Positions 1-64,000 of a DNA stretch of 64,000 bases are shown piece after piece. The stretch covers positions 62,001 to 126,000 of the forward strand of contig NZ_JOIU01000017.1 in NCBI RefSeq assembly GCF_000720135.1. The letters are read 5' to 3'. The position numbers were made by a program, and so were the translations under genes. The DNA comes from Streptomyces sp. NRRL S-1022. Its GTDB lineage: Bacteria; Actinomycetota; Actinomycetes; Streptomycetales; Streptomycetaceae. Each line of letters opens with the position of its first letter. Positions within the stretch are counted from its first letter, which is position 1. The notes under the pieces were generated by a model that was not told where the DNA came from, made no database searches, and saw nothing but the letters and a program-made list of their open reading frames with translations.

Positions 1-207
1 GACCGCCACCTGGTCATCGGGCTCGACGAGGGCATCGCCGCCGGCATGCCGGACACGTTCCCCGACCAGACCTTCGAGAACGTCTGGCTCGACTCCGCCC
101 CGGGCGACTACTGGCGCAGTCGCGAGTACCCGCTGCGCTTCGGCGACCTCGACCCGGTCATCGCCTCCGAGATCCTCGCCGACCTCACCGAGGTGACCGC
201 CAAGTGA
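1..207 (+). CDS. DUF4132-family protein, C-terminal end only (yehI-like)
   Basis: Only the last 68 codons lie in the window; the reading frame is open from base 1 and stops with TGA at 205-207. The residues end with a stretch reading FGDLDPVIASEILADL, which resembles the closing segment I know from DUF4132 (MolR/YehI) proteins. The next gene starts at a GTG inside this stop region, so the two are translationally coupled. The main support is context: the four genes that follow (MoxR ATPase, DUF5682, VWA, SWIM) match the E. coli order yehI-yehL-yehM-yehP-yehQ. No activity can be read from the fragment. The assignment rests mostly on synteny. Confidence 0.6.
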   Translation, partial: DRHLVIGLDEGIAAGMPDTFPDQTFENVWLDSAPGDYWRSREYPLRFGDLDPVIASEILADLTEVTAK

Positions 208-1301
208 CCGCCACCGTCGAAGAAACCGGCGAGGCGCTGCTCCAGCGCCCGCCCGCCGAGGTCCGGTACGCCGCCGAACTGGCCGCCCTGCGCGCCGCGG
301 ACACCGACCCCCGCCCGCCCGGCTGGCAGCTGAGCCTGCGCGCGGCCCGCCGCTTCATCGTCGGCGACGAACCGGCCGGCATCAGCCGCAAGTTCGTCGG
401 CAACGTCTCCCTGGTCGAGCGCGCCCTGGTGACCCTGGCCACCAACCGCGGCCTGATGCTCGTCGGCGAGCCCGGCACCGCCAAGTCGCTGCTGTCGGAG
501 CTGATCGCGGCGGCCGTCAGCGGCAGCAGCGCGCTCACCGTCCAGGGCGGCGCGGCCACCACCGAGGACCAGATCAAGTACTCCTGGAACTACGCGCTGC
601 TGGTCTCGGAGGGCCCCTCCGCGCGTTCCCTGGTGCCCGCGCCCATGCTGCGCGGCATGGTCGAAGGGCGGATCGTACGGTTCGAGGAGATCACCCGCTG
701 CCCGCTGGAGGTACAGGACTGCCTGCTGTCCCTGCTCTCCGACCGCGTCATCACCCTTCCCGAACTGGACGGACCCGACGGCCTGGTCTTCGCCCGGCAG
801 GGGTTCAACGTCATCGCCACCGCCAACACCCGCGACCGGGGCGTCAACGAGATGAGCGCCGCCCTCAAACGGCGCTTCAACTTCGAGACCGTGCTGCCCA
901 TCGCCGACTTCGAGACCGAGCTCGCCCTGGTCGGGGCCGAGGCCGCGGCGCTGCTGCGGCAGTCCGGGGTGGAGCCGCCGCCGCGCCGGGACGTGCTGGA
1001 GGTACTGGTCGGCACCTTCCGCGAACTGCGGGGCACCGCGGGGCGCGGCGAGCGGATGTCGACGGTGATGAGCACCGCCGAGGCCGTTTCCGTGGCCCAC
1101 GCGGTGGGGGTGCGGGCCTGGTTCCTGCGCGGCGAGCCCGGCGGTGCCGCCGACGTCGTGTCCTGCCTGGCGGGTACGGCCGCCAAGGACAGCCCGGAGG
1201 ACCTCGCCCGGCTGCGCCGCTTCCTGGAACAGGAGGCACCGCACCGGCCCGGCCCGCAGTGGCAGGCCCTGCACGAGGCCCGCCACCTCCTGGCCGACTG
1301 A
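204..1301 (+). CDS. MoxR-family AAA+ ATPase (yehL-like)
   Basis: A 365-residue AAA+ ATPase of the MoxR type, cytoplasmic. The Walker A loop GEPGTAKS is at residues 88-95, followed by a Walker B-type RFEEITRC segment, a sensor stretch IATANTRDRG, and an arginine-rich KRRFNFE motif. MoxR ATPases usually act with a VWA-domain partner as a chaperone or insertase-like remodelling pair, and that partner lies two genes downstream. GTG at 204 was chosen as start because it overlaps the upstream TGA as GTGA and leaves a full-length ATPase. The gene ends in TGATG, overlapping the DUF5682 start. The ATPase identity is secure; the substrate is unknown. Confidence 0.9.
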   Translation: MTATVEETGEALLQRPPAEVRYAAELAALRAADTDPRPPGWQLSLRAARRFIVGDEPAGISRKFVGNVSLVERALVTLATNRGLMLVGEPGTAKSLLSELIAAAVSGSSALTVQGGAATTEDQIKYSWNYALLVSEGPSARSLVPAPMLRGMVEGRIVRFEEITRCPLEVQDCLLSLLSDRVITLPELDGPDGLVFARQGFNVIATANTRDRGVNEMSAALKRRFNFETVLPIADFETELALVGAEAAALLRQSGVEPPPRRDVLEVLVGTFRELRGTAGRGERMSTVMSTAEAVSVAHAVGVRAWFLRGEPGGAADVVSCLAGTAAKDSPEDLARLRRFLEQEAPHRPGPQWQALHEARHLLAD

Positions 1302-3664
1302 TGCCGGCCACGACAGCGCCCGCCGTCTTCCTCGGCGTGCGCCACCACTCCCCGGCCTGCGCGCGGCTGGTCGCCGACACGATCCGGACGCTGCGGCCGG
1401 CGTGGGTGCTGGTGGAGGGCCCGGCGGACATGAACGACCGGATGGACGAACTGCTGCTCGGGCACACGCTGCCCGTCGCCGTGTTCAGCCACTACCGCGA
1501 CGACCGGCGCGTGGCCACGTCCTGGACACCGCTGTGCGACTACTCCCCGGAATGGATCGCGCTGCGCGAGGGGCGGGCGGCCGGCGCCGAGGTGCGCTTC
1601 ATCGACCTGCCCGCCTGGCACCCGGCCGTCGCCGGCCGCACCGACCGGTACGCCAACCGCTACGCGGACGCGGAGGCGCGGTACGCCGAGGCCACGCACA
1701 GGCTGTGCGAGCACTTCGCCGTCGACTCCGTGGACGCCCTGTGGGACGGGCTGTTCGAAGTCACCGGGCCGGGTACGGACCCGCAGGAGCTGCGCGCCCG
1801 GCTCGACGCCTACTTCGAACTGGTGCGCGGCGACGCGGAGGCGGACCCCGCGGACCGGGCGCGCGAGGAGTACATGGCCGCCTGGGTGCGGGCCGCGCTG
1901 GCCCGCACCGGCGACCGCCCGGTCCTGGTGGTCACCGGCGGCTTCCACCAGCCCGCCCTGCGGGCACTGTCCGCACGGCACGGGGCCGCCGCGGCCCCGG
2001 CCGGCTGGCCCGCGGTGCCCGAGCCGCCCGACGGAGCGCTCGGCGGCAGCTTCCTCGTGCCCTACTCCTTCCGGCAGCTGGACGCCTTCGCCGGATACCA
2101 GTCCGGCATGCCCTCGCCCGGCTACTACCAGCGGCTGTGGGAGACGGGTCCGCCGGCGGCCGGGCAGGGTCTGCTGCGGGCGGTCACCGAGCGGCTGCGG
2201 ACCCGCGGGATCCCGCTGTCCACGGCCGGCCTGATCGCCGCCCGCTCGCTGTCCCAGGGGCTGGCCCAGCTGCGCGGCCACCCGTACGAGACGCGGGTGG
2301 ACGTCCTCGACGGCCTGGCCGGCGCGCTGATCACCGACGACCTGGACCGGCCACTGCCGTGGACGACGCGGGGCACCCTCGGCGCGGGCACCCATCCGGT
2401 CGTGGTGGAGATGGTCGCCGCCTGCACCGGCGAGGCCGTGGGCCGGCTGCACCCGGACACCCCCCTGCCCCCGCTGGTGCACGACGTGGCCGGCCGGCTC
2501 GCCCGCCTGGCGCTCGCCGACGTCACCGCGCCGGTCACCCTGGACCTGACGAAGGAGCGGGGCCTGGCCCGCAGCCGCACCCTGCACCGGCTGCGCGTCC
2601 TGGGCGTCCCCGGCTTCACCCGCGTCTCCGGACCGGCCCACGGGGCCGACCCGGTGTTCACCGAGGTGTGGGAGCCGGGCCCGGTGGCCGGCCGGGAGGC
2701 CGCGCTCATCGAGGCCGGTGCCTACGGGGCACGCCTGGACGAAGCCGCCGCGGCGCTGCTCGGCGAGCGGACGCACGCGGCGGGCCCCGAGCTCGGGGCG
2801 CTGGCCGGGCTGCTGTTCGACGCCGTGCTGTGCGGGGCCGGGCCGCTCTGCGCCGACCTGCTGACGGCGCTCGCGGTCCGGGTGGGGCAGGCCGGCGACC
2901 TCGGCCGGCTGGGCGAGGTGCTGTCGGCGGCGCTGGGCCTGTGGCGGCACGACCGGGTGTTCGGCGTGGCCCGGGACGGGCTGCTGGGCCGGGTGGTGGG
3001 CAGTGCCGCCGACCGGGTGTTCTGGCTGGCGGAAGGGCTGCACGGCGGCCCCGGGGCGGACCTGGCGGTGGTGCGCGCGCTGGCGGCCGCCCGGGACGCG
3101 CTGCGCCACGCCCCCGCCCTGCTGTCGGTCGGCCCGGAGGCCGCCGCCGAGGCCGCCGCCCGTATCAGCCGCGACCCGCGCGCCCCGGCCGCACTGCGCG
3201 GAGCCGCCTTCGGCCTGCGCTGGGCGCTGGGCGTCCCGGACGACCCCGGGCCGGTGGTGCAGGCGCTCGCCGCGGCCGCGGTGGACACCCTCGGCGACTG
3301 GCTGACCGGCCTGTTCGCGGTGGCCCGCGAGGAGGTGGCCCACGGCACGACGACCGGCGGCGGCTCCCTGATCGACCTCGTGGACGGGGTCGTATCGGCG
3401 CTGCCCGAGGGCGACTTCCTCGTCGGACTGCCCGCGCTGCGCCAGGCCTTCGCCTTCTTCCCGCCCCGCGAACGCGAGCGCATCGCCGAGCGCTTGCTGC
3501 ACCGCCGCCGGCTGCGCGGCTCGGCCCGCTCCCTGCTGCGCACCCCCGCCGACCCCCTGCTGCTGGCCCGCGCCAGAGCCCTGGAGGAGAACGTGACCCG
3601 ACTGCTCGACCGCCACGGCCTGGCGGCACCCGCCCCCGCTCCTCGCCCGGAGGCGACCGGATGA
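1301..3664 (+). CDS. DUF5682-family protein (yehM-like), possible EreA/TraB-type hydrolase
   Basis: A 787-residue protein with no signal peptide or clear membrane segment. It starts at ATG 1301 within the TGATG junction with the ATPase gene; a longer in-frame start at 1259 would add 14 low-complexity residues and was rejected. It opens with GVRHHSPACAR (residues 12-22), then LVEGPADMND, FIDLPAWHP and, later, TGGFHQPAL. The two GxxH motifs and the EGP glutamate look like the sparse signature of the EreA/TraB/TIKI superfamily, so a metal-dependent hydrolase is an inference worth testing. The C-terminal half is Ala/Leu/Arg-rich and probably helical. The end overlaps the VWA start as ATGA. The role in the cassette is unknown. 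Confidence 0.8.
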   Translation: MPATTAPAVFLGVRHHSPACARLVADTIRTLRPAWVLVEGPADMNDRMDELLLGHTLPVAVFSHYRDDRRVATSWTPLCDYSPEWIALREGRAAGAEVRFIDLPAWHPAVAGRTDRYANRYADAEARYAEATHRLCEHFAVDSVDALWDGLFEVTGPGTDPQELRARLDAYFELVRGDAEADPADRAREEYMAAWVRAALARTGDRPVLVVTGGFHQPALRALSARHGAAAAPAGWPAVPEPPDGALGGSFLVPYSFRQLDAFAGYQSGMPSPGYYQRLWETGPPAAGQGLLRAVTERLRTRGIPLSTAGLIAARSLSQGLAQLRGHPYETRVDVLDGLAGALITDDLDRPLPWTTRGTLGAGTHPVVVEMVAACTGEAVGRLHPDTPLPPLVHDVAGRLARLALADVTAPVTLDLTKERGLARSRTLHRLRVLGVPGFTRVSGPAHGADPVFTEVWEPGPVAGREAALIEAGAYGARLDEAAAALLGERTHAAGPELGALAGLLFDAVLCGAGPLCADLLTALAVRVGQAGDLGRLGEVLSAALGLWRHDRVFGVARDGLLGRVVGSAADRVFWLAEGLHGGPGADLAVVRALAAARDALRHAPALLSVGPEAAAEAAARISRDPRAPAALRGAAFGLRWALGVPDDPGPVVQALAAAAVDTLGDWLTGLFAVAREEVAHGTTTGGGSLIDLVDGVVSALPEGDFLVGLPALRQAFAFFPPRERERIAERLLHRRRLRGSARSLLRTPADPLLLARARALEENVTRLLDRHGLAAPAPAPRPEATG

Positions 3665-4860
3665 GCCCCGCACCGCCCGACCCGGTTCCGGCACCGTCCG
3701 GCACGCCGGCGACCCCCGACCCCGGGCTGGAGCGCTGGCGGCTCATCCTCGGCGCCGCCGCCGAACGCCGCACCGGCCCCCTGCACGGCGCGTCCGCCGC
3801 CCGGGACGCCGCGCTGGACTGGCTGTACGGCCGCGACGAGGACCTGCGCCGCCGCGGGGTGCGCCGCGGGGCGGCCGGCTCCCGGGAGGGCGGCAGCGGA
3901 CCGTCCCAGCCGACCGCCGTGGACTGGCTCGACGACATCCACCGGCTGTTCCCGAAGGAGACCGTGGAGAGGCTGGAACGCGACGCGGTGGAGCAGTACG
4001 AGGTCCACGAGATCGTCACCGACCCCGACGTCCTCGCCCGCGTCGAGCCCAGCCAGACCCTGCTGCGGGCCGTCCTGCGCACCAAGCACCTGATGAACCC
4101 GCAGGTGCTGGCGGCGGCCCGACGGATCGTCGAAACGGTCGTACGGCAGCTGATGGAACGCCTCCAGCCGGAGGTGCGCCGGGCGGTCACCGGCTCGCGC
4201 ACCCGCCGCCCCAGCCGGCTGCCGCTCGCCCGCGACTTCGACTTCCGCAGCACCATCCGCGCCAACCTCGCCCACTACCAGCCCGGGGAACGCCGCATCC
4301 TCATCCAGCGGCCCCACTTCCACTCCCGCACCCGCCGCCACCTGGAGCAGTGGCAGCTGGTGCTGCTGGTGGACCAGTCGGGCTCCATGGCCGGCTCGGT
4401 GATCCACTCGGCGGTCACCGCCGCCTGCCTGTGGAGCCTGCCGGGCCTGAAAACCCATCTGGTCGCCTTCGACACCGCGGTGGTGGACCTGACCTCCGAG
4501 GTGACGGACCCGGTGGAGCTGCTGATGCGGGTGCAGCTCGGCGGCGGCACCGACATCGCCCGCGCCGTCGACTACGGCGCCTCGCTCGTGGAGAACCCGC
4601 GGCGCACGATCGTCGCCCTCGTCTCCGACTTCTACGAGGGCGGCGACCCGTTCCGTCTGGTGCGCACCGTGCGGCAGCTGGTCGAGCAGGGCACCACCGT
4701 GCTGTGCCTGGCCGCCCTGGACGAGGCCGCCGACCCCGTCTACGACCGCGACCTGGCCGGCCGGCTGGCCGCGGTGGGCGCCCCGGTGGGGGCGATGACG
4801 CCGGGCCGGCTCGCGGAGTTCGTCGCGGAGCGGATCGGCCGCGGAGGACAGGCCCGGTGA
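3661..4860 (+). CDS. VWA (CoxE-like) domain protein (yehP-like)
   Basis: A 399-residue protein with a proline-rich N-terminus, a charged helical middle region and a C-terminal von Willebrand A domain. The MIDAS metal site is complete: DQSGS begins at residue 238, with GGGTD further on and an SDF segment after the next strand. VWA proteins of this kind bind a divalent metal and partner with MoxR ATPases such as the one two genes upstream. ATG 3661 overlaps the DUF5682 stop as ATGA and was preferred over the long upstream in-frame extension. There is no signal peptide, so it is cytoplasmic. It ends in GTGA, coupling it to the SWIM gene. Confidence 0.88.
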   Translation: MSPAPPDPVPAPSGTPATPDPGLERWRLILGAAAERRTGPLHGASAARDAALDWLYGRDEDLRRRGVRRGAAGSREGGSGPSQPTAVDWLDDIHRLFPKETVERLERDAVEQYEVHEIVTDPDVLARVEPSQTLLRAVLRTKHLMNPQVLAAARRIVETVVRQLMERLQPEVRRAVTGSRTRRPSRLPLARDFDFRSTIRANLAHYQPGERRILIQRPHFHSRTRRHLEQWQLVLLVDQSGSMAGSVIHSAVTAACLWSLPGLKTHLVAFDTAVVDLTSEVTDPVELLMRVQLGGGTDIARAVDYGASLVENPRRTIVALVSDFYEGGDPFRLVRTVRQLVEQGTTVLCLAALDEAADPVYDRDLAGRLAAVGAPVGAMTPGRLAEFVAERIGRGGQAR

Positions 4861-6809
4861 CCCGCTCCGACCTGCTGGCCCTGACACCCGACACGCTCGC
4901 CTCGCTCGCCAACCGGGGCCTGGTCAAGCGCGCCGACAAGGACCTCGCGGCCGGCTCCGGACCGGAGGTGACCACCGGCGACGACGGCACCGTACGCGGC
5001 ACCTTCCCGGACGGCACCGTGACCGTGCTGCCGCCGGGCCGCGGCCTGGACGCGGCCGACTGCACCTGCGCCGCGGCGGCAATGTGCCGGCACCGGATCG
5101 CCCTGGTGCTGGCCTACCAGCGCGGCGCGCCGCAGCAGCCGCCGGCGGCCGGGGAACCGCTGGTGGACTGGTCGCCCGGCGCGTTCGACGACGACGCGCT
5201 GGCCGCCGCGCTGGGCCGCACCGCCCTGACCGCCGCCCAGCGCGTCCGCGCCCGCGGCTACACCGCCCGCGTGCACCGCCCCACCGCCGACGACCCGGTA
5301 CCCCGCGTGGAACTGCCCACCTGCACCGTCCGCTTTCCCGTTCCGCGCGCGCTGGGCTACGCCCTCACGGACGCGGCCGCCGCCCTGCGCGGCGAGGTCG
5401 TCACCCTCGCCGTGTGGGCCTTCCGCGCGGCGGACGCCCAGCGGACGACCGAGGTGTGCGTCGGCGGCCGTACGACCACGCCCCCGGCGGCCGTCGAGGC
5501 GATGCGCGCGGCCCTGGCGCTCGCCGACGAACTCCTCCTGGACGGCGTGCGGCACGCAGGCCCGGTCTTCGCCGGCTCGCTCCGCCGCGCCGGGCGCGCC
5601 CTGGCCGCCACCTCCCTGCACTGGCCCGCGGGCGCGGTCGACGAGCTACGGGAACAACTCGACGCCTACACGGCCCGCGAGACCCGCTACACCCCCGAAC
5701 GCCTGGCCCTGCTCCTCGCCGAACTCCACGCCCGGCACCGCGCCGCCGGCCACGACCCGGCCGGCGTGCTGGGCACCGCGGAGGCACCCGTGACTCCGCT
5801 GCGACGGGTACGGCTGGTGGCGCTCGGCTGCCGGATCGGCGGCACCGCCCGGGACCGTACGGCCGAGACGTACTTCGCGCACGCCGACGCCGGCATCGCC
5901 CTGGTCCTGCGCAGCCGCTGGGACCTGACGGAAGACCAGCGGCCCACGGGCCACGACCTGTCCGGGCGCCGCCTGCTCGGCTCACCGCTGCACGCGCTGG
6001 CCACCGCGAACGTCGTCAGCGAACACACCACGCGCGCCGCCGACCGCACGGTCACCCTCTCCCGCGGCCGCATCGCCGCCACGAGCGTCACGCCGGCCGG
6101 CTCGGCCTGGACGGAACTGCCCCGGACCCTGCTGGTGCGGGACACCGCCGCACACCTGCGGGCGGCCGGCGAGCGCCCGCCGCGACTGATCCGCCCGCGC
6201 GTCGCGGCGGACGACGTACGCGTGGTCATGGTGGACGCCGTCGAGGAGATCGGCTACGACCCCGCCGCGCAACGCCTCGAAGCGGTGCTCCGCGACCCGG
6301 CGGGCAACGGCGTCCACCTCCACGCCGAGTACAACCCGCTGTGCCCCGGCGGCCTCGACGCGCTGGCCGCGGCGCTGGCCGACGACGGGATCCGTGCCGT
6401 CAGCGGCATGCTGGGCCGCTCCCGCGGCCGTACCGTGCTGGACCCGCTCGCCGTGCTGACCGCCGACGGCGTGACCGTCCCCGACCTGGCCCCCGGCGCC
6501 GGCGACAGCGCGCTCGAAGCGGCCGGGCACCGCCCGTCCGACCCGGTCACCGCGGCCCTGCGGGCGGCGCTCATGGCCCTCGCGGACGCGGCCCACCAGG
6601 GCCTGCGTCACCTGACCCCCGCGACCCGCACCGCCCTCACCGACGGAGCGGACCGGCTGCGCCGCACCGGCCTGAACGGCGCGGCAGCCCGCCTGGACGA
6701 CCTGACCCGCACCCTGCACGAGGAGGGAGCCCCCGCCGCCGTCCCGCACTGGGTGACGGCCCAGATCCGGCTGACGACCACCCTGGACCTGCACCAGGAG
6801 GACGGCTGA
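4857..6809 (+). CDS. SWIM zinc-finger family protein (yehQ-like)
   Basis: A 650-residue cytoplasmic protein with an N-terminal SWIM zinc finger: C69-x-C71-x5-C77-x-H79, the classical CxCx(n)CxH pattern. SWIM fingers bind DNA or proteins. The rest is Ala/Arg-rich and not recognisable by eye. The GTG start at 4857 sits within the VWA stop (GTGA), so this is the fifth member of the same coupled operon and probably its last, since the next gene lies on the opposite strand 43 bases on. Within the cassette it would be a plausible adaptor or nucleic-acid sensor for the MoxR-VWA pair; that is inference. Confidence 0.88.
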   Translation: MTRSDLLALTPDTLASLANRGLVKRADKDLAAGSGPEVTTGDDGTVRGTFPDGTVTVLPPGRGLDAADCTCAAAAMCRHRIALVLAYQRGAPQQPPAAGEPLVDWSPGAFDDDALAAALGRTALTAAQRVRARGYTARVHRPTADDPVPRVELPTCTVRFPVPRALGYALTDAAAALRGEVVTLAVWAFRAADAQRTTEVCVGGRTTTPPAAVEAMRAALALADELLLDGVRHAGPVFAGSLRRAGRALAATSLHWPAGAVDELREQLDAYTARETRYTPERLALLLAELHARHRAAGHDPAGVLGTAEAPVTPLRRVRLVALGCRIGGTARDRTAETYFAHADAGIALVLRSRWDLTEDQRPTGHDLSGRRLLGSPLHALATANVVSEHTTRAADRTVTLSRGRIAATSVTPAGSAWTELPRTLLVRDTAAHLRAAGERPPRLIRPRVAADDVRVVMVDAVEEIGYDPAAQRLEAVLRDPAGNGVHLHAEYNPLCPGGLDALAAALADDGIRAVSGMLGRSRGRTVLDPLAVLTADGVTVPDLAPGAGDSALEAAGHRPSDPVTAALRAALMALADAAHQGLRHLTPATRTALTDGADRLRRTGLNGAAARLDDLTRTLHEEGAPAAVPHWVTAQIRLTTTLDLHQEDG

Positions 6810-6852
6810 CCGGCTGACGGCCCTCGGGACGCTCGGCGGGGCGCGGTGATCC

Positions 6853-7182
6853 TCAGAACGCGCCCAGGTCCGCGGCGGCCCAGTGCTCCGGCCGCATGTG
6901 GACGAGGAAGTGCTCGCCGAGGTGCTCCCGGTCGTACTCCACGAACGCGGCGACCTTCTCCTGCGGGAGGTAGCGCGCCGCCATCTCCCAGGACCGCTCG
7001 CGGCTGTCCGGGGCCGTCCGGGTGACCGGCCCCTCCACCCACACATAGCGCACGGAGGGCTGCGTGCGCTCGTACCAGATGGGAACCGTCAGCGGGGCGC
7101 GGTCCGGCCGTTCGACGACCGACAGGGCGCCGATGTGAGGCTCCGCCAGGAACTGTTCGCGTTCATGTAAGGAGAGAGTCAC
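6853..7182 (-). CDS. Shortened PPOX-family (FMN/F420 pyridoxamine oxidase-like) protein
   Basis: A 109-residue protein with the start of a pyridoxamine 5'-phosphate oxidase-like fold (REQFLAEPHIGALSVV, then PLTVPIWYE) and its end (YVWVEGPV, then RYLP). Family members are about 130-140 residues: the segment normally found between VPIWYE and YVxVEGPV, which holds the SRKAR-type cofactor-binding stretch, is missing without any frameshift. This may leave a fold unable to bind flavin in the usual way. The start is GTG 7182 with no Shine-Dalgarno sequence, but TTAGGCT lies 7 bases upstream, so the message may be leaderless. Codon 5 is TTA, implying dependence on the bldA tRNA. Confidence 0.75.
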   Translation of the reverse strand: MTLSLHEREQFLAEPHIGALSVVERPDRAPLTVPIWYERTQPSVRYVWVEGPVTRTAPDSRERSWEMAARYLPQEKVAAFVEYDREHLGEHFLVHMRPEHWAAADLGAF

Positions 7183-7221
7183 AGGGTCGAGCCTAACGCC
7201 GGTCGCCGCCTGGACGCCGGG

Positions 7222-7437
7222 TCATCCGGTTCCGCGGTCCAGCACCCGGCGGGCCGCCTCGGCCTCCGCCGCCACCGGGGACAACTCGTCGAGGGTGTCG
7301 AGTTCGTCGTCCGCCTCCAGTTCCCGCTCCCAGGCGGCGGCGAGCTGCTCCTGTTCCTCGCGCGGCTTCGCACCGACGGCCTCCCGGTGCTCCGGGTCCA
7401 GCGCCGTCAGGAATCGTTCGACGGGATCCTTCGGCAT
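7222..7437 (-). CDS. Small acidic hypothetical protein
   Basis: A 71-residue, strongly acidic, Glu/Ala-rich protein, predicted mostly helical, with no membrane segment or cysteine. The ATG at 7437 follows an AAGGAG ribosome binding site by a few bases, which supports it as a real gene; the reading frame continues far upstream inside the MFS gene, but that part is antisense-free noise. It lies about 100 bases downstream of the MFS transporter on the same strand and could be its second cistron. No function recognised. Confidence 0.65.
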   Translation of the reverse strand: MPKDPVERFLTALDPEHREAVGAKPREEQEQLAAAWERELEADDELDTLDELSPVAAEAEAARRVLDRGTG

Positions 7438-7538
7438 GCAGTGCTCCTTGTCGCCGCTCGCGGTGCCGCTCCCGCCCCAGCATGGCCAACCGAGCCCGCA
7501 CCCGCCGCCCGACACGGCCCCGGACCACCCTGATGGCG

Positions 7539-9056
7539 TCAGGTCTGCCGGGCGTGCACCGGGTCGTTGGCGACCTCCTCCGGACACTTGCGGCGGGACC
7601 GGTTCGTCCGCCGGTCGCGCCGCCAGTCGGCCGTCGCCAGCGCCAGCGACGCCGCCATGCCGACGAGGGCGGCGCCCAGCGCGGTGACGAGCGCGCCGCG
7701 ATAGTCGTGGCTCCTGCCGAGCACCAGGTAGAACAGGCCGGGCAGGGCGGCGGTCCCCAGCGCCGCACCCAGCCGCTGCCCGGTCTGCAGCGCGCCGCCC
7801 GCCGCGCCCGCCATGCGCACGGGCACGTCCCGCAGGGTCATCGTGATGTTGGGGGAGACCACGAAACCGCTGCCGATGCCGCCGAGGAAGAGGACCGGAG
7901 CGGCGAGCCAGGGCGCCATGTGCAGGGGCGCGAAGCGCAGCAGCAGCGCGGCGCCGCCCAGGCCTGCGAGCACGCCCGCGAGACCGCACACGGTGAGCAG
8001 GCGCCCGAACCGTTCCACCAGCCGGCCCGAGACCACGGCCGCGCTCGCCGAACCCACCGCGAAGGGGGTCACGGCCAGGCCGGACCGGAGCGGGGAGAAG
8101 TCCAGGCCGCGCTGGTAGAAGAGGGCGAACACCAGCCAGACGCCGCTGAAACCGACGAAGTACAGCGTGCCGATGCCGGCGCCGACGGCGTAGCCGCGCA
8201 CGGTGCTGAACAGCCGCGGGTCGAGCAGCGGCTGGACGCCCCGGGCGACGAGGCGGTGCTGCCACCAGGTGAAGGCGGCGAGTACCGCCGCCCCGGCCGG
8301 GAACAGCCACCACAGCCGGCGCAGGCCGCCGGAGTCCGCCTGGACCAGCGGATACATGAGCGCCAGGACGCCCAGCCCGAGCAGCAGCACGCCGGCCACA
8401 TCCAGCCGGCCCCGAGCGGAGCGCCGGACGCGGGGCAGCAGCCGGCGGCCGAGGAGGACGGCCAGGATGCCGATGGGGACGTTGACGTAGAAGATCCACC
8501 GCCAGCCCTGGGGGCCGGAGGCGAGGGCGAGGATGGCGCCGCCGGTGATCGGGCCGGCGGCGGAGGAGATGCCGACGGTGGCGCCGAAGAAACCGAAGGC
8601 GCGACCGCGCTCGGCGCCGCGGAACATCTGCTGGATCAGCGCCGAGTTCTGCGGCGCCATGAAGCCCGCCGCCAGGCCCTGGGCGAGCCGGGCCACCACC
8701 AGCAGCGTGATGTCCGGTGCCGCCCCGCAGGCCGCGCTGCAGAGCACGAAGCCGCTCAGGGCCAGCAGGAAGATCCGGCGCCGGTCCAGGGCGTCACCGA
8801 GGCGGCCCGCGGTGACCAGGGCGAGCGCGAAGGTCAGGGCGTATCCGGAGACCACCCACTGCACCTGCGCGGCGGAGGCGTGCAGCTCGCGCTGGATGGT
8901 GGGCAGGGCGACCGCCACGATCGTCACGTCCAGCAGGCTCATGAAGCCGGCCACCAGGGTGACCCACAGGGCACGCCACCGCTGCGGATCCGGCTCGTAC
9001 CCGGCCTCCTGCGGGCCCGGGGCCGGATCGCCGGCTGCGGATGCAGACGCTGTCAC
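7539..9056 (-). CDS. MFS drug-exporter-like permease, DHA2 family (EmrB/QacA type)
   Basis: A 505-residue integral membrane protein of the major facilitator superfamily. Early in the chain is SLLDVTIVAVALPTI, the typical TM1 motif of the DHA2 (14-helix) drug:proton antiporters, followed by TAGRLGDALDRRR, the motif A loop between TM2 and TM3, and later GPITGG, a motif C-like stretch. The GTG start at 9056 is 9 bases after GGGAGGAG; the open frame runs 21 codons further upstream but without a ribosome binding site. No regulator gene is adjacent, so the substrate cannot be guessed. The small acidic protein downstream may be co-transcribed. Confidence 0.88.
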   Translation of the reverse strand: MTASASAAGDPAPGPQEAGYEPDPQRWRALWVTLVAGFMSLLDVTIVAVALPTIQRELHASAAQVQWVVSGYALTFALALVTAGRLGDALDRRRIFLLALSGFVLCSAACGAAPDITLLVVARLAQGLAAGFMAPQNSALIQQMFRGAERGRAFGFFGATVGISSAAGPITGGAILALASGPQGWRWIFYVNVPIGILAVLLGRRLLPRVRRSARGRLDVAGVLLLGLGVLALMYPLVQADSGGLRRLWWLFPAGAAVLAAFTWWQHRLVARGVQPLLDPRLFSTVRGYAVGAGIGTLYFVGFSGVWLVFALFYQRGLDFSPLRSGLAVTPFAVGSASAAVVSGRLVERFGRLLTVCGLAGVLAGLGGAALLLRFAPLHMAPWLAAPVLFLGGIGSGFVVSPNITMTLRDVPVRMAGAAGGALQTGQRLGAALGTAALPGLFYLVLGRSHDYRGALVTALGAALVGMAASLALATADWRRDRRTNRSRRKCPEEVANDPVHARQT

Positions 9057-9232
9057 CTGGACTCCTCCCGCCGGGGCCGCCACCCGGTCGGACCAAGTTC
9101 CCCCGCCCCGCACGGGCACACATCACGGGGGCCGTGGCCGGCTCCGGCCGGGGAACCCGTCGGCGTCCCCGCCGTTTTCGCACCGGGCCCCCGGGAACCC
9201 GGGCGGGGCGACGAGCGGAGCGGAGGACGGCG

Positions 9233-9478
9233 ATGACGGAACACACCGACGAGCCTGCCGACCGGTACGCACGGGCCCGGGGCGACGAGGAGCCCGGAGC
9301 ACACTCGGGCGGCGAGAGCCAGGCCCGCGAACGGACGATCCCGGGCACGGCGAGCGCGAAGGAGGGCTACCAGCCCGACCGCGGCACGGTGGCCGGCGAG
9401 CCGCTGCGCGGCGTGGGCACCGAGGACCAGGAGGGGGAGAGGCGGCAAGAGGACGAGGACACGGGTTCCGGCGGGTGA
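9233..9478 (+). CDS. Small hydrophilic, probably disordered protein
   Basis: An 81-residue protein made almost entirely of Glu, Asp, Gly, Arg, Thr and Pro with no hydrophobic core, so probably intrinsically disordered. The ATG at 9233 follows a strong GGAGG site at normal spacing, which is the main evidence that it is expressed. It diverges from the MFS transporter and converges on the GH16-like gene. Proteins of this composition in actinomycetes are often stress-associated, but nothing in the sequence proves that here. Confidence 0.55.
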   Translation: MTEHTDEPADRYARARGDEEPGAHSGGESQARERTIPGTASAKEGYQPDRGTVAGEPLRGVGTEDQEGERRQEDEDTGSGG

Positions 9479-9491
9479 CCCGGCGGACCCA

Positions 9492-9506
9492 CGGCACGCC
9501 GTGCCG
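9492..9506. terminator. Short GC palindrome between convergent genes
   Basis: CGGCACG at 9492-9498 pairs with CGTGCCG at 9500-9506, giving a tight hairpin between the convergent genes ending at 9478 and 9515. There is no U-run, as is usual in this genome type, so its role as a bidirectional terminator is only likely. Confidence 0.35.
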
Positions 9507-9514
9507 CGGACGGT

Positions 9515-10282
9515 TCAGGAATCGGCCGGTGCCCGCTCCTCGTCCCCGGCCCCGGTCTCGGCGTGCCGTGAACCGCCCGCGGACGGACGCCGTACCACCA
9601 GACTCGCCACCTCGAACGACATCTCGGTCGTCCCGGGGTCGGGCGAGGGGTGGTAACGGCCGGCGCTGACGGAGAGGTTGACGATCAGGTAGGCGTGCCA
9701 GCTGCGGCCCACGCCCCGTCCGTCCGCGAAGACCTGCGCGCCGTTCAGCCACCAGACCACCGACCGCGCCCCGAACTCGGTGCGCAGGTCCACCCAGGCG
9801 CCGGGCTGGACGGCGTCGTCGTCGAGGTAGCGGCTGCCGCCGCGCACGTGGTTGCTGAACTCCAGCAGATCCGGGTTGTCCGGGTGGTACTCGAAGACGT
9901 CGACCTCCTGGTCGCCGTCCCGCCACGTCCAGATGGCCGGCCAGGCACCGACCTCCTCGGGCAGTCGTACGCGCGCCTCCAGGACGTCCCCCGTCCGCAC
10001 GGTGAACTCCTCCTGGCTGCCCTCGGTGGTCAGCAGCCCCGTGTCCCACCATCCGTCGGGCCGGCGCGTGGCCCGGAAGACGCCCGAGCGGCTGTATTCG
10101 GCGTCGGGCACCAGGTAGTCCAGCTTGTTGTCGCCCGGGTTGACCGGCCCGCCCCCCGGATAGGCCCACGACCGCCCCGCGACCCACTGGGTCTCGGACG
10201 CGAAGTCCGCCGTGAACACGACGTCGGGCGGGGGCGGGACGCGAGGGCCCGGCAGCGGGCCGCGGGATGTCGATTCGTCCAT
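9515..10282 (-). CDS. GH16-like glycoside hydrolase/lectin-fold protein without signal peptide
   Basis: A 255-residue protein with a concanavalin-type jelly-roll fold suggested by WPAIWTW followed by EVDVFEYHP. EVDVFE fits the GH16 catalytic pattern E-x-D-x-x-E (nucleophile and acid/base glutamates), seen in laminarinases, lichenases and related beta-glucanases. Unusually, no signal peptide is visible: the chain begins MDESTSRGPLPG. Either it acts inside the cell, is exported without a leader, or the true start is elsewhere. ATG 10282 follows a GGTGAG site; upstream in-frame starts give Arg/Pro-rich sequence typical of non-coding frames. The exact polysaccharide substrate cannot be determined. 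Confidence 0.78.
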   Translation of the reverse strand: MDESTSRGPLPGPRVPPPPDVVFTADFASETQWVAGRSWAYPGGGPVNPGDNKLDYLVPDAEYSRSGVFRATRRPDGWWDTGLLTTEGSQEEFTVRTGDVLEARVRLPEEVGAWPAIWTWRDGDQEVDVFEYHPDNPDLLEFSNHVRGGSRYLDDDAVQPGAWVDLRTEFGARSVVWWLNGAQVFADGRGVGRSWHAYLIVNLSVSAGRYHPSPDPGTTEMSFEVASLVVRRPSAGGSRHAETGAGDEERAPADS

Positions 10283-10462
10283 ATGCGATGTCTCACCGGC
10301 TGGCGACCGGCCATGCCCCCGGGCGGCGGCCCGCCCGGGGGCACATGCGTTCGGCACTTCCACCGCACGGGCCCGGGTCGGCGCGGGCCGGCACCTCGCC
10401 GCGGACGTTCCGGGCATGGGCCGGCCACCGCGCCGGCAGCCCCCGCGCCCCGGCCGGCCCGG

Positions 10463-10636
10463 TCAGCGGACGACGCGGTGCTTCCTGCCCCCTCGGCGGA
10501 AGCGGATGCCGACGTAGACGAGGTCCAGGACGAGCACGACGGCGCCGATGACCAGCAGGTAGAACAGGCCGTGCACGGCGACGCCGATGATGCCCAGGAC
10601 GACGGCCACGAGGATCAGGAACAGGAAAACGCTCAT
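10463..10636 (-). CDS. Small hydrophobic membrane protein
   Basis: A 57-residue protein consisting of two transmembrane segments (about residues 3-20 and 24-44) and a basic tail ending RKHRVVR, which would lie in the cytoplasm. The ATG at 10636 has GGGAG at normal spacing. It sits 25 bases downstream of the PRC-barrel gene on the same strand, so the two are probably co-transcribed. Proteins of this type are commonly annotated simply as hydrophobic protein in Streptomyces; function unknown. Confidence 0.7.
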   Translation of the reverse strand: MSVFLFLILVAVVLGIIGVAVHGLFYLLVIGAVVLVLDLVYVGIRFRRGGRKHRVVR

Positions 10637-10661
10637 CGGATCTCCCGTCGGCTTCGGTGGG

Positions 10662-11018
10662 TCAGCGGCGGCCCAGGCGCCGCTCGCCGCCGGCGCCCGG
10701 GGTGTAGGTCAGCTCGTAGTGGGCGAAGACGGTCGGCTCGTCGGCGGCGGGCAGCTCCCCGTCGATCTCGATCGACGGGGCCTTCTTGACCCGCTCCTTG
10801 CCGTGGGCGACCTTCAGGTATCCCGGACCGACGGTCGCGCCGGGCAGGGGCACGAACACCAGCCGGCGGCGGGTGGGCAGGCCCACGGTCACTGTGGCGA
10901 AAAAGGGCTGGTCGGTGCTGGTGTCCACGTAGACGGCCTCCAGCGTGCCGATCTTGTGCCCGTCCGCGTCGACGACGTCGTGCCCTCGCCATTCGCGGAT
11001 ATCGGATGCCTCGAACAT
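10662..11018 (-). CDS. PRC-barrel domain protein
   Basis: A 118-residue soluble protein with a PRC-barrel-like N-terminal half: an opening DIREWRGHDVVDADGHKIG stretch, then EAVYVDT and RRLVFVPL strands, as in the actinomycete PRC-barrel stress proteins. PRC barrels are small beta barrels that mediate protein or RNA contacts. The ATG at 11018 is preceded by GAGGAGG. It is the first gene of a probable two-gene unit with the small membrane protein downstream. Specific role unknown. Confidence 0.8.
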   Translation of the reverse strand: MFEASDIREWRGHDVVDADGHKIGTLEAVYVDTSTDQPFFATVTVGLPTRRRLVFVPLPGATVGPGYLKVAHGKERVKKAPSIEIDGELPAADEPTVFAHYELTYTPGAGGERRLGRR

Positions 11019-11047
11019 CACAACCTCCTCTGCGGGGGTACCCATGG

Positions 11048-11652
11048 TCAGGCCGGTGATGTCACCCCCGCCAGCCGGGCCGCGTCCGGGCCGGTCGCGC
11101 CCGGGTCCAGCCGGACGCGCAGGCTCCGGACGCTGCGGGCGACCCGGCCCGGGCCGTACGACACCGGGTCGACCGCGTGGCTCGCGGTTCCCTCCCAGCG
11201 GTTCGCGCAGGCGAGGGCGAGGGCGGTGACCCACAGCTTGCTGTCGTCGTGGGAGGCGGTGCCGTCGGCCAGCCGGCGCAGGTCCGTGGAGCCGGTCCGG
11301 TGCAGCGAGCTGCTGAGGTGGACGAGCCGGGCCGGCTCGGCCATCAGGGCCGTCAGCAGGTAGGGAGCGACGGTGTTGACCGTGCTCACGTCGGGGGAGT
11401 GCAGGGCGCCGGCATTGTGGATCACGGCGTCGAAGCGGCCGAACGCGCCGGCCTGCCGGGCGGCGTCACGGATCGGATCGACTTCGCCGAGATCACCCGT
11501 GACGACCCCCTCCCACCGGGCGGTGTCGTCCGCCCCCGTGAGCCGGGAGGGGTTGCGAACGTGGACGAGCGCGTCGTGCCCGTCGTCGGCCAGCGCGTGC
11601 GCCGTGTCCCGCCCCACTCCGCTGGATGCCCGGTCACCAGGATCAGTGCCAT
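11048..11652 (-). pseudogene. Broken short-chain dehydrogenase (SDR) gene
   Basis: The start ATG at 11652 opens MALILVTG, the beginning of an SDR nucleotide-binding motif, but the frame is then lost. The rest of the motif, SSGVGRDTAHALADDGHD, continues in another frame. The break is explained by one missing G in a G-run (complement of 11629-11631). Further along, VIHNAGAL is normal, but the catalytic Tyr of the YxxxK motif reads His (HDDSK), and the C-terminal third does not resemble the family. A sequencing error could explain the frameshift but not the lost tyrosine, so I call it a decayed gene. Confidence 0.7.
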
Positions 11653-11828
11653 GTCCGTCCGTCATCTCCCGTGTGTGCCGCCTGCCGGCGGACGCGGTCC
11701 TCGAACCAGCCGACGGCGGCCCCGGGATGCCCGGTGGTGGCGCGGGGCGCCGTCGGTCCGTCGTCGTGCACCGGCCCCGCCGGCGTCACATCCGTGGCGG
11801 GCTGTCCGGTGGAGGTGGCCGGCGGGGG

Positions 11829-12845
11829 TCAGGGCGTGAGCAGGGCCTTGATGGCGCGGCGCTCGTCCATCGCCCGGTAGCCCTCGGCGACCTGGTCCAG
11901 GGGCAGGGTCAGGTCGAAGACCTTGCCCGGGTTGATCCGGCCGGACAGGACGCGGTCGATCAGGTCGGGCAGGTAGCGGCGCACGGGTGCCGGTCCGCCG
12001 CGCAGGCCGACCTGGGAGAAGAACAGCTCCTGGCCGTCCACGGCCACCTCGTGCGGGACGCCGACGAAGCCGACGTTCCCGCCGGGCCGCGCCGAGTGCA
12101 GGGCCTGCCGCATGGCCTCGGGCGTGCCGACGCACTCCAGCACCGAGTCGGCGCCGATGCCGTCCGTGAGGTCCTTGACGCGGGCGATGCCTTCGTCGCC
12201 GCGCTCGCTGACGATGTCGGTGGCGCCGAACTCGCGGGCGAGGTTCTGCCGGGACTCGTGCCGGCTCATGGCGATGATCCGCTCGGCGCCCAGCTCCCCG
12301 GCGGCGATGACACCGCACAGGCCGACCGCTCCGTCGCCGACCACGACGACCGTGGAGCCGGGCTTCACCTCGGCGGCGAGGGCGGCGTACCAGCCGGTGC
12401 CCATCACGTCGGAGACGGCGAGCAGGCTGGGCACGAGGTCGCCGGCCGGGTGCTCGTCCGTGGCGACCAGGGTGCCGTGGGCGTTGGGGATGCGGACGTA
12501 GTCGGCCTGGCAGGTGCTCATGAACTCACGGTTCAGACAGCTGGACTGCCAGCCGTTGCGGCAGTTCGCGCAGGTGTTGTCCGAGGTGGCGAAGGAGCCG
12601 ACCACGAACTGTCCCGGCTGGACGTGGGTGACCTCGCTGCCGACCTCCTCGACGATGCCGACGTACTCGTGACCCATCGGGTGGGGATCGCCGATGGGCT
12701 CCGCACCGCGGTACGGCCACAGGTCCGAGCCGCACACACAGGTGGCCACCGTGCGGATGATCGCATCGGTGGGCCGGCTGATCTCCGGGTCGTCGAGGTT
12801 CTCGAAGCGCACGTCGCCGGGCGCGTGGATGACTGCTCCGCGCAT
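11829..12845 (-). CDS. Zinc-dependent alcohol dehydrogenase (MDR family)
   Basis: A 338-residue medium-chain dehydrogenase. Catalytic zinc residues are visible as CGSDLW (Cys) and GHEYVGIVEEVG (His-Glu); the structural zinc lobe retains DNTCANCRNGWQSSC, somewhat changed from the usual four-cysteine pattern. The Rossmann motif VVVGDGAVGL is intact. It should oxidise or reduce an alcohol/aldehyde with NAD(P). The ATG at 12845 follows GAAGGAAG. About 160 bases separate it from the SDR relic downstream; that gap holds no recognisable gene. Substrate unknown. Confidence 0.88.
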   Translation of the reverse strand: MRGAVIHAPGDVRFENLDDPEISRPTDAIIRTVATCVCGSDLWPYRGAEPIGDPHPMGHEYVGIVEEVGSEVTHVQPGQFVVGSFATSDNTCANCRNGWQSSCLNREFMSTCQADYVRIPNAHGTLVATDEHPAGDLVPSLLAVSDVMGTGWYAALAAEVKPGSTVVVVGDGAVGLCGVIAAGELGAERIIAMSRHESRQNLAREFGATDIVSERGDEGIARVKDLTDGIGADSVLECVGTPEAMRQALHSARPGGNVGFVGVPHEVAVDGQELFFSQVGLRGGPAPVRRYLPDLIDRVLSGRINPGKVFDLTLPLDQVAEGYRAMDERRAIKALLTP

Positions 12846-12962
12846 GGTGGTCTTCCTTCGGTACGAGGGCTCGTGCCGCAGCCCTGGGTCGCAGACGCTG
12901 CTCACGGTCGAGCCTCACACCGGAAGGCCGACGCGAAAAGCGGAGGGATCCATCCGGGGAGG

Positions 12963-13001
12963 AACCCCTTCCGGGAGGGAGACATCCCCGGGAGGGGTTC
13001 G
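12963..13001 (-). terminator. Hairpin downstream of the xylanase gene
   Basis: GAACCCCTTCCGGG at 12963-12976 pairs with CCCGGGAGGGGTTC at 12988-13001 (13 of 14 positions, 11-base loop). It lies just past the stop of the minus-strand xylanase gene and before the alcohol dehydrogenase promoter, as expected for a terminator. Confidence 0.6.
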
Positions 13002-13047
13002 TCCGGGCGGCTGGTACCGGTACCGGCTACGACGCCTGACCCGTGCC

Positions 13048-14025
13048 TCAGCCGGTACTGCAGGAGACCGTCGGCCAGGTCCAGTTGCCGTTGGGCTGGA
13101 TGGTGACGCCCCAGTTGTCGCCGTTGCCGTTGGGCTTGGCGACCAGTACCTGACTGCTGGGATAGCCGGCGCTGACGTTCCAGGTGGAGAGGACCTTCGC
13201 CGGGGACGGCACGTTCATCGTGACCGTCCAGTTGCCGGCGCCGGAGACGGCGACGTTCAGGTTGTACCGGTCGCCCCACTGCTGGCCGGCGGACAGGGTC
13301 GCGGTGCAGCCGCCGCCCCCGCCACCACCGCCGCCACCCGAACCGGCGCCGTCCACCGTGATGTTGGAGTTGCCGCTGCTCTGGTATCCCTCGGTGGCGA
13401 GGATCATGTAGTAGTTGAAGCTGCCGAGGGGCATGCCGGCGCGGGCCCAGGCGTCGAAGTGGTTACCGGTGGTGATGGTGCCGCCGGTCCGCTTGGTCTG
13501 CCGGACGCTCCAGTACTGGTTGAAGGTCTTGTTGCCCTCCACGGAGGGGGCGTTGTACCGGGTGGTCTGGTAGATGTCGTACGTGCCGCCGTCACTGGTG
13601 ACCGTGCCCTTGTACGTTCCGGTCGGCCGGTAGGTCCCCCAGTTGTCGACGATGTAGTACTCCACCAGCGGGTTGGACGTCCACCCGTACAGCGCCAGGT
13701 AGGCGTTGCCGGACGGGTTGAAGGTGCCCGAGTAGGTCACCGCCCTGCGTCCGCCGTTGCTCCAGCCCTTGCCGGCGACGAAGTTGCCGGTGTTGCTCCA
13801 GGAGGTGCTGTAGTTGCCACCGGAGCCCAGGTTCATGGAGACCGTGCCCGGGGCGTCCGTCCAGAACGAGTAGTAGTAACCGTTGTTCGTGCCGGTCTGG
13901 TTGCCGGTGACGACCGTGTCGGCCTGGGCGGTGCCGGGCAGTGTCAGCGCGGCCACGCCGACCAGCAGCATGGTGCAGGCACTGCTGACGAACAGCCGTA
14001 AACGGCGCAAGAGTGCGTCCTTCAT
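13048..14025 (-). CDS. Secreted endo-1,4-beta-xylanase, GH11 with C-terminal CBM2
   Basis: A 325-residue secreted enzyme: signal peptide 1-36 cleaved after TAQA, GH11 jelly-roll domain about 37-225, a glycine linker with ten consecutive glycines near 230-239, and a CBM2 module 240-325 bounded by two cysteines. The nucleophile is Glu122 in [13 protein letters not shown] and the acid/base is Glu212 in ATEGYQSSG. It hydrolyses internal beta-1,4 bonds of xylan while the CBM2 anchors it to cellulose or xylan. The ATG at 14025 follows GGAG. Codon 9, in the signal peptide, is TTA, so translation probably needs the bldA tRNA. The upstream region holds TTTCGG/CCGAAA inverted repeats. Confidence 0.95.
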
Positions 14026-14111
14026 GCATGTCTCCTCGTCCTCGTGCGTCCTCGTGCTCCGACCCCCCTCAACGGCGACAGTGTTGGACGGCCCTGATGC
14101 ACTGTCAATAT

Positions 14112-14134
14112 TTTCGGCGATGATTCCGAAACAT
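14112..14134. promoter_or_regulatory. Inverted repeat upstream of the xylanase gene
   Basis: TTTCGG at 14112-14117 and CCGAAA at 14126-14131 form an inverted repeat with an 8-base spacer, about 90 bases upstream of the xylanase start in a locally AT-rich stretch. Xylanase promoters of Streptomyces are known to carry palindromes built on CGAAA/TTTCG. This suggests an operator for a LacI-type xylan regulator; inference from motif and position. Confidence 0.45.
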
Positions 14135-14258
14135 CAGCGGAGCCTGGATAGCCGAACTGGGCCATGTTTTCCCTGTTCAACGGGAGAAAGCGTCAACGCT
14201 GGGCAGCAGGATGTCTTCCGGGGAGGTGAAGGAGAGGCGGTGGTGGCGGCTCTCCGTC

Positions 14259-14271
14259 CCGAATGTTTCGG
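14259..14271. promoter_or_regulatory. Second CCGAA/TTCGG palindrome near the anmK end
   Basis: CCGAATGTTTCGG at 14259-14271 is a short palindrome ending three bases before the last codon of the anmK gene. ATGTTTCGG here is the exact inverse of CCGAAACAT at 14126-14134, so the two sites may bind the same regulator, or this one may act as the anmK terminator. Confidence 0.35.
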
Positions 14272-14273
14272 AA

Positions 14274-15446
14274 TCAGGAGCGAACGATCCGCAGCCGGCG
14301 CGGCGGCCGTGCCACCGGCTCGGGCAGGCGCAGGGGCGTCAGGCCGGGCGTGATGCTGCCGAGCAGCGTGGCTCGGGAGGCGCCGGTGGCGCTGGGGTGG
14401 GTGCCGGGCAGGCCGTGGACCGTGAGGAAGCCCAGGACGGCGAAGGCGAGGGCCTCCTTGGCGTCCGAGGGCAGGCCCAGGTCGTCACTGGGGCGCACCG
14501 GCACACCGGGCAGTTCCTCGGTGATCATGCGCATGAGCACCGGGTTGCGGGTGCCGCCGCCGGAGGCGACGAGCTGGGTGACCCCGTGGGCGCGGCAGGC
14601 GTCGGCCACGGTCACGGCGGTCAGCCGGGTCAGCGTGGCCAGGACGTCGTCGGGGGCGGGCGTGGGTACGGCGTCGAGCGCCCGCTGCAGGTAGGGGAGG
14701 TGGAAGTGTTCCTTGCCGGTGGTCTTGGGGGCGGCCCGGCGGTAGTAGGGGTCGTCCAGGAGGACGCGGAGCAGTTCGGGGCGTACCCGTCCGGCGGCGG
14801 CCCGGCGCCCGTCCGCGTCGTAGGCGGCGGTGCCGTCGGTGAAGTGGTGGACGGCCGCGTCGAGCAGGGCGTTGGCGGGTCCGGTGTCGAAGGCCAGCGG
14901 CGCGGCTCCGGGCGCGAGGACAGTGACGTTGGCGATGCCGCCGAGGTTCAGCGCGGCGGGGGTGCCGGGCAGCCCGCACAGCAGCAGGGCGTCGGTCATG
15001 CCGACGAGCGGGGCGCCCTGGCCGCCGGCCGCGACGTCCCTGCTGCGCAGGTCAGAGACGACGGGGAGTCCGGTTGCCTCGGCGATCCAGGCGGCCCGGC
15101 CGAGCTGCAGCGTGCCGCGGACGATGCCGTCCTCGACCCAGTGGTGCACCGTCTGGCCGTGCGAGACCACCAGGTCCGCGGCGCCCGCGCACAGCTCCCG
15201 CAGGGCGCGCGCGGCCGCACCGGCGAAGGCCTGCCCGATACCGCTGTCCAGGGCGCAGACCGCCTGCGTGGTCGTGACCGCCGGCGGCAGGCAGGCCACG
15301 ACGCGGGCGCGCAGGTCGTCGGCGTAGGGAACGGAGAGGTGTCCGAGGGGTCGCAGCAGCAGGGTGTCGTCGTCCAGGGCGAGGTCCGCGGCGGCCGCCT
15401 CGATCGCGTCGTGGGAGGTGCCCGACATCAGGCCGATCACCCGCAT
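14274..15446 (-). CDS. anmK: Anhydro-N-acetylmuramic acid kinase
   Basis: A 390-residue kinase of the AnmK family, normal length. It opens MRVIGLMSGTSHDAIEAA, the family phosphate-binding signature (usually MSGTSLDGID; here His-Asp-Ala replace Leu-Asp-Gly). Later LNLGGIANVT and FDTGPANALLD, both family hallmarks, are present, as is a C-terminal ASGGGTRNP loop. AnmK opens the 1,6-anhydro ring of anhydro-MurNAc and phosphorylates it to MurNAc-6-phosphate in peptidoglycan recycling. The gene lies 87 bases downstream of a sodium:solute symporter on the same strand, suggesting that the pair imports and activates cell-wall sugar. Confidence 0.92.
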   Translation of the reverse strand: MRVIGLMSGTSHDAIEAAAADLALDDDTLLLRPLGHLSVPYADDLRARVVACLPPAVTTTQAVCALDSGIGQAFAGAAARALRELCAGAADLVVSHGQTVHHWVEDGIVRGTLQLGRAAWIAEATGLPVVSDLRSRDVAAGGQGAPLVGMTDALLLCGLPGTPAALNLGGIANVTVLAPGAAPLAFDTGPANALLDAAVHHFTDGTAAYDADGRRAAAGRVRPELLRVLLDDPYYRRAAPKTTGKEHFHLPYLQRALDAVPTPAPDDVLATLTRLTAVTVADACRAHGVTQLVASGGGTRNPVLMRMITEELPGVPVRPSDDLGLPSDAKEALAFAVLGFLTVHGLPGTHPSATGASRATLLGSITPGLTPLRLPEPVARPPRRLRIVRS

Positions 15447-15533
15447 GGCGTCTCCTCTCCGGCGGGCGGAGCGGAGTGCGGCTGGGGCATGGTTCCTCCG
15501 GGATGTCGGTCGGGCTCGCGCGGTCCGGGGCGG

Positions 15534-17129
15534 TCAGTCCGAGCGGGTGGCCGCCGTGACCCGGCCCTCGCCGGGGTCCGGACCGCTCGCGGCCACGCCG
15601 GCCCCGGCCGGCCCGGGGGCGCGGTGCAGCAGGCTCAGCAGGCCGCCGACGGTGAGGGTGACGGCCACCCCGACCGGGACCAGCCACTGGGCGGCGATCG
15701 CCGTCGGGACGGTGGCGCCGGACGTGGTGACGTCGATCCGCACCGCGCGCACGATGTACGTCATCACCGCGACGGTCACCAGGAACGCCACGACGGAGTC
15801 GGCCTCGTGGGCCCGCCGCACGGTCCGGCCCAGCAGGAACGCGCCGAGCAGGGCGCCGTAGGTGTAGCCGGCGATGGTCAGACCGGTGAGGTAGACGTTG
15901 CCGGTGCCGGTGCTGAAGGCACACGCGAAGACCGCCATCAGCGCCGCCCACACCAGGGTCATCACCCGGGCGAGTCTCAGCAGTGACGCCTCGGAGGGCG
16001 TCGTGCGCAGGAAACTGCGGACGATGTCGGCGACGGTCGAGTTCGACATGGAGTTCAGCGCCGAGGACAGCGAGCCCATGGCGGCGCCGAGGATGCCGGC
16101 CACGAGCAGGCCGGAGACCACCACGGGCAGCCCGTGCAGGATGAAGTGCGGATAGAGGTCGTCGGAGCTGCTCAGGCCGAGTTCCTGGAAGCTCCTGCCC
16201 TCGTTGTACGACCACAGCAGTGCGCCGACGAGCGAGAAGGCCGCGAACTGGAGGGTGACGAAGACACCCGAGGCGACCATGGCCTTCTGGCCGTCACGCA
16301 GGGAACGGGTGGCCAGGACGCGCTGGACGATGAGCTGGTCGGAGCCGTGGCTTGCCATGGCGAAGATCGCGCCGCCGACGATGGCGGTGGGCAGGGCGAA
16401 CGGGCTGGTCAGGACGTGCGCGAGGGAGAAGTCGGTGTCGAACAGCCGGAACTGGCCCGCGTCGAAGGCGCGGGCGAGACCGGCGCCGCCGACGTGCGCG
16501 GACAGCACGGCGACGGCGAGGACCGCGCCGCCCAGGTAGAGGCCCATCTGGATGGCGTCGGTCCAGATCACCGCCTTGATGCCACCGAGATAGGTGTAGA
16601 CGACGGTGATCGCGGTGAGCACGACGATGATGACCCGGTAGTCCGCGCGGACGCCGAACTCGTCGAGCAGCAGCTTGATGGGGATCGCGGAGGCGAACAG
16701 CCGGACGCCCTCGGCCAGGAGCCGGGTGCAGACGAAGGTGACCGAGGCCAGCCCCTGGAGCCGGGGCCCGAACCTGGTGCCGAGGTACTGGTAGGCGCTG
16801 ACGAAGCCGCCGCGTTTGTACAGGGGGATGAGAACGGTGGCCACGACGACACGGCCGACGACGTACCCCAGGGCCAGTTCGACGTTGCCGAAGCCCTGGC
16901 CGCTGTAGGCGCCGCCGGGCACGCTGATGACGGTGAGCACGCTGGTCTCGGTGGCGACCACGGAGAACGAGACGGTCCACCACGGCATGCTGCTCTCGCC
17001 GACGAAGTAGTCCTTCGACGTCTTCTGCCGGCCGGCCAGCCGGAGTCCGGTCACGGCGATCGCCACCAGGTAGACGCCGATCACCACGAGGTCGAGTTGG
17101 CGCACACTTTCTCCGACTGCTGCTGTCAT
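15534..17129 (-). CDS. Sodium:solute symporter (SSS family)
   Basis: A 531-residue integral membrane transporter of the SSS family with about 13 helices. Visible hallmarks are the first helix LVVIGVYLVAIAVTGL, the GRQKTSKDYFVGE loop, and ATETSVLTVISVPGGAY in the second-third helix region, and the GSLSSALNSMSNSTVADI segment that resembles the sodium-binding helix. The ATG at 17129 has GAAGG about 8 bases upstream; an upstream in-frame start exists at 17186 without a clear site. It precedes anmK in what looks like a two-gene operon, so anhydro-muropeptide sugars are the best guess for its substrate; other sugars are possible. Confidence 0.88.
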   Translation of the reverse strand: MTAAVGESVRQLDLVVIGVYLVAIAVTGLRLAGRQKTSKDYFVGESSMPWWTVSFSVVATETSVLTVISVPGGAYSGQGFGNVELALGYVVGRVVVATVLIPLYKRGGFVSAYQYLGTRFGPRLQGLASVTFVCTRLLAEGVRLFASAIPIKLLLDEFGVRADYRVIIVVLTAITVVYTYLGGIKAVIWTDAIQMGLYLGGAVLAVAVLSAHVGGAGLARAFDAGQFRLFDTDFSLAHVLTSPFALPTAIVGGAIFAMASHGSDQLIVQRVLATRSLRDGQKAMVASGVFVTLQFAAFSLVGALLWSYNEGRSFQELGLSSSDDLYPHFILHGLPVVVSGLLVAGILGAAMGSLSSALNSMSNSTVADIVRSFLRTTPSEASLLRLARVMTLVWAALMAVFACAFSTGTGNVYLTGLTIAGYTYGALLGAFLLGRTVRRAHEADSVVAFLVTVAVMTYIVRAVRIDVTTSGATVPTAIAAQWLVPVGVAVTLTVGGLLSLLHRAPGPAGAGVAASGPDPGEGRVTAATRSD

Positions 17130-17289
17130 GCGGCACGCCTTCGTGTCCGGGGATTCCGTCCCGTCGGACGGACGGTATGTCAACAAGTAACCACCGTCGG
17201 TGACTCCCGTACATTCCTGACGGCCGACCGGGTGCGCCCACCGTGTCCCACCCCGGCGTGCCGCGCCGCGGTGGGCCGCCGGCCCCCGC

Positions 17290-19560
17290 TCAGTCCAGCG
17301 GTACGACCACCTCGCCCGCGCCCGTCGCGCTCGCGCCCCCGGCGACGCGGACGGTGAACGGGCGGTCGGTGCCGCGCGCGGTCACCCGCAGCCGGGCCCC
17401 CTCGCGGCGTACGGTGAAGGCGGCGGCCGGGGCGCCCGTCAGGTCGGACACCGTCGTCCCGGCCGTGTAGTCCGGCGCGCCCGTGGGGTGGACCAGCAGG
17501 GTCGGGGTGTCGAGCCAGTCACCGTCGGGACGGCTGTCGTCGGAGGCGAGCGGCAGCACGGCGCCCTCGCGGACGTACAGCGGCAGGCTGTCGTAGGCGT
17601 GCCGCTCGGTGCGCCAGACCGGGCCGGTGACCCGTTCGCCGGTCAGCAGGTGCGTCCAGGTGCCCTCGGGCAGGTAGACCTCGACCTCGCCGTCCGCCGT
17701 GAACACCGGGGCGACCAGCAGATCGGGGCCGAGCATGTACTGGCGGTCCAGCGGGCGGCACGCCGGGTCCTGCGGGAACTCCAGGAGCATCGGGCGCATC
17801 ACCGGGACGCCGGTACGGTGGGCTTCGGCCGCGGCGCCGTAGAGGTAGGGCATGAGACGGTGCTTGAGCAGCGTGAACCGCCGGGCGACCGCCACGGCCT
17901 CCTCGCCGAAGTTCCACGGCACGCGGTACGAGGTGGAGCCGTGCAGCCGGCTGTGCGAGGAGAGCAGCCCGAAGGCGAGCCAGCGCTTGAACACCGCGGG
18001 GTCGGGCGTGCCCTCGAAGCCCCCGATGTCGTGGCTCCAGAAGCCGAAGCCGCTCAGGGACAGCGACAGCCCGCCCCGCAGGGACTCGGCCATGGCCTCG
18101 AAGGACGCCCAGCAGTCGCCGCCCCAGTGCACGGGGTACTGCTGGCCGCCCGCGGTCGCGGACCGGGCGAACAGGACGGCCTCGCCCTCGCCCCGCTCCT
18201 TCTGCAGCAGTTCGAAGACGGTCCGGTTGTACAGGTGGGTGTAGTAGTTGTGCATCCGCTCCGGGTCGGAGCCGTCGTGCCAGACGACGTCGGTGGGGAC
18301 GCGCTCGCCGAAGTCGGTCTTGAAGCAGTCCACGCCCTGGTCGAGCAGCGTCCTGAGCTTGGCCTGGAACCAGGCGCGGGCCTCCGGGCTGGTGAAGTCG
18401 ACCAGGCCCATGCCGGGCTGCCACAGGTCCCACTGCCACACGTCGCCGTTCGGGCGGCGCACGAGGTGGCCGAGGGCGGCCGCCTCCCCGAACAGCGGGG
18501 ACTTCTGGGCGATGTACGGGTTGATCCACGCGCTGACCCTGAGGCCCTTGTCCTTGAGCCGGCCCAGCATGCCCTCCGGGTCGGGGAAGACGGCCGGGTC
18601 CCAGGCGAAGTCGCACCACTGGTACTCGCGCATCCAGAAGCAGTCGAAGTGGAAGACCGTCAGCGGGATGCCGCGCTCGGCCATGCCGTCCACGAAGGAC
18701 GTCACCGTCGCCTCGTCGTAGTCGGTGGTGAAGGACGTGGTCAGCCACAGGCCGAACGACCAGGCGGGCGGCAGCGCCGGACGGCCCGTCAGAGCGGTGT
18801 AGCGGGCCAGGACCTCCTTGGGTGTGGGTCCGGCGATCACGTAGTACTCAAGGCTCTGGTCCTCGACGCTGAACTGCACCTGGCCGACGGACTCGGAGCC
18901 GACCTCGAAGGAGACCCGGCCGGGGTGGTTGACGAAGACGCCGTAGCCGCGCGAGGAGAGGTAGAACGGGATGTTCTTGTAGGCCTGTTCGCTGCTGGTG
19001 CCGCCGTCGGCCTGCCAGATGTCGACGACCTGGCCGTTCTTGACGAACGGGGTGAAGCGCTCACCGAGGCCGTAGACCTGTTCGCCGACGCCGAGCGCGA
19101 GCTGGGCGAGGACGTGGTGCGCGCCGTCGTCGGTGGTGGCGAAGGCGGTGCCCTTGGCGCCGGCCCGGGTCAGCTCCCGCCCGTCCGGGCCGTGGAAGGC
19201 CAGGGCCCAGGGGGCCGCCTCGTCCAGACGGAGGGTCAGCGGGCCGCTGGTCAGCTCCGTGACGGTGCCGTCGCGGCGCACGTCGCCCGCACCCTCCGCC
19301 TCGGAGACGAGGGCGAAGTCCGGGCCGGGGCGGCGCTTGCCGGCGTGGTGCGTGACCCGGACGCCGATGACGCCCTCGGCCGGTGAGAAGCAGTCGACCG
19401 TGAGGAGCGGCGCGTTGAGCGTGTCCCCTCTCCGGGTCACCTTCCGCAGCGCGGCATAGGCGGTGAAGCGCTTCGACTCGCTGCGTACGTCACGGGTCTC
19501 TGTGGCGTAGGCGATCTGCACGCCGTCGCGGACGCGCCAGAAGCCGTCGGTGAACTTCAT
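17290..19560 (-). CDS. yicI: Alpha-xylosidase, GH31 (YicI-type)
   Basis: A 756-residue cytoplasmic GH31 enzyme, the usual length for YicI-type alpha-xylosidases. The nucleophile is Asp416 in FKTDFGERVP, at the same number I recall for E. coli YicI. Other family landmarks are WSFGLWLT and FHFDCFWMREYQWCDF. It removes alpha-1,6-linked xylose, for example from isoprimeverose or xyloglucan fragments. The ATG at 19560 follows GAGGGAAG. No leader peptide is present, so substrates must be imported; the divergent ABC importer and beta-glucosidase operon supplies the obvious route. The long open frame upstream of the ATG crosses the divergent promoter and is not coding. Confidence 0.93.
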   Translation of the reverse strand: MKFTDGFWRVRDGVQIAYATETRDVRSESKRFTAYAALRKVTRRGDTLNAPLLTVDCFSPAEGVIGVRVTHHAGKRRPGPDFALVSEAEGAGDVRRDGTVTELTSGPLTLRLDEAAPWALAFHGPDGRELTRAGAKGTAFATTDDGAHHVLAQLALGVGEQVYGLGERFTPFVKNGQVVDIWQADGGTSSEQAYKNIPFYLSSRGYGVFVNHPGRVSFEVGSESVGQVQFSVEDQSLEYYVIAGPTPKEVLARYTALTGRPALPPAWSFGLWLTTSFTTDYDEATVTSFVDGMAERGIPLTVFHFDCFWMREYQWCDFAWDPAVFPDPEGMLGRLKDKGLRVSAWINPYIAQKSPLFGEAAALGHLVRRPNGDVWQWDLWQPGMGLVDFTSPEARAWFQAKLRTLLDQGVDCFKTDFGERVPTDVVWHDGSDPERMHNYYTHLYNRTVFELLQKERGEGEAVLFARSATAGGQQYPVHWGGDCWASFEAMAESLRGGLSLSLSGFGFWSHDIGGFEGTPDPAVFKRWLAFGLLSSHSRLHGSTSYRVPWNFGEEAVAVARRFTLLKHRLMPYLYGAAAEAHRTGVPVMRPMLLEFPQDPACRPLDRQYMLGPDLLVAPVFTADGEVEVYLPEGTWTHLLTGERVTGPVWRTERHAYDSLPLYVREGAVLPLASDDSRPDGDWLDTPTLLVHPTGAPDYTAGTTVSDLTGAPAAAFTVRREGARLRVTARGTDRPFTVRVAGGASATGAGEVVVPLD

Positions 19561-19775
19561 GTTCTTCCCTCGGGGGTGCTGGACGGGTGGGAGTGGGGCG
19601 CGGAGGCGTCGCCCGGCCGTTTGATCGTACACAGAACACGTCCGCCACGGACCAGGTCGTGCGCCGGAAAAATCTCTCTGACCTGCCCGGATCACGACCT
19701 TCTCGGTCATCGTCGCGAGGGACCGGAAGAGAACGGACCGCTGCCCGGGTCTGGCGCCGGGCCGGTGCGATGGCG

Positions 19776-19792
19776 TATTAGTCATGCCAATA
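19776..19792. promoter_or_regulatory. Imperfect palindrome in the yicI/ABC divergent promoter
   Basis: TATTAGTCATGCCAATA at 19776-19792 is an imperfect 17-base palindrome (TATTrG and CyAATA arms) in the only AT-rich part of the 283-base divergent region, 52 bases before the binding-protein start. Its position suits an operator of a GntR- or LacI-type sugar regulator. It is not a CebR box. Confidence 0.4.
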
Positions 19793-19801
19793 AACAAACG
19801 C

Positions 19802-19821
19802 GTCCGGCAGTGCCGCCGGAC
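19802..19821 (+). promoter_or_regulatory. Leader hairpin before the ABC operon
   Basis: GTCCGGC at 19802-19808 and GCCGGAC at 19815-19821 form a 7-base-pair stem with a 6-base loop, 22 bases before the start codon. It could lie in the transcribed leader and affect translation, or be part of an operator; the sequence alone does not decide. Confidence 0.3.
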
Positions 19822-19843
19822 AGTACGACAGCAAGGGCCGCGC

Positions 19844-21082
19844 ATGTCGAAGCGCTTCAATAGCCGCTCCCGCAGTGCCGTGATACCGCTCGCAGCCGTC
19901 TCCGCCCTGGTCGCCGGGGCCGCACTGACCGGCTGCGGCCAGCAGCGCGACGGCTCCGTCTACACCGTGCTGAACTCTTCAACCGACGAGACGTACCACC
20001 GCTGGGACGCGCAGGCGATGGCCCGCTGCGGCAAGCGGCTGGGCGTCACCGTCGACCAGCGGAGCGTCCCGGCGGCGCAGGTGATGACCAAGGCGCTGCG
20101 CATGGCGTCCTCCAGGTCGCTGCCCGACATCGTGCAGTTCGACGCCTCGGAGATGCCGACGTTCGCCGGTGCCGGCGGGCTGGTCGACCTCCGCACGCTC
20201 GGGCTGCACACCGAGGACGTCCCGCAGGGCATCGTCAACTTCGGCTCGTACAAGGGCACGTACTACGGAGCCGCCCGGTCGGTGAACACGCTCGCCCTCT
20301 TCTACAACAAGGACCTCCTCGACCAGGCGGGCCTGAAGGTGCCCGCCACCTGGGCGGAGCTGCGCCGGACGGCGAAGCAGCTGACCCGGGGCCGGCGGTA
20401 CGGCCTGGCGCTCAGCGCGGGCGGCGCCGAGGACGGCGTCTTCCAGTTCACGCCGTTCATGTGGTCCAACGGCGGCGACGAGACACGGCTCGACGGGCCG
20501 AGGGTCGTCGAGGCACTGGACTACTGGAAGGGCCTGCTGAAGGACGGCTCGCTGTCGAAGTCGACGGTGGGCTGGACGCAGGCCGACGTCAACGACCAGT
20601 TCATGGCGGGCAACGCCGCGATGATGATCAACGGCCCGTGGCAGGTCGAGACACTGAACACCAAGAAGTCACTGCACTGGGGCATCGCGCGGATCCCGGT
20701 GCCGAAGGCGGGGGAGAAGTCCGTCGGTCCGCTGGGCGGCGCCGTGCTCACCGTCCCGGACACCGGCGACGCACGGCGGGAGCGGATGGCGGGGAAGATC
20801 GTCGCCTGTCTGTCGAGCGAGCGGGAGCAGCTGACGTACGCGCGCAACAGCTGGATGGTCCCGGCCAACGAGAAGGCCGCCGCCGCATGGCGCAGGCAGG
20901 TGCCCGAACTGGACGCGCTGGCCGACCAGGTGGCCGCGGCCCGCTCCCGTACCGCCAAGCTCGGCGCCGGCTGGCCGGGCGTGTCACTCGCCCTGCAGAG
21001 CGCCTTCCAGGCCGCCCTGACCGGCCAGTCCAGCCAGGCCGCCCTCCAGCGCGCCCAGCAGCGGGCCACGAGCGGGAACTGA
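19844..21082 (+). CDS. ABC sugar transporter, extracellular solute-binding lipoprotein
   Basis: A 412-residue family-1 (MalE-like) solute-binding lipoprotein. A basic N-terminus and hydrophobic stretch lead to the lipobox ALTGC with Cys31 as the lipidated residue. The mature protein contains ALFYNKDLLDQAGLKVPATW, the typical hinge-adjacent segment of sugar-binding proteins. It captures an oligosaccharide outside the membrane for the two permeases that follow. The ATG at 19844 follows AAGGG; an upstream in-frame ATG at 19784 would put 20 basic residues before the leader and was rejected. The operon also carries a GH1 enzyme, so beta-linked or xylosylated disaccharides are likely. Confidence 0.9.
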   Translation: MSKRFNSRSRSAVIPLAAVSALVAGAALTGCGQQRDGSVYTVLNSSTDETYHRWDAQAMARCGKRLGVTVDQRSVPAAQVMTKALRMASSRSLPDIVQFDASEMPTFAGAGGLVDLRTLGLHTEDVPQGIVNFGSYKGTYYGAARSVNTLALFYNKDLLDQAGLKVPATWAELRRTAKQLTRGRRYGLALSAGGAEDGVFQFTPFMWSNGGDETRLDGPRVVEALDYWKGLLKDGSLSKSTVGWTQADVNDQFMAGNAAMMINGPWQVETLNTKKSLHWGIARIPVPKAGEKSVGPLGGAVLTVPDTGDARRERMAGKIVACLSSEREQLTYARNSWMVPANEKAAAAWRRQVPELDALADQVAAARSRTAKLGAGWPGVSLALQSAFQAALTGQSSQAALQRAQQRATSGN

Positions 21083-21093
21083 GGTACGCGCAC

Positions 21094-22038
21094 ATGACCA
21101 CGTCCACCGTCACCGCACCCACCGCGGTGTCCGAGGCCGGCCGCCCGGCCCCCGCCCGGCCGCGGCGCCGGCAGCGGCTCGCCCAGTGGGGGTTCGTCGC
21201 CCCCGCGGTCCTCTTCATGCTGCTGTTCTTCGGCTACCCGCTCGTCCGCAACGTCGTGATGAGCTTCCAGCACTACACGCCGAAGACGTTCTTCACCGGC
21301 GAGGCACCCCTCAACGGCTTCGACAACTGGTCGAAGGTCTTCCGGGACGCCCTGTTCGGCAAGGCGCTGTGGCACACGCTCGTCTTCACCGCGGGCTCAC
21401 TGCTCGGCCAGTTCTGCATCGGGCTCGCCCTCGCCGTCTTCTTCAGCCGGAGGTTCCCGCTGAACGGCGCCCTGCGTTCGCTGATCCTGCTGCCCTGGCT
21501 GGTGCCCATGGTGGTCTCCGGCATCGTGTGGCGGCGCATCCTCGACCAGGACACGGGTGTACTGAACTCCTTCCTCGACACCCTCGGCCTGGGCGGCCAC
21601 ACTCCATGGTTGACCAGTCCGCACATGGCCCTGCTGTCCGTCATCCTGGTCAACGTATGGATCGGCATCCCGTTCAACATGGTCATCCTGTACGGCGGGC
21701 TGCAGGAGGTCCCCCGCGAGCTGCACGAGGCGGCCGCCCTGGACGGCGCCTCCGCCTGGCGGACGTTCCGCTCGGTCACCCTGCCGGTGCTCCGGCCCGT
21801 CATCACGGTCGTCCTCGTCCTGGGCTTCATGTCGACGGTCAAGATCCTCGACCTGATCCTCGCCCTCACCGACGGCGGCCCCGCCGACGCCACCCAGACC
21901 CTGGGCACGCTCACCTACCAGAACTCCTTCGTCCGGCTGGACTTCGGAGCGGGCGCCGTCGTCGGCAACGTACTGATCCTGATCTCCGCGCTGTTCGCGG
22001 TGCTGTACCTGCGGGCCAGCCGCACCGAGGGGAAGTGA
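21094..22038 (+). CDS. ABC sugar transporter permease, MalF type
   Basis: A 314-residue integral membrane protein with six predicted helices and the permease EAA motif (EAAALDGASAWRTF) in the cytoplasmic loop that docks the ATPase. The basic N-terminal tail is cytoplasmic. It starts 12 bases after the binding-protein stop and is followed 6 bases later by the second permease. No ATPase gene is in the operon; Streptomyces sugar importers of this class usually borrow the shared MsiK ATPase, encoded elsewhere. Confidence 0.9.
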   Translation: MTTSTVTAPTAVSEAGRPAPARPRRRQRLAQWGFVAPAVLFMLLFFGYPLVRNVVMSFQHYTPKTFFTGEAPLNGFDNWSKVFRDALFGKALWHTLVFTAGSLLGQFCIGLALAVFFSRRFPLNGALRSLILLPWLVPMVVSGIVWRRILDQDTGVLNSFLDTLGLGGHTPWLTSPHMALLSVILVNVWIGIPFNMVILYGGLQEVPRELHEAAALDGASAWRTFRSVTLPVLRPVITVVLVLGFMSTVKILDLILALTDGGPADATQTLGTLTYQNSFVRLDFGAGAVVGNVLILISALFAVLYLRASRTEGK

Positions 22039-22044
22039 CCGAGG

Positions 22045-22878
22045 ATGGCCGCTCAGAACACGAAGCCGCCCGCGGACAGGCGTCGTTGGGGTTCCACCGT
22101 GGCCGGTGTGCTCGTCCTGTGCGTCATGCTGTTCCCGCTGTACTGGATGCTCGACACCGCACTCCAGCCCGAGTCCGGGCTGCTGGAGGCCGATTCCGTA
22201 CCGCACAGCCTTGACCTGTCCGGCTTCTCCAAGGCGCTCGGCGACCAGGGCGGCCACCTGCTGACCTCGCTGGTGGTCTCGCTGGGCGCGGTCGTCATCT
22301 GCCTGGCGATCGCCGCTCCGGCGGCGTACGGGCTGGCACGGTTCGGGCTGCGCGGCACGCGCACCCTCGTGTTCGGCACGCTGATCACCCAGATGGTGCC
22401 GGGGATCGTCATCGCCAACGCGCTGTACACCTCGTACGTGGATCTGGGCCTGGTCAACTCCTACGCCGGCCTGATGCTCGCGGACGCCTCGCTGGGCATC
22501 CCCTTCTCGATCGTGCTCATGCGGTCGTTCATGCTGTCCATCCCCGGCGAGGTGATCGAGGCCGCCCAGATGGACGGGGCGGGCCGGCTGCGCACCTTCG
22601 TGCGGGTGGTGCTGCCGATGAGCCGCAACTCCCTGATCACCTCGGGTCTGTTCGCGTTCCTGTTCGCGTGGAGCGACTTCATGTTCGCGCTCACCCTCAA
22701 CACCACCGACGACGTCAAGCCGGTCACGCTGGGCATCTACCAGTACATCGGCGCGCACGTGGGCGACTGGGGCTCGGTGATGGCCGCGTCCGTGCTGTCC
22801 GCGGTCCCCGCCGCGATCCTGCTCGTTCTCGCGCAGAAGTACATCGCCGCCGGCATCACCGGCGGATCCGTCAAATGA
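22045..22878 (+). CDS. ABC sugar transporter permease, MalG type
   Basis: A 277-residue permease with six predicted membrane helices and an EAA loop reading EAAQMDGAGRLRTFVRVVLP. It pairs with the upstream permease to form the membrane channel of the importer. The C-terminus ends AAGITGGSVK, typical of MalG-like subunits. Its stop overlaps an ATG (ATGA at 22875), but the GH1 gene more likely starts 21 bases further on. Confidence 0.9.
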   Translation: MAAQNTKPPADRRRWGSTVAGVLVLCVMLFPLYWMLDTALQPESGLLEADSVPHSLDLSGFSKALGDQGGHLLTSLVVSLGAVVICLAIAAPAAYGLARFGLRGTRTLVFGTLITQMVPGIVIANALYTSYVDLGLVNSYAGLMLADASLGIPFSIVLMRSFMLSIPGEVIEAAQMDGAGRLRTFVRVVLPMSRNSLITSGLFAFLFAWSDFMFALTLNTTDDVKPVTLGIYQYIGAHVGDWGSVMAASVLSAVPAAILLVLAQKYIAAGITGGSVK

Positions 22879-22895
22879 CCCCCGGAGCACCGCAC

Positions 22896-24308
22896 ATGAC
22901 CGACTCCCCGGCCTTCCCCCGGTTCCCCGACGGGTTCGTCCTCGGCGCCGCGACCGCCTCCTACCAGATCGAGGGCGCGGTGGACGAGGACGGCCGCGGC
23001 CCGTCCATCTGGGACACCTACAGCCACACCCCCGGCCGGGTGGCGAACGGCGACACCGGTGACGTCGCCTGCGACCACTACCACCGCTACCCCGAGGACA
23101 TCGCACTGCTGCGGGAACTCGGCGTCGACTCCTACCGGTTCTCGATCGCCTGGCCGCGGATCGTGCCCGACGGCTCCGGACCGGTGAACCCCAAGGGCCT
23201 GGACTTCTACTCCCGCCTCGTCGACGAACTCCTCGCGGCGGGCATCGAGCCGGCCGCCACCCTCTACCACTGGGACCTCCCGCAGGCCCTGGAAGCTCCG
23301 TTCCACAGCGGCTCCGCCGCGGGCGGCGGCTGGCGGGTCAGGGCGACCGCCGAGCGGTTCGCCGAGTACACGGCGGCCGTCGCCACGCACCTGGGCGACC
23401 GCGTGCCACGCTGGATCACCCTGAACGAGCCGTGGTGCAGCGCCTTCCTCGGCTACTCCGTCGGCCGGCACGCCCCCGGCGCCCAGGAGGGCCGGGGCGC
23501 GCTCGCCGCCGCCCACCACCTGCTGATCGGGCACGGACTCGCGGTCGGCGCACTGAGGGCGGCCGGAGTGCGCGAGGTGGGCATCACCCTCAACCTCGAC
23601 CGCAACCTGCCCGCGACCGGCTCCGCCGCCGACCGGGCCGCCGTCGTCCGCGCGGACACCCAGCACAACCTGATCTGGACGGAGCCGCTCTTCGCGGGCC
23701 GCTACCCGCGGGCCGAGGAGGAGACCTGGGGCGAGCTGATCAGCGGCCAGGACGTCCGGCGCGACGGCGACCTGGCACTGATCGGGCAACCGCTGGACTT
23801 CCTCGGCATCAACTACTACCGGCCGATCGTCGTCGCCGACGCCCCGCACCGGGAGGCCGACCCGGCGCGGCGCACGGCGACGGACAACCGGTACGCGGAG
23901 GTGCGGCTGGAGGGGGCGCGGCACACCGCGATGGAGTGGCCGGTCGTACCGGACAGCCTCACCGACCTCCTGGTGGAACTGAGCGAACGGTACGGCGACG
24001 CGCTGCCGCCCCTCCACATCACCGAGAACGGCTCCGCCGAGCACGACGAGGTGAGCGCGGACGGTGCGGTGCACGACAGCGACCGGGTCGCCTACCTGCG
24101 CGACCACCTCACCGCGCTGCGGGCGGCCCTGGACGCGGGCGTCGACGTGCGCGGGTACTACGTCTGGTCGCTGCTGGACAACTTCGAATGGGCCCACGGC
24201 TACGGCAAACGGTTCGGCATCGTCCGCGTCGACTACGACACGCAGCGGCGCACGCCGAAGGACAGCTACCACTGGTACCGGGCGCTGATCGCCGCCCAGC
24301 GGGACTGA
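22896..24308 (+). CDS. Beta-glucosidase, GH1 family
   Basis: A 470-residue cytoplasmic GH1 enzyme. Family marks are FVLGAATASYQIEGA near the start, the acid/base Glu178 in TLNEPW, the nucleophile Glu377 in ITENG, and SLLDNFEWAHGYGKRFG at the aglycone side. It hydrolyses beta-glucosides or cellobiose-like sugars. The ATG at 22896 was preferred over 22875 because GGAG lies 8 bases before it. As the last gene of the ABC operon it would process what the importer brings in. Working together with the divergent alpha-xylosidase it could handle xyloglucan or isoprimeverose-type sugars. Confidence 0.93.
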   Translation: MTDSPAFPRFPDGFVLGAATASYQIEGAVDEDGRGPSIWDTYSHTPGRVANGDTGDVACDHYHRYPEDIALLRELGVDSYRFSIAWPRIVPDGSGPVNPKGLDFYSRLVDELLAAGIEPAATLYHWDLPQALEAPFHSGSAAGGGWRVRATAERFAEYTAAVATHLGDRVPRWITLNEPWCSAFLGYSVGRHAPGAQEGRGALAAAHHLLIGHGLAVGALRAAGVREVGITLNLDRNLPATGSAADRAAVVRADTQHNLIWTEPLFAGRYPRAEEETWGELISGQDVRRDGDLALIGQPLDFLGINYYRPIVVADAPHREADPARRTATDNRYAEVRLEGARHTAMEWPVVPDSLTDLLVELSERYGDALPPLHITENGSAEHDEVSADGAVHDSDRVAYLRDHLTALRAALDAGVDVRGYYVWSLLDNFEWAHGYGKRFGIVRVDYDTQRRTPKDSYHWYRALIAAQRD

Positions 24309-24323
24309 CGGCACCCGCGCTGC

Positions 24324-25307
24324 CTAGGGCCGCGTGTCCTCCGCGACCGGTTCGCCCAGGCTCCGGTACTCGGTGGGAGTCATCCCCGTCGCGGTGCGGA
24401 AGGCACGGGTGAAGTCGGAGGCCCGCGGGAAACCCCAGCGGGCCCCGATCGCACCGACGGGGACGGCCCCGAGCAGGGGGTCCGCCAGGTCCCGGCGGCA
24501 CCGGGCGATCCGCTCCCGGCGGATGTACCCGTTCACCGTCGTGCCGTGCACCTGGAAGACACGGTGCAGGTAGCGCATCGAGATGCTGTGGGCCGCCGCG
24601 ACCGCGGCCGGGCCGAGGCCGGCGTCGTGCAGGTGCCGGCTGATGAACGCGGTGATCTGCTGGTACAGCGTCGCCGTGCGGCTCTCCGCGGGCAGCGCGG
24701 ACGCGCGGTCGGCGCGCCGGGCGATGACCGCCGCGGCGAGGTCGACGACGGTCGTGCCGAGCCGTTGCCGGTCGGGGCCGCTCAGGTCGGGTTCCGCGTC
24801 GGCCAGGCCGGCCAGCGTCTGACGGAACACGTGCCCGACGCCGTCGGCCGCGCCGAGGCTCGTCCCGCACAGCGGGGCGACCACGTGGTCGGGCAACGGC
24901 ATCAGGCGCCGGGGGAACTGCAGCACCAGGGAAGCGCAGCTGCCCGGGCCGCGGGCCGACGCCTCGAACGGCCGGGAGCTGTCGTACAGGACGATCTCGC
25001 CGGGGCCGAGGACGGTGTGGTGCCGCGCCTGCTCGATGCCCTGCCGTCCGGAGGTGACGACGGCGATCTGGTACAGCTCGGGATCCGACTCGCGGATCAG
25101 GCGCGGGGAGCGGTAGCAGACCAGCCGCGCGTACGAGATCACCGACAGCTGCACCGGACCCAGCGCCATGGCGCGTATACGCGCCCCGAAGTTCCCGGGG
25201 TCGGGAAACCGGAAGCGGGTCGTCACCAGGGCCTGGGCGGTGGTCTCGGCCCAGGCGGTCGTTCGCTCGGCGGGCGGCAGACAGGAGGTGTCCAGGACGG
25301 TCATCAT
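24324..25307 (-). CDS. AraC-family transcriptional regulator with cupin-like sensor domain
   Basis: A 327-residue regulator. The N-terminal part resembles the AraC-binding-like sensor domain (LGPGEIVLYDSSRPFE), and the C-terminal part is an AraC DNA-binding domain with two helix-turn-helix units, ending FTRAFRTATGMTPTEYR. The start at 25307 follows GGGGA by about 7 bases; another ATG lies at the next codon. It converges on the GH1 gene and diverges from the I36 inhibitor gene. Either the sugar genes or the secreted inhibitor could be its target; no operator was identified. Confidence 0.87.
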   Translation of the reverse strand: MMTVLDTSCLPPAERTTAWAETTAQALVTTRFRFPDPGNFGARIRAMALGPVQLSVISYARLVCYRSPRLIRESDPELYQIAVVTSGRQGIEQARHHTVLGPGEIVLYDSSRPFEASARGPGSCASLVLQFPRRLMPLPDHVVAPLCGTSLGAADGVGHVFRQTLAGLADAEPDLSGPDRQRLGTTVVDLAAAVIARRADRASALPAESRTATLYQQITAFISRHLHDAGLGPAAVAAAHSISMRYLHRVFQVHGTTVNGYIRRERIARCRRDLADPLLGAVPVGAIGARWGFPRASDFTRAFRTATGMTPTEYRSLGEPVAEDTRP

Positions 25308-25524
25308 GACGGTTCCCCGTGGCGTCACCGGTGTCGCTCTTGGTCAACAGCACTGTCCGCCGCCGCGGGCCGCCGACGGAAGACCCTTCTTCGTCAATCG
25401 GTGTGTGCGCTGCGTGCCAAGCAGTGTGCACCGTGTGCTCACGACACCGGGGGCGGCCGGCGGGCAGGCTCGGAGCGCACCGCCACTCCACAGGCGGTGC
25501 GTCCACGAGATGGGAGGATCTTTC

Positions 25525-25890
25525 GTGCGGACGTCACACAAGGCCGGCCTCGCCGCGGCTGCCGCGGTGCTCGGACTGGCCGGCATGCTCGCCCCCACCG
25601 CCTCTGCCCAGCCCCGGGCGGCGGCGGCCCCGTCCGACTGCCCGAAGTACTACTTCTGCGGGTACAAGCAGGCGAACTTCGAGGCACTGGCCTTCACATT
25701 CAAGGACTGTTACCTGCAGGAGATCCCCGACGGCCTGAACAGCGGCGGGTCCTGGTACAACAACCAGTCGACGGGGACGAAGGCCCGCATGTACGACAAG
25801 AACAAGAGGCTCATTTACACCACACCGGGCGCCCCCTCCTCGGACGCCCACGGCGACTGGGGCCCCGTCTGGTACATCGACGCCTGCTGA
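25525..25890 (+). CDS. Secreted peptidase inhibitor family I36 protein
   Basis: A 121-residue secreted protein: signal peptide of about 32 residues ending TASAQ, then a small domain with four cysteines (DCPKYYFC, KDC and the final DAC), enough for two disulfides. The pattern YYFCGYKQANFE then GSWYNNQSTGTKARMY fits the I36 family typified by the Streptomyces metalloproteinase inhibitor SMPI, with a crystallin-like fold. The start is GTG 25525, six bases after GGGAGG; an ATG inside that Shine-Dalgarno sequence was rejected. It is followed by a strong hairpin, so it is probably monocistronic. Confidence 0.82.
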   Translation: MRTSHKAGLAAAAAVLGLAGMLAPTASAQPRAAAAPSDCPKYYFCGYKQANFEALAFTFKDCYLQEIPDGLNSGGSWYNNQSTGTKARMYDKNKRLIYTTPGAPSSDAHGDWGPVWYIDAC

Positions 25891-25906
25891 CCCCACGCCG
25901 TTCCCC

Positions 25907-25933
25907 GGCCGGGGCCTCCACGGGGCCCCGGCC
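25907..25933 (+). terminator. GC-rich hairpin after the I36 gene
   Basis: GGCCGGGGCC at 25907-25916 pairs perfectly with GGCCCCGGCC at 25924-25933 around a 7-base loop, 17 bases after the stop codon. There is no U-run; this is a typical GC-rich actinomycete terminator. Confidence 0.6.
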
Positions 25934-26068
25934 GCACCCGCGCCCGATCCGTCCCGGTCGGCCGGGACCTCCGATTCGGGCACCCCGGCGGTGGGCAGGG
26001 CGATGGTGGCCGCTGTGCCGGACAATCGGGGTAGGGGCCCCTGTTGCGAGGTCCGTCCGGGAGGTGCG

Positions 26069-27298
26069 ATGAGTGAGCAGCCGGTGCTTCTTCCTTACGC
26101 CGACCCCGCCTTCGTGGCTGATCCATTCCCGCTCTACCGGCGGTTGCGGGAGGACGGTCCGGTTCGACGGGCGGTCATCGCAGGCGGCCTGGACGCCTGG
26201 CTGGTCACACGGTACGAGGACGGGCTGGCCGCGCTGTCCGATCCGAGGCTGAGCAGCGACGTCCGGGACGCCGCGGACCCCCGCCTCGTCGAGCAGCTGC
26301 CCGACTTCGAGCGGGAATCACTGATGAGCACCATGCTCCGCTCCGACCCGCCCGACCACACCCGCCTGCGCCGCCTGGTCTCGAAGGCGTTCACCGCGCG
26401 CCGGGTCGCCGATCTGCGGCCCCGGATCCAGGAGATCACCGACCGGTTGCTCGACGCGGTGGTGCCGGCCGGCCGGGCCGAACTCGTGGCGGACTTCGCC
26501 CTGCCCCTGCCGGTCACCGTCATCGGCGAACTGCTCGGCGTCCCCGTGGACGACCGGTACGACTTCCAGCGGTGGACCGACGCCATGCTCGTCAGAGGCG
26601 AGAAGATGCCCGACCCGGCCGTCGTCAACGAGGCGTGGCAGCGGATGCGCGCCTATCTGACGGTGCACCTGGAAGCCAAGCGCGCACGGCCGGGAGACGA
26701 CCTGCTCAGCGCCCTGATCAGCGCCCATGACGAGCAACAGCGGCTCAGCCGCGACGAGCTGACCGCCATGACCTTCCTGCTGCTGGTCGCCGGGTACGTC
26801 ACGACGGTCAACCTGATCGGCGGCGGCATCGCCGCCCTGCTCGCCCACCCCGACCAGCTGTCCCTCCTACGGGAGCAGCCGGACCTGCTCCCCGACGCGA
26901 TCGAGGAGTTCCTGCGCTACGACGGCCCGGTCAGCCCCGGCATCGCCCGCTTCGCGCGGGAGGACGTCGAGATCGCGGGCGTGACCGTCCCGCGCGGCGC
27001 GACCGTGCTCATCGCGTCCGCGATCGCAGACCGTGACCCGGTCCGGTTCCCCGACCCCGACCGGCTGGACGTCACCCGGCGCGACAACGGCCACCTCGCC
27101 TTCGGGCACGGCATCCACTACTGCCTGGGCGCACCGCTCGCCCGGCTGGAGGGCCGGATCGCCATCGGAACGGCACTGCGCCGCCTCCCCGGCCTGGCCC
27201 TGGCCGTACCGCCGGGCGAGCTGACCTGGCGGCCTGGCGGTCTGCGCGGCCCGGCGCGACTCCCCGTCACCTTCACGCCGGGCGGCCGGGCGGACTGA
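26069..27298 (+). CDS. Cytochrome P450 with non-canonical I-helix
   Basis: A 409-residue soluble bacterial P450. The heme loop FGHGIHYCLG carries the ligand Cys352, and the K-helix EEFLR holds the conserved ExxR pair. In the I-helix, where the family has (A/G)Gx(D/E)T(T/S), the sequence reads AGYVTT at 241-246: the acidic residue that delivers protons during oxygen activation is Val244. The Thr is kept. This may indicate altered chemistry, such as peroxide use or slow turnover, or a decoy role. The ATG at 26069 follows GGGAGG. No ferredoxin or biosynthetic gene is adjacent, so the substrate is unknown. Confidence 0.93.
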   Translation: MSEQPVLLPYADPAFVADPFPLYRRLREDGPVRRAVIAGGLDAWLVTRYEDGLAALSDPRLSSDVRDAADPRLVEQLPDFERESLMSTMLRSDPPDHTRLRRLVSKAFTARRVADLRPRIQEITDRLLDAVVPAGRAELVADFALPLPVTVIGELLGVPVDDRYDFQRWTDAMLVRGEKMPDPAVVNEAWQRMRAYLTVHLEAKRARPGDDLLSALISAHDEQQRLSRDELTAMTFLLLVAGYVTTVNLIGGGIAALLAHPDQLSLLREQPDLLPDAIEEFLRYDGPVSPGIARFAREDVEIAGVTVPRGATVLIASAIADRDPVRFPDPDRLDVTRRDNGHLAFGHGIHYCLGAPLARLEGRIAIGTALRRLPGLALAVPPGELTWRPGGLRGPARLPVTFTPGGRAD

Positions 27299-27538
27299 CC
27301 ACCGGAACCCACCCGCCGGCCTCCCGGGACCCGGGCCGCTCCCTACGCGCCGCCCTCCGTCAGCGCGTGCGTGAGGTGGTCGGCGAGCCGGGGCAGCCAG
27401 TCGGGCCGGGCGTTGCCGAGCAGTGCGGGACGGAGAGGTACGTGCCGCGCGGTGCCGTACGGGCCAGCGGTTCGCCGTTCCAACGCGCCCGAGCGCCCTG
27501 CCCGGCCGCGGAGTTCGGCCTGAGGCGGACCCGTCCGC
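27299..27538. other. No confident gene; possible 3' gene remnant on the minus strand
   Basis: This 240-base gap between the P450 and the broken TetR gene has no gene with a start site. A minus-strand frame ending at 27343 closes with LLGNARPDWLPRLADHLTHA, which reads like the natural C-terminus of a lost protein, but nothing recognisable precedes it. It fits a decayed region continuing into the TetR relic. Confidence 0.4.
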
Positions 27539-28131
27539 TCAGAGCGGGAACAGCATGCGCAGCGCCAGGCCGGCGACTTGGTGGAGTCGGTCTCGGGTAT
27601 GGCCGCTCGCCGCCTGCACGGCGATGCCGTCGGTGACGGTGTACACCAGCTGGGCAAGCACACACGGGTCACAGTCCGCGGGCAGGTCGGCTGCCTGCTC
27701 GAAGCGCCGACGGAGCGCGGCTTCGCCGGCCATCCGCCGTGCGATCACCTCCTGGCGGACCGGGTCGGAGTCCGCCCGCAGGCGTGCACGCTGTTGACGC
27801 TCAGGCACCCGTGGGGCGTGTGCGGCCCGGTGGTCAGCTCGACGGCTCCTCGGACCAGACGCTCGACGACGTCCCGCGCGGTGGGCGCTTCCAGGGCCTC
27901 GACGGCGAAGGCGCCGGGGCCGGCGAAGTAGCGGTCGAGCACCTTGCGTGCCACCGCCGCCAGGACGTCCGACGCCGGCCGGTGAGGCCACGCCCGCCCG
28001 GTGCGCGGGCAGGGCGGTCCGGCGTACAGGGGTCGGGCCGCCTGCGGCAGGGGCGCGGCCGGCGGCACGCACCCGGAGCCCGCCGCCAGCGCCTGGCCGA
28101 GGTCCCCCCGACCCGGTGGTGACGTTCCGCG
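27539..28131 (-). pseudogene. Broken TetR-family regulator gene
   Basis: The ligand-binding half of a TetR regulator is readable in two frames. VARKVLDRYFAGPGAFAVEA and VVERLVRGAVEL, then TPHGCLSVNSVHACG, lie in one frame. DSDPVRQEVIARRMAGEAAL, through to the final LALRMLFPL, lies in another. The break fits the loss of one G in a G-run (complement of 27775-27777). The N-terminal helix-turn-helix is not recognisable, only an Arg/Pro-rich sequence with a faint RPLYAG, so the gene is more than a single frameshift away from function. Its neighbours are the P450 and a Tat-exported protein. Confidence 0.7.
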
Positions 28132-28138
28132 ACCCACC

Positions 28139-29713
28139 TCACGCGCCCGCTCTGTACACCTCGCTCACGTTCGGGCGCGCCGCCGGGCGGTGACGGGCGG
28201 CGGCGCCCTCCGCGAAGGCCCGCAGGACGTTCTCCGTCGTGCGGGTCACGAAGGCGCGGGTGCGGGCGTCCATCCCGTGATCGCGGCCACCGTCGGGGGT
28301 GCCGGCCATGAGGGCCTCCACCCAGCGCATGGTGCCGGTGGCGAACACCCCCGCGCCGCTGCCGGCCGTGTAGTAGGCCGAGTCACTGTGGCTGCGGCGG
28401 CCACCGCATGTGAGGGGGGAGTGAGCGGTTATCTCCAGCGGCTCGGGGACGGGCGCCCCAGGAGTGACCCGGTCGTATTCGACGCCGACCAGGTGGTCGA
28501 AACCGTCGCCGGGCCGTACGCCCGTCCCTTCGTACAGCCAGTGGTCCGCCGTGTGGACGACGTACGGCGCGTCCGTCGGATAGCCCTCGTACAGCACGCC
28601 GGTCAGCGAGGACTCGGGATCCGGCGCCGGAGCCTGGCGGAAGTCGGTGGTCACCAGGGCGGGCCGGGTGGTGTAGAAGGGGTCGGCCCGGACGGCGGAC
28701 TTGTAGCAGACCACCGTGCGGTCCGGCCGGGTCTCCCCCTGCTCCAGACGGACCCGGCGGAAACAGGTGTTGGCGCCGAGGAAGAGCACGTTGGTGCCGG
28801 CGTCGCGGGCCGCGGTGACGTGCCGGCGCTGCTCCGAGGTCCAGTACTCGTCGTGCCCCAGACAGACGACCGTGGCCGCGCCGCGCAGCACCTCCGGATC
28901 ACGGTGCACATCCGTCCCGGTGGTGTAGGCGAGGGGTATGCCGAGCCGTTCCGCCAGCACCACCGCCGCCCGTTCGTACACCATGAACTTCTCCGCGCCG
29001 TCGGCGTCGTAGGGCCGGTCGAAGCTGACGGCCAGGGAGCGGGTGGCGTACGCGCCGGAGGCACCGGCGTAGAGGCTGTAGCCGCCCCATCGGTTGTAGG
29101 CCTGCCAGGTGGCCGGCGCGTGTACGAGGACCGTACGGCCCGTGCCCCGCGTGGAGCGCACGATCAGCGGGAGGTAGCGCTGGTGGCCGCTGTCCGCCTC
29201 CAGCCGCAGCAGGTACGCGCCCTCCGGCCAGCCGGCGGTGCCGAACGTGAGCGTGCGCGGCCAGTCCGCGCGCACCGTGCGGGTCTCGGCCAGGAACCGG
29301 GGTTCGGGCTGGACGCGGCCCCGTACGCGCTCCGACGACCACACGAGCCGGGCCTGGGCCCCGCCGTACCAGCCGACGCGGAAGGCCGAGACCCGGAAGG
29401 ACGCCGCGGTCGTCGACACGTACAGGCCGCACTCCTCGCCCGGCGTCACGCTCACCCGGTCCGCGTACCCGGTGACGGCCGGAGCGGGACCGCGGGACGT
29501 GATACGCCAGTCGGGTGTCCCCGGCCGGTCCCGTTCCGCTTCGGGCCGCCCGGAGGCGGCTGCCGGGTGGGACCCGCGCGGGGGAGTGGTCCGGTCGCAG
29601 CCGGCCGCCGTCACCGAGGCGAGTCCGAGTCCGGCGCACGCCCCGACGAAGCGCCTGCGCCCCAGCCGTCGCTCGTGCTCCGGCCCTCCCGGCCGGGCGG
29701 AATCCACGCCCAT
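28139..29713 (-). CDS. Tat-exported lipoprotein with N,N-dimethylformamidase beta-subunit-like domain
   Basis: A 524-residue exported protein. The N-terminus has a twin-arginine signal (RRLGRRRFVGA) followed by a lipobox-like TAAGC, so it is probably folded before export and anchored as a lipoprotein. The rest resembles the large C-terminal region of the dimethylformamidase beta subunit: PVSFRVxGWYGG-like RVGWYGG, then WQAYNRWGGYSLY and VCLGHDEYWTSEQR. The known enzyme cleaves the amide of dimethylformamide, but most homologues in Streptomyces are uncharacterised. The ATG at 29713 follows GGGAGG by 4 bases. Substrate unknown. Confidence 0.78.
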   Translation of the reverse strand: MGVDSARPGGPEHERRLGRRRFVGACAGLGLASVTAAGCDRTTPPRGSHPAAASGRPEAERDRPGTPDWRITSRGPAPAVTGYADRVSVTPGEECGLYVSTTAASFRVSAFRVGWYGGAQARLVWSSERVRGRVQPEPRFLAETRTVRADWPRTLTFGTAGWPEGAYLLRLEADSGHQRYLPLIVRSTRGTGRTVLVHAPATWQAYNRWGGYSLYAGASGAYATRSLAVSFDRPYDADGAEKFMVYERAAVVLAERLGIPLAYTTGTDVHRDPEVLRGAATVVCLGHDEYWTSEQRRHVTAARDAGTNVLFLGANTCFRRVRLEQGETRPDRTVVCYKSAVRADPFYTTRPALVTTDFRQAPAPDPESSLTGVLYEGYPTDAPYVVHTADHWLYEGTGVRPGDGFDHLVGVEYDRVTPGAPVPEPLEITAHSPLTCGGRRSHSDSAYYTAGSGAGVFATGTMRWVEALMAGTPDGGRDHGMDARTRAFVTRTTENVLRAFAEGAAARHRPAARPNVSEVYRAGA

Positions 29714-29934
29714 CACGCCTCCCGCACCCGAGCTCGCGCCTCACCTGCTCTCCGGCCAAGGTGACACGGCTCCGCTCGCCGCGCGCCGCCTGCCTCCGGC
29801 GAGGGGGCTGATGCCCGCCTGGCCGGGGTATGCCGACCCGCGTAAGCCAACGCGAATCACTCCGATAGCATGTTCGAACTTTCGTATAAGGCTTTTCGTC
29901 TATCGCACCAAATACCAACAAAACGACTGAACGA

Positions 29935-31308
29935 TTGAAATCCAGGGCGTCACGGGTGTTCCCTCAGACAAACGACAGGACCGCGTTGGCCGTATGGCGT
30001 CAACAGCGAGCGATGGTGTGGGTCGCGGCAGGGGTGGTGGCTCTTGGATTCCTGGTCGTGCTGGAGATCGTCGCACGCCGATACGGTCAGCCGGGACCGC
30101 TCACCAGCCAGGTGGGGGAGCTGATATTCGCCCCCAAACCGGGGCCGCTGTACGGCGGCCTGGCGCTGATGATGGTGGTGCTCACCTGGCGGCAACGGTT
30201 CATCGCGGCCGGGATCGCGATCGGGATCGACGTCTGCTTCGTTCTCGTACGGCTGGCGACCGGCGCCGAGATGACCGACGGCCACTCCTTCGGCAACGGC
30301 GCACTGTGGGTGATGGTGGGCTACGCGGTCGTCGCCGTCACGCGCCGCACCGGCCAGGAACGCGTCCTGCTGCTGAAGGGCGTCGGGCTGGGCCTGCTGC
30401 TGGTGGCCGGCCGCAAGACGGGCGACACCTGGCTGTTCATCACCTCGAAGGCGCGCCCGATGGTGCTCGACCAGTACGTGGCGACCGCCGATCACGCGCT
30501 GGGCAACCCGTCGTGGCTGGTGGGCCGGATCGTCGGGGCCACCGACCCGATCGGCCCCCATCTTCTCCACCTGGTCTACGCGCAGCTTGCGGTGGCCGCG
30601 GTCGTCGTCGCGCTGTACCAGCTGCGCAACGTGGCGGTCGAGCGCCGTTTCCCACGCCACCACCTGGTGCGCACCTTCCTGGTGATCGGCCTCCTCGGGC
30701 CGGGCATCTACATGATCTTCCCGGTGGTCGGACCGGTCTTCGCCTACGGCCCGGGCGCCTCCGGCACCGGCGGTGTGCAGTGGGCGGTGGCCGACCTCTG
30801 GCCGCACACGCCGCCGTCGATCAGCGTCCCGCACCCGATGTCCTACGACGGGATCACCCCCCGCAACTGCATGCCCAGCCTGCACACGGCGTGGGCCACC
30901 GCGATCTTCATCCATACCCGCAAGGGCTCACGGCTGCTGCGTCACGCGGGGACGTTCTGGCTGACCGCCACGCTCACCGCCACGCTGGGTTTCGGATATC
31001 ACTACGGCGCGGATCTCGTCGCCGGCGTGGTGTTCGCGCTCACCATAGAGACGGCGTTGCGCTCGCTCGACCGGGGCTGGGACCGATCGGGAATCCAGTT
31101 GGTGATCTACGGGACCACGGTTTTCACCGCGCTCCTGGTGTCGTACCGCTATCTGCCGATGGAGCTGGCCGGACACCCGGCGGTATTCGGGCCGCTCCTC
31201 CTCCTGGCGATGGCCTCGGTGGTCTACGGCTACCTACGGACCACCAGACTGTGGGAACCGGCGGCCGTACCGGCACGCCAGCCGGAACCCGCACCCGAAC
31301 CCGTCTGA
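29935..31308 (+). CDS. Membrane PAP2-superfamily protein (inositolphosphotransferase/phosphatase-like)
   Basis: A membrane protein of up to 457 residues with eight or more hydrophobic helices. The PAP2 active-site motifs are present: CMPSLHTAWAT (motif 2 histidine) and GFGYHYGADLVAGV (motif 3 His and Asp). The arrangement resembles the aureobasidin-resistance/inositol phosphorylceramide-synthase-like group, which transfers or removes phosphate head groups of lipids. The start is uncertain: TTG 29935 has no ribosome binding site, GTG 29956 and ATG 30013 are alternatives that would still keep the first helix. The upstream 60 bases are unusually AT-rich and probably hold the promoter. Confidence 0.8.
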   Translation: MKSRASRVFPQTNDRTALAVWRQQRAMVWVAAGVVALGFLVVLEIVARRYGQPGPLTSQVGELIFAPKPGPLYGGLALMMVVLTWRQRFIAAGIAIGIDVCFVLVRLATGAEMTDGHSFGNGALWVMVGYAVVAVTRRTGQERVLLLKGVGLGLLLVAGRKTGDTWLFITSKARPMVLDQYVATADHALGNPSWLVGRIVGATDPIGPHLLHLVYAQLAVAAVVVALYQLRNVAVERRFPRHHLVRTFLVIGLLGPGIYMIFPVVGPVFAYGPGASGTGGVQWAVADLWPHTPPSISVPHPMSYDGITPRNCMPSLHTAWATAIFIHTRKGSRLLRHAGTFWLTATLTATLGFGYHYGADLVAGVVFALTIETALRSLDRGWDRSGIQLVIYGTTVFTALLVSYRYLPMELAGHPAVFGPLLLLAMASVVYGYLRTTRLWEPAAVPARQPEPAPEPV

Positions 31309-31318
31309 GCGTGCCGCT

Positions 31319-31684
31319 TCACGTACTGTCGCGCAGGCCCAGACGCAGGTGCTCGACGTGGTGGAGGGCCTGCTCCAGCAGCTCGGCGACGTGGTTGTCG
31401 TAGAGCGCGTAGACGACCGAGCGGCCCCGGCGGTCGCCGGTGACCAGGCCCAGGTTGCGCAGGAGGCGCAGCTGGTGCGAGCAGGCGGACTGCTCCATGC
31501 CGACAGCCTCCGCGAGTTCGGTCGCCGCGCACGGGCCCTCCAGGAGGCGGGCCAGGATGCGCAGACGGGAGGGCGCGGCCAGGGCCTGGAGGGTGGCGGC
31601 CACGTCCGTGGCACCCACGGACTCCAGGCGCTCGCGCGCGGTGGCGGTGGTCTTCGTATCGGTTCCGTGGCCCATGGCACTCAT
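31319..31684 (-). CDS. ArsR/SmtB-family metal-responsive repressor
   Basis: A 121-residue winged-helix repressor. ALAAPSRLRILARLLEGPCA and ATELAEAVGMEQSACSHQLRL... contain the recognition helix with a cysteine (SACSHQ), and the C-terminal helix NHVAELLEQALHHVEHLRLG is His/Glu-rich, as in the alpha-5 metal sites of NmtR/CzrA-type sensors. It diverges from a P1B-4 metal exporter with an inverted repeat between them, so it most likely represses that gene until Co, Ni or Zn binds. The ATG at 31684 is used here; ATG 31675 is an alternative. Confidence 0.87.
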   Translation of the reverse strand: MSAMGHGTDTKTTATARERLESVGATDVAATLQALAAPSRLRILARLLEGPCAATELAEAVGMEQSACSHQLRLLRNLGLVTGDRRGRSVVYALYDNHVAELLEQALHHVEHLRLGLRDST

Positions 31685-31700
31685 CCTACGGACGACGTTC

Positions 31701-31726
31701 CATGAACGAATGAATGACTCTTCATG
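31701..31726. promoter_or_regulatory. Probable ArsR-type operator between repressor and metal exporter
   Basis: CATGAA at 31701-31706 and TTCATG at 31721-31726 are perfect inverted arms 14 bases apart, with an extra ATGAA half-site copy between them. Spacing and TGAA/TTCA arms resemble SmtB/CzrA operators. It lies between the divergent repressor (31684) and ATPase (31813) starts. Confidence 0.6.
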
Positions 31727-31812
31727 TGGTCCTGTACGGTGGGGGGAGTGGCGCCGGCCCCCCGGCCGCCCCTGTTTCGTCATGCCCCCGTCGGTGAAGG
31801 ACCTGCGCTCCG

Positions 31813-33786
31813 ATGACCTCCACCCTCACCCACCCGTCGGCCGACAGGGCCGCACCGGCGCGCGACGACGCCGTGCCCCGGCGCCGCACCCGTGTCCTCG
31901 CCCTGCCCGAGGTGCGCTGGGCGATCGCGGCCACCGTCTCCTTCCTGCTCGCGCTCCCGCTGCAGCTGACCGGCGCCCCGGTGGGGACGTGGGGCCCGCT
32001 GTACGCACTGGCGTACGCGGCCGGCGGCTGGGAGCCCGGCTGGGAAGGGCTGAAGGCGCTTCGGGAGAAGTCCCTCGACGTCGATCTGCTGATGGTCGTC
32101 GCCGCGCTCGGTGCCGCGGCGATCGGGCAGGTCATGGACGGGGCACTGCTCATCGTCATCTTCGCCACGTCCGGTGCGCTGGAGGCCCTGGCCACGGCAC
32201 GCACGGCCGACTCCGTGCGGGGGTTGCTGGATCTCGCGCCGGCCACGGCGACCCGAGTCGACGCCTACGGCGGGGAGCAGCCGGTCGCCGTCCAGGAGCT
32301 GGCCGTCGGCGACACCGTCCTCGTACGTCCCGGCGAGCGCGTCGGCGCCGACGGCCGGGTGCTGGACGGCGCGAGCGACGTCGACCAGGCGACCATCACC
32401 GGTGAACCCCTCCCCGTCACCAAGGAGAAGGGCGACGAGGTCTTCGCGGGCACCCTCAACGGCACCGGGGCGCTGCGCATCCGCGTCGAACGGGACGCGT
32501 CCGACACCGTGATCGCCCGGATCGTCCGCATGGTGGAGGAGGCGTCCGGGACCAAGGCGCCCACCCAGCTGTTCATCGAGAAGGTCGAACAGCGCTACTC
32601 GCTGGGCATGGTGGCGGCGACACTGGCCGTCTTCCTGGTCCCGCCGGCCTTCGGTGCGCCGCTCACCGACTCGCTGCTGCGCGCGATGACCTTCATGATC
32701 GTGGCCTCGCCGTGCGCGGTCGTGCTCGCGACCATGCCGCCCCTGCTGTCGGCCATCGCGAACGCCGGACGGCACGGCGTGCTCGTGAAGTCGGCCGTGG
32801 TCATGGAACGGCTAGCGCAGGTCGACGCGGTGGCGCTCGACAAGACGGGCACCCTGACCGAGGGCACACCACGGGTCACCGACATCAGCCCGCTGCCCGG
32901 ACGGGACCCGGAGCAGCTCCTCGTCCTCGCGGCGGCGGCCGAGCACCCGAGCGAGCACCCGCTGGCACGGGCCATCGTGGACGCGGCGCGTGAGCGGGGG
33001 CTCGCGCTGCCGGTGGCGGAGGACTTCGACTCCACGCCGGGCGTCGGCGTGAGCGTCACCCTGGACGGGCGGGTCGTCGCCGTCGGCGCACCGGCCCGGT
33101 TGCTGAACGGCGCGACGGACGCCGGCTCCGCCCGGGCAGCGGCCCTCGCGACCGGGCTGGAGGACGGCGGGCGGACCGCCGTACTGGTCAGCCTGGACGG
33201 AGCGCCGGTGGGGGTACTCGGCATCGCCGACCGGCTGCGCCCCGACGCCACCGCCACCGTCGCCGCGCTGACGTCCCTGACCGGGACCTCGCCCCTGCTG
33301 CTGACCGGCGACAACCCGCGCGCCGCCGCCCGCCTCGCCGCCGAGGCCGGCATCGACGACGTACGTGCCGGGCTGCTGCCCCAGCACAAGGTCGGCGCCG
33401 TCCGGGACGCGCAGGACGCGGGCCGCAGGATGATGGTGGTCGGCGACGGCGTCAACGACGCCCCGGCGCTCGCCGCCGCCCACACCGGTGTCGCCATGGG
33501 CCGCGCGGGCTCCGACCTCGCCCTGGAGACCGCCGACGCGGTGATCGTGCGCGACGAACTCGCCACCGTTCCCGCCGTGATCTCCCTGTCCCGGCGCGCC
33601 CGCGGGCTGGTCGTGCAGAACCTGGTCATCGCCGGCGTCTTCATCGCCGGCCTGGTGGTGTGGGACCTGGCCGGCAACCTGCCGCTGCCGCTCGGTGTCG
33701 CGGGCCACGAGGGTTCCACCGTCCTCGTCGGCCTCAACGGGCTGCGGCTGCTGCGCGAGGCGGCCTGGCGGCGGGCCGCCGAGTGA
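31813..33786 (+). CDS. P1B-4-type heavy-metal exporting ATPase (CtpD/CoaT-like)
   Basis: A 657-residue P-type ATPase in the membrane. It has the phosphorylation site Asp343 in DKTGTLTE, the TGEP actuator loop, the SEHPLARAI nucleotide-binding motif and GDGVNDAPAL. The membrane metal site is SPC (299-301) rather than CPC, and the later helix carries HEGST (632-636). SPC with HEGxT and no N-terminal metal-binding domain is the signature of subgroup P1B-4, which exports Co2+, Ni2+, Fe2+ or Zn2+. It is divergent from an ArsR repressor, and its stop overlaps the start of a 2Fe-2S protein gene (GTGA), which is therefore coupled to it. Confidence 0.95.
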   Translation: MTSTLTHPSADRAAPARDDAVPRRRTRVLALPEVRWAIAATVSFLLALPLQLTGAPVGTWGPLYALAYAAGGWEPGWEGLKALREKSLDVDLLMVVAALGAAAIGQVMDGALLIVIFATSGALEALATARTADSVRGLLDLAPATATRVDAYGGEQPVAVQELAVGDTVLVRPGERVGADGRVLDGASDVDQATITGEPLPVTKEKGDEVFAGTLNGTGALRIRVERDASDTVIARIVRMVEEASGTKAPTQLFIEKVEQRYSLGMVAATLAVFLVPPAFGAPLTDSLLRAMTFMIVASPCAVVLATMPPLLSAIANAGRHGVLVKSAVVMERLAQVDAVALDKTGTLTEGTPRVTDISPLPGRDPEQLLVLAAAAEHPSEHPLARAIVDAARERGLALPVAEDFDSTPGVGVSVTLDGRVVAVGAPARLLNGATDAGSARAAALATGLEDGGRTAVLVSLDGAPVGVLGIADRLRPDATATVAALTSLTGTSPLLLTGDNPRAAARLAAEAGIDDVRAGLLPQHKVGAVRDAQDAGRRMMVVGDGVNDAPALAAAHTGVAMGRAGSDLALETADAVIVRDELATVPAVISLSRRARGLVVQNLVIAGVFIAGLVVWDLAGNLPLPLGVAGHEGSTVLVGLNGLRLLREAAWRRAAE

Positions 33787-34181
33787 GCCGGCGCAAGGAG
33801 CCCCCGGCTCAGGCGGCGTCCCCGTGCACGGTGACCGTCTGCCGCGGCTGCTGCTGCGGCACCGACAAGGTTCCCGGCGTCGACCACCGCGCTCAGCTCG
33901 CCACGCTGAAGGCCCGGCTGGCGCCGGTCGCCCGGATCCGCGCGGTGAACTGCCTCGACGCCTGCGAGCAGGCCAACGTCATCGTCGTCCAGCCGTCCTC
34001 GGCCGGGAGGGCCGCGGGCGGCCGCCCCGTGTGGCTCGGGCTGGTCAACGACCCGGACGCCACGGACGACATCGCGGCATGGGTACGTGCCGGCGGGCCG
34101 GGGCCGGCCGCACAGCCGGAGATCCTCGACCTGTACCGGTTCGCGCCGTCCCGGCGTGTACAGCGGAGCCTGGAGGACTGA
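33783..34181 (+). CDS. Thioredoxin-like (2Fe-2S) ferredoxin protein
   Basis: A 132-residue protein with the thioredoxin-like 2Fe-2S arrangement: a CTVTVCRGCCCG stretch near the N-terminus and CLDAC about 40 residues later, the order used by the small CbiX/NuoE-like ferredoxins. The GTG start at 33783 lies in the stop of the metal ATPase gene (GTGA), so the two proteins are made together. A redox or metal-sensing role next to a Co/Fe/Ni exporter is plausible. The extra cysteines (RGCCCG) could bind metal as well as a cluster. Confidence 0.8.
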   Translation: MSRRKEPPAQAASPCTVTVCRGCCCGTDKVPGVDHRAQLATLKARLAPVARIRAVNCLDACEQANVIVVQPSSAGRAAGGRPVWLGLVNDPDATDDIAAWVRAGGPGPAAQPEILDLYRFAPSRRVQRSLED

Positions 34182-34271
34182 ACCCACCGGTCGCCCGGCA
34201 GCCCCGGGCCCGGCCGGAAAACACCAGTACCTTGCGGGCGCGCCGGTGTACCTGCACCGGGCGGAGGGCGG

Positions 34272-34797
34272 TTGAAGCCGGGCCGGCACTGGCTGTACCA
34301 CACCGGTCCGGTCCTGGCGGCGGTGATCGTCATCCCGTGGTTCCTGGCCGACAAGCTCGACGACCTGCCGGCGTCCAAGCGGGCACGGCGGGAGCTGCTC
34401 GGCCGGCGTACCGACCGGGCGCCGGCACCACGGCGCGCCGACGGTGACCGGCATCGCCTCCCGGAGCCGTCCGCCGACGTCTTCGACGGCGACTGGGCCC
34501 GCACCGCCGGCCAGTCGCTGCTGCGCCGGTACGGGCAGTCCCCCAACCTCCGGCGTCCGCTGCTGTTCACCGACGACGGCGTCTGCCTCGCGGCCTCGCC
34601 AGGACGACGCCCGTCGCCGACCGAGGCCGAGCGGCTTCGACATCGTCACGGAGTTCGCCCACCGCGAGGCCCGGATCCACCGGGAGCCGGGCCAACGCCA
34701 CTTCTTCCTGCGCTTCTCGGACGGTTCGTGGCTCAACCCGGGGCGGCTGGCCGACAGCGAGGACGCCGAGCACTTCCTGAAGGCGATCAGCGCCTGA
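34272..34797 (+). pseudogene. Frameshifted gene for a single-span membrane protein of unknown family
   Basis: A TTG start after GGAGGG opens a frame with one hydrophobic segment (GPVLAAVIVIPWFLADKL), a basic linker and a conserved-looking domain WARTAGQSLLRRYGQSPNL then LLFTDDGVCLAAS. The frame then runs into Arg/Pro-rich noise. The natural continuation, GFDIVTEFAHREARIHREPG through HFFLRFSDGSWLNPGRLAD, is in the next frame and stops at 34797. The break lies between about 34600 and 34640. Both halves have coding-like codon use. It is either a recent pseudogene or a sequencing error; the family is not one I recognise. Confidence 0.6.
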
Positions 34798-34861
34798 CAC
34801 CCGCCGGACCTCGCACTCAGGACCTCCGCGGTCCGGACCTCCGCGCTCGGCCCTGCGCGAC

Positions 34862-36133
34862 TCAACTCGTGCAGGCGTCCGGGCCGTTCTCGGCGAAGGA
34901 CTGCTTGGTGCAGTAGGTGACGGTCGGGTAGTAGTCGCCCATCACCTTCGCCGGGTCGTCGCCCTTGCCGATGTCCTGGATGGCGTTGCGGAAGTCGCCG
35001 GCCGGCAGCATGTTCCGGAACAGCAGCAGGCTGGAGACGTCGGTGGGCCCCCAGTCGATCCATGTCACGCCCTTGTCCGTGGTCGCGTCGGCGGGCCGGT
35101 CCCGCTTGGTGGAGACCACGTAGGTGTAACGCCCGTTCTTGTCCAGGGCCGTCTGGAAGTCCGCGGCGCAGGAGCTCACCGGGTAGGGCAGTTGCCACTG
35201 GTTCTGGCAGAGGGACCAGTACCTGAGCTGTGTCCTGGTGAGCACCGACTGGCCGTTGACGGTGTCGGGGAACGTCGGCGCCTTGCCGCGGACGACCGCG
35301 ACGCGGCCGGACTTGTAGGCGAGCGGCGCGCACAGGTACTTGTTGTACGGATTGGGGAACAGCCCGAGCACCTTGGTGGGCGGTGCGAAGCCCGGATCAC
35401 TCGGCGTGAACTTTCCGCAGCCTGCGAACTTTCCCGCGGGCGCGTTGTCCTTCACGAGCTTCCTGAGCGTATCGGCGAGCGGTCCCGACGGTCCCTGCGC
35501 GGAATCCGCCCTGGGGCAGGTCTTCATGGCGCTCGGGCCGCTGCCCTGACGCTGCACCGACAGCGTCGGCAGCGGAACTCCGCCTGCCGGGTCGGATTCG
35601 TTGTCGGGGACGTAGATCCGCAGCACCAGGAAACCGGCACCGGACGCCGCACTGTTCGAGGTCGCGGCGATGGTGTCGGCACCGGAACCGGCCGCGACTC
35701 CCGGTTTCAGCGTCACCTGGTAGCGGTGGTGCGCCGGATCCGTGCCCGCGTCCGGGACGGCGAACGGGTTCTTGCTCCCCGGACGGGGGGAGATCTGGTA
35801 GTCGGCGAGGGCGTCGACAGGCGCGCCCTTGGTGTCGTACGCCGTCAGCGCGGTGAATCGGGCGGACGGGTACGTTCCGTCCACCACGAGTCGGTCGCCC
35901 TTGCCCAGGCGGTAGGGCGTCAGCCAGTACGTCGCGTTGGTCTCGGGGAAGGCGAAGTTCAGCCTGCCGGGCCGGACGACGGCCGGCCAGGCGCAGGGAC
36001 TGCCCGACGCGGTCACGGTCACACCGGCGTGGGCCGGGGCAGCAACGGCTGCGGAGGGCGTCGCCGGCACGGCGACGACCCCCAGGCACGCCAGAGCGGA
36101 CACGGTCAGGTGTCGCCAAGGAGCACGCAGCAT
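34862..36133 (-). CDS. Secreted protein of unknown function
   Basis: A 423-residue secreted protein with a signal peptide (WRHLTVSALACLGVVAV, cleavage near SAAVA). The mature part has seven or more cysteines. It contains NATYWLTPYRLGKGDRLVVD and WIDWGPTDVSSLLLFRNMLP, which suggest a beta-rich domain followed by a conserved C-terminal segment; the end reads TYCTKQSFAENGPDACTS. The ATG at 36133 follows GGAGGGG. It lies between a frameshifted gene and the DinB relic near the cellulase locus, but nothing shows a carbohydrate role. I do not recognise the family. Confidence 0.7.
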   Translation of the reverse strand: MLRAPWRHLTVSALACLGVVAVPATPSAAVAAPAHAGVTVTASGSPCAWPAVVRPGRLNFAFPETNATYWLTPYRLGKGDRLVVDGTYPSARFTALTAYDTKGAPVDALADYQISPRPGSKNPFAVPDAGTDPAHHRYQVTLKPGVAAGSGADTIAATSNSAASGAGFLVLRIYVPDNESDPAGGVPLPTLSVQRQGSGPSAMKTCPRADSAQGPSGPLADTLRKLVKDNAPAGKFAGCGKFTPSDPGFAPPTKVLGLFPNPYNKYLCAPLAYKSGRVAVVRGKAPTFPDTVNGQSVLTRTQLRYWSLCQNQWQLPYPVSSCAADFQTALDKNGRYTYVVSTKRDRPADATTDKGVTWIDWGPTDVSSLLLFRNMLPAGDFRNAIQDIGKGDDPAKVMGDYYPTVTYCTKQSFAENGPDACTS

Positions 36134-36323
36134 GATGCCCCTCCGTCCGTGGGTGGCGCGGGCTGCGGAAAGGGCGTCCCGGGGGCCTACCGCGCGTTCC
36201 GGGGGAGGACCCCCGGAACGGGCCGCGCACGGGCCCGGTCCCAGGACGCAACCGCCGCCATCAGTCTCACTCCGTTCCCACCCCCGTGCAACGCGGCACC
36301 GCGGCTCCTCCCGCAACCGGCAC

Positions 36324-36760
36324 TCACTCCCCGGAGAGCGGCCGGGCGCGGTAGAGGTCGCGCAACAGGGCGACCTCGGCGCCGTGGTGCAGCACTTCCT
36401 GGTTGACCCACCACACGATGCCGAGGAGCGGTTCCTCCGCGTCGCTGCCGTACGGGTAGGTGCAGTACCCCACCGTGTCCAGCGCGGCGTCGTCGACGCC
36501 CAGCAGCGTCTTCCGCCAGGCCGCGGCACCGGCGCCGAAGGCCGCGCCCGCTCCCGCGGCGTCCCCGCTGACGCGGTGGTCGTCCCGGGTCAGCGTGTGA
36601 CTGCCGGCGGTGTGGTCGGCGCGCAGGGCCGGCATTTCGGCGAGGTGGCTCAGGCGCCACGCGATGGTCGTGAAGGGGGGCGGCCAGGGATGCGGGTCGG
36701 GGGCGGCGTCGCGGCCCCAGTCGCCGGTGCCGGCCAGGAAGGTCAACGACAGCGTGCGTG
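36324..36760 (-). pseudogene. 5'-truncated DinB-family gene
   Basis: The frame encodes the C-terminal two thirds of a DinB-like four-helix protein: GTGDWGRDAAPDPHPWPPPF, TTIAWRLSHLAEM and WWVNQEVLHHGAEVALLRDL, with the metal-ligand type histidines of the fold. The N-terminal 50 or so residues that normally precede are missing, and upstream sequence runs into Arg/Pro-rich noise and then into the cellulase 3' end 90 bases away. No ribosome binding site with start was found. It is a truncated relic, probably inactive. Confidence 0.65.
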
Positions 36761-36850
36761 GCCGCGCCGGCCGGCGCACCCGCTCAACGGGTCCGCCGGG
36801 GCCGGTCCGTGCAGGGACCGGCCCCGGCGGGGGCTCACCGCCTCGGAGTG

Positions 36851-38683
36851 TTACGGCAGGGGCGGGTAGGCGTTCTGCAGCAGCTGCTGGAACTGGGCGG
36901 AGAACCAGTGTCCGGCCAGGGGCGCACCCGGCAGGGCACCGGTGGGGCTGTTGCCGTTGCGGGCGTTGCCGCCGTAGGTGGGGTCGCACATGCGGTCGAA
37001 GCCCTTGCCCTCGTCGTTGGAGACGGCGGAGCTGGAACCGTCGGACTCCCCCGGGGGCTTGACCCAGACGTAGGCGTCGATGCCGGCGGCCGGGGCCGCG
37101 GTGGGCCGCTGGCCGAGACCGGCACCGCTCTGGTTGCACCAGTTGCCGGCGTGGATCCGCCGGTCGACACGGCCGCCGTTGACGTAGTCGTCGACGGAGG
37201 TCAGGGGGCCGGGCTTGGTGGGACGGGCGGAGCCGCCCCAGCCGTTGCGGGAGGTGTCGATGAGCATGCCGAGACCGGAGTTGAACCCGGCACCGACCAG
37301 CTTGTCCCGCAGGGCGACGGCGAAGGACTGCTCGTCCACGTACTGGTTCCAGTCCACCCACTTCGACTGGCGCACGGTCTGGCCGTTGACGCTGTCGGTG
37401 ACCTTGAAGTTCGGTTCCGTCGTGGGGCTGTAGTTGGCGGTGTTCACGATGAAGCCGGCCACGTCGTTGACGCTGGCGCCGTTCGTCGTGGCGACCCTCG
37501 CGAACTCCTGCACCGCCGGGGCGAGGTTGCTGTCCCAGCCGAGCCAGCCGTGGTGACCGGCGTCGATGTAGTTGTAGACGTTGGGGATGGCACCGAGCTT
37601 GTCCAGTGCGTAGGAGACGCCCTTCTCGTAGTTGCCGTTGCTCTTCATGGTCACGCAGGCGTCGGTGGTGGAGTTGGTGCCGCCGGCGTTGGTGATCAGG
37701 TTGGGCAGGGAGTCGGGTTCGATGACGGTGGCGATCCGGAGGGAGGCGTACTTGGGGTCGGACAGGATCGAGGCGATGGGGTCGATGTACTGGCTCTTGT
37801 ACTTGTCGATCTCGGTCGGGCCGAGTTCGCCGTTGGAGGCGAGGGCGGCGCAGTCGCGGCCGGGCAGGTCGTAGATGACCAGCTGGACGACGAGATCACC
37901 CGAGCCCTTCTGCTTCAGGGCCTCGTCGAGGTGGGCGCGCAGGCCCATTCCGCCGCTCACCCCGTTGATCGCGGCGATGCGGTCGAGCCAGACGGCGGTG
38001 GGCTGGTTGGAGACGCGGCTGCCGCCGGGCTCGGCGGCAGCCTTCGCCGACCACTCGGGGTTCACGTACGCCTTGGCCCCGACGTAGGGGTTGTCGACCT
38101 TGCCGCCGGAACCGCCGTTGTCCCCACCGGTGCTCCCGCCCGTGTCACCACCGGTACTTCCGCCGGTGCTGCCACCCGTGGAACCGCCGGTGCTCCCGCC
38201 CGTGTCACCGCCGGTGCTGCCACCTCCCGTGCTGCCTCCCGTGCTGCCTCCCGTGCCCCCACCGTTGTCGACGTTGCAGGTGACGCCGTCGAGGGTGAAG
38301 GCGGTGGGGACGGTGTTCGTGCCGCTGTAGGTGCCGTTGAAGCCGAAGCTGACCGAAGCGCCGGTGGCCAGGCTGCCGTTGTAGCTCTCGTTGGCTGCGG
38401 TGACCGCGGTGCCGCTCTGGCTGACCTTCGCGCTCCAGCCCTGGGTGACCTTCTGGTTCCCGGTGTACGACCACTTCAGGGACCAACTCGACTTGGCCGC
38501 CGCGTTGTTCGTGAGGGTGACGGCGGCGGTGAAGCCGGTGTCCCACTGGCTCTGCACCTTGTAGTCCACCGAGCAGGGGACGGAGGTGACGGCGGCACCG
38601 GCCGGTGTCGTGAGGAGCGCCGTCCCCGAGGCTCCGGCGAGCACCGCCAGGGCAGCGAGGAACGACAACTTGGTACGACTCAT
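36851..38683 (-). CDS. Secreted GH6 cellulase (cellobiohydrolase/endoglucanase) with N-terminal CBM2
   Basis: A 610-residue secreted enzyme: signal peptide 1-31, CBM2 module about 33-138 (VPCSVDYKVQSQWDTGF to VTCNVD), a Gly-Ser-Thr linker of repeated GGSTGGSTGG/GGDTGG units about 140-195, and a GH6 catalytic domain to the end. GH6 marks are VIYDLPGRDCAALASNGEL (the catalytic Asp region), VIEPDSLPNL, GHHGWLGW and IDTSRNGWGG. It cleaves cellulose to cellobiose, typically from the non-reducing end. The upstream region holds a 12/14 CebR-like box (38970) and a perfect box (39112), so repression by CebR is likely. It once sat beside a GH48 partner that is now a pseudogene. Confidence 0.95.
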   Translation of the reverse strand: MSRTKLSFLAALAVLAGASGTALLTTPAGAAVTSVPCSVDYKVQSQWDTGFTAAVTLTNNAAAKSSWSLKWSYTGNQKVTQGWSAKVSQSGTAVTAANESYNGSLATGASVSFGFNGTYSGTNTVPTAFTLDGVTCNVDNGGGTGGSTGGSTGGGSTGGDTGGSTGGSTGGSTGGSTGGDTGGSTGGDNGGSGGKVDNPYVGAKAYVNPEWSAKAAAEPGGSRVSNQPTAVWLDRIAAINGVSGGMGLRAHLDEALKQKGSGDLVVQLVIYDLPGRDCAALASNGELGPTEIDKYKSQYIDPIASILSDPKYASLRIATVIEPDSLPNLITNAGGTNSTTDACVTMKSNGNYEKGVSYALDKLGAIPNVYNYIDAGHHGWLGWDSNLAPAVQEFARVATTNGASVNDVAGFIVNTANYSPTTEPNFKVTDSVNGQTVRQSKWVDWNQYVDEQSFAVALRDKLVGAGFNSGLGMLIDTSRNGWGGSARPTKPGPLTSVDDYVNGGRVDRRIHAGNWCNQSGAGLGQRPTAAPAAGIDAYVWVKPPGESDGSSSAVSNDEGKGFDRMCDPTYGGNARNGNSPTGALPGAPLAGHWFSAQFQQLLQNAYPPLP

Positions 38684-38726
38684 CAGTGCGGATTCCTTCG
38701 TTTCGATGGCTTCTTGTGGGGTGGGC

Positions 38727-38923
38727 TTACGACAGGTCGTGGTCGGACCACTTCACCGACCTGGTCGACGAATCCGTGTGAGCAGGACACTGGTGGGTGA
38801 CGGCGTACTCCACCGTGCAGGCGAGCGCGGCTCCCTGGGGCGAGCCCACCGGGCCGGCCACGCCGATGACGAGCGTGGCCGCACCGGCGGCGGCCGGCAG
38901 CACTGAACGCGGGGGTGTCGCAT
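38727..38923 (-). pseudogene. Relic of a second secreted CBM2 protein gene
   Basis: An ATG at 38923 with a perfect AAGGAG site opens MRHPR, but the leader continues in another frame (AAAGAATLVIGVAGPVG) into ACTVEYAVTHQC, which is the recognisable start of a CBM2 cellulose-binding module (compare SVDYKVQSQW in the adjacent cellulase). After that the frame reads unrelated residues and stops. So only the beginning of a secreted CBM2 enzyme remains, directly upstream of the GH6 gene and downstream of its own CebR-like box. This is a decayed tandem cellulase or LPMO gene. Confidence 0.6.
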
Positions 38924-38969
38924 GAGCGACTCCTTGCAGTGTGGCGCCGTGACGGACGCGTCGACTGAA

Positions 38970-38983
38970 TGGAACCGCTCCCA
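38970..38983. promoter_or_regulatory. Imperfect CebR box
   Basis: TGGAACCGCTCCCA matches the CebR consensus TGGGAGCGCTCCCA at 12 of 14 positions. It lies about 47 bases upstream of the ATG of the CBM2 relic, so it was probably that gene's operator and may still serve the GH6 gene. Confidence 0.6.
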
Positions 38984-39111
38984 CTGGTGCGAGGGACGGT
39001 AGCGCCAACTGCGCTGCTTTCACAGGGCTGTTGCTTAACTTTTCTTAGATGGTCCGCTTCTGACGATTCAACTTCTCAACGTCTTGACCGAACCGGCCCT
39101 GATCCTCACTA

Positions 39112-39125
39112 TGGGAGCGCTCCCA
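39112..39125. promoter_or_regulatory. Perfect CebR box upstream of the GH48 relic
   Basis: TGGGAGCGCTCCCA is an exact match to the 14-base palindrome bound by CebR, the cello-oligosaccharide-sensing repressor of Streptomyces. It lies 55 bases before the start codon of the GH48 pseudogene, so the operator has outlived its gene. Confidence 0.88.
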
Positions 39126-39180
39126 CTGGTTCAAGCCTTGTTCCCCCACGAGCCGCAACCCGCAAGGAGAGACCGGAACG

Positions 39181-39540
39181 ATGGATCCCGGACGTAAGCG
39201 CAGAGCTGCGCGCCCACTGTGGAACGCCGTGGCGGCCGCATTCGCCCCACCCCTGACGATGCTCGCCACCGGCAGCAGAACCTCCTCGCCGCCTACGCGC
39301 TCAGCTCGGTTGCGGATCTGAAGCGCAAGTCGGCCAGGGGTGCTGCGGACTGGGGCAAGTCGCAAGCAGCGGCAGCTGGAGTCCTACCGTTGGCGGCAGT
39401 CCGCCGAAGGCGCCATCGCCGGCGGTGCCACCAACAGCTGGGCCGGACGCCACGCCGCCCCACCGGCCGGTACCTGGTCCATGGAACGCGTCGCGGAGTA
39501 CTCCTCGGCATGGGCTCGTACGCGGAACTTCTCGAATGAC
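39181..39540 (+). pseudogene. GH48 cellulase pseudogene (heavily deleted)
   Basis: An AAGGAG site precedes an ATG at 39181 that opens a secretion leader (MDPGRKRRAARPLWNAVAAA). The leader soon runs into a second frame reading [20 protein letters not shown] and WGKS. A third stretch, back in the first frame, reads [35 protein letters not shown] and WSMERVAEY. These are successive landmarks of GH48 reducing-end cellobiohydrolases, which are normally 600 or more residues. A large 5' deletion joins the leader to the late catalytic domain. Another deletion fuses PPAGT directly to WSMERVAEY, removing the STFYGM-to-WFGFQA segment. The gene is beyond function but its CebR operator is intact. Confidence 0.75.
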
Positions 39541-39933
39541 CCCCGCCCACCCTTCCGTGTACCCGGCCCCGCCGCACCACGACAGAGCCCACCAGGCCGG
39601 GCGGCCCCACCCGCGCAGGGGACCGCCCGGCCCACACACACGCTTCAGCTCCGCTCACACTGCGCGGGCCGGCACTATCCGGTGGGCGGGAGCGCGGCCC
39701 GGCTGGGAGCGCTCCCAGGTCCGGGCTGTCCGCTCTCGCCGTTCCTCCCCCCACGCGAAGCCGGCGCATGTGACCGGACCCTTCGGGCAGCGACGAGCAG
39801 TGACGACGGGCGAGCCGGACGACCGAGTACTTCCCGTGATTCCTCCTGACCGGAACCCAACTGATTACTTGCGGAAGCGGTGTTGCCCGGTTCGCGGGCC
39901 CGTAAGATCAGTGATCTCGTGGGGGAGGTGGTC
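39541..39933. other. Intergenic stretch with a CebR box, no gene
   Basis: These 393 bases between the GH48 relic and the LacI regulator contain no frame with a start site, and the translations are Pro/Arg/His-rich noise. They may include more of the deleted GH48 3' end, but nothing readable remains. The one clear element is the perfect CebR box at 39704. Confidence 0.5.
39704..39717. promoter_or_regulatory. Perfect CebR box upstream of the LacI regulator
   Basis: A second exact TGGGAGCGCTCCCA, 217 bases before the LacI-type regulator start. It suggests that the regulator controls its own gene, as known for CebR. Confidence 0.85.
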
Positions 39934-40956
39934 ATGGTCAAGCGACGCCCTGGTACGCCGACGCTGGAAGAGGTGGCCGCCCATGCCGGGGTGGGGCGGG
40001 GCACGGTCTCCCGAGTCATCAACAACGCGGCCGGTGTGAAGGAGTCGACACGCCGGGCCGTGCAGCAGGCCATCGAGGAGCTGGGGTACGTGCCCAATCT
40101 CGCGGCCCGCTCCCTGGCCGGGCGGCGGGCCGACGCCGTGGCCCTCGTCCTCACGGAGCCGGACTGGAGGCAGTTCGCGGAGCCGTTCTTCTCCGAGATC
40201 GTCCGTTCGCTCGGAGACGCGCTGGTGGACACCGGGATGCAGCTGCTGCTGACCCTGGTCCGCTCCGAGGCCGAACGGCAGCGCTTCCTGGAGTACGCCC
40301 GCGGCGGCCGTGTCGACGGCATCCTGTTGATATCCGTGCACGCTAATGATCGGTTGCCGGACATGCTCGCCGAGGCACGGTTGCCGACCGTGCTGCTGGG
40401 GCGCCGCTCGGGTGACGAGTACGTCAGTTACGTGGACGCCGACAACGTGGGCGGTGCCCGAAGCGCCGTATCGCACCTGCTGGAACGGGGCCGTAGAACC
40501 ATCGCGACCATCACCGGACCGCTCGACATGTACGCCGCCCAGTCCCGGCTGCGCGGCTACCAGGATGCCCTTGCGCTGGCCGGGCTGAAGGTCACGCGAT
40601 CCTTGGTCGCGGAGGGCGACTTCACGGAGGACAGCGGGCGCCGGGCCATGGCGGAACTCCTGGAACGGCACCCGGAGATCGATGGTGTCCTCGCCGCGTC
40701 GGACACGACGGCGGTGGGGGCCCTGCACACGTTGCGCGCGGCGGGGCGACGGGTGCCGGAGGATGTCGCCGTGATCGGCTTCGACGACTTTCCGCTGGCG
40801 CAGAGCACGAAGCCGCGCCTGACCACGGTGCGTCAGCCGCTGGAGGAGATCGGCCGGGCCATGGTCAGGCTGCTGATGGAGGAGATGGAAGAGCCGGCCG
40901 TGGCCTGGCGGCACGTGATCCTCCGTACGGAACTGGTCGTCCGCGAGTCGTCCTGA
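39934..40956 (+). CDS. LacI-family repressor, CebR-like
   Basis: A 340-residue LacI-type repressor. The N-terminal DNA-binding unit (TLEEVAAHAGVGRGTVSRVI, then a hinge helix ending NLAARSLAGRR) is followed by the sugar-binding core with VGGARSAVSHLLERGRR and VIGFDDFPLAQ. The ATG at 39934 has GGGGGAGG at good spacing; the frame extends upstream without a site. Two perfect CebR boxes and one imperfect box lie between this gene and the GH6 cellulase, so I infer that it is CebR or a close paralogue sensing cellobiose. The usual cebEFG importer is not adjacent, and the ABC operon at 19844 lacks CebR boxes, so a paralogue remains possible. Confidence 0.88.
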   Translation: MVKRRPGTPTLEEVAAHAGVGRGTVSRVINNAAGVKESTRRAVQQAIEELGYVPNLAARSLAGRRADAVALVLTEPDWRQFAEPFFSEIVRSLGDALVDTGMQLLLTLVRSEAERQRFLEYARGGRVDGILLISVHANDRLPDMLAEARLPTVLLGRRSGDEYVSYVDADNVGGARSAVSHLLERGRRTIATITGPLDMYAAQSRLRGYQDALALAGLKVTRSLVAEGDFTEDSGRRAMAELLERHPEIDGVLAASDTTAVGALHTLRAAGRRVPEDVAVIGFDDFPLAQSTKPRLTTVRQPLEEIGRAMVRLLMEEMEEPAVAWRHVILRTELVVRESS

Positions 40957-41031
40957 CGACCGTCTTCCGCTGCCGGAGGAGCGCCCGACCGGCCCCCGGC
41001 CCCCCGTCCCTCCTTCGCGCGAGCGGAGGCG

Positions 41032-41994
41032 TCAGTGCCGGGCGAACTGGACGCGGGTGGGCTGTACGACGTTCGGCCGCAAGGCCATGCCGCCGACGGT
41101 CAGTTGTTCCCCGTAGATGTCCGTGAGTCTGATCGTGCCGCCGCATCCGCCGCCGTCCGCGGAGATGAAGTAGTCGTAGTCGGTGCGGGGCAGCCGCCGC
41201 CAGCCGCCCGCGGTACGGACTTCCAGCCGTGCGACGGGATTCCGGTGGCCGATCGCCTGGACACCGCACCAATAGCGGCTGGACCCGGTCTTGTACCTGA
41301 GGGAGACCGTGTCGGACGTGTCGGGACTCACCAGGCTCCAGGTGATCGGGATCCGTCCGAGTTCGGGGGCGGCGAGCTTGGCGAAGGCCTGTTCACTGAG
41401 GTCGAGTTGCCCGGGTGCGCAGGGAAGCGGGCATTCGTTGGTGATGCGCACGGTGACCGAGGCTCCGTTCGCCGCGCGAACGCGCACGTACGCGCCGCAC
41501 GCCTTGGACGTCTCGTAGTCGGTGGTGTTCATCGCCGCGATCATGAGGTCGGTGCTCGGTCCGAACAGGCAGGCGCCGTCTCCGTTGCCGGCCTGGTAGG
41601 AGGTGGCGACGCCTCGGTAGGTGGTCCCGGGCCTGATCCGTCCCGCGAGCGATGTCGTGCCGGAGGCCGTGCGCGGGGGTTGCGGGGTGCGGGTGGACGA
41701 GGGCTTCGTCGTCGCGGTGGCCGCGGCGGGCGTCGGGGTCGGTGAGCCGGCCGGGGTCGCGGAGGCGGTCGAGGCGGCCGGGGAGGGGGCGCTCGACCTG
41801 GTCGCGGTGGTGGCTCCGGTTCGGGGGGTGGTGACGGAGGCGGCCGCGGCGGGCTGTGCATCGGCCCGGTGGCCGGGGCGCATCGCCACCACCAGGTAGG
41901 CGAGAAGGGCCGTGGAGACGAGCCCCAATACCGTACCCAGCATGATCCTGCGTCTGTGCCTGCGCTGCCGCGCGGCCTGCCGTGCTGTCTTCAT
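41032..41994 (-). CDS. Expansin-like protein (RlpA-type barrel with CBM63-like C-terminus)
   Basis: A 320-residue protein with a membrane anchor or uncleaved leader (IMLGTVLGLVSTALLAYLVV), a long Thr/Ser/Ala/Pro-rich linker to about residue 110, and an expansin-like domain. GVATSYQAGNGDGACLFG opens the double-psi barrel, and APGQLDLSEQAFAKL carries the conserved Asp of expansins and RlpA/GH45-like folds. The C-terminal half has WCGVQAIGHRNPVARLEVR, like the beta-sandwich CBM63. Expansins loosen cellulose without hydrolysis. It lies beside the CebR-like regulator and cellulase locus, converging on the regulator gene. No CebR box was seen near its own start. Confidence 0.83.
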   Translation of the reverse strand: MKTARQAARQRRHRRRIMLGTVLGLVSTALLAYLVVAMRPGHRADAQPAAAASVTTPRTGATTATRSSAPSPAASTASATPAGSPTPTPAAATATTKPSSTRTPQPPRTASGTTSLAGRIRPGTTYRGVATSYQAGNGDGACLFGPSTDLMIAAMNTTDYETSKACGAYVRVRAANGASVTVRITNECPLPCAPGQLDLSEQAFAKLAAPELGRIPITWSLVSPDTSDTVSLRYKTGSSRYWCGVQAIGHRNPVARLEVRTAGGWRRLPRTDYDYFISADGGGCGGTIRLTDIYGEQLTVGGMALRPNVVQPTRVQFARH

Positions 41995-42118
41995 ACCCGT
42001 CCGTTCGGAAGATCGAGCCGATGGTGCACTCCCTGGTGGCCACCGGAGGCGCAAAGGTTGCCGCCGGATTCCCGGAGTTCCGCCGGCCGGCGGCCGGCGG
42101 CCGTGCGAGGATCGCCGC

Positions 42119-42628
42119 GTGAATGATCTACGACTCCGCACGGCCACCGAGGCCGACTCGGCTGTCCTCGTCCGGCTGCGTGACGACGCTGCACGCTGGA
42201 TGGTGGCCCGCGGTATCACGGGGCAGTGGCGGCCGGGAGAACTGGACGAGGACCACTTCGGCCGGGTCATGGCGCACGGCGAGGTCTGGCTCGCTGAGAT
42301 CGGCGGTCGTGTCGCCGGCGCCTGGGAGCTGTGGTGGGACGACGAGGCCGCCTGGGGTTCGCAGCCGCCCGTAGCCGGATACGTGCACCGGCTCATGGTG
42401 GACCGGTGCGTCGCCGCGCCCGGAACGGGGAGACTGCTGCTGAGTGCCGCCGAGCGCAGAGTTGCCGAGGCGGGACGGACATGCGTGCGTCTGGACTGCC
42501 TGGCCGGCAACGCCCCGCTCAACTCCTACTACCAGCAGGCCGGTTACCGCATCGTGGGCCACAAGAAGGGCAAACCGCAGCCGAACGGGCCGGCCAAGTC
42601 CTTCACCCTGCTGGAAAAGGAGCTTTGA
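42119..42628 (+). CDS. GNAT-family N-acetyltransferase
   Basis: A 169-residue acetyl-CoA-dependent acetyltransferase. The acetyl-CoA loop is in YVHRLMVDRCVAAPGTGRLL, and the later strand and helix LNSYYQQAGYRIVG are typical of the fold. The GTG start at 42119 has GAGGA upstream at normal spacing. It diverges from the expansin-like gene and precedes another GNAT gene by 65 bases, perhaps in one transcript. Substrate unknown. Confidence 0.85.
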   Translation: MNDLRLRTATEADSAVLVRLRDDAARWMVARGITGQWRPGELDEDHFGRVMAHGEVWLAEIGGRVAGAWELWWDDEAAWGSQPPVAGYVHRLMVDRCVAAPGTGRLLLSAAERRVAEAGRTCVRLDCLAGNAPLNSYYQQAGYRIVGHKKGKPQPNGPAKSFTLLEKEL

Positions 42629-42693
42629 CCGGAGATCGGGGCGCGTCCGCGGCAACCAACCCACCGCATCGCACGGATCAGGGACGATGAAGT

Positions 42694-43572
42694 ATGCGCC
42701 CGGAGGACTGGCACCTCACCGAAGACATCGACGAGTTCCTCGCCCGAGCCGGCGACTTCCTGCGCTCGCGCCCCGCCCTGCACAACACGCCGCTGACAGT
42801 ACTGGAGAGACTGCGCACGCGCGGGTCGGACGCGTACGGCGCGGGAGTCACCGTCTTCGGACGGCTGGAGTCAGGGGGTGAAGTCCGCGCCGCCTTCTAC
42901 CGCCTCGCGACCCGGCGGGTGACGCTCACCCCCCTCACCACCGAGCAGGCCGACACCCTCGCCGCCCGTCTGACCGGCCTCGGCCGCCCGGTGTCCGGCG
43001 TCACCGCGGACCACGACACCGCCACCGCCTTCGCCGAGGCATGGCAGCGGCACACGGGCGCAACGGCCGAAGCGCACTGGTGGGGCCGTCTGCACCGGCT
43101 CGGTCCGCTCACGCCGCCGGAGCCGCGTCCCGAGGGCCGGGCTCGTCTCGCGGGAGAACACGACCATGAGCAAGTCATCCGGTGGTGCAACGAGTTCGCC
43201 GCCGACGTGGGGGAGGCCCCCACCCTGGACGCCGACTCCTGGCCCGACTCCCGCTTCGCCGACAAGCACTTCACCTTCTGGGAGGACCCGGACGGCACCC
43301 CCGTCTCCATGGCCGGCTCGACTTCCCTGGTCGGCGGCATGATCCGAGTGGACCCCGTCTACACCCCGGCCCACCTCAGGGGCCGCGGCTACGCAGGCGC
43401 CGTGACCGTCGAGGTGACCCGAACCGCACTCACCGCAGGCGCGACGGACGTCGTCCTGTTCACCAACCCGGCCAACCCCACCAGCAACGCCCTCTACCAG
43501 CGCATCGGATACCTTCCGATCGCGGACTTCACCGGCTACAGGTTCTCCCAGGACGCACGGGACGCCGGCTAG
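42694..43572 (+). CDS. GNAT-family N-acetyltransferase, two-part
   Basis: A 292-residue protein whose C-terminal half is a clear GNAT domain: VDPVYTPAHLRGRGYAGAVT is the acetyl-CoA loop (RGRGYA) and NPTSNALYQRIGYLPIADF the closing segment. The N-terminal half (about 1-140) looks like a degenerate second GNAT-like fold with no acetyl-CoA loop, an arrangement common in actinomycetes. The ATG at 42694 is weakly supported by an AGGGA site. It is followed at once by a truncated MarR gene. Confidence 0.85.
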   Translation: MRPEDWHLTEDIDEFLARAGDFLRSRPALHNTPLTVLERLRTRGSDAYGAGVTVFGRLESGGEVRAAFYRLATRRVTLTPLTTEQADTLAARLTGLGRPVSGVTADHDTATAFAEAWQRHTGATAEAHWWGRLHRLGPLTPPEPRPEGRARLAGEHDHEQVIRWCNEFAADVGEAPTLDADSWPDSRFADKHFTFWEDPDGTPVSMAGSTSLVGGMIRVDPVYTPAHLRGRGYAGAVTVEVTRTALTAGATDVVLFTNPANPTSNALYQRIGYLPIADFTGYRFSQDARDAG

Positions 43573-43575
43573 GGA

Positions 43576-43907
43576 CGCGCGGATCGGTCGGAGCATCGCG
43601 GCACGTCGGCGCCGACGCCGCCACCATGACCCGCACCATCCAGCGCCTGGAGAAGGCCGGCTTCGTGCGCCGTGTGCGCTCCACCAGCGACAAGCGGTCC
43701 GTCCTCGTCGAACCCACCGCCGCCAGCCAGGCCCTGCGCCAACAGGTCGAAGACCTCTGGGCCCGCCTTGAGGACTACGTGGCCGGCGACCTCACCGACA
43801 CCGAACGCGGCGAGACCGTCGCCGTCCTGGAACGCCTCGAAACCGCCCTGGCCGCCCACCTCGGCGACGCCGAACCGCCCTCGCGCCCCGGTACGCCCGA
43901 CGCCTGA
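43576..43907 (+). pseudogene. 5'-truncated MarR-family regulator gene
   Basis: The frame encodes the second half of a winged helix-turn-helix MarR regulator: GADAATMTRTIQRLEKAGFV is the recognition helix, RRVRSTSDKRSVLVEPT the wing, then two dimerisation helices. The N-terminal helices and first part of the DNA-binding domain are absent; the upstream bases belong to the end of the GNAT gene. An internal ATG at 43626 could give a 93-residue product without a complete DNA-binding domain. Probably inactive. Confidence 0.65.
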
Positions 43908-43938
43908 GACGCCTGGCCGGACAGCCGGGTGCGATATC

Positions 43939-43954
43939 GGTAACAGCTGTTACC
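43939..43954. promoter_or_regulatory. 16-base perfect palindrome, toxin-antitoxin operator
   Basis: GGTAACAGCTGTTACC is a perfect 16-base palindrome ending 8 bases before the antitoxin start codon; half-site copies (CCGGTA) continue to the ATG. Ribbon-helix-helix antitoxins repress their own operon through such sites. The position over the leader explains the lack of a clear Shine-Dalgarno sequence. Confidence 0.72.
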
Positions 43955-43962
43955 ATGCCGGT

Positions 43963-44202
43963 ATGGCGAAGACACAGCTGGGTGCGCGCGTGGACGAGGA
44001 CATCGCGGAACTCGCGAGGAAGCGCGCCGCCGACCTCGGACTGAGCATCGGCGACTACCTCGCCCGGCTCGTGCAGGACGACGCCAGCGGACTGCGCGCC
44101 CGCGCGGTCGACGCGGCCGCCCGGTTCCTGGCCGACCACCAGGCCGTCTTCGACGAGGCCGAACAGGAGCAGCAGACGCCTCCGGGAGCGCGCGCGGCCT
44201 GA
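43963..44202 (+). CDS. Ribbon-helix-helix antitoxin-like protein
   Basis: A 79-residue protein. MAKTQLGARVDEDIAELARK has the beta strand then helix pattern of a ribbon-helix-helix DNA-binding domain, followed by AADLGLSIGDYLARLV, the second helix; the acidic, Gln/Glu-rich tail would mask the toxin. It overlaps the toxin gene by one base (TGATG). The operator palindrome lies directly upstream. It is the regulator and antidote of the pair, by inference from order and fold. Confidence 0.78.
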   Translation: MAKTQLGARVDEDIAELARKRAADLGLSIGDYLARLVQDDASGLRARAVDAAARFLADHQAVFDEAEQEQQTPPGARAA

Positions 44203-44579
44203 TGGAACTGCACATCGACGTCCCCTGGATCCTCCAGGTCGCCGAGGCCGCCGGCGCGAACGACCCGGCCCCCGACGACTACGGCGTTCCCGTCTCCGCG
44301 ATCGCCCGCCACCGGGCCGAACTGTTCGAGCAGCCCGTCTACGACGGTCCCTACGCCAAAGCAGCCGCCCTGGTGCACACGCTCGGCCGATGCCGCTGGC
44401 TGGAGCGCTCCAACCTCGCCGTCGCCGCGGCCACCGGCGTGATGTACCTGGAAGCCGCGGGGATCCCCGTCAAGCCCGCCCGCGAGGACGCCATCGCCCT
44501 CAAGGACCTGCTCCTCGACCCCACCTGCACCGCCGGCCGGATCGCCGCCTTGCTGCGGACATGGCCCACCGCCACCTGA
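44202..44579 (+). CDS. Fic/Doc-like toxin with degenerate active site
   Basis: A 125-residue small helical protein of the group I know in Streptomyces as Fic-family toxin component. EQPVYDGPYAKAAALVHTLG resembles the Doc lead-in. In the place of the HxFx(D/E)GN(K/R)R catalytic loop it reads CRWLERSNL, and the following helix AVAAATGVMYLEAAGIPV matches the Fic core. The catalytic histidine and phosphate loop are therefore not conserved, so AMP or phosphate transfer by the known chemistry seems unlikely. The ATG shares its A with the antitoxin stop. Confidence 0.72.
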   Translation: MELHIDVPWILQVAEAAGANDPAPDDYGVPVSAIARHRAELFEQPVYDGPYAKAAALVHTLGRCRWLERSNLAVAAATGVMYLEAAGIPVKPAREDAIALKDLLLDPTCTAGRIAALLRTWPTAT

Positions 44580-44822
44580 CGCCGTCGCCGTATCGGCAGC
44601 CTTCGGTTCCACCGGGCCGGCCGCACAGCTACCGACCCGGCACGGGTGCGTCAACAGGGGCCGGATGCGGGACCAGACCACCGGCGATAGCATGAAAACA
44701 GCGGCCGCGCGAGCCCAGTCAACCGGTGGCCGAATCCCCGTGGCGTCGCTTTCCTTCCTCCGTGCGCCTTCGTGTTGCTCGTTCTCTGGGCCCGCAGACT
44801 GCGGGAAGGGAGACAGAACACG

Positions 44823-46577
44823 ATGAGTGAGACGGACACCCTCGTCGCCGTCGAGAAGGCCGAAGTGGGCTACCACGAAGGGTTCTCGAACGGCCACTAC
44901 AACAACCATCAGAAGTTTTCTCCCGCCGTTCCCGGACTGGAGTGGTCGCAGAACCAGTCATGGTGTCAGACCTTCCAGTCGTGGGCCTTCCAGCAGGCCG
45001 GACTGAAGAGCCTGGCACCTGTGACCGCGTCCTGCGCGACGGCGGTCGACTGGTACAAGAGCCGCGGCAGATTCTCGTTCTACCCCGCCATCGGGGCGAT
45101 GGTGTTCTTCGGCCACACGGGAGGCGAACACGTCGGACTCGTCTACAAGTACGACGCGGACTACGCGTACACCATCGAGGGGAACACCAACGCCAACGGT
45201 TCCTCCGAGGGCGACGGGGTGTACCGGAAGAAGCGGGCCCGCCGGGACAGCAACCTCTACGGATACGGACTGCCGAAGTTCGCGGAGGGCATCGTCACGG
45301 CCGACCCGGGTCTGAAGGGCAAGCCCGGATACACGTACATGGCCGCCGCGTCGTCCCGCGAGGCCCAGCCCCTGCCCGTGGCAGAGGCCGAAGAGGCGCT
45401 GCCGTGGGTGTCCTCGCACCAGCTCGCCTGGGCGGCCACTCATCCCACGGCCGAGGAACAGACCGCGGGAAACGGCTCCGGCCCCACGGCGGACGACGTC
45501 GCTCACGTACAGGATGCGTTGGAGAAGGTCCTGGGTGTCGCCCCCGACGACCCGCACTCCCTGTTCGAAGCGGAGACACAGGAGCTCTTCGAACGGTTCC
45601 GGAGGGAGAAGCTGGGCTACGGCGAGGCGGACGGCCATGGCGTTCCCGGCACGCGGGAGCTGGTCGAACTGGGCAGGCAGTCGGAGCTGTTCAACGTCAG
45701 GGCGGGTTCGTCCCCGGCCGTCGAGCAGCCCTGGGTCAGCTTCAACCAGGTGGTCTGGGCGTCGACGCACAGTGCCGAGGAGGAGCACGCCCAGCCGGAC
45801 GGCAGGGCCGGCCCGAAGGCCGACGTGGCGCTGGTGCAGGAGGCGCTGGAGAGGGTCATGCACACGGTCGTGACCGATGAACGCGGGATCTTCGAGGCCG
45901 CCACCCAGGACCTCTACGACGAGTTCCGTCGTGCGGTGCTGCACTTCTCCGGCAGTGACGCCGCCGGGACACCCGGCGTGCAGTCGCTGACGGAACTCGG
46001 GCAGTTCGCCGGGCTGTTCCGGGTGCACGCCGGTTTCCCGGTGGACGGGGCCACGGTTGCCGCCGCCGTCGAGACCATGGGGCAGCTCGACCCGAAGCAG
46101 GTGACGTTCCACCGGCACCTGCCCGACGGCAAACTGGAGGACTGGATCGCCCAGGCGTGCACGGCGGCCGGGGTCCAGGCGAGCGGCTACTGGGTGAAGG
46201 GCTTCAGGACAGCCGTCGCGCGCGAGTCCTCCGGCAACCCCAACGCCTGCAACATGTGGGACCGCAACGCCGTGACGCCGGCCGGCTTCAGCAAGGTCAA
46301 GGATTTCGGGGACGGCTATCTGCGCGACGGGCGGATCATCCGGCTGAACGGAACCCTCACGCACTTCCAGTGCTCCCGGGGCATCGTGCAGTGCATTCCG
46401 CAGACGTTCGCCCAGCGCCACGCTCCCGGCACCTCGGTGAACATCTACGACCCCGTGGCATGCATCGCCGCCGCGATGCGGTACGTCCGCAGCCGGTACG
46501 GCGTCGCCGTCGACGGGTCCGATCTCGCCAAGAAGGTCCAGCAGTTCGACCCCAACCGGCGTCCCCACGGGTACTGA
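44823..46577 (+). CDS. Leaderless cell-wall hydrolase with CHAP and lytic transglycosylase domains
   Basis: A 584-residue protein with no signal peptide. Residues about 10-175 form a CHAP-like amidase/peptidase domain (catalytic Cys48 in SWCQTFQSW, His103 in GEHVGLVY). Two tandem modules of about 105 residues follow (194-298 and 303-405), each starting PWVS(S/F) and carrying a peptidoglycan-binding-like repeat. A C-terminal lytic transglycosylase domain has Glu468 in ARESSGNPNA and GIVQCIPQTFAQRHAPG. This layout is that of a phage endolysin or tape-measure hydrolase rather than a housekeeping wall enzyme, but no holin, capsid or tail gene is nearby. The ATG at 44823 follows GGGAG. Confidence 0.85.
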   Translation: MSETDTLVAVEKAEVGYHEGFSNGHYNNHQKFSPAVPGLEWSQNQSWCQTFQSWAFQQAGLKSLAPVTASCATAVDWYKSRGRFSFYPAIGAMVFFGHTGGEHVGLVYKYDADYAYTIEGNTNANGSSEGDGVYRKKRARRDSNLYGYGLPKFAEGIVTADPGLKGKPGYTYMAAASSREAQPLPVAEAEEALPWVSSHQLAWAATHPTAEEQTAGNGSGPTADDVAHVQDALEKVLGVAPDDPHSLFEAETQELFERFRREKLGYGEADGHGVPGTRELVELGRQSELFNVRAGSSPAVEQPWVSFNQVVWASTHSAEEEHAQPDGRAGPKADVALVQEALERVMHTVVTDERGIFEAATQDLYDEFRRAVLHFSGSDAAGTPGVQSLTELGQFAGLFRVHAGFPVDGATVAAAVETMGQLDPKQVTFHRHLPDGKLEDWIAQACTAAGVQASGYWVKGFRTAVARESSGNPNACNMWDRNAVTPAGFSKVKDFGDGYLRDGRIIRLNGTLTHFQCSRGIVQCIPQTFAQRHAPGTSVNIYDPVACIAAAMRYVRSRYGVAVDGSDLAKKVQQFDPNRRPHGY

Positions 46578-46629
46578 ACAGGCGCCACCGCGGGGGCCAG
46601 GGGCGACCCCGGACCCCGCCCTACGGCGC

Positions 46630-47319
46630 CTACCAGGGAAGCCGCCCCGCCTGGTCGAAGTAGCCGCCGGTCGGGCCGTCCGGCCCCAGCCGAGCCATCC
46701 GGACGATGATCTCGGCGCCTTGCTCGACGCTCTGCATGCCCTGGTGCCGGTTCAGGTCCGTCGCGGTGTATCCGGGCTCCACGGCGTTGATCCGCATGCG
46801 CGGGAACGCCTTGGCGAACTGCACGGTGAGCATGTTGACCGCGGTCTTGGAGGTGGGGTAGGCCACCCCCGGATACCCGTCGCCGGCCCGGGCCAGCGAG
46901 GCCAGGCCGCTGCTGACGTTGACCACGACCGGCGCGGCGGATTTCTCCAGCAGCGGCAGGAAGGCGTGGGTCACCCGGACCAGGCCGAAAACGTTCGTTT
47001 CGAACACCTCCCGCAACACGTCGGCGGTCAGTTCCGCGGCACCGATGATGTCACCCCCCGGTGACCGCACCTCGATCCCGGCGTTGTTGACCAGGACGTC
47101 CAGGCCGCCGCCGGCCTCGACGGTGGTGACCGCCGCGGCGACCGACGCATCGTCGGTGACGTCGAGTTGCACGAACCGGGCTCCCAGCTCGGCCGCGGCG
47201 GCCGTGCCCCGTTCGATGCTGCGTGCTCCCAGCCAGACGGTGTGGCCCGCGGCGATCAGACGGCGGGCGGTCTCGTGACCGAGGCCCTTGTTGGCCCCGG
47301 TGATCAGTGTGGTGGTCAT
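46630..47319 (-). CDS. SDR-family NAD(P)-dependent oxidoreductase
   Basis: A 229-residue short-chain dehydrogenase of normal length. TGANKGLG binds the cofactor, NNAG and YPTSK carry the catalytic residues, with Ser in NVSSG. The final EPGYTATDLNRHQG is typical of a group related to fungal versicolorin-like reductases. The ATG at 47319 follows GGAAGGAAG. It is separate from the GlxA operon downstream by about 40 bases, which lies on the same strand upstream, so read-through is possible. Substrate unknown. Confidence 0.9.
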   Translation of the reverse strand: MTTTLITGANKGLGHETARRLIAAGHTVWLGARSIERGTAAAAELGARFVQLDVTDDASVAAAVTTVEAGGGLDVLVNNAGIEVRSPGGDIIGAAELTADVLREVFETNVFGLVRVTHAFLPLLEKSAAPVVVNVSSGLASLARAGDGYPGVAYPTSKTAVNMLTVQFAKAFPRMRINAVEPGYTATDLNRHQGMQSVEQGAEIIVRMARLGPDGPTGGYFDQAGRLPW

Positions 47320-47361
47320 GGGACACAGCTTCCTTCCGGGCTGATGCGATCGACCAGTGGT

Positions 47362-47646
47362 TTACGGCGCGGGGCAGTCACCGGGGCAATGGTTCCGCGT
47401 GGCCCGAGCACCGCAGCATTCGGCGTGTTCCGCGCGTGCGGCGGAAAGGTCGTCGCGGTCGTCGGCGGAGAGCACCACGACGGCGTGCACCAGCTTGTCG
47501 CCGTCGGCGTCTGCGAACGTCCCGCCGGACTCGGCCCGGGGCGGGGCACCGCCGCACGCCTCTGGCTCACGGTCGCCCACCGCGTCGACGGCGAACCCGC
47601 CGGCCAGCCCGTGGGGCTCACCACCGGCACCGCCACGGGGCGTCAC
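47362..47646 (-). CDS. Small Cys-rich protein coupled to the GlxA regulator
   Basis: A 94-residue protein with GC-biased third codon positions and a GTG start that overlaps the GlxA-type regulator stop (GTGA); GAGGAG is 5 bases upstream, so it is translated by coupling. The chain has ACGG, then AECCGAR and a closing HCPGDCPAP, six cysteines in all, which suggests a small metal or redox site. The middle HAVVVLSADDRDDL looks like a strand and helix. I know no family for it. Its tie to the regulator suggests a shared signal. Confidence 0.55.
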   Translation of the reverse strand: MTPRGGAGGEPHGLAGGFAVDAVGDREPEACGGAPPRAESGGTFADADGDKLVHAVVVLSADDRDDLSAARAEHAECCGARATRNHCPGDCPAP

Positions 47647-48617
47647 CCTGTCTCCTCACGGCGGGCGGTGGCGAACCGGCGCTGGTAGGCGGCGGGACTG
47701 ATGGACAGCTCCCGGGCGAAGACGCGGCGCAGGCTCTCGTAACTCGGGAAACCGGACAGGGACGCGGCCTGCGTCGCGGTGTGCCCCTGGTCGAGCAGCG
47801 ACTTCGCGATGTCGAAGCGGATCGACTCGACGTACCGGGCCGGTGTGGTGCCCAGCTCCTCCCGGAACAGCCTGGTGAGGTGACGCGTACTGACGTTGAG
47901 GTGACCGGCGAGTTCGGCGAGGGAGTAGGTGCCGGCCGGGTCTGCCGTGACCAGGTCGACCACCCTGCGCAGGGCGGGCGAGCGGGGCGGTGGACCCTGC
48001 AAGGGTGCGGAGAACTGGGACTGGCCGCCCGCACGGTGCAGGTAGACCACCAGAGAGCGGGCCACCTCACGGCTGACGTCGGGACCGTGGTCCTCCTCGA
48101 CGAGGGCGAGCGCGAGGTCGATCCCCGCGGTGACGCCGGCCGACGTGTACGTCGTGCCGTCGCGCACGTAGAGGGCGTCGGGCTCGACGCGGGCCTTCGG
48201 GTACCGCGTGGCGAGTTCGCCCGCGATCTTCCAGTGGGTGGTCGCCCGTTTCCCGTCCAGGAGGCCCGTCGCGGCCAGCACGAAGGCACCGGAGCACACG
48301 GAGGCGACCCGGCCGGCCCGGGCCGCCAGATCTCGCGCCGCGTCGGCCAGGCCGCGCGGGACGGGGGTCCGGGGATGGACGTCTCCGCCCGGCACCAGGA
48401 ACGTGTCGGGGTCCGGCGCCGTGGCGGCGCTGCCGTCGACGGCTACGCGCATGCCGATCGAGGAGACGACGTCGGCGCCCGTCGTCGACACCAGGGCGAT
48501 CCGGTAGTCGGCGCCGAGCAGATTGGCCTCACCGAGCACCTCGGCGGGGCCGGCGACGTCCAGCAGTTTGACCCCGTCGTAGACGAGGATCGCCACCCGA
48601 TGCGTGCCGGTGCTCAC
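47643..48617 (-). CDS. GlxA-family transcriptional regulator (DJ-1/PfpI plus AraC domains)
   Basis: A 324-residue regulator with an N-terminal DJ-1/PfpI-like sensor domain (VAILVYDGVKLLDVAGPAEV, and SVCSGAFVLAATGLLDG with the nucleophile-elbow Cys) and a C-terminal AraC helix-turn-helix domain (LAELAGHLNVSTRHLTRLF, FPSYESLRRVFARELSISPA). It is divergent from the HD-domain gene with a 135-base region between them, so that gene and the following oxidoreductase are the likely targets. The stop overlaps the small Cys-rich gene. Confidence 0.92.
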   Translation of the reverse strand: MSTGTHRVAILVYDGVKLLDVAGPAEVLGEANLLGADYRIALVSTTGADVVSSIGMRVAVDGSAATAPDPDTFLVPGGDVHPRTPVPRGLADAARDLAARAGRVASVCSGAFVLAATGLLDGKRATTHWKIAGELATRYPKARVEPDALYVRDGTTYTSAGVTAGIDLALALVEEDHGPDVSREVARSLVVYLHRAGGQSQFSAPLQGPPPRSPALRRVVDLVTADPAGTYSLAELAGHLNVSTRHLTRLFREELGTTPARYVESIRFDIAKSLLDQGHTATQAASLSGFPSYESLRRVFARELSISPAAYQRRFATARREETG

Positions 48618-48752
48618 GGGCCCATCCTGAGGTGACCGGATTCGAGTGGTTCATGGCCGGACCGAGGCGGCGCGGGGTGTCGCGTGGTCGGCACTGTGGG
48701 AAACGGACGCACCGTCCACTCGTAGCACATCGCATCGGAAAGCACGGACCTC

Positions 48753-49391
48753 ATGACCGACATCATCGCAGGAGTGGAAATACCCGGTACCTCGGCCGTC
48801 GCGGCGGCCACGGATTTTCTCCGGGAAAGGACCAGCCCACTGATCTTCCACCACTCCCGGCGCGTATTCCTCTTCGGTTCCCTCCATGCGCGCGAGCTGA
48901 ACCTCCGGCCCGATCCGGAGCTTCTCTACATTTCGGCGATGTTCCATGACACGGGCCTTTCGATCCCTTTCTCCGACACGCAGCAGCGTTTCGAGCTGGA
49001 CGGCGCCGACCACGCGCGGACGTTCCTGCGCGACCGCGGTTTCCCCGAGAGCGCCGCCGAGACCGTCTGGAGGGCGATCGCCCTGCACACGACACCCGGC
49101 ATTCCCGGCCGGATGGAACCCGAGGTCGCCGCCACGAACTACGGCGTACTGACCGACGCGGTCGGCTGGGGACTGGACAGGCTGGCGGACGACCGGCTGG
49201 ACGAGATCGTCGCGGCTCATCCCCGCGGTGATTTCAAGAAAGAATTCCTGCAGGCATTCGTCGACGGGCTCAAAGACCGCCCGGACACCACCTACGGGAC
49301 CGTCAACGCCGACGTCCTGGAACATTTCGTTCCCGGTTTCCGCCGTACGTCCATGGTGGAGCGCGTCATCAACGCTCCCTGGCCCCGCTGA
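48753..49391 (+). CDS. HD-domain phosphohydrolase-like protein
   Basis: A 212-residue protein with an HD domain: IFHHSRRVFLFG supplies the first His, MFHDTGL the HD pair, DHAR and HTTP the further metal histidines. It resembles the cyanamide-hydratase/isocyanide-related HD group more than nucleotide phosphohydrolases, but that is a weak impression. The divergent GlxA-type regulator suggests inducible control. The following oxidoreductase starts 12 bases after its stop, so the two form an operon. Confidence 0.83.
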   Translation: MTDIIAGVEIPGTSAVAAATDFLRERTSPLIFHHSRRVFLFGSLHARELNLRPDPELLYISAMFHDTGLSIPFSDTQQRFELDGADHARTFLRDRGFPESAAETVWRAIALHTTPGIPGRMEPEVAATNYGVLTDAVGWGLDRLADDRLDEIVAAHPRGDFKKEFLQAFVDGLKDRPDTTYGTVNADVLEHFVPGFRRTSMVERVINAPWPR

Positions 49392-49402
49392 AGGGAATGC
49401 TC

Positions 49403-50323
49403 ATGCGAGCCGTCACAGTCCGCGATCGCGAGGCCGGAATCACGGGGCTGACCCTGGAGGACCATTCCCACCCCCACGCCGCCGAGAACGACGTCATCGT
49501 CCGGGTGCACGCCGCGGGCTTCACCCGGGGAGAGCTCGACTGGCCCGCCACCTGGACCGACCGCGCCGGCCGCGATCGCACCCCGAGCGTGCCCGGCCAC
49601 GAGGTCTCGGGGGTGGTGGCGGAACTCGGATACGGGACGACCGGCCTCACCGTCGGCCAGCGGGTCTTCGGGCTGACCGACTGGACCCGCAACGGCTCGC
49701 TCGCCGAGTACGTCGCCGTGGAGGCCCGTAACCTCGCCCCGCTCCCCGCCGGCATCGACCACGCGGCGGCCGCCGCACTGCCGATCTCCGGACTGACCGC
49801 GTGGCAGGGCCTGTTCGACCACGCCCGTCTCGCCACCGGCCAGACCGTCCTGATCCACGGGGCCGCCGGCGGTGTCGGCTCGATCGCCGTACAGCTCGCT
49901 CGCGAAGCGGGCGCCCGTGTGGTCGGCACGGGCCGCTCCGGCGACCGGGACACCGTGCTCGGTCTGGGCGGACACGCGTTCCTCGACCTGGAGACCGACC
50001 GGTTGGAGGACGCCGGCCAGGTCGACGTCGTGTTCGACGTGATCGGTGGCGACATCCTCGACCGCTCGGCCTCCCTGGTACGGGCCGGCGGCACGCTGGT
50101 CACCATCGTCATGCCGCCCGAGGTCCGGCCCAGGGACGGGCGGGCGGTCTTCTTCGTCGTCGAACCAGATCGTGCCCGGCTCGCCGACCTCGCCGCGCGG
50201 CTGAAGGACGGCCGGCTCAAGCCGGTCGTAGGCGCTGTGCTGCCGCTCGCCGAGGCCCCCGCCGCGTTCGCCGCCGGCCGGCGCGCCCGGGGCAGGACGA
50301 TCATCCGCGTCACGCAGGACTGA
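49403..50323 (+). CDS. NADP-dependent quinone-oxidoreductase-like protein (zinc-independent MDR)
   Basis: A 306-residue medium-chain reductase. VPGHEVSGVVAELGYG, a quinone-reductase landmark, and the NADP motif HGAAGGVGSIAVQLAREAGA are clear; zinc-binding cysteines are absent. The ATG at 49403 is supported by GAAGGG seven bases before, while ATG 49397 overlaps that site. Such enzymes reduce quinones or enoyl groups. It follows the HD gene in the same operon, opposite the GlxA-type regulator. Confidence 0.88.
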   Translation: MRAVTVRDREAGITGLTLEDHSHPHAAENDVIVRVHAAGFTRGELDWPATWTDRAGRDRTPSVPGHEVSGVVAELGYGTTGLTVGQRVFGLTDWTRNGSLAEYVAVEARNLAPLPAGIDHAAAAALPISGLTAWQGLFDHARLATGQTVLIHGAAGGVGSIAVQLAREAGARVVGTGRSGDRDTVLGLGGHAFLDLETDRLEDAGQVDVVFDVIGGDILDRSASLVRAGGTLVTIVMPPEVRPRDGRAVFFVVEPDRARLADLAARLKDGRLKPVVGAVLPLAEAPAAFAAGRRARGRTIIRVTQD

Positions 50324-50529
50324 ACACACCGGCCTTCGCGGACGGGCAGGGCGAAACCGGCGCGAGGGGCGGGACACGGCCAATAGTGAGGCGCCGCGGA
50401 GGGGGTGGTCCGCGATGATGGAACGGTGTGGTCGCGCAACTGCGGGCAGCGCCGCGCGCGGTGCCTGATCACTGCTCGCGAGGGCCGGAAAGGGGTCGTC
50501 GATGCGGTGTCCTCGTACGGAGCCGGTGC

Positions 50530-51804
50530 ATGTCGTCCGCGCTTCCACCGCACCCTGCCGGCGGAGCGACGGTGCCCGCCATGGCTGACAGGGGCACGGC
50601 CGCGCCGGCGCTGATACGGATGGTGCAGGCCAGCCACACCGTCACGCTGGAGCAGCTGCCCGGCCTGATCGCGGAGCACGCCGCCGCGGCCGGGATGCAC
50701 GACGCGGCCGTCTACGTCGTCGACATCCGTGAGACGGTGCTGCGCCGGCTCACCGGCCGGGGACGCGACGCTGCGGGCGGCGGCGAGGAGTTCACCGTCC
50801 AGGGCAGCCTGCCGGGTCAGGCGTACCAGCGTGTCGAACTGCTCGCCGAGTCGGGGTGGGACGGTGCGCCGGGCGGGCGGCGGCGGTGGTGGGTCGCCAT
50901 CACCGACGGTGTGGAGCGGCTGGGTGTGCTCCGGGCCGACACCGACACCGATGACGAGCCCACCCGTGACGCCTTGCGCGATCTGGCGTCGACGACGGCT
51001 CTGCTGCTGCTCAGCAAGCGTTCCTTCAGCGACTCCTACGCACGGCTGGTGCGCACCGAGGCGATGAACGTCGCCGCCGAGATGCAGTGGAACCTCACCC
51101 CGCCCAGCGCCTATGCGGGACACGACGTCACGGTGGGTGCGGTGATGGAACCGGCGTACCAGGTCGGCGGCGACGCCTTCGACTACGCCGTGGCCGGCAC
51201 CACCCTGCACCTGAGCGTCTTCGATGCCATGGGCCACGACACGACCGCCGGTATCACCGCGAACGTCGCCGTGGCCGCCTGCCGCAACGCCCGCCGCCAG
51301 GGCGCGTCGCTGATCGAGACCAGTGAGCAGGTGGAACGGGTGCTGCTGGAGCAGTTCAGCACCAGCCGCTACGTCACCGGCATCCTCGCGGACCTCGACA
51401 TGGCGAGCGGTCGGCTGACCTGGATCAACCGCGGCCACCACCTGCCGGTCCTCATCCGGGAGAACCGCTGGACGACGGAGCTGGCCTGCCCGCCGGCCGG
51501 CCCCATGGGTGCGGATCTGCGCCTGCCGGTGACCCAGTGCACCGAACAGCTGCAGCCCGGTGACCGCCTGCTGCTGTACACCGACGGGGTCGTGGAGGCC
51601 CGCGACGTCCGGGGGGCCGAGTTCGGGCGGGACCGGTTCGTCGACTTCATCCGCCGCCAGCACGCCGGCCGGCACACCTTGCACGAAACCCTGCGGCGGC
51701 TCATGGCGGCCGTCCTGGACCACAACGACGGGCGACTCGCCGACGACGCCACCGTCCTGCTCGCCGAGTGGCGCGGGAGCGACCACCGCGGGCTGACACC
51801 ATGA
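50530..51804 (+). CDS. SpoIIE-type PP2C serine phosphatase
   Basis: A 424-residue phosphatase. About residues 20-200 form a GAF-like sensor with strands AAVYVVDIRET and RLGVLRADTDTDD. The PP2C/SpoIIE domain follows, with GGDAFDYAVAG, VFDAMGHDTTAGITAN and LLYTDGVVEARD carrying the metal-binding aspartates. It should dephosphorylate an anti-sigma antagonist; the STAS protein 28 bases downstream is the natural substrate. The ATG at 50530 has GGAG six bases before. ATG 50581 would also keep all domains. The 200 bases upstream hold no gene. Confidence 0.88.
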   Translation: MSSALPPHPAGGATVPAMADRGTAAPALIRMVQASHTVTLEQLPGLIAEHAAAAGMHDAAVYVVDIRETVLRRLTGRGRDAAGGGEEFTVQGSLPGQAYQRVELLAESGWDGAPGGRRRWWVAITDGVERLGVLRADTDTDDEPTRDALRDLASTTALLLLSKRSFSDSYARLVRTEAMNVAAEMQWNLTPPSAYAGHDVTVGAVMEPAYQVGGDAFDYAVAGTTLHLSVFDAMGHDTTAGITANVAVAACRNARRQGASLIETSEQVERVLLEQFSTSRYVTGILADLDMASGRLTWINRGHHLPVLIRENRWTTELACPPAGPMGADLRLPVTQCTEQLQPGDRLLLYTDGVVEARDVRGAEFGRDRFVDFIRRQHAGRHTLHETLRRLMAAVLDHNDGRLADDATVLLAEWRGSDHRGLTP

Positions 51805-51832
51805 GACGCGCTCGCCCAGGCAGGAGAATCGC

Positions 51833-52204
51833 GTGAGTAGCGAACCACCCACCTCGCACCCGCGACGGGGCCCCACTGTGGACGTACAGCTGCGCGCGCT
51901 GGCCCCCGACCGCCGTCTCGTGACCGTCAGCGGCCAGCTGGATCTGCACACCGCCCAAGGGCTCGCCGACGCTCTGGAGCCGCTGCTGGGCGGCCGTGAC
52001 CAAGCGGTGCTGGTGGACCTGTCCGGCGTCACGTTCCTCGACTCGACCGGCCTCACCTGTCTGATCACCGCCTACCGGACCGCCCGGACGACCGGCGCCC
52101 GCCTCGCGCTGATCGCCCCGAGCGCGCCGGTGCGGACGATGCTGGAACTCACCGGCGTGGACCAGGTCCTCGACGTCTACCCCGCCGTGGACGCCGCACC
52201 CTGA
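51833..52204 (+). CDS. STAS-domain anti-sigma factor antagonist
   Basis: A 123-residue protein with the SpoIIAA/RsbV fold. The regulated serine is in FLDSTGLTCL; VSGQLDLHTAQGL and VDLSGVTFLD are the surrounding strands. When dephosphorylated it releases a sigma factor from its RsbW-type anti-sigma kinase. The GTG at 51833 follows AGGAGA. The SpoIIE phosphatase directly upstream is its probable activator; candidate kinases include the anti-sigma-type ATPase at 57722. Confidence 0.9.
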   Translation: MSSEPPTSHPRRGPTVDVQLRALAPDRRLVTVSGQLDLHTAQGLADALEPLLGGRDQAVLVDLSGVTFLDSTGLTCLITAYRTARTTGARLALIAPSAPVRTMLELTGVDQVLDVYPAVDAAP

Positions 52205-52411
52205 CGTCCCGCCGTACGCCACGGGGCCGAAGGCCACGTCAGCCGCGGCGGACTCGATGCCGGGATGCGGCCGGGCCGGGGCCATGACCTCGGCGGCCCG
52301 GCCGGACTGTGCGACGGCCGTGCCGAAGTCCGGGCGCGTCGCACATCGCACGGGCGATATCGCGGTACCCGTGACGACGGAGACCGGTCCGGCAACCGAA
52401 GGAGTCCGCAG

Positions 52412-52957
52412 ATGAACGCCCCTGTGAAGCCCGGCGCGCACCACGGCCGCCACACCGGGCAAGGTGTCGACGTGAAGTTGCTCGGCATCTATCTCAACGA
52501 CCACCTCGCCGGCGCCACCGCCGGCACCCAGCGCGCCGCCCATCTGGCGCGCACCTCCCGTGGCTCCGCGCTCGGGCGCGCACTGCACCCCGTCGCGGCG
52601 GAGATCGCCCAGGACCGGACGACGCTGATCAGCATCATGGGCGACCTCGGCGTGCCCGTGCGCCGCTACAAGGTGTGCGCGGGGTGGGTGGGCGAGAGGG
52701 CCGGACGGCTGAAGCCGAACGGCCGCCTGGTAAGCCGTTCCCCGCTCGGCGTCCTGCTGGACCTGGAGGCGCTGCGGCTGGGGATCGAGGGCAAGGTGGC
52801 CCTCTGGCAGACGCTGCGCCGGCTCGGCGCGTCGGAAGAGCGGCTCGACCCGGCCCGGCTCGACACCCTGCTGGAACGGGCCCGGCGACAGCAGACCACG
52901 GTCGAGGAGTGGCGGGTCCGCCAGGCGGAGGAACTGCTGCACGGAACGGCCGGATGA
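52412..52957 (+). CDS. Conserved helical hypothetical protein in the stress block
   Basis: A 181-residue soluble protein, nearly all predicted helix, with no cysteine cluster or known catalytic motif; [20 protein letters not shown] is a striking helical start and the middle reads [20 protein letters not shown] have a sense of close relatives in other Streptomyces but no function. The ATG at 52412 follows AAGGAG. It lies between the STAS and cold-shock genes on the same strand. In the 207-base gap before it is a GCGATATCGC palindrome at 52354-52363. Confidence 0.75.
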
Positions 52958-53044
52958 GCCCCGCTGCCACGGATTCGTGTCACCCGGTCATGTCACCCGG
53001 TCGGCGGCACAAAAGCGTGTTGGGCGGGTAAAGCGCGCGTCATC

Positions 53045-53050
53045 GGGTAC
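53045..53050 (+). promoter_or_regulatory. Possible sigma-B-type -10 element before the cold-shock gene
   Basis: GGGTAC at 53045-53050 matches the GGGTAC/T -10 consensus of the stress sigma factor in Streptomyces and lies 82 bases before the start codon. No convincing -35 GNNT at the right distance was confirmed, so this is tentative. Confidence 0.3.
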
Positions 53051-53132
53051 ATCGTGTGCGGCTCCTGTTGGTGAAGAGCCGGAGCACGCCCGGACCATGG
53101 GCTGCTCCCGGGTATGGACGAAGGATCATCTG

Positions 53133-53336
53133 ATGGCCAGCGGCACTGTGAAGTGGTTCAACGCGGAGAAGGGCTTCGGCTTCATCTCGCCGGATGGCGG
53201 AGGCCCCGACGTCTTCGCGCATTACTCCGAGATCCAGGGCAGCGGATTCCGCGAGCTCACCGAGGGCGAGCACGTCACTTTCCAGATCGGGCAGGGGCAG
53301 AAGGGGCCGCAGGCTCAGAACATCGTCCGCGGCTGA
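53133..53336 (+). CDS. Cold-shock protein (CspA/ScoF-like)
   Basis: A 67-residue cold-shock-domain protein with both RNA-binding motifs: KGFGFI (RNP1) and VFAHYSEI, where the usual FVHFS/ FxHYS motif is kept as RNP2. It binds single-stranded RNA and DNA as an RNA chaperone. GAAGGA lies at normal spacing before ATG 53133. The upstream leader carries GGGTAC at 53045-53050, which matches the -10 element of stress (sigma-B-type) promoters in Streptomyces. It ends at a strong UUCG-loop terminator. Confidence 0.95.
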
Positions 53337-53355
53337 CCGGGGGAACAGGTCGGAA

Positions 53356-53387
53356 CGAGGCGGTTGCCCTTCGGGGCAGCCGCCTCG
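53356..53387 (+). terminator. Strong terminator with UUCG loop after the cold-shock gene
   Basis: CGAGGCGGTTGCCC at 53356-53369 pairs with GGGCAGCCGCCTCG at 53374-53387 (14 pairs, one G-U wobble) around a TTCG tetraloop, 19 bases after the stop codon. This is a classical stable terminator hairpin. Confidence 0.82.
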
Positions 53388-53537
53388 GCGCGTTGCTCCG
53401 GACGCCTGCGGGGCGTCGGCGGTCAGGCATCGGATCTGACCGGACCGGGGTACTCCGGCAGCTCACGGGTACGCGTGTGCGGCGCCCTCTTGGAGGCGCA
53501 CCTGTGGGCAGCACTCGGGGAAGCAGTAGGAGATGGC

Positions 53538-54956
53538 ATGAGGCTCCGCCAGTCGGCTCTGGCACCGTTCCGGTGTTCCGCACAAGTGCTGGGCGGCCGG
53601 TACCGCCTGGACGCGGTCGTCGGCTCGGGCGGCGCCGGTGACGTCCACCGCGGCTTCGACCTGCGTCTGCAACGACCGGTGGCCGTCAAGCTCTTCCGCG
53701 CCGGTACCGGCGGCGACCGGGAGGACGGCTTCCACAACGAGGCGGTGATCCTCGCCCGGTTGCGGCACCCCGGCCTGGTCACCGTCTACGACGCCGGGCG
53801 GTACGACGGACGTGCCTACCTCGTGATGGAGCTGATCGACGGCCCCACGCTGAAGGCCCGCATCGCCGCGAGTCCCCTGGCCCCCGCGGAGACCGCTGCC
53901 CTCGGAGCCGGCCTCGCACGTGCTCTGGCCCACGCCCACGACGCGGGGATCGTGCACCGTGACGTGAAACCCTCGAACATCATCCTGGACGCGTCCGGCC
54001 GCCCCCACCTGACCGACTTCGGCATATCCCGGCTGCTGGACGAGACCACCCACACCACCACCGGCACACTCGTCGGCACGGCCGCCTACCTGTCTCCCGA
54101 GCAGGTGCTCGGCAGGACCGTCGGCCCGCCCGCCGATGTGTACGCCCTCGGGCTGGTGCTCCTCGAATGCGTCACGAGCCGCCTTGAGTACGACGGTGTC
54201 CCCCTGGAGGCCGCGATCGCACGGCTGCACCGTCCGCCCCGACTGCCCGACTCCCTGCCGGTGGAGTTCGCGGACCTGCTGCAGCGCATGACCGCCCTGG
54301 AGGCGCAGGACCGCCCCTCGGCCGACGACTGCGCCCGGACTCTGGCCGCCCTGGCCGACACGATCGGGCCCGGGCCCGTCCCGCCCCCGGCCGACGTCAC
54401 GAGCCTGGTGCCCAGGCAGGCGCCGGCGCGCAGCGACCTCACGCACCCGTACGCGCCGCACGCCGCCGGCACGGCCCAGCCGAGGACCGCGTCGGCGCGC
54501 GGACGCCAGCTGGTCCTCGGCACGGCCGCCGCCGTGGCGGCCGCAGTCGCCGCCACACTCGCCGTGTCCGACGGACCCGCGCACCACGAAGCGGCACGGG
54601 CGGTGACCGCCCCCTCCGCGAAGGCCGGCACGCCGGGCGCGTCCACTCCCCGCGCCGAGGAGCGCTCCGCCCCGGCCGAGCCCGTCGGCCGCGACGTCCC
54701 CGCCGTACGGCTGCAAGCCCTCAGTTCCGATCCGACGTCCACCCCCACCCCAGCCGCCGTCCGGAACCGGGAGCCGGCCGCCGACGCGGGCGCCCACGGC
54801 GCCACCCTCCCCGCCCCACAGGCCGCGGTGACGCGGACGCACCCCGGGGCATCGCACGGCAAGAAGGGGGCGCACGCCGCCGGCAAGCGATCCGACAAGT
54901 CCCGGAACGCCGAGAAGGCTCACCACAAGAAGCCCCGGAAGAAGCATGGGGACTAG
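53538..54956 (+). CDS. Membrane Ser/Thr protein kinase (Hanks type)
   Basis: A 472-residue kinase with an N-terminal catalytic domain (GSGGAGDVHRG nucleotide loop, VAVKLF with the catalytic Lys, HRDVKPSNI loop, DFG), then a Pro/Ala-rich linker and one transmembrane helix (about residues 330-350, LVLGTAAAVAAAVAATLAV). The extracellular tail is Ser/Thr/Pro-rich and ends in a strongly basic Lys-rich stretch rather than PASTA repeats. The signal sensed is unknown. The ATG at 53538 follows AGGAGA. It lies past the terminator of the cold-shock gene and so has its own promoter. Confidence 0.9.
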   Translation: MRLRQSALAPFRCSAQVLGGRYRLDAVVGSGGAGDVHRGFDLRLQRPVAVKLFRAGTGGDREDGFHNEAVILARLRHPGLVTVYDAGRYDGRAYLVMELIDGPTLKARIAASPLAPAETAALGAGLARALAHAHDAGIVHRDVKPSNIILDASGRPHLTDFGISRLLDETTHTTTGTLVGTAAYLSPEQVLGRTVGPPADVYALGLVLLECVTSRLEYDGVPLEAAIARLHRPPRLPDSLPVEFADLLQRMTALEAQDRPSADDCARTLAALADTIGPGPVPPPADVTSLVPRQAPARSDLTHPYAPHAAGTAQPRTASARGRQLVLGTAAAVAAAVAATLAVSDGPAHHEAARAVTAPSAKAGTPGASTPRAEERSAPAEPVGRDVPAVRLQALSSDPTSTPTPAAVRNREPAADAGAHGATLPAPQAAVTRTHPGASHGKKGAHAAGKRSDKSRNAEKAHHKKPRKKHGD

Positions 54957-54969
54957 CCGCACGCGTCCG

Positions 54970-55286
54970 GTGCCCGTCGGAGACGGTCGGCGAGCCCGTC
55001 ACCGTAACCATCCGGTGGGACGGGCGCGAAGACGCGGACCACGCGGTGCTGGTGCCAGCGGCCCCGTCGGCGCTCCGGGAGCATGGGGCCCCCACCGCGT
55101 ACCCGGCGGGTGACGCCGGGGGAGCGGACCTGCGGTGGCGGAGGAGCCGCCGGACTACCGGACGCCGACGAGGCGCACTGGCTCCAGGAGAAGGCCCGCG
55201 GGGTCCGCCAGGGCTTCATGGATCCGAAGCAGAGGGCGGCGTCCGGGGAGTTCCTCGCCCGGCACGCGTCCCGCGACGAGCAGTGA
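54970..55286 (+). pseudogene. Probable decayed small gene
   Basis: Two stretches with strongly GC-biased third positions lie in different frames. GEPVTVTIRWDGRED, then DHAVLVPAAPSALREHGAP, is first. DADEAHWLQEKARGVRQGFM, to the stop at 55286, is second. Neither is in a frame with a start and ribosome binding site. I read this as the remains of one or two small genes between the kinase and the hydrolase. The family is not recognised. Confidence 0.35.
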
Positions 55287-55301
55287 CGGGAGATTCGAGA
55301 C

Positions 55302-56171
55302 GTGTTCGAGGGTTTCGGCACCACGCAGGTCCAGGTCGGCGACGCATCGGTCTTCGTCCGTCACGGCGGTGAAGGGCCGCCGGTGGTGCTGCTGCACGGC
55401 CACCCCCGGACATCCGCGACCTGGCACCGCGTCGCCCCGCTCCTCGTCCGGCGCGGCTTCACCGTGGTCTGCCCCGATCTCCGGGGCTACGGCCGCTCCA
55501 CCGGCCCGGCCCCCACCGCGGACCACGCCGGGTACTCCAAACGGGCCGTCGCCGGTGACGTGGCCGAGGTGATGCGCTCCCTGGGCCACGCCCGGTTCGC
55601 GCTCGCCGGACACGACCGCGGGGGCGGTGTCGCGCTGCGTCTCGCGCTCGATCACCCCGACGCGGTCTCGCGGGTGGCGCTGATCGACTGCCTGCCGCTC
55701 ACCGAGCACCTCTCCCGCATCACGACCGAGTTCGCCACGCGGTGGTGGCACTGGTTCTTCTTCGCCCAGCCGGACATCCCCGAGCGGGTCATCAACGCCG
55801 ACCCGGACAGCTGGTACCGCGGGGATCCCCGGAGCATGGGACAGGAGAACTACGACGAGTGGCGCGCGGCCACCAGGAACCCCGACGTGGTGCGGGCGAT
55901 GCTGGAGGACTACCGGGCCGGCCTCACCGTCGACCGGCGGCACGAGGAGCACGACCGTGCCGCCGGGGTCCGCATCCGCTGCCCGGCACTGATCCTCTGG
56001 TCGCTCCAGGACGACCTGGAGGACCTGTACGGGGACCCGGTGAAGATCTGGCGCCGGTGGGCACCGGACGTGCGGGGCCACGGCATCGACTCCGGTCACC
56101 ACGTGGCCGAAGAGGCTCCGGAAGCGCTCGCGTCCTCCCTTGCCGGCTTCTTCGCCGGACGGCCTGCCTGA
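55302..56171 (+). CDS. Alpha/beta hydrolase, haloacetate-dehalogenase-like
   Basis: A 289-residue alpha/beta hydrolase. The oxyanion stretch LLHGHPRTSATWH and nucleophile elbow GHDRGGGVALR place Asp as the nucleophile, as in fluoroacetate dehalogenases and epoxide hydrolases; CPDLRGYGRS and the final His in DSGHHVAEEAPE complete the triad. The tryptophan-rich RWWHWFFF cap segment resembles the halide pocket of haloacetate dehalogenases. GTG at 55302 follows GGGAG. No adjacent gene gives a pathway. Confidence 0.9.
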   Translation: MFEGFGTTQVQVGDASVFVRHGGEGPPVVLLHGHPRTSATWHRVAPLLVRRGFTVVCPDLRGYGRSTGPAPTADHAGYSKRAVAGDVAEVMRSLGHARFALAGHDRGGGVALRLALDHPDAVSRVALIDCLPLTEHLSRITTEFATRWWHWFFFAQPDIPERVINADPDSWYRGDPRSMGQENYDEWRAATRNPDVVRAMLEDYRAGLTVDRRHEEHDRAAGVRIRCPALILWSLQDDLEDLYGDPVKIWRRWAPDVRGHGIDSGHHVAEEAPEALASSLAGFFAGRPA

Positions 56172-56213
56172 GCAGCCCGAACGGCGGGCCGTCCGCCTGC
56201 GTCCGCCGGCCCG

Positions 56214-57203
56214 TCACAACCAGCCGTTGCGGCGGAACGCCCGGTACAGCAGTCCCGCGCCGAGGGCCATCACGGCGAGCGCGCACGGATAGCCGTAACG
56301 CCAGTCCAGTTCGGGCATGTGGGAGAAGTTCATGCCGTAGATGCCGGCGACCATGGTGGGGATGGCGAAGATGGCCGCCCAGGCGCTGATGCGGCGCATG
56401 TCGTCGTTCTGCCAGGTGCTCACCTTGGCGAGATGGGCGTCGAGGACGGAGGCGAGCAGGTCGTCCAGGGCGCGGACCTCGGTGTCGGTGCGGGTGAGGT
56501 GGTCCGTCACGTCACGGAAGTACGGCAGGACCTGCCGCGGCCAGCCGTCCCGCGCCGTGGTGAAGGGCTGCACGACGGGGACGAGGGGCTGGACGGCGTC
56601 GCGGAACTCCACCACCTCGCGCTTGAGCGAGTAGATCTGCTCGGTGAGGTCGTCGCGGGCGGGCGAGAAGACGCACCGCTCCAGCTCCGTCAGGTCCGTG
56701 CGCACCTGGGCGGCGGCCTCGGCGTACGCGTCGACGATCACGTCGGTCACCGCGTGCAGGACGCCGACCGGCCCGAGCCGTGCCATGTCCGGCTGGTCAG
56801 CGAGCCGGCGCGCGGCCTCCACCGTGGGGTCGTTCGCTCCGTGCCGCACGGTCAGCGCGAAGGACGGTCCGAGGAAGATCATCACTTCGCCGGTTTCCAC
56901 GTCCGCGCTCCGCTCGACGAACCAGAGCGTCTTCACGGCGACCGCGAGGACGTCGCCGTAGTGCTCCTGCTTGGGCCGCTGATGGGCCTGGACCGCGTCC
57001 TCGATCGCCAGCGGATGCAGGTCGAGGTACTCGCCCAGCCGCTCCACTTCCTCCTGGCGGGGTTCGTCCATGCGAATCCAGGCGAACTCGTCCGGCTTCA
57101 GCACCGCCACGCGGTCCAGGGTCGCCTGGCAGCCCGCGTCCGCCTGCCGGCAGTCGATCTGCTCGTACTCGCCCGTCCGCTCTTGATAGATCACGCACTC
57201 CAT
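56214..57203 (-). CDS. CorA-family magnesium/cobalt channel protein
   Basis: A 329-residue CorA protein: large soluble N-terminal funnel, two C-terminal helices and the signature GMN (in GIYGMNF) followed by HMPELDWRYGYP, the extracellular loop. It forms pentamers that let Mg2+ into the cell. The ATG at 57203 follows AGAAGGGG; a longer frame starting at 57236 lacks a site. Converges on the dehalogenase-like gene. Confidence 0.93.
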   Translation of the reverse strand: MECVIYQERTGEYEQIDCRQADAGCQATLDRVAVLKPDEFAWIRMDEPRQEEVERLGEYLDLHPLAIEDAVQAHQRPKQEHYGDVLAVAVKTLWFVERSADVETGEVMIFLGPSFALTVRHGANDPTVEAARRLADQPDMARLGPVGVLHAVTDVIVDAYAEAAAQVRTDLTELERCVFSPARDDLTEQIYSLKREVVEFRDAVQPLVPVVQPFTTARDGWPRQVLPYFRDVTDHLTRTDTEVRALDDLLASVLDAHLAKVSTWQNDDMRRISAWAAIFAIPTMVAGIYGMNFSHMPELDWRYGYPCALAVMALGAGLLYRAFRRNGWL

Positions 57204-57374
57204 GCCCCTTCTGATGCTTCCGTCGCCGCGATCCATGCTCGTGGGAGGGCAAAAGGTCTGCCGCGCCGGGCCATCCGCCCCCAGGTGGTCACCAGACCTT
57301 CACAAGAGCGGGCCGCTGGCCGGGAGCCAGCTGGAAACCCGGCGAGGTGTCGCCGGCTGGAGGGATCTGTCGCT

Positions 57375-57569
57375 GTGTTCGCCGTAGCCGTGTTATTGCT
57401 GCCCGTCCTGGGCGTGCTGCTGTACGGATTGGACCGCATCGAGGGCTGGTTGCAGGGCGGCCCACGGGTGGCACGTCACGCCCGTGGCCGTCATCTCCGA
57501 CTGGTCCACAGCGCGAGTCGGTCACGTGAGCCGGTCGATCGGTCGCCGCGCCACCGCGACGTGGCCTGA
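57375..57569 (+). CDS. Small single-span membrane protein
   Basis: A 64-residue protein with one hydrophobic helix at the very start (VAVLLLPVLGVLLYGL, residues 4-19) and a basic Arg/His-rich tail. The GTG start at 57375 has GGAGGG about 11 bases before it, a long but usable spacing. It ends 68 bases before a strong hairpin, so it is probably a monocistronic gene. Function unknown. Confidence 0.55.
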   Translation: MFAVAVLLLPVLGVLLYGLDRIEGWLQGGPRVARHARGRHLRLVHSASRSREPVDRSPRHRDVA

Positions 57570-57636
57570 TCGCGTCGGCATGACAGCCGACCGTGGGGAC
57601 ACCCGCCCCGCGTTGTGTGTGGGGGGGGCCAGCCCG

Positions 57637-57672
57637 GCCGAGCTCCCCGAGTCCTGACTCGGGGAGCTCGGC
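57637..57672. terminator. Perfect bidirectional terminator hairpin
   Basis: GCCGAGCTCCCCGAGT at 57637-57652 pairs perfectly with ACTCGGGGAGCTCGGC at 57657-57672 around a 4-base loop, followed by TCTTT. It lies between the convergent small membrane gene and the anti-sigma-type gene and can terminate both. Confidence 0.9.
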
Positions 57673-57721
57673 TCTTTCCCGTCGTGGTGCGCCGGCGGTC
57701 GCCGCACGCCGCCTCCGCCTC

Positions 57722-58201
57722 TCAGGGCCGGCGGCGGGCGGTACTCCCGTGGGGGTCGTCGAAGAGGGCGATACGGGCGGTGATGCGCTTGCCGACCGGT
57801 TCCCGCTTCGCCTCGAAGCCCTGGACGACCGCCATCACGATCTCCAGTCCGTGCTGGCCCACCCGGCCGGGGTCGGCGGCCCGGGCCACCGGCAGCACGG
57901 GATCGCTGTCCCAGACCACCACCTCGACGACCTCGTCGGTGACGCGCAGATCGAGCAGCACCGGACCGGGCGCGTACTTGCGCGCGTTCGTCACCAGCTC
58001 GCTGACCACGAGCTGCGTGAGGTCCATCGCCCGCGCCGGGACGAGGATCCCGTGGTCGGCCCGGAGCCGCGTGAGGAACCCGGCCGCCAGATGGCGCGCC
58101 TCGGCGATGCACGCGCCGTCGCCGTCCAGCGCGGCCGACATCCGCCACGACTCCTGACCTGGGGCCGTGGGGCCCGTTTCACCGAGAAGGACTGTTCGCA
58201 T
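57722..58201 (-). CDS. Anti-sigma-factor-like histidine-kinase-type ATPase (RsbW family)
   Basis: A 159-residue protein with the HATPase fold of RsbW/SpoIIAB anti-sigma kinases: VVSELVTNARKYAPG is the N-box and VWDSDPVLP with GRVGQHGLEIV the G1/G2 lid region. Such proteins bind a sigma factor and phosphorylate a STAS antagonist. The N-box asparagine is present, so nucleotide binding is likely. Start uncertain: ATG 58201 follows GAAGG; ATG 58228 and GTG 58261 are upstream in frame. It may partner the STAS protein at 51833 or act alone. Confidence 0.82.
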   Translation of the reverse strand: MRTVLLGETGPTAPGQESWRMSAALDGDGACIAEARHLAAGFLTRLRADHGILVPARAMDLTQLVVSELVTNARKYAPGPVLLDLRVTDEVVEVVVWDSDPVLPVARAADPGRVGQHGLEIVMAVVQGFEAKREPVGKRITARIALFDDPHGSTARRRP

Positions 58202-58382
58202 CCCCACCGCCTTCGCCACCCCGTTCATACGCCCGCGTATACCCGCGATCGTCACCTGCACGCCTGCGCGTTCGCGGTCGACGCGAGAACGGATGCGCCG
58301 ACGGGGCCGGGAGGGCCGCCGACGCGTGGCCGGTTCTCCCCGCGCAGGCGTAGACGGGGCCGTGAGGGGTTACCCGGCGCGT

Positions 58383-59522
58383 ATGGCGAGACTGCACCTT
58401 CCAGGGCGGAAAGCGCACCACGGCGTCGACGAGGCGCAGCGCGAGGAGTCGGCACGAGAGGCCCGCGAGGAGCCGCGGACAGCACAGGCCCGCGAGGAGC
58501 CGCGGACAGCACAGGCCCGCGAGGAGCCGGCGCCGGAGGAGGCCGGGCCCGGGCCGGAGGTGGAACGCCGGGCACCGGACACGCCGACCGAGCTGCCCAA
58601 GCGGGCCTGGGGCGCCGTGTTCAAGGGTGCCCTGCGTGAGTTCCAGGACGACGAGCTGACCGACCGTGCGGCGGCGCTGACGTACTACGCCGTGTTGTCG
58701 CTGTTCCCGGCCCTGCTGGTGCTGGTGTCCCTGCTGGGCATCACCGGCAGGTCGGCGACCGACGCGGTGCTGGCCAACATCCGGAAACTCGCTCCCGGTT
58801 CGGCCCGGGACATCATCACCCGGGCCGTGGAGCAGTTGCAGAGCAGCACCGGCGTCGGTTCGATCATGGCGATCGTCGGCATCATCCTGGCCGTATGGTC
58901 GGCCTCCGGTTATGTGGCGGCGTTCATCCGCGCGGCGAACGCCGTCTACGACATGCCGGAGGGCCGCCCGGTGTGGAAGATCCTCCCGGTCCGGGTCGGG
59001 GTGACGGTCGTACTGATGGTCCTCGCCGTGGTCAGTGCGCTGATCGTGGTGTTCACCGGCGGCCTGGCCCGCCGGGCCGGGGCCGCGCTGGGGATCGGGA
59101 ACACGGCGCTGACCGCGTGGTCGATCGCCAAGTGGCCCGTCCTCGTGCTCCTGGTCACCATCATGATCGCGATCCTGTACTGGGCGAGCCCCAACGCGAA
59201 GGTGAAGGGGTTCCGCTGGATCACCCCGGGCAGCTTCCTGGCCCTGCTGATCTGGATGATCGCTTCGGCAGGATTCGCGTTCTACGTCGCCAACTTCGCC
59301 TCCTACAACAAGACCTACGGCACCATGGCCGGCGTCATCGTCTTCCTGGTCTGGCTCTGGATCACCAACCTGGCCATCCTGCTCGGCCTGGAGTTCGACG
59401 CCGAGACCGTGCGCCAGCGGGCCATCGCGGGGGGCCTGCCACCGGAGACCGAGCCGTACACCCAGCCCCGCGACACCCGGACGTGGGACGAGGAGGACCG
59501 GCGTCGCCTGGGCGAGAAGTGA
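58383..59522 (+). CDS. YihY/BrkB-family integral membrane protein
   Basis: A 379-residue membrane protein of the YihY (formerly ribonuclease BN-like) family with six helices. LTDRAAALTYYAVLSLFPAL at the first helix, VWSASGYVAAFIRAANAVYD, and KTYGTMAGVIVFLVWLWITN are family landmarks. The N-terminal tail holds two and a half copies of a nine-residue repeat, AREEPRTAQ. It may be cytoplasmic and disordered. The ATG at 58383 has only a distant GAGGGG. Role unknown; the YihY family has been linked to transport but not proven. Confidence 0.88.
   Translation: MARLHLPGRKAHHGVDEAQREESAREAREEPRTAQAREEPRTAQAREEPAPEEAGPGPEVERRAPDTPTELPKRAWGAVFKGALREFQDDELTDRAAALTYYAVLSLFPALLVLVSLLGITGRSATDAVLANIRKLAPGSARDIITRAVEQLQSSTGVGSIMAIVGIILAVWSASGYVAAFIRAANAVYDMPEGRPVWKILPVRVGVTVVLMVLAVVSALIVVFTGGLARRAGAALGIGNTALTAWSIAKWPVLVLLVTIMIAILYWASPNAKVKGFRWITPGSFLALLIWMIASAGFAFYVANFASYNKTYGTMAGVIVFLVWLWITNLAILLGLEFDAETVRQRAIAGGLPPETEPYTQPRDTRTWDEEDRRRLGEK
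58461..58529. repeat. 27-base tandem repeat in the YihY gene
   Basis: A 27-base unit is repeated exactly at 58461-58487 and 58488-58514, with a 15-base partial third copy at 58515-58529. It encodes the nine-residue AREEPRTAQ repeat, is in frame, and can expand or contract without breaking the gene. Confidence 0.9.
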
Positions 59523-59570
59523 CCGCGGATCTTGAGTGTGGGGCGTTGACCTGCGGGATATCCGCCTCCC

Positions 59571-60119
59571 ATGAGGCTTCTAGCAGTGTTGAGCGACGTT
59601 GATCGGTCGCTGGCCCGACAGGCGGCCTGCCGCGTCCCGCCCCGTGTCGGCAAGGTGCTGTCGGCGGTCGAGGAGGCCGCCGAGAACACGAAGTTGTGGT
59701 GCGGCTCGGCCGCCGCGATGGCGTGGCTGGGCGGGTGGCGCGGCCGGAAGGCGGCGGCCGGGGGACTGGCCGCCCTCGCCGCGGCACAGCTGATCTCCAA
59801 CGGGCTGTGCAAGCAGCTGGCCGACCGGCCCCGGCCGCCGAAGGAGTGGTTCCCCCACGACGAGGTCGACGACCGCCCCGACTCCTCCTCCTTCCCCTCC
59901 GGCCACACCGCCGCCGCGGTGGCCTTCACCGCTGCCGTGGCACCGACGTGGCCGGCCGCCGGAGCAGTGTGTGCCCTGCCGGCCGCGATGGTGGCGTTCG
60001 AGCGCGTGCAGAGCGGCGCCCACTACCCCAGCGACGTGGCGGCCGGCGCCGCCGTCGGCCTGGCCGGCGCCTGGCTCACCCGTCACGCTCACCGTCTGAT
60101 CATTCGCCACTGGCGCTAG
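59571..60119 (+). CDS. PAP2-family phosphatase
   Basis: A 182-residue membrane phosphatase with the three PAP2 motifs: KQLADRPRP (motif 1), SFPSGHTAA (motif 2) and ERVQSGAHYPSDV (motif 3). It probably dephosphorylates phosphatidic acid or undecaprenyl diphosphate at the membrane. The ATG at 59571 lacks a strong site. It follows the YihY gene by 48 bases on the same strand and may be co-transcribed. Confidence 0.9.
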   Translation: MRLLAVLSDVDRSLARQAACRVPPRVGKVLSAVEEAAENTKLWCGSAAAMAWLGGWRGRKAAAGGLAALAAAQLISNGLCKQLADRPRPPKEWFPHDEVDDRPDSSSFPSGHTAAAVAFTAAVAPTWPAAGAVCALPAAMVAFERVQSGAHYPSDVAAGAAVGLAGAWLTRHAHRLIIRHWR

Positions 60120-60243
60120 CGGTCGGGGAAGGCCGGATGCGACGACCTTAAATGGACGGTTCGGGGTACTCGCGCGCTCGTCGGACGGCCGGGCGCAGGG
60201 TGCGGCCCGGCCGGTACGGACTCAGGAACGGGAGGTGACCGAC

Positions 60244-60660
60244 GTGTCGGATACACAGCCGCACCAGGCCGGATCCGGTCAGGAGCCGGTGAGCGAGCTG
60301 GTGCAGCGGGCCTCGCAGCAGCTGACCGAACTGGTGCGGGGCGAACTGCGGCTGGCGCAGGCGGAGATGAAACAGAAGGGCAAGCGTTACGGCAAGGGCG
60401 GTGGCCTCTTCGGGGGCGCCGGTGTCGTCGGCTTCCTCATGTTGCAGGCGCTGGTCGCCACCGTGATCGCCGCACTCGCGGTGCCGCTGCCGGTGTGGGC
60501 GGCGGCGCTGATCGTCACCGCGGTACTGGGTGTGATCGCCGCGATGCTGGCCATAAGCGGGAGGAAACAGGTCGACCAGGCCGCGCCGCCCACACCCGAG
60601 CAGACGATCGAGAACGTGAAGGCCGACGTGGCCGAGATCAAGGAGAGTGCGCACCGATGA
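60244..60660 (+). CDS. Holin-X-like (actinobacterial) membrane protein
   Basis: A 138-residue protein with a helical, amphipathic N-terminus (SELVQRASQQLTELVRGELR, then LAQAEM) and two transmembrane helices in the middle (VVGFLMLQALVATVIAAL, AALIVTAVLGVIAAML). This is the pattern of the so-called Phage_holin_3_6/Holin-X proteins found in actinomycete chromosomes, which are envelope-stress proteins rather than lysis holins. The GTG at 60244 has GGAGG 8 bases before; GTG 60235 overlaps that site. It overlaps the DUF3618 gene as ATGA and forms a two-gene operon. Confidence 0.86.
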   Translation: MSDTQPHQAGSGQEPVSELVQRASQQLTELVRGELRLAQAEMKQKGKRYGKGGGLFGGAGVVGFLMLQALVATVIAALAVPLPVWAAALIVTAVLGVIAAMLAISGRKQVDQAAPPTPEQTIENVKADVAEIKESAHR

Positions 60661-61139
60661 CCCAGCCGCCGCACGACGAGCCCACCGCCACCAGCCCCGA
60701 GGAACTGCGCGAGCAGGTCGAACGGACCCGTTCCGAGCTCGGGGAGACGGTCGAGGCGCTCGCAGCGAAGACCGACGTCAAGGCACGCGCCCAGGAGAAG
60801 GCCGCCGAAGTCAAGGAGCAGGCCGCCGCGAAGGCCGGCGAACTGAAGGAGCAGGCCGCGCTGAAGGCCGGGGAACTGAAGGCGAAGGCCGCCGACCTGG
60901 CGCACCAGGCACAGGACCGGCTGCCCGACCCGGTCAAGGACAGCGCCGCCCAAGCCGCCGAGCAGGCCCGCGCGAAGGCGGCCCAGGCCGGCCGGCTGTG
61001 GGAGGAGAAGGCACCCGAGCCGGTGCGGCAGAAGACGGCCCAGGGGGCGCAGCTCGCGCGCAGCAACCGCAAGGTGCTGCTGACCGCGGCCGGTGTGGCC
61101 GCCGTGACCTGGTGGGTCTGCCGCCGCTCCAAGGGCTGA
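60657..61139 (+). CDS. DUF3618-family membrane-associated protein
   Basis: A 160-residue protein. SPEELREQVERTRSELGETV is the DUF3618 signature; then come many Ala/Lys/Glu heptads (repeats of KEQAAxKAGELK) forming a long coiled coil or amphipathic helix, and a C-terminal transmembrane segment, VLLTAAGVAAVTWWV. It overlaps the Holin-X-like gene by four bases. The pair is common in actinomycetes and thought to sit at the membrane under stress; direct function unknown. Two hairpins follow. Confidence 0.9.
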   Translation: MTQPPHDEPTATSPEELREQVERTRSELGETVEALAAKTDVKARAQEKAAEVKEQAAAKAGELKEQAALKAGELKAKAADLAHQAQDRLPDPVKDSAAQAAEQARAKAAQAGRLWEEKAPEPVRQKTAQGAQLARSNRKVLLTAAGVAAVTWWVCRRSKG

Positions 61140-61146
61140 GCGGGTG

Positions 61147-61178
61147 CTCGCTGCCGTCAGCGATGTGACGGCAGCGAG
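61147..61178. terminator. Perfect hairpin after the DUF3618 gene
   Basis: CTCGCTGCCGTCA at 61147-61159 pairs with TGACGGCAGCGAG at 61166-61178 around a 6-base loop, starting 8 bases past the DUF3618 stop. The first of two hairpins between convergent genes. Confidence 0.75.
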
Positions 61179-61225
61179 GTGACGGCGGGAGCGCTGTGCG
61201 CGTGACCGGGGGAGATGCCCGGCCA

Positions 61226-61256
61226 GAGGGCCGGTACGACAGGGATACCGGCCCTC
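61226..61256. terminator. Second perfect hairpin before the convergent small gene
   Basis: GAGGGCCGGTA at 61226-61236 pairs with TACCGGCCCTC at 61246-61256 around a 9-base loop. It probably terminates the minus-strand gene ending at 61287. Confidence 0.65.
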
Positions 61257-61286
61257 CCACCCGCTGCCCGGCACTCACGTGACGGT

Positions 61287-61466
61287 TTACATCCCGGACC
61301 CGCCCACGGGCATCGGCGGCGCCGTGCGGACGTAGTCCCGGGCGAGGCCGGCGTAGCGGTTGTGCTGGTGGCGGTGTGCGTCGGGGTGGTCGTACGTCCC
61401 GAGACGCCGACGGCCGGAAAGTGTGTCCCGCACGAGAACCGCGGCTCGGGTGAGCAAGGTGTTCAA
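61287..61466 (-). CDS. Small basic hypothetical protein
   Basis: A 59-residue protein with a TTG start at 61466 preceded by GAGGGGGA, which supports it as a real gene. It reads LTRAAVLVRDTLSGRRRLGT, then a His-rich HPDAHRHQHNRYAGLARDYV and a Pro/Gly end. It has no membrane helix. The stop is TAA. Function unknown. Confidence 0.5.
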   Translation of the reverse strand: MNTLLTRAAVLVRDTLSGRRRLGTYDHPDAHRHQHNRYAGLARDYVRTAPPMPVGGSGM

Positions 61467-61613
61467 GGCGTTCCCCCTCGTGTGTGTGGTCCTGTCGGAC
61501 AGTGTGCGCCGTCTGCAGGAGGAACTGCCGCCGCATTGAGCAAGACTTGAGCCGGCGCGGCAGCGCGGCAACGGCCCGAACCCGGCACCGGCCCGACCCC
61601 GGCACCGGCCCGG

Positions 61614-62873
61614 TCAGTACGGTCGGGTCGTGCGGTCCAGGCGGACGACGACGATGGCGATGTCGTCGTCGGCGCCGCCGGCCAGGCCCAGGCGGGAGAG
61701 GAGGGCGTCGGCGAGGTGTTCGGCGCCGAACTCGGTGCAGGTGGCGAGCGTGGAGGTCAAGCGGGCCAGGCCGGCGTCGATGTCCTCGCCGCGGCGTTCG
61801 ATCAGGCCGTCGGTGTAGAGGACGAGGGTGTCGTCGGACGTGTAGGTCGTGTTGGCCTGGGGGCGGGGGACGTGTTCGGGGCGGGCGCCCAGGGGCGGGT
61901 CGGTGGCCTGGTCGAGCAGCCGGCAGGAGCCGTCCGGGTGCAGCAGGATCGGCGGCAGATGGCCGGCGCTGCTGTAGATGAGCAGGTGGCTGCGGCAGTC
62001 GACGAGGACCTGGACGGCGGTGGCGGCCAGGGCTCCCTCGACCGAGCGGGCGTAGAGCCCCAGGACCTCCAGCGCCTGGGCGGGGCCGTGCACGGTGCGG
62101 GTGGCGGCGCTCAGCGCGCTGCGGAGCCTGCCCATGACGGTGGCGGCCATCAGCCCGTGGCCGACCACGTCGCCGACCGTGACGGTGAAGCGGTCCCCGG
62201 GCAGGTCGACCGCGTCGTACCAGTCGCCGCACACGTTCAGTGACCCGGTCGCGGGCAGGTAGCGCACGGCGATGTTCGGGTGCCGGGCCAGGTCCGGGGA
62301 GTGGAGCATGGCTTCCTGGAGGGCGACGGCGATGCGCCGTTCACGGGCGTGGGCCTGCCGCAGTTCCTCGTTCAGCCGCTGCAGTTGCCGGGCCCGGGCG
62401 TACAGCTCGGCCTCCATGGCCGCTTCCCGGCCGGGGCCGGCCGACGCCAGGTGCCCGGTGCGGCGCACGCGGACGACGTCGGTCATGTCCTCGGACCGGT
62501 GAATGATCCAGGCGATCTTCCCGTCCGGTCCGGGGACGGGCACGTTGATCGCGGTCCACCACCGCTCCTTGAACACCTCGGGGCTGCCGGGGACCGGGAT
62601 GTCGTACTTCTGCAACGCCATGTGATCGGTCTGGCCGGAGGACAGGACACGGTGCAGTGAGGCCTGCAGCGTGGCCACCCCGCGGCCCTCCGGGTCGGCG
62701 GGGTTGTCCGGGAAGACGTCGAAGAGGTACTGCCCGAGCAGCTCGGCCCGGCTCCGGCCGGTCACGTCGCAGAAGGCCGGGTTGGCATCGGCGATCACCA
62801 GGTCCGTGCCGAGCACCAGGCACGGGCTCGGAAGGGCGGCGAACACCCCGGAGTAATCGATCTTCGGTGTCAC
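61614..62873 (-). CDS. PAS-domain SpoIIE-type PP2C phosphatase
   Basis: A 419-residue regulator: an N-terminal PAS domain (LVIADANPAFCDVTGRSRAE) and a C-terminal SpoIIE phosphatase domain with GDWYDAVDLPGDRF, VGDVVGHGLMAATV and DTLVLYTDGLIERR, and metal-binding aspartates intact. A coiled-coil linker around residues 165-195 joins them. It should dephosphorylate a STAS antagonist in response to a PAS ligand. The GTG at 62873 follows AGGGAA. It may control the anti-sigma ATPase at 57722 or the STAS protein at 51833, but neither is adjacent. Confidence 0.9.
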   Translation of the reverse strand: MTPKIDYSGVFAALPSPCLVLGTDLVIADANPAFCDVTGRSRAELLGQYLFDVFPDNPADPEGRGVATLQASLHRVLSSGQTDHMALQKYDIPVPGSPEVFKERWWTAINVPVPGPDGKIAWIIHRSEDMTDVVRVRRTGHLASAGPGREAAMEAELYARARQLQRLNEELRQAHARERRIAVALQEAMLHSPDLARHPNIAVRYLPATGSLNVCGDWYDAVDLPGDRFTVTVGDVVGHGLMAATVMGRLRSALSAATRTVHGPAQALEVLGLYARSVEGALAATAVQVLVDCRSHLLIYSSAGHLPPILLHPDGSCRLLDQATDPPLGARPEHVPRPQANTTYTSDDTLVLYTDGLIERRGEDIDAGLARLTSTLATCTEFGAEHLADALLSRLGLAGGADDDIAIVVVRLDRTTRPY

Positions 62874-63114
62874 ACGCGTTCCCTGCCAGTGGCTCGCTCT
62901 TCAATCTACGGAAGGTCCCGCTCCCACGCCCGCCGACCTCCTCCGGGGCGGCCAGGGGGCGTACCACGGCCCACGCGCGGGCGGCAGCGGGGCGCACCGC
63001 GGACCGCTCCTGGGCGGGCGCGGGGCCCTCCGCCGGCCTGCCGTGGCGCCGGGGAAGGAGGCTTGGGCATGGCCAGGCTGTGCGGCGCCTGGGGCGGGGT
63101 CCTAGGCTACGGAC

Positions 63115-63756
63115 ATGAGCGAGATCAAGACTCCGACGCCCCAGGACGCCTTCGAGCTGCTGCTGGCCGGTAACCAGCGCTTCATCGCGGGCACCCCCGA
63201 GCACCCGAACCAGGACGCCACCCGCCGCGCCGAGATCGCCCCGTCCCAGCAGCCCTTCGCCGTACTGTTCGGCTGTTCCGACTCCCGCCTGGCCGCCGAG
63301 ATCATCTTCGACCGCGGCCTGGGAGACCTGTTCGTGGTGCGCACCGCGGGCCACGTCATGGGCCCGGAGGTGCTGGGCAGCATCGAGTACGGCGTGGACG
63401 TGCTGGGCTGCCCGCTGGTCGTGGTGCTCGGTCACGACTCGTGCGGCGCGGTCGGCGCGGCGTGCGCCGCGCTGGAGGACGGCATGAAGCCGGCCGGATA
63501 CGTCCGGGACGTCGTCGAGCGGGTCACGCCCAGCGTGCTCGCGGCGCGGGCCGCCGGGCGGGTCGAGCCGGAGGAGATCCTCGCCGAGCACATAAGGCAC
63601 AGCGTCGACCTGCTGCTGGACCGGTCCCGAGTGCTCGCCGAGAAGGTCGCCGCCGGGCAGGCCGCCGTGGTGGGCCTGTGCTACCGCCTGGCCGACGGCA
63701 GCGCGCAGGTCGTCGCCGCCCGCGGCCTCGATGTGGCGGTACCCGCCGCGTCCTGA
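63115..63756 (+). CDS. Beta-class carbonic anhydrase
   Basis: A 213-residue cytoplasmic beta-carbonic anhydrase. Zinc ligands are Cys54 and Asp56-Arg58 of CSDSR, and His107 and Cys110 of HDSCGA. It interconverts CO2 and bicarbonate. The gene has no Shine-Dalgarno sequence; TAGGCT at 63103-63108 is placed so that transcription would begin at the ATG, which fits a leaderless message. Convergent with the Sua5-like gene. Confidence 0.95.
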   Translation: MSEIKTPTPQDAFELLLAGNQRFIAGTPEHPNQDATRRAEIAPSQQPFAVLFGCSDSRLAAEIIFDRGLGDLFVVRTAGHVMGPEVLGSIEYGVDVLGCPLVVVLGHDSCGAVGAACAALEDGMKPAGYVRDVVERVTPSVLAARAAGRVEPEEILAEHIRHSVDLLLDRSRVLAEKVAAGQAAVVGLCYRLADGSAQVVAARGLDVAVPAAS

Positions 63757-63868
63757 CCGTGGGGGCTGCGGGTGCCTGCCGGGCTCCGACCGGGGAGGCC
63801 GGGCGTGCCCGCCGGGCCCCGGCCGTGACGGCCGTGGCTCCTCGGGCACGCCGCCGAGCCGATGCCGA

Positions 63869-64000
63869 TTACTCGGGAGACCGGGGCCCCGCGGCGCGGC
63901 GGAGCCGGTTGGCGATCGCGAGTCCCAGCCCGTCCTCCGCAGGCAGGGACGCGACGATGAGGTCGCAGCCCTGCTGGTCGAGCTCCCGCAGGAACCCGTA
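63869..64000 (-). CDS. C-terminal end of a probable L-threonylcarbamoyladenylate synthase (Sua5)
   Basis: Only the last 43 codons lie in the window; the frame runs off the right edge and ends at TAA 63871-63869. YGFLRELDQQGCDLIVASLP and GLGLAIANRLRRAA match the C-terminal segment I associate with the Sua5 domain of threonylcarbamoyladenylate synthases, enzymes that make the t6A tRNA modification. The remainder is outside the window, so identity is provisional. Confidence 0.5.
   Translation of the reverse strand, partial: YGFLRELDQQGCDLIVASLPAEDGLGLAIANRLRRAAGPRSPE

Follow-up and report, generated by a model that had tools for sequence, protein, structure and literature searches.

The window analysed here is a stretch of 64,000 nucleotides from Streptomyces sp. 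NRRL S-1022 (contig NZ_JOIU01000017.1), at the start of which five genes, DUF4132-MoxR-DUF5682-VWA-SWIM, lie on a single strand and are joined by overlaps of, in order, 4 (GTGA), 1 (TGATG), 4 (ATGA), and 4 (GTGA) bases (Table 1). The original prediction of five overlapping genes, with a GEPGTAKS-bearing MoxR, a MIDAS-containing VWA protein, and a SWIM finger, was confirmed by the coordinates and Pfam matches, the MIDAS of the VWA protein consisting of DQSGS (from position 4372) plus GGGT and SDF. DUF4132 is a HEAT-like protein; WGR, a DNA-binding domain of PARP1, was present in one third of the DUF4132 proteins scanned.

Table 1 Features of the five-gene cassette (window positions unless another locus is named)
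Feature	Position	Strand	Remarks
DUF4132 (yehI-like) gene, 3' end only	1..207	+	1138 aa for the full gene
Full DUF4132 gene	L002:10791-14207 (about window -3209 to 207)	+	
MoxR AAA+ ATPase, yehL orthologue	204..1301	+	Walker A GEPGTAKS at 465-488
DUF5682 protein, yehM orthologue	1301..3664	+	PF18934, E 1.2e-99
GVRHHS, first GX2H of DUF5682	1334..1351	+	G12, H15; H16 invariant too
Glu39 of DUF5682 (VLVEGP)	1415..1417	+	Candidate catalytic acid
Arg188 of DUF5682	1862..1864	+	Candidate conserved basic residue
GGFH, second GX2H of DUF5682	1937..1948	+	G213, H216
VWA_CoxE protein, yehP orthologue	3661..4860	+	E 9.5e-58
SWIM zinc-finger protein, yehQ orthologue	4857..6809	+	C-x-C-x5-C-x-H at 5061-5093

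Orthology to E. coli was assigned on the basis of pairwise BLASTP and the same gene order, with identities of 35% (DUF4132, over 526 aa), 65% (MoxR), 36% (DUF5682), 58% (VWA), and 29% (SWIM). The Pfam SWIM score of the last protein was 19.2 bits, 0.4 bits short of the cut-off of 19.6; it was nevertheless counted as a family member because of the intact CxC..CxH motif and its identity to YehQ. The E. coli yeh operon comprises the same five families in the same order as the Streptomyces cassette, so that the predicted order yehI-yehL-yehM-yehP-yehQ was borne out; in E. coli K-12, yehK separates yehI from yehL, and the upstream region contains yehF and a yehH pseudogene.

Co-location of the families was examined by a scan anchored on a yeh-like DUF5682 motif, in which the best 80 of at least 575 confirmed relatives were kept and their loci fetched; 18 loci with shorter flanks were left out, leaving 62 with at least 6 kb to the left and 9 kb to the right of the DUF5682 match start. 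At these loci MoxR was present in 61, VWA in 61, SWIM in 59, and DUF4132 in 59. Rather than being scattered, as would befit a fortuitous operon, all five families were together in 57 of the 62 loci, which is not attributable to chance and supports the earlier proposal of a dedicated machine, of unestablished function, co-inherited across distant phyla. The five-gene cassette is real, of which we are practically certain. In one locus (L060) the SWIM gene lies just past the distance cut-off and was hence scored as absent, and DUF4132 is also found outside the cassette. Of 5426 E. coli genomes, 5284 contain yehM DNA, and in 5166 it covers 80% or more of the gene. DUF5682 occurs in 146 of 150 Streptomyces; within the class, DUF5682 was detected in 24 of 118 genomes (8 of the 24 from the same genus), all of at least 3.6 Mb. 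The operon is thus present in almost every E. coli, and relatives of its central gene in nearly all Streptomyces, yet it has no established function: none of the papers listed by literature searches describes the cassette, and one report (PMC10652928) indicates that the yehI-yehQ block is dispensable in the genome-reduced E. coli DGF-298.

Beyond this yeh-type arrangement (type A: MoxR, DUF5682, VWA_CoxE, SWIM, and DUF4132), Streptomyces carries types B and C, in which DUF5691 replaces DUF4132 (21/21 Streptomyces loci) and DUF5682 is fused to VWA (5/5 loci), respectively. Neither these additional forms nor the enzyme-like character of DUF5682 figured in the original prediction. Comparisons by hhalign of DUF4132 with DUF5691, and of the C-terminal part of DUF5682 with either, were not significant. 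Within about 10 kb of the cassette, no constant extra partner gene forming clusters in at least three genera was seen; the neighbour clusters, assessed by position and named in part, were paralogues of the cassette genes, antisense frames, and genes of transport-type or other kinds whose distances were scattered.

A RecA-NDp motif, the damage-promoter element associated with PafBC, precedes the DUF4132 gene of the window cassette at about -3286 (L002:10714). A first test with tight gene starts detected the motif in 10 of 35 loci; the search region was then widened, after this result, to reach 450 bases upstream of the open-frame start, since divergent N termini escape the profile. With this region, a strict motif in coding orientation was found at the operon start in 20 of the 37 type A loci of Actinomycetota and was absent from 17, two of which (L039 and L062) have the gene start cut at the locus edge but were still counted. 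Other phyla gave strict matches only as one antisense and two reversed, and this contrast of sense, antisense, and reversed matches is independent of the widened region. All 21 Streptomyces type B loci carry the motif, as do all five type C loci, two of which first ended before the likely promoter and showed a strict match once extended. Outside Streptomyces, it was found in 7 of 11 type B loci (3 strict, 4 variant) and was absent in 4, a type B locus at a contig end (L153) being left out; one variant match (L174) sits 648 bases upstream of SWIM, and in L170 and L176, where the SWIM match lacks the first 107-139 profile positions, the start of the gene is uncertain. Among additional loci, the motif was present in one of three of type A and absent in a Nocardia type B locus and in a MoxR-DUF5682 locus (L161). 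Loci that share descent do not count as independent observations.

In the NRRL S-1022 genome itself, the motif also precedes recA and genes named, from their Pfam domains, as uvr, ruv, and lig. Of 39 sites in this genome, 19 were left out (recA, two cassettes, seven loci without a clear single frame, and nine sites not assigned to loci), and among the 20 downstream genes scanned, 7 are not plausibly repair genes. Ten Streptomyces genomes contained 29 to 57 strict sites each, which indicates, at the level of sequence motifs, a broad occurrence of the RecA-NDp/PafBC regulon in Streptomyces; a published motif search (PMC9380542) had cast doubt on this for S. venezuelae, where the PafBC motif of M. 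smegmatis was initially not found to be conserved. A WYL pair (C12:285492 and 286486) in the neighbourhood of Pup ligases was assigned by position as PafBC. The cassette shares with the PafBC regulon of actinobacteria the strict motif, its place at the operon start, and its coding orientation; it is very probably PafBC-controlled in many actinobacteria, and to these the evidence for such a putative damage control is confined. The main texts of two papers on the PafBC regulon (PMC6789036 and PMC8151990) name neither MoxR nor SWIM.

LexA control of the cassette was rejected, as strict LexA boxes were found in none of 60 loci from all phyla, and in four groups the numbers of one-mismatch boxes fell within those given by permuted-arm controls (for example, 10 in Bacillota versus a control mean of 7.0 and maximum of 12). 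No Deinococcus-type site was found in L009. E. coli has one LexA-like box, CTGGATAAAATTACAG, starting 25 bases ahead of yehF rather than ahead of yehL, and PMC11002266 lists yehF in a table of SOS genes with a transcript log2 change of up to 1.14.

The cassette had been described as a possible conflict or stress system. The frequent damage-promoter motif in Actinomycetota cassettes points to stress, whereas conflict received no direct support. That the cassette acts in conflict, against phages or otherwise, as a MoxR-vWA ternary system whose motor sets a threshold for DUF5682 as effector appears unlikely, although it shares with such systems MoxR, vWA, a third component, and a TAK[S/T] P-loop variant. 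The cassette Walker A reads GxPGTAK[S/T] in 74/74 MoxR matches above 300 bits, resembling the unusual GXXXTAKS form described for FtsH and beta-propeller ternary systems by Kaur et al. 2020 (PMC7159879); a partial bpMoxR match (21 bits versus a cut-off of 27), an Iodobacter plasmid copy adjoining a type I R-M system, the occurrence of DUF5682 in 24 of the 118 genomes of the class, and the same damage motif before a JetA2 (Wadjet) gene are in line with this reading. However, none of the window proteins had an above-threshold Pfam match to the third components of ternary systems (VMAP, iSTAND, FtsH, and beta-propeller), the third component here being DUF5682, of predicted TIKI fold, and the main text of Kaur et al. 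is without mention of DUF5682, YehL, SWIM, or DUF4132. Moreover, yehM DNA is present in nearly all E. coli and DUF5682 in nearly all Streptomyces, and one scan of viral contigs for the MoxR gave seven pattern matches with no close relative confirmed. Neither the window nor related cassette proteins matched the PADLOC 2023 library, and no extra neighbour recurs.

The N-terminal domain of DUF5682 (residues about 1-231; model pLDDT 90.6) in all likelihood has a TIKI-like fold, as judged from the predicted model, for which the 15 top-ranking structural matches comprise ChaN, EreC, and further folds of the TIKI type, at 9-19% identity. With the TIKI/TraB/EreA/ChaN superfamily it has in common both the predicted fold and the GX2H, Glu, Arg, GX2H set, whose residues are invariant across types A, B, and C; the scan pattern forces RHH[SG]P in L012-L091, where the invariance of residues 14-18 is partly by construction, whereas E39 to H216 are unaffected. 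The spacings are 24 (H-E) and 28 (R-H) residues versus 28 and 29, by residue numbers, in RRSP, for which rows 6a7h and 6a8j (titled 'bacterial protein toxins') were taken from their numbering. Unlike members of the superfamily, DUF5682 has fixed MoxR-VWA partners and an extensive helical C-terminal part, spanning residues about 270-770. With the whole protein as query, Foldseek found nothing at E ≤ 0.001. A PDB search by sequence yielded just three matches, all weak, between the helical part and proteins of designed type, and hhalign of the N-terminal domain against a narrow YbaP (TraB-family) alignment gave non-significant probabilities of 0.4 and 3.8. The structural rows also include the Tetrahymena chains 8bqs_DQ, 7w5z_E, and 8b6h_DQ; complex IV holds a TraB-family protein, according to PMC10060162. 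Two DUF5682 records (P0024 and P0087) bear the source name 'ChaN family lipoprotein', and the haem-binding family PF04187 was not found in the NRRL S-1022 genome. As the TIKI-fold relative ChaN binds haem, DUF5682 might be non-catalytic and the cassette might remodel or bind without cutting, but the full invariant His/Glu/Arg/His set makes this quite improbable, and on balance an active hydrolase is favoured; its substrate may, more tentatively, be a protein.

Least probable of all is a role in inserting a cofactor or metal, as CoxD-CoxE does. For the metal-insertion analogy drawn earlier, the support is the VWA_CoxE family name; molybdenum is suggested by the name MolR, which was given for molybdate use (PMC8533742 and its reference 69). 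Against such a role, no metalloenzyme or cofactor gene recurs within about 10 kb, although an unlinked target may exist, the damage-regulon promoter does not suit it, and moeA and moeB were not differentially expressed when Deinococcus DUF4132 and WGR genes rose (PMC8533742). The cassette, which shares a MoxR ATPase and a VWA_CoxE-type partner with CoxD-CoxE, RavA-ViaA, and related pairs, differs from them as a five-gene set with a DNA-damage promoter motif.

We favour, at a probability of roughly 0.6, a MoxR-VWA motor that is induced by damage and gates a TIKI-fold hydrolase. Starting from what was computed (gene set and order, predicted N-terminal fold, invariant motif, promoter motif, and gene fusions), we infer induction, a complex, hydrolysis, and a substrate. 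Presumably, DNA damage in actinobacteria activates, through RecA-independent PafBC, the RecA-NDp promoter before the operon. The MoxR AAA+ ring and the VWA protein, as substrate-binding co-chaperone, would constitute an ATP-driven remodelling motor around DUF5682, the putative hydrolase with its alpha-helical C-terminal part, while DUF4132 and SWIM would be scaffold or recognition subunits, likely contacting damaged DNA or proteins on it; that the cassette proteins form one physical complex is likely. By loading or releasing the hydrolase, the motor would restrict cleavage of a protein or ester substrate to conditions of damage. It is conceivable, though rather doubtful, that at least seven phyla (counted from record titles) share such a damage-response machine, in which a MoxR-VWA motor, a DUF4132 or DUF5691 scaffold, and SWIM arm a TIKI-fold protease or hydrolase.

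If true, this machine would be an ATP-gated proteolytic switch of the DNA-damage response, separate from LexA, Lon, and Clp, and many Streptomyces would hold two or more such cassettes in parallel. The favoured reading would place an enzyme driven by MoxR within the response of bacteria to DNA damage. The pairing of a motor and a predicted hydrolase with a frequent damage promoter in actinobacteria makes the function of the cassette testable, since the promoter motif indicates the condition to examine (DNA damage) and the fold the activity to assay (hydrolysis, H15/E39/H216).

The genome carrying the operon (8.9 Mb in 235 contigs; the window is C17:62001-126000) encodes, after the DUF4132 gene, MoxR, DUF5682, VWA_CoxE, and SWIM proteins in this order, and the four junctions overlap by 4, 1, 4, and 4 bases, respectively. 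Pfam matches to AAA_5, DUF5682, and VWA_CoxE were strong, and that to SWIM was slightly below the cut-off. As proposed in the original prediction, all five proteins were clearly related to E. coli YehI, YehL, YehM, YehP, and YehQ; the closest DUF5682 protein is that of Streptomyces sp. NPDC088760 (93% identity).

Features at the upstream end of the cassette (L002, fetched locus holding the window operon with its upstream part)
Feature	Position	Remark
HSP90 (HtpG) gene and trypsin-like protease with alpha-lytic prodomain	L002:6225-10371	5' of the cassette
RecA-NDp/PafBC motif TTGTCAGAGGGGCCGGATAGCGT	L002:10714, window about -3286	starts 77 bases before the DUF4132 start
DUF4132 gene, 3' end	window first 207 bases	full length 1138 aa, rest upstream of the window

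The five families, thought from the outset to be conserved together, were indeed co-located: all five occurred in 57 of 62 loci with enough flank (18 short-flank loci were excluded), these loci being drawn from the best 80 of at least 575 confirmed relatives that came up when genomes were scanned for a conserved DUF5682 motif, with the families sought by profiles made from annotated copies. The DUF4132 gene, present in one to three copies per locus, comes first in most loci, last in 8 Bacillota loci, and mid-cassette in L058 and L060. The same five-family set was found in plasmid records of Iodobacter and Sinorhizobium. Solitary DUF5682 genes, having no cassette partner within the fetched flank, were seen in L068 and the short-flank locus L070 (Blastocatellia and Planctomycetaceae genomes). 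MoxR is fused to DUF5682 in one database protein (P0033; MoxR 13-369, DUF5682 372-1149), and DUF5682 is joined to VWA in the type C loci described below and in one open frame of locus L021; from these fusions, direct contact among MoxR, DUF5682, and VWA seems likely.

DUF5682 of any cassette type was present in 146 of 150 Streptomyces genomes; for the class, the figure was 24 of 118. In type B, DUF5691 takes the place of DUF4132; the order SWIM-DUF5691-MoxR-DUF5682-VWA occurs in plasmid records of Rhizobium and Deinococcus and, with VWA in pieces, in Methylosinus. The window's own genome also has a type B cassette, in which SWIM-DUF5691 diverges from MoxR-DUF5682-VWA, adjoining a gene with succinyl-CoA-ligase domains; its MoxR is 44% identical to that of the window and its DUF5682 31% identical over 372 aa. 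This layout was examined in 21 Streptomyces loci (the own genome plus 20 from the top of the DUF5682 listing for the genus), many of the stretches lacking the VWA end. In type C (L145-L149, L177, and L178), selected for mid-scoring DUF5682, DUF5682 and VWA share a single open frame in 5/5 Streptomyces loci. In L145, a short DUF4132 gene comes ahead of MoxR and the fusion, together with a ~1900-aa frame that gave no curated-level Pfam match.

Many cassettes of Actinomycetota are preceded by the RecA-NDp/PafBC motif, TGTCGG or TGTCAG-N10-TA-N3-T (PMC8151990), a DNA-damage promoter known upstream of Streptomyces genes (PMC5087735). Among 37 type A (five-gene, yeh-like) loci of this phylum, the strict motif was found in the cassette promoter regions of 20, with 0 sense matches outside these regions, 2 antisense, and 0 with the reversed pattern; with one mismatch allowed, the regions had 33 matches and the rest of the sense strand 4, against 5 antisense and 8 reversed. 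The chance of 20 sense matches within 12% of the sequence is ~4e-19 if random, a value to be read with the related loci not being independent. In 44 loci of other phyla, promoter regions contained 0 strict matches (1 antisense, 2 reversed). In each of the 21 type B Streptomyces loci, a single strict match lies in the SWIM-MoxR interval, directed at SWIM. Eleven type B loci outside Streptomyces gave 3 strict, 4 variant (TGTCRS or a changed first base), and 4 without a match; all seven matches lie on the SWIM strand, four of them 46-51 bases upstream of the SWIM profile start, those of L170 and L176 105 and 24 bases ahead of SWIM matches without the N-terminal part, and that of L174 648 bases from SWIM. 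Type C had the strict motif in 5/5, two stretches having been lengthened at the end that stopped too early. Additional loci gave 1/3 for type A, 0/1 for Nocardia type B, and 0/1 for the MoxR-DUF5682 locus L161.

The own genome contains 39 strict sites and 0 reversed-control sites, one strict site ending 65 bases upstream of a RecA domain match, as well as a WYL pair with a Pup ligase at most 2.5 kb away. Downstream genes were scanned for 20 of the 39 sites, picked for a clear long frame. Eight have repair-family domains, read as RadA, RarA/MgsA, RuvA, RecD2, UvrD, LigA, UvrA, and UvrB; five are plausible (HNH nuclease, DEAD helicase, GHKL ATPase, WGR protein, and JetA2/DUF2397), and seven are not plausible repair genes (two MFS, trehalose-phosphatase, S15 peptidase, EccE, and two without family). 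Ten further Streptomyces genomes had 435 motif sites versus 23 reversed. In one report, an initial search with the M. smegmatis PafBC motif found no conservation in S. venezuelae (PMC9380542); the present counts point the other way at the level of the genus Streptomyces. The motif also lies ahead of a DUF2397 gene matching PADLOC JetA2 (Wadjet) at L093 (G000:C1:354908), which suggests a damage-controlled plasmid-defence system.

DUF4132 is less exclusive to the cassette, occurring in 30 of 61 Streptomyces genomes at 41 listed places, five of which exceed 200 bits like the window copy. Among 37 cassette-linked DUF4132 proteins scanned, 13 had HEAT_2 and 12 had WGR, a DNA-binding domain. They point to a putative repeat scaffold, one third of the proteins also having a domain that binds nucleic acids, which would agree with a damage role. 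The D. radiodurans DUF4132 gene drA0166 is strongly upregulated when the damage repressor DdrO is lost (PMC8533742).

The reading that fits all data, to which we assign a probability of about 0.6, is that DNA damage induces a MoxR-VWA motor acting on a predicted TIKI-fold hydrolase (DUF5682), which the motor would load or release. A conflict system appears unlikely: the TAK[S/T] P-loop of 74/74 MoxR proteins is similar to a form described for two ternary conflict systems, and a single regulon can serve both damage and defence, as the JetA2 gene illustrates, but the cassette is widespread in E. coli (yehM DNA in 5284 of 5426 genomes) and its proteins gave no defence-model (PADLOC) match. The weakest rival, a metal-insertion machine, is improbable, as no gene foreign to the cassette recurs within about 10 kb of it. 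For the damage-induced motor, MoxR-VWA modules are already known, whereas the predicted enzyme assignment and the proposed regulon are new. Open-access literature searched by yeh names with MoxR, MoxR with SWIM or DUF4132, DUF5682, and DUF4132 yielded no paper describing the system, and Kaur et al. 2020 do not mention DUF5682, YehL, SWIM, or DUF4132 in their main text.

The E. coli gene yehF, which lies upstream of yehI, carries a LexA-like box starting 25 bases before its start and appears in a published SOS table; molR is named in the literature among LexA-regulated genes (PMC11039860, PMC4576408). For the cassettes in general, box searches over the fetched loci revealed no LexA signal. At L119 (G000:C24:4054), the RecA-NDp/PafBC motif is followed by the gene of a protein combining WGR and beta-propeller domains, and yehF likewise encodes a WGR protein. 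The yehI-yehQ block is deleted in the genome-reduced strain DGF-298 and is thus dispensable for growth in that strain (PMC10652928). The operon of E. coli NZ_CP137737.1 is broken by IS5 in yehM, and ST131 L1a carries a resistance transposon in the DUF4132 part of the metG/DUF4132/yeh region (PMC9334617).
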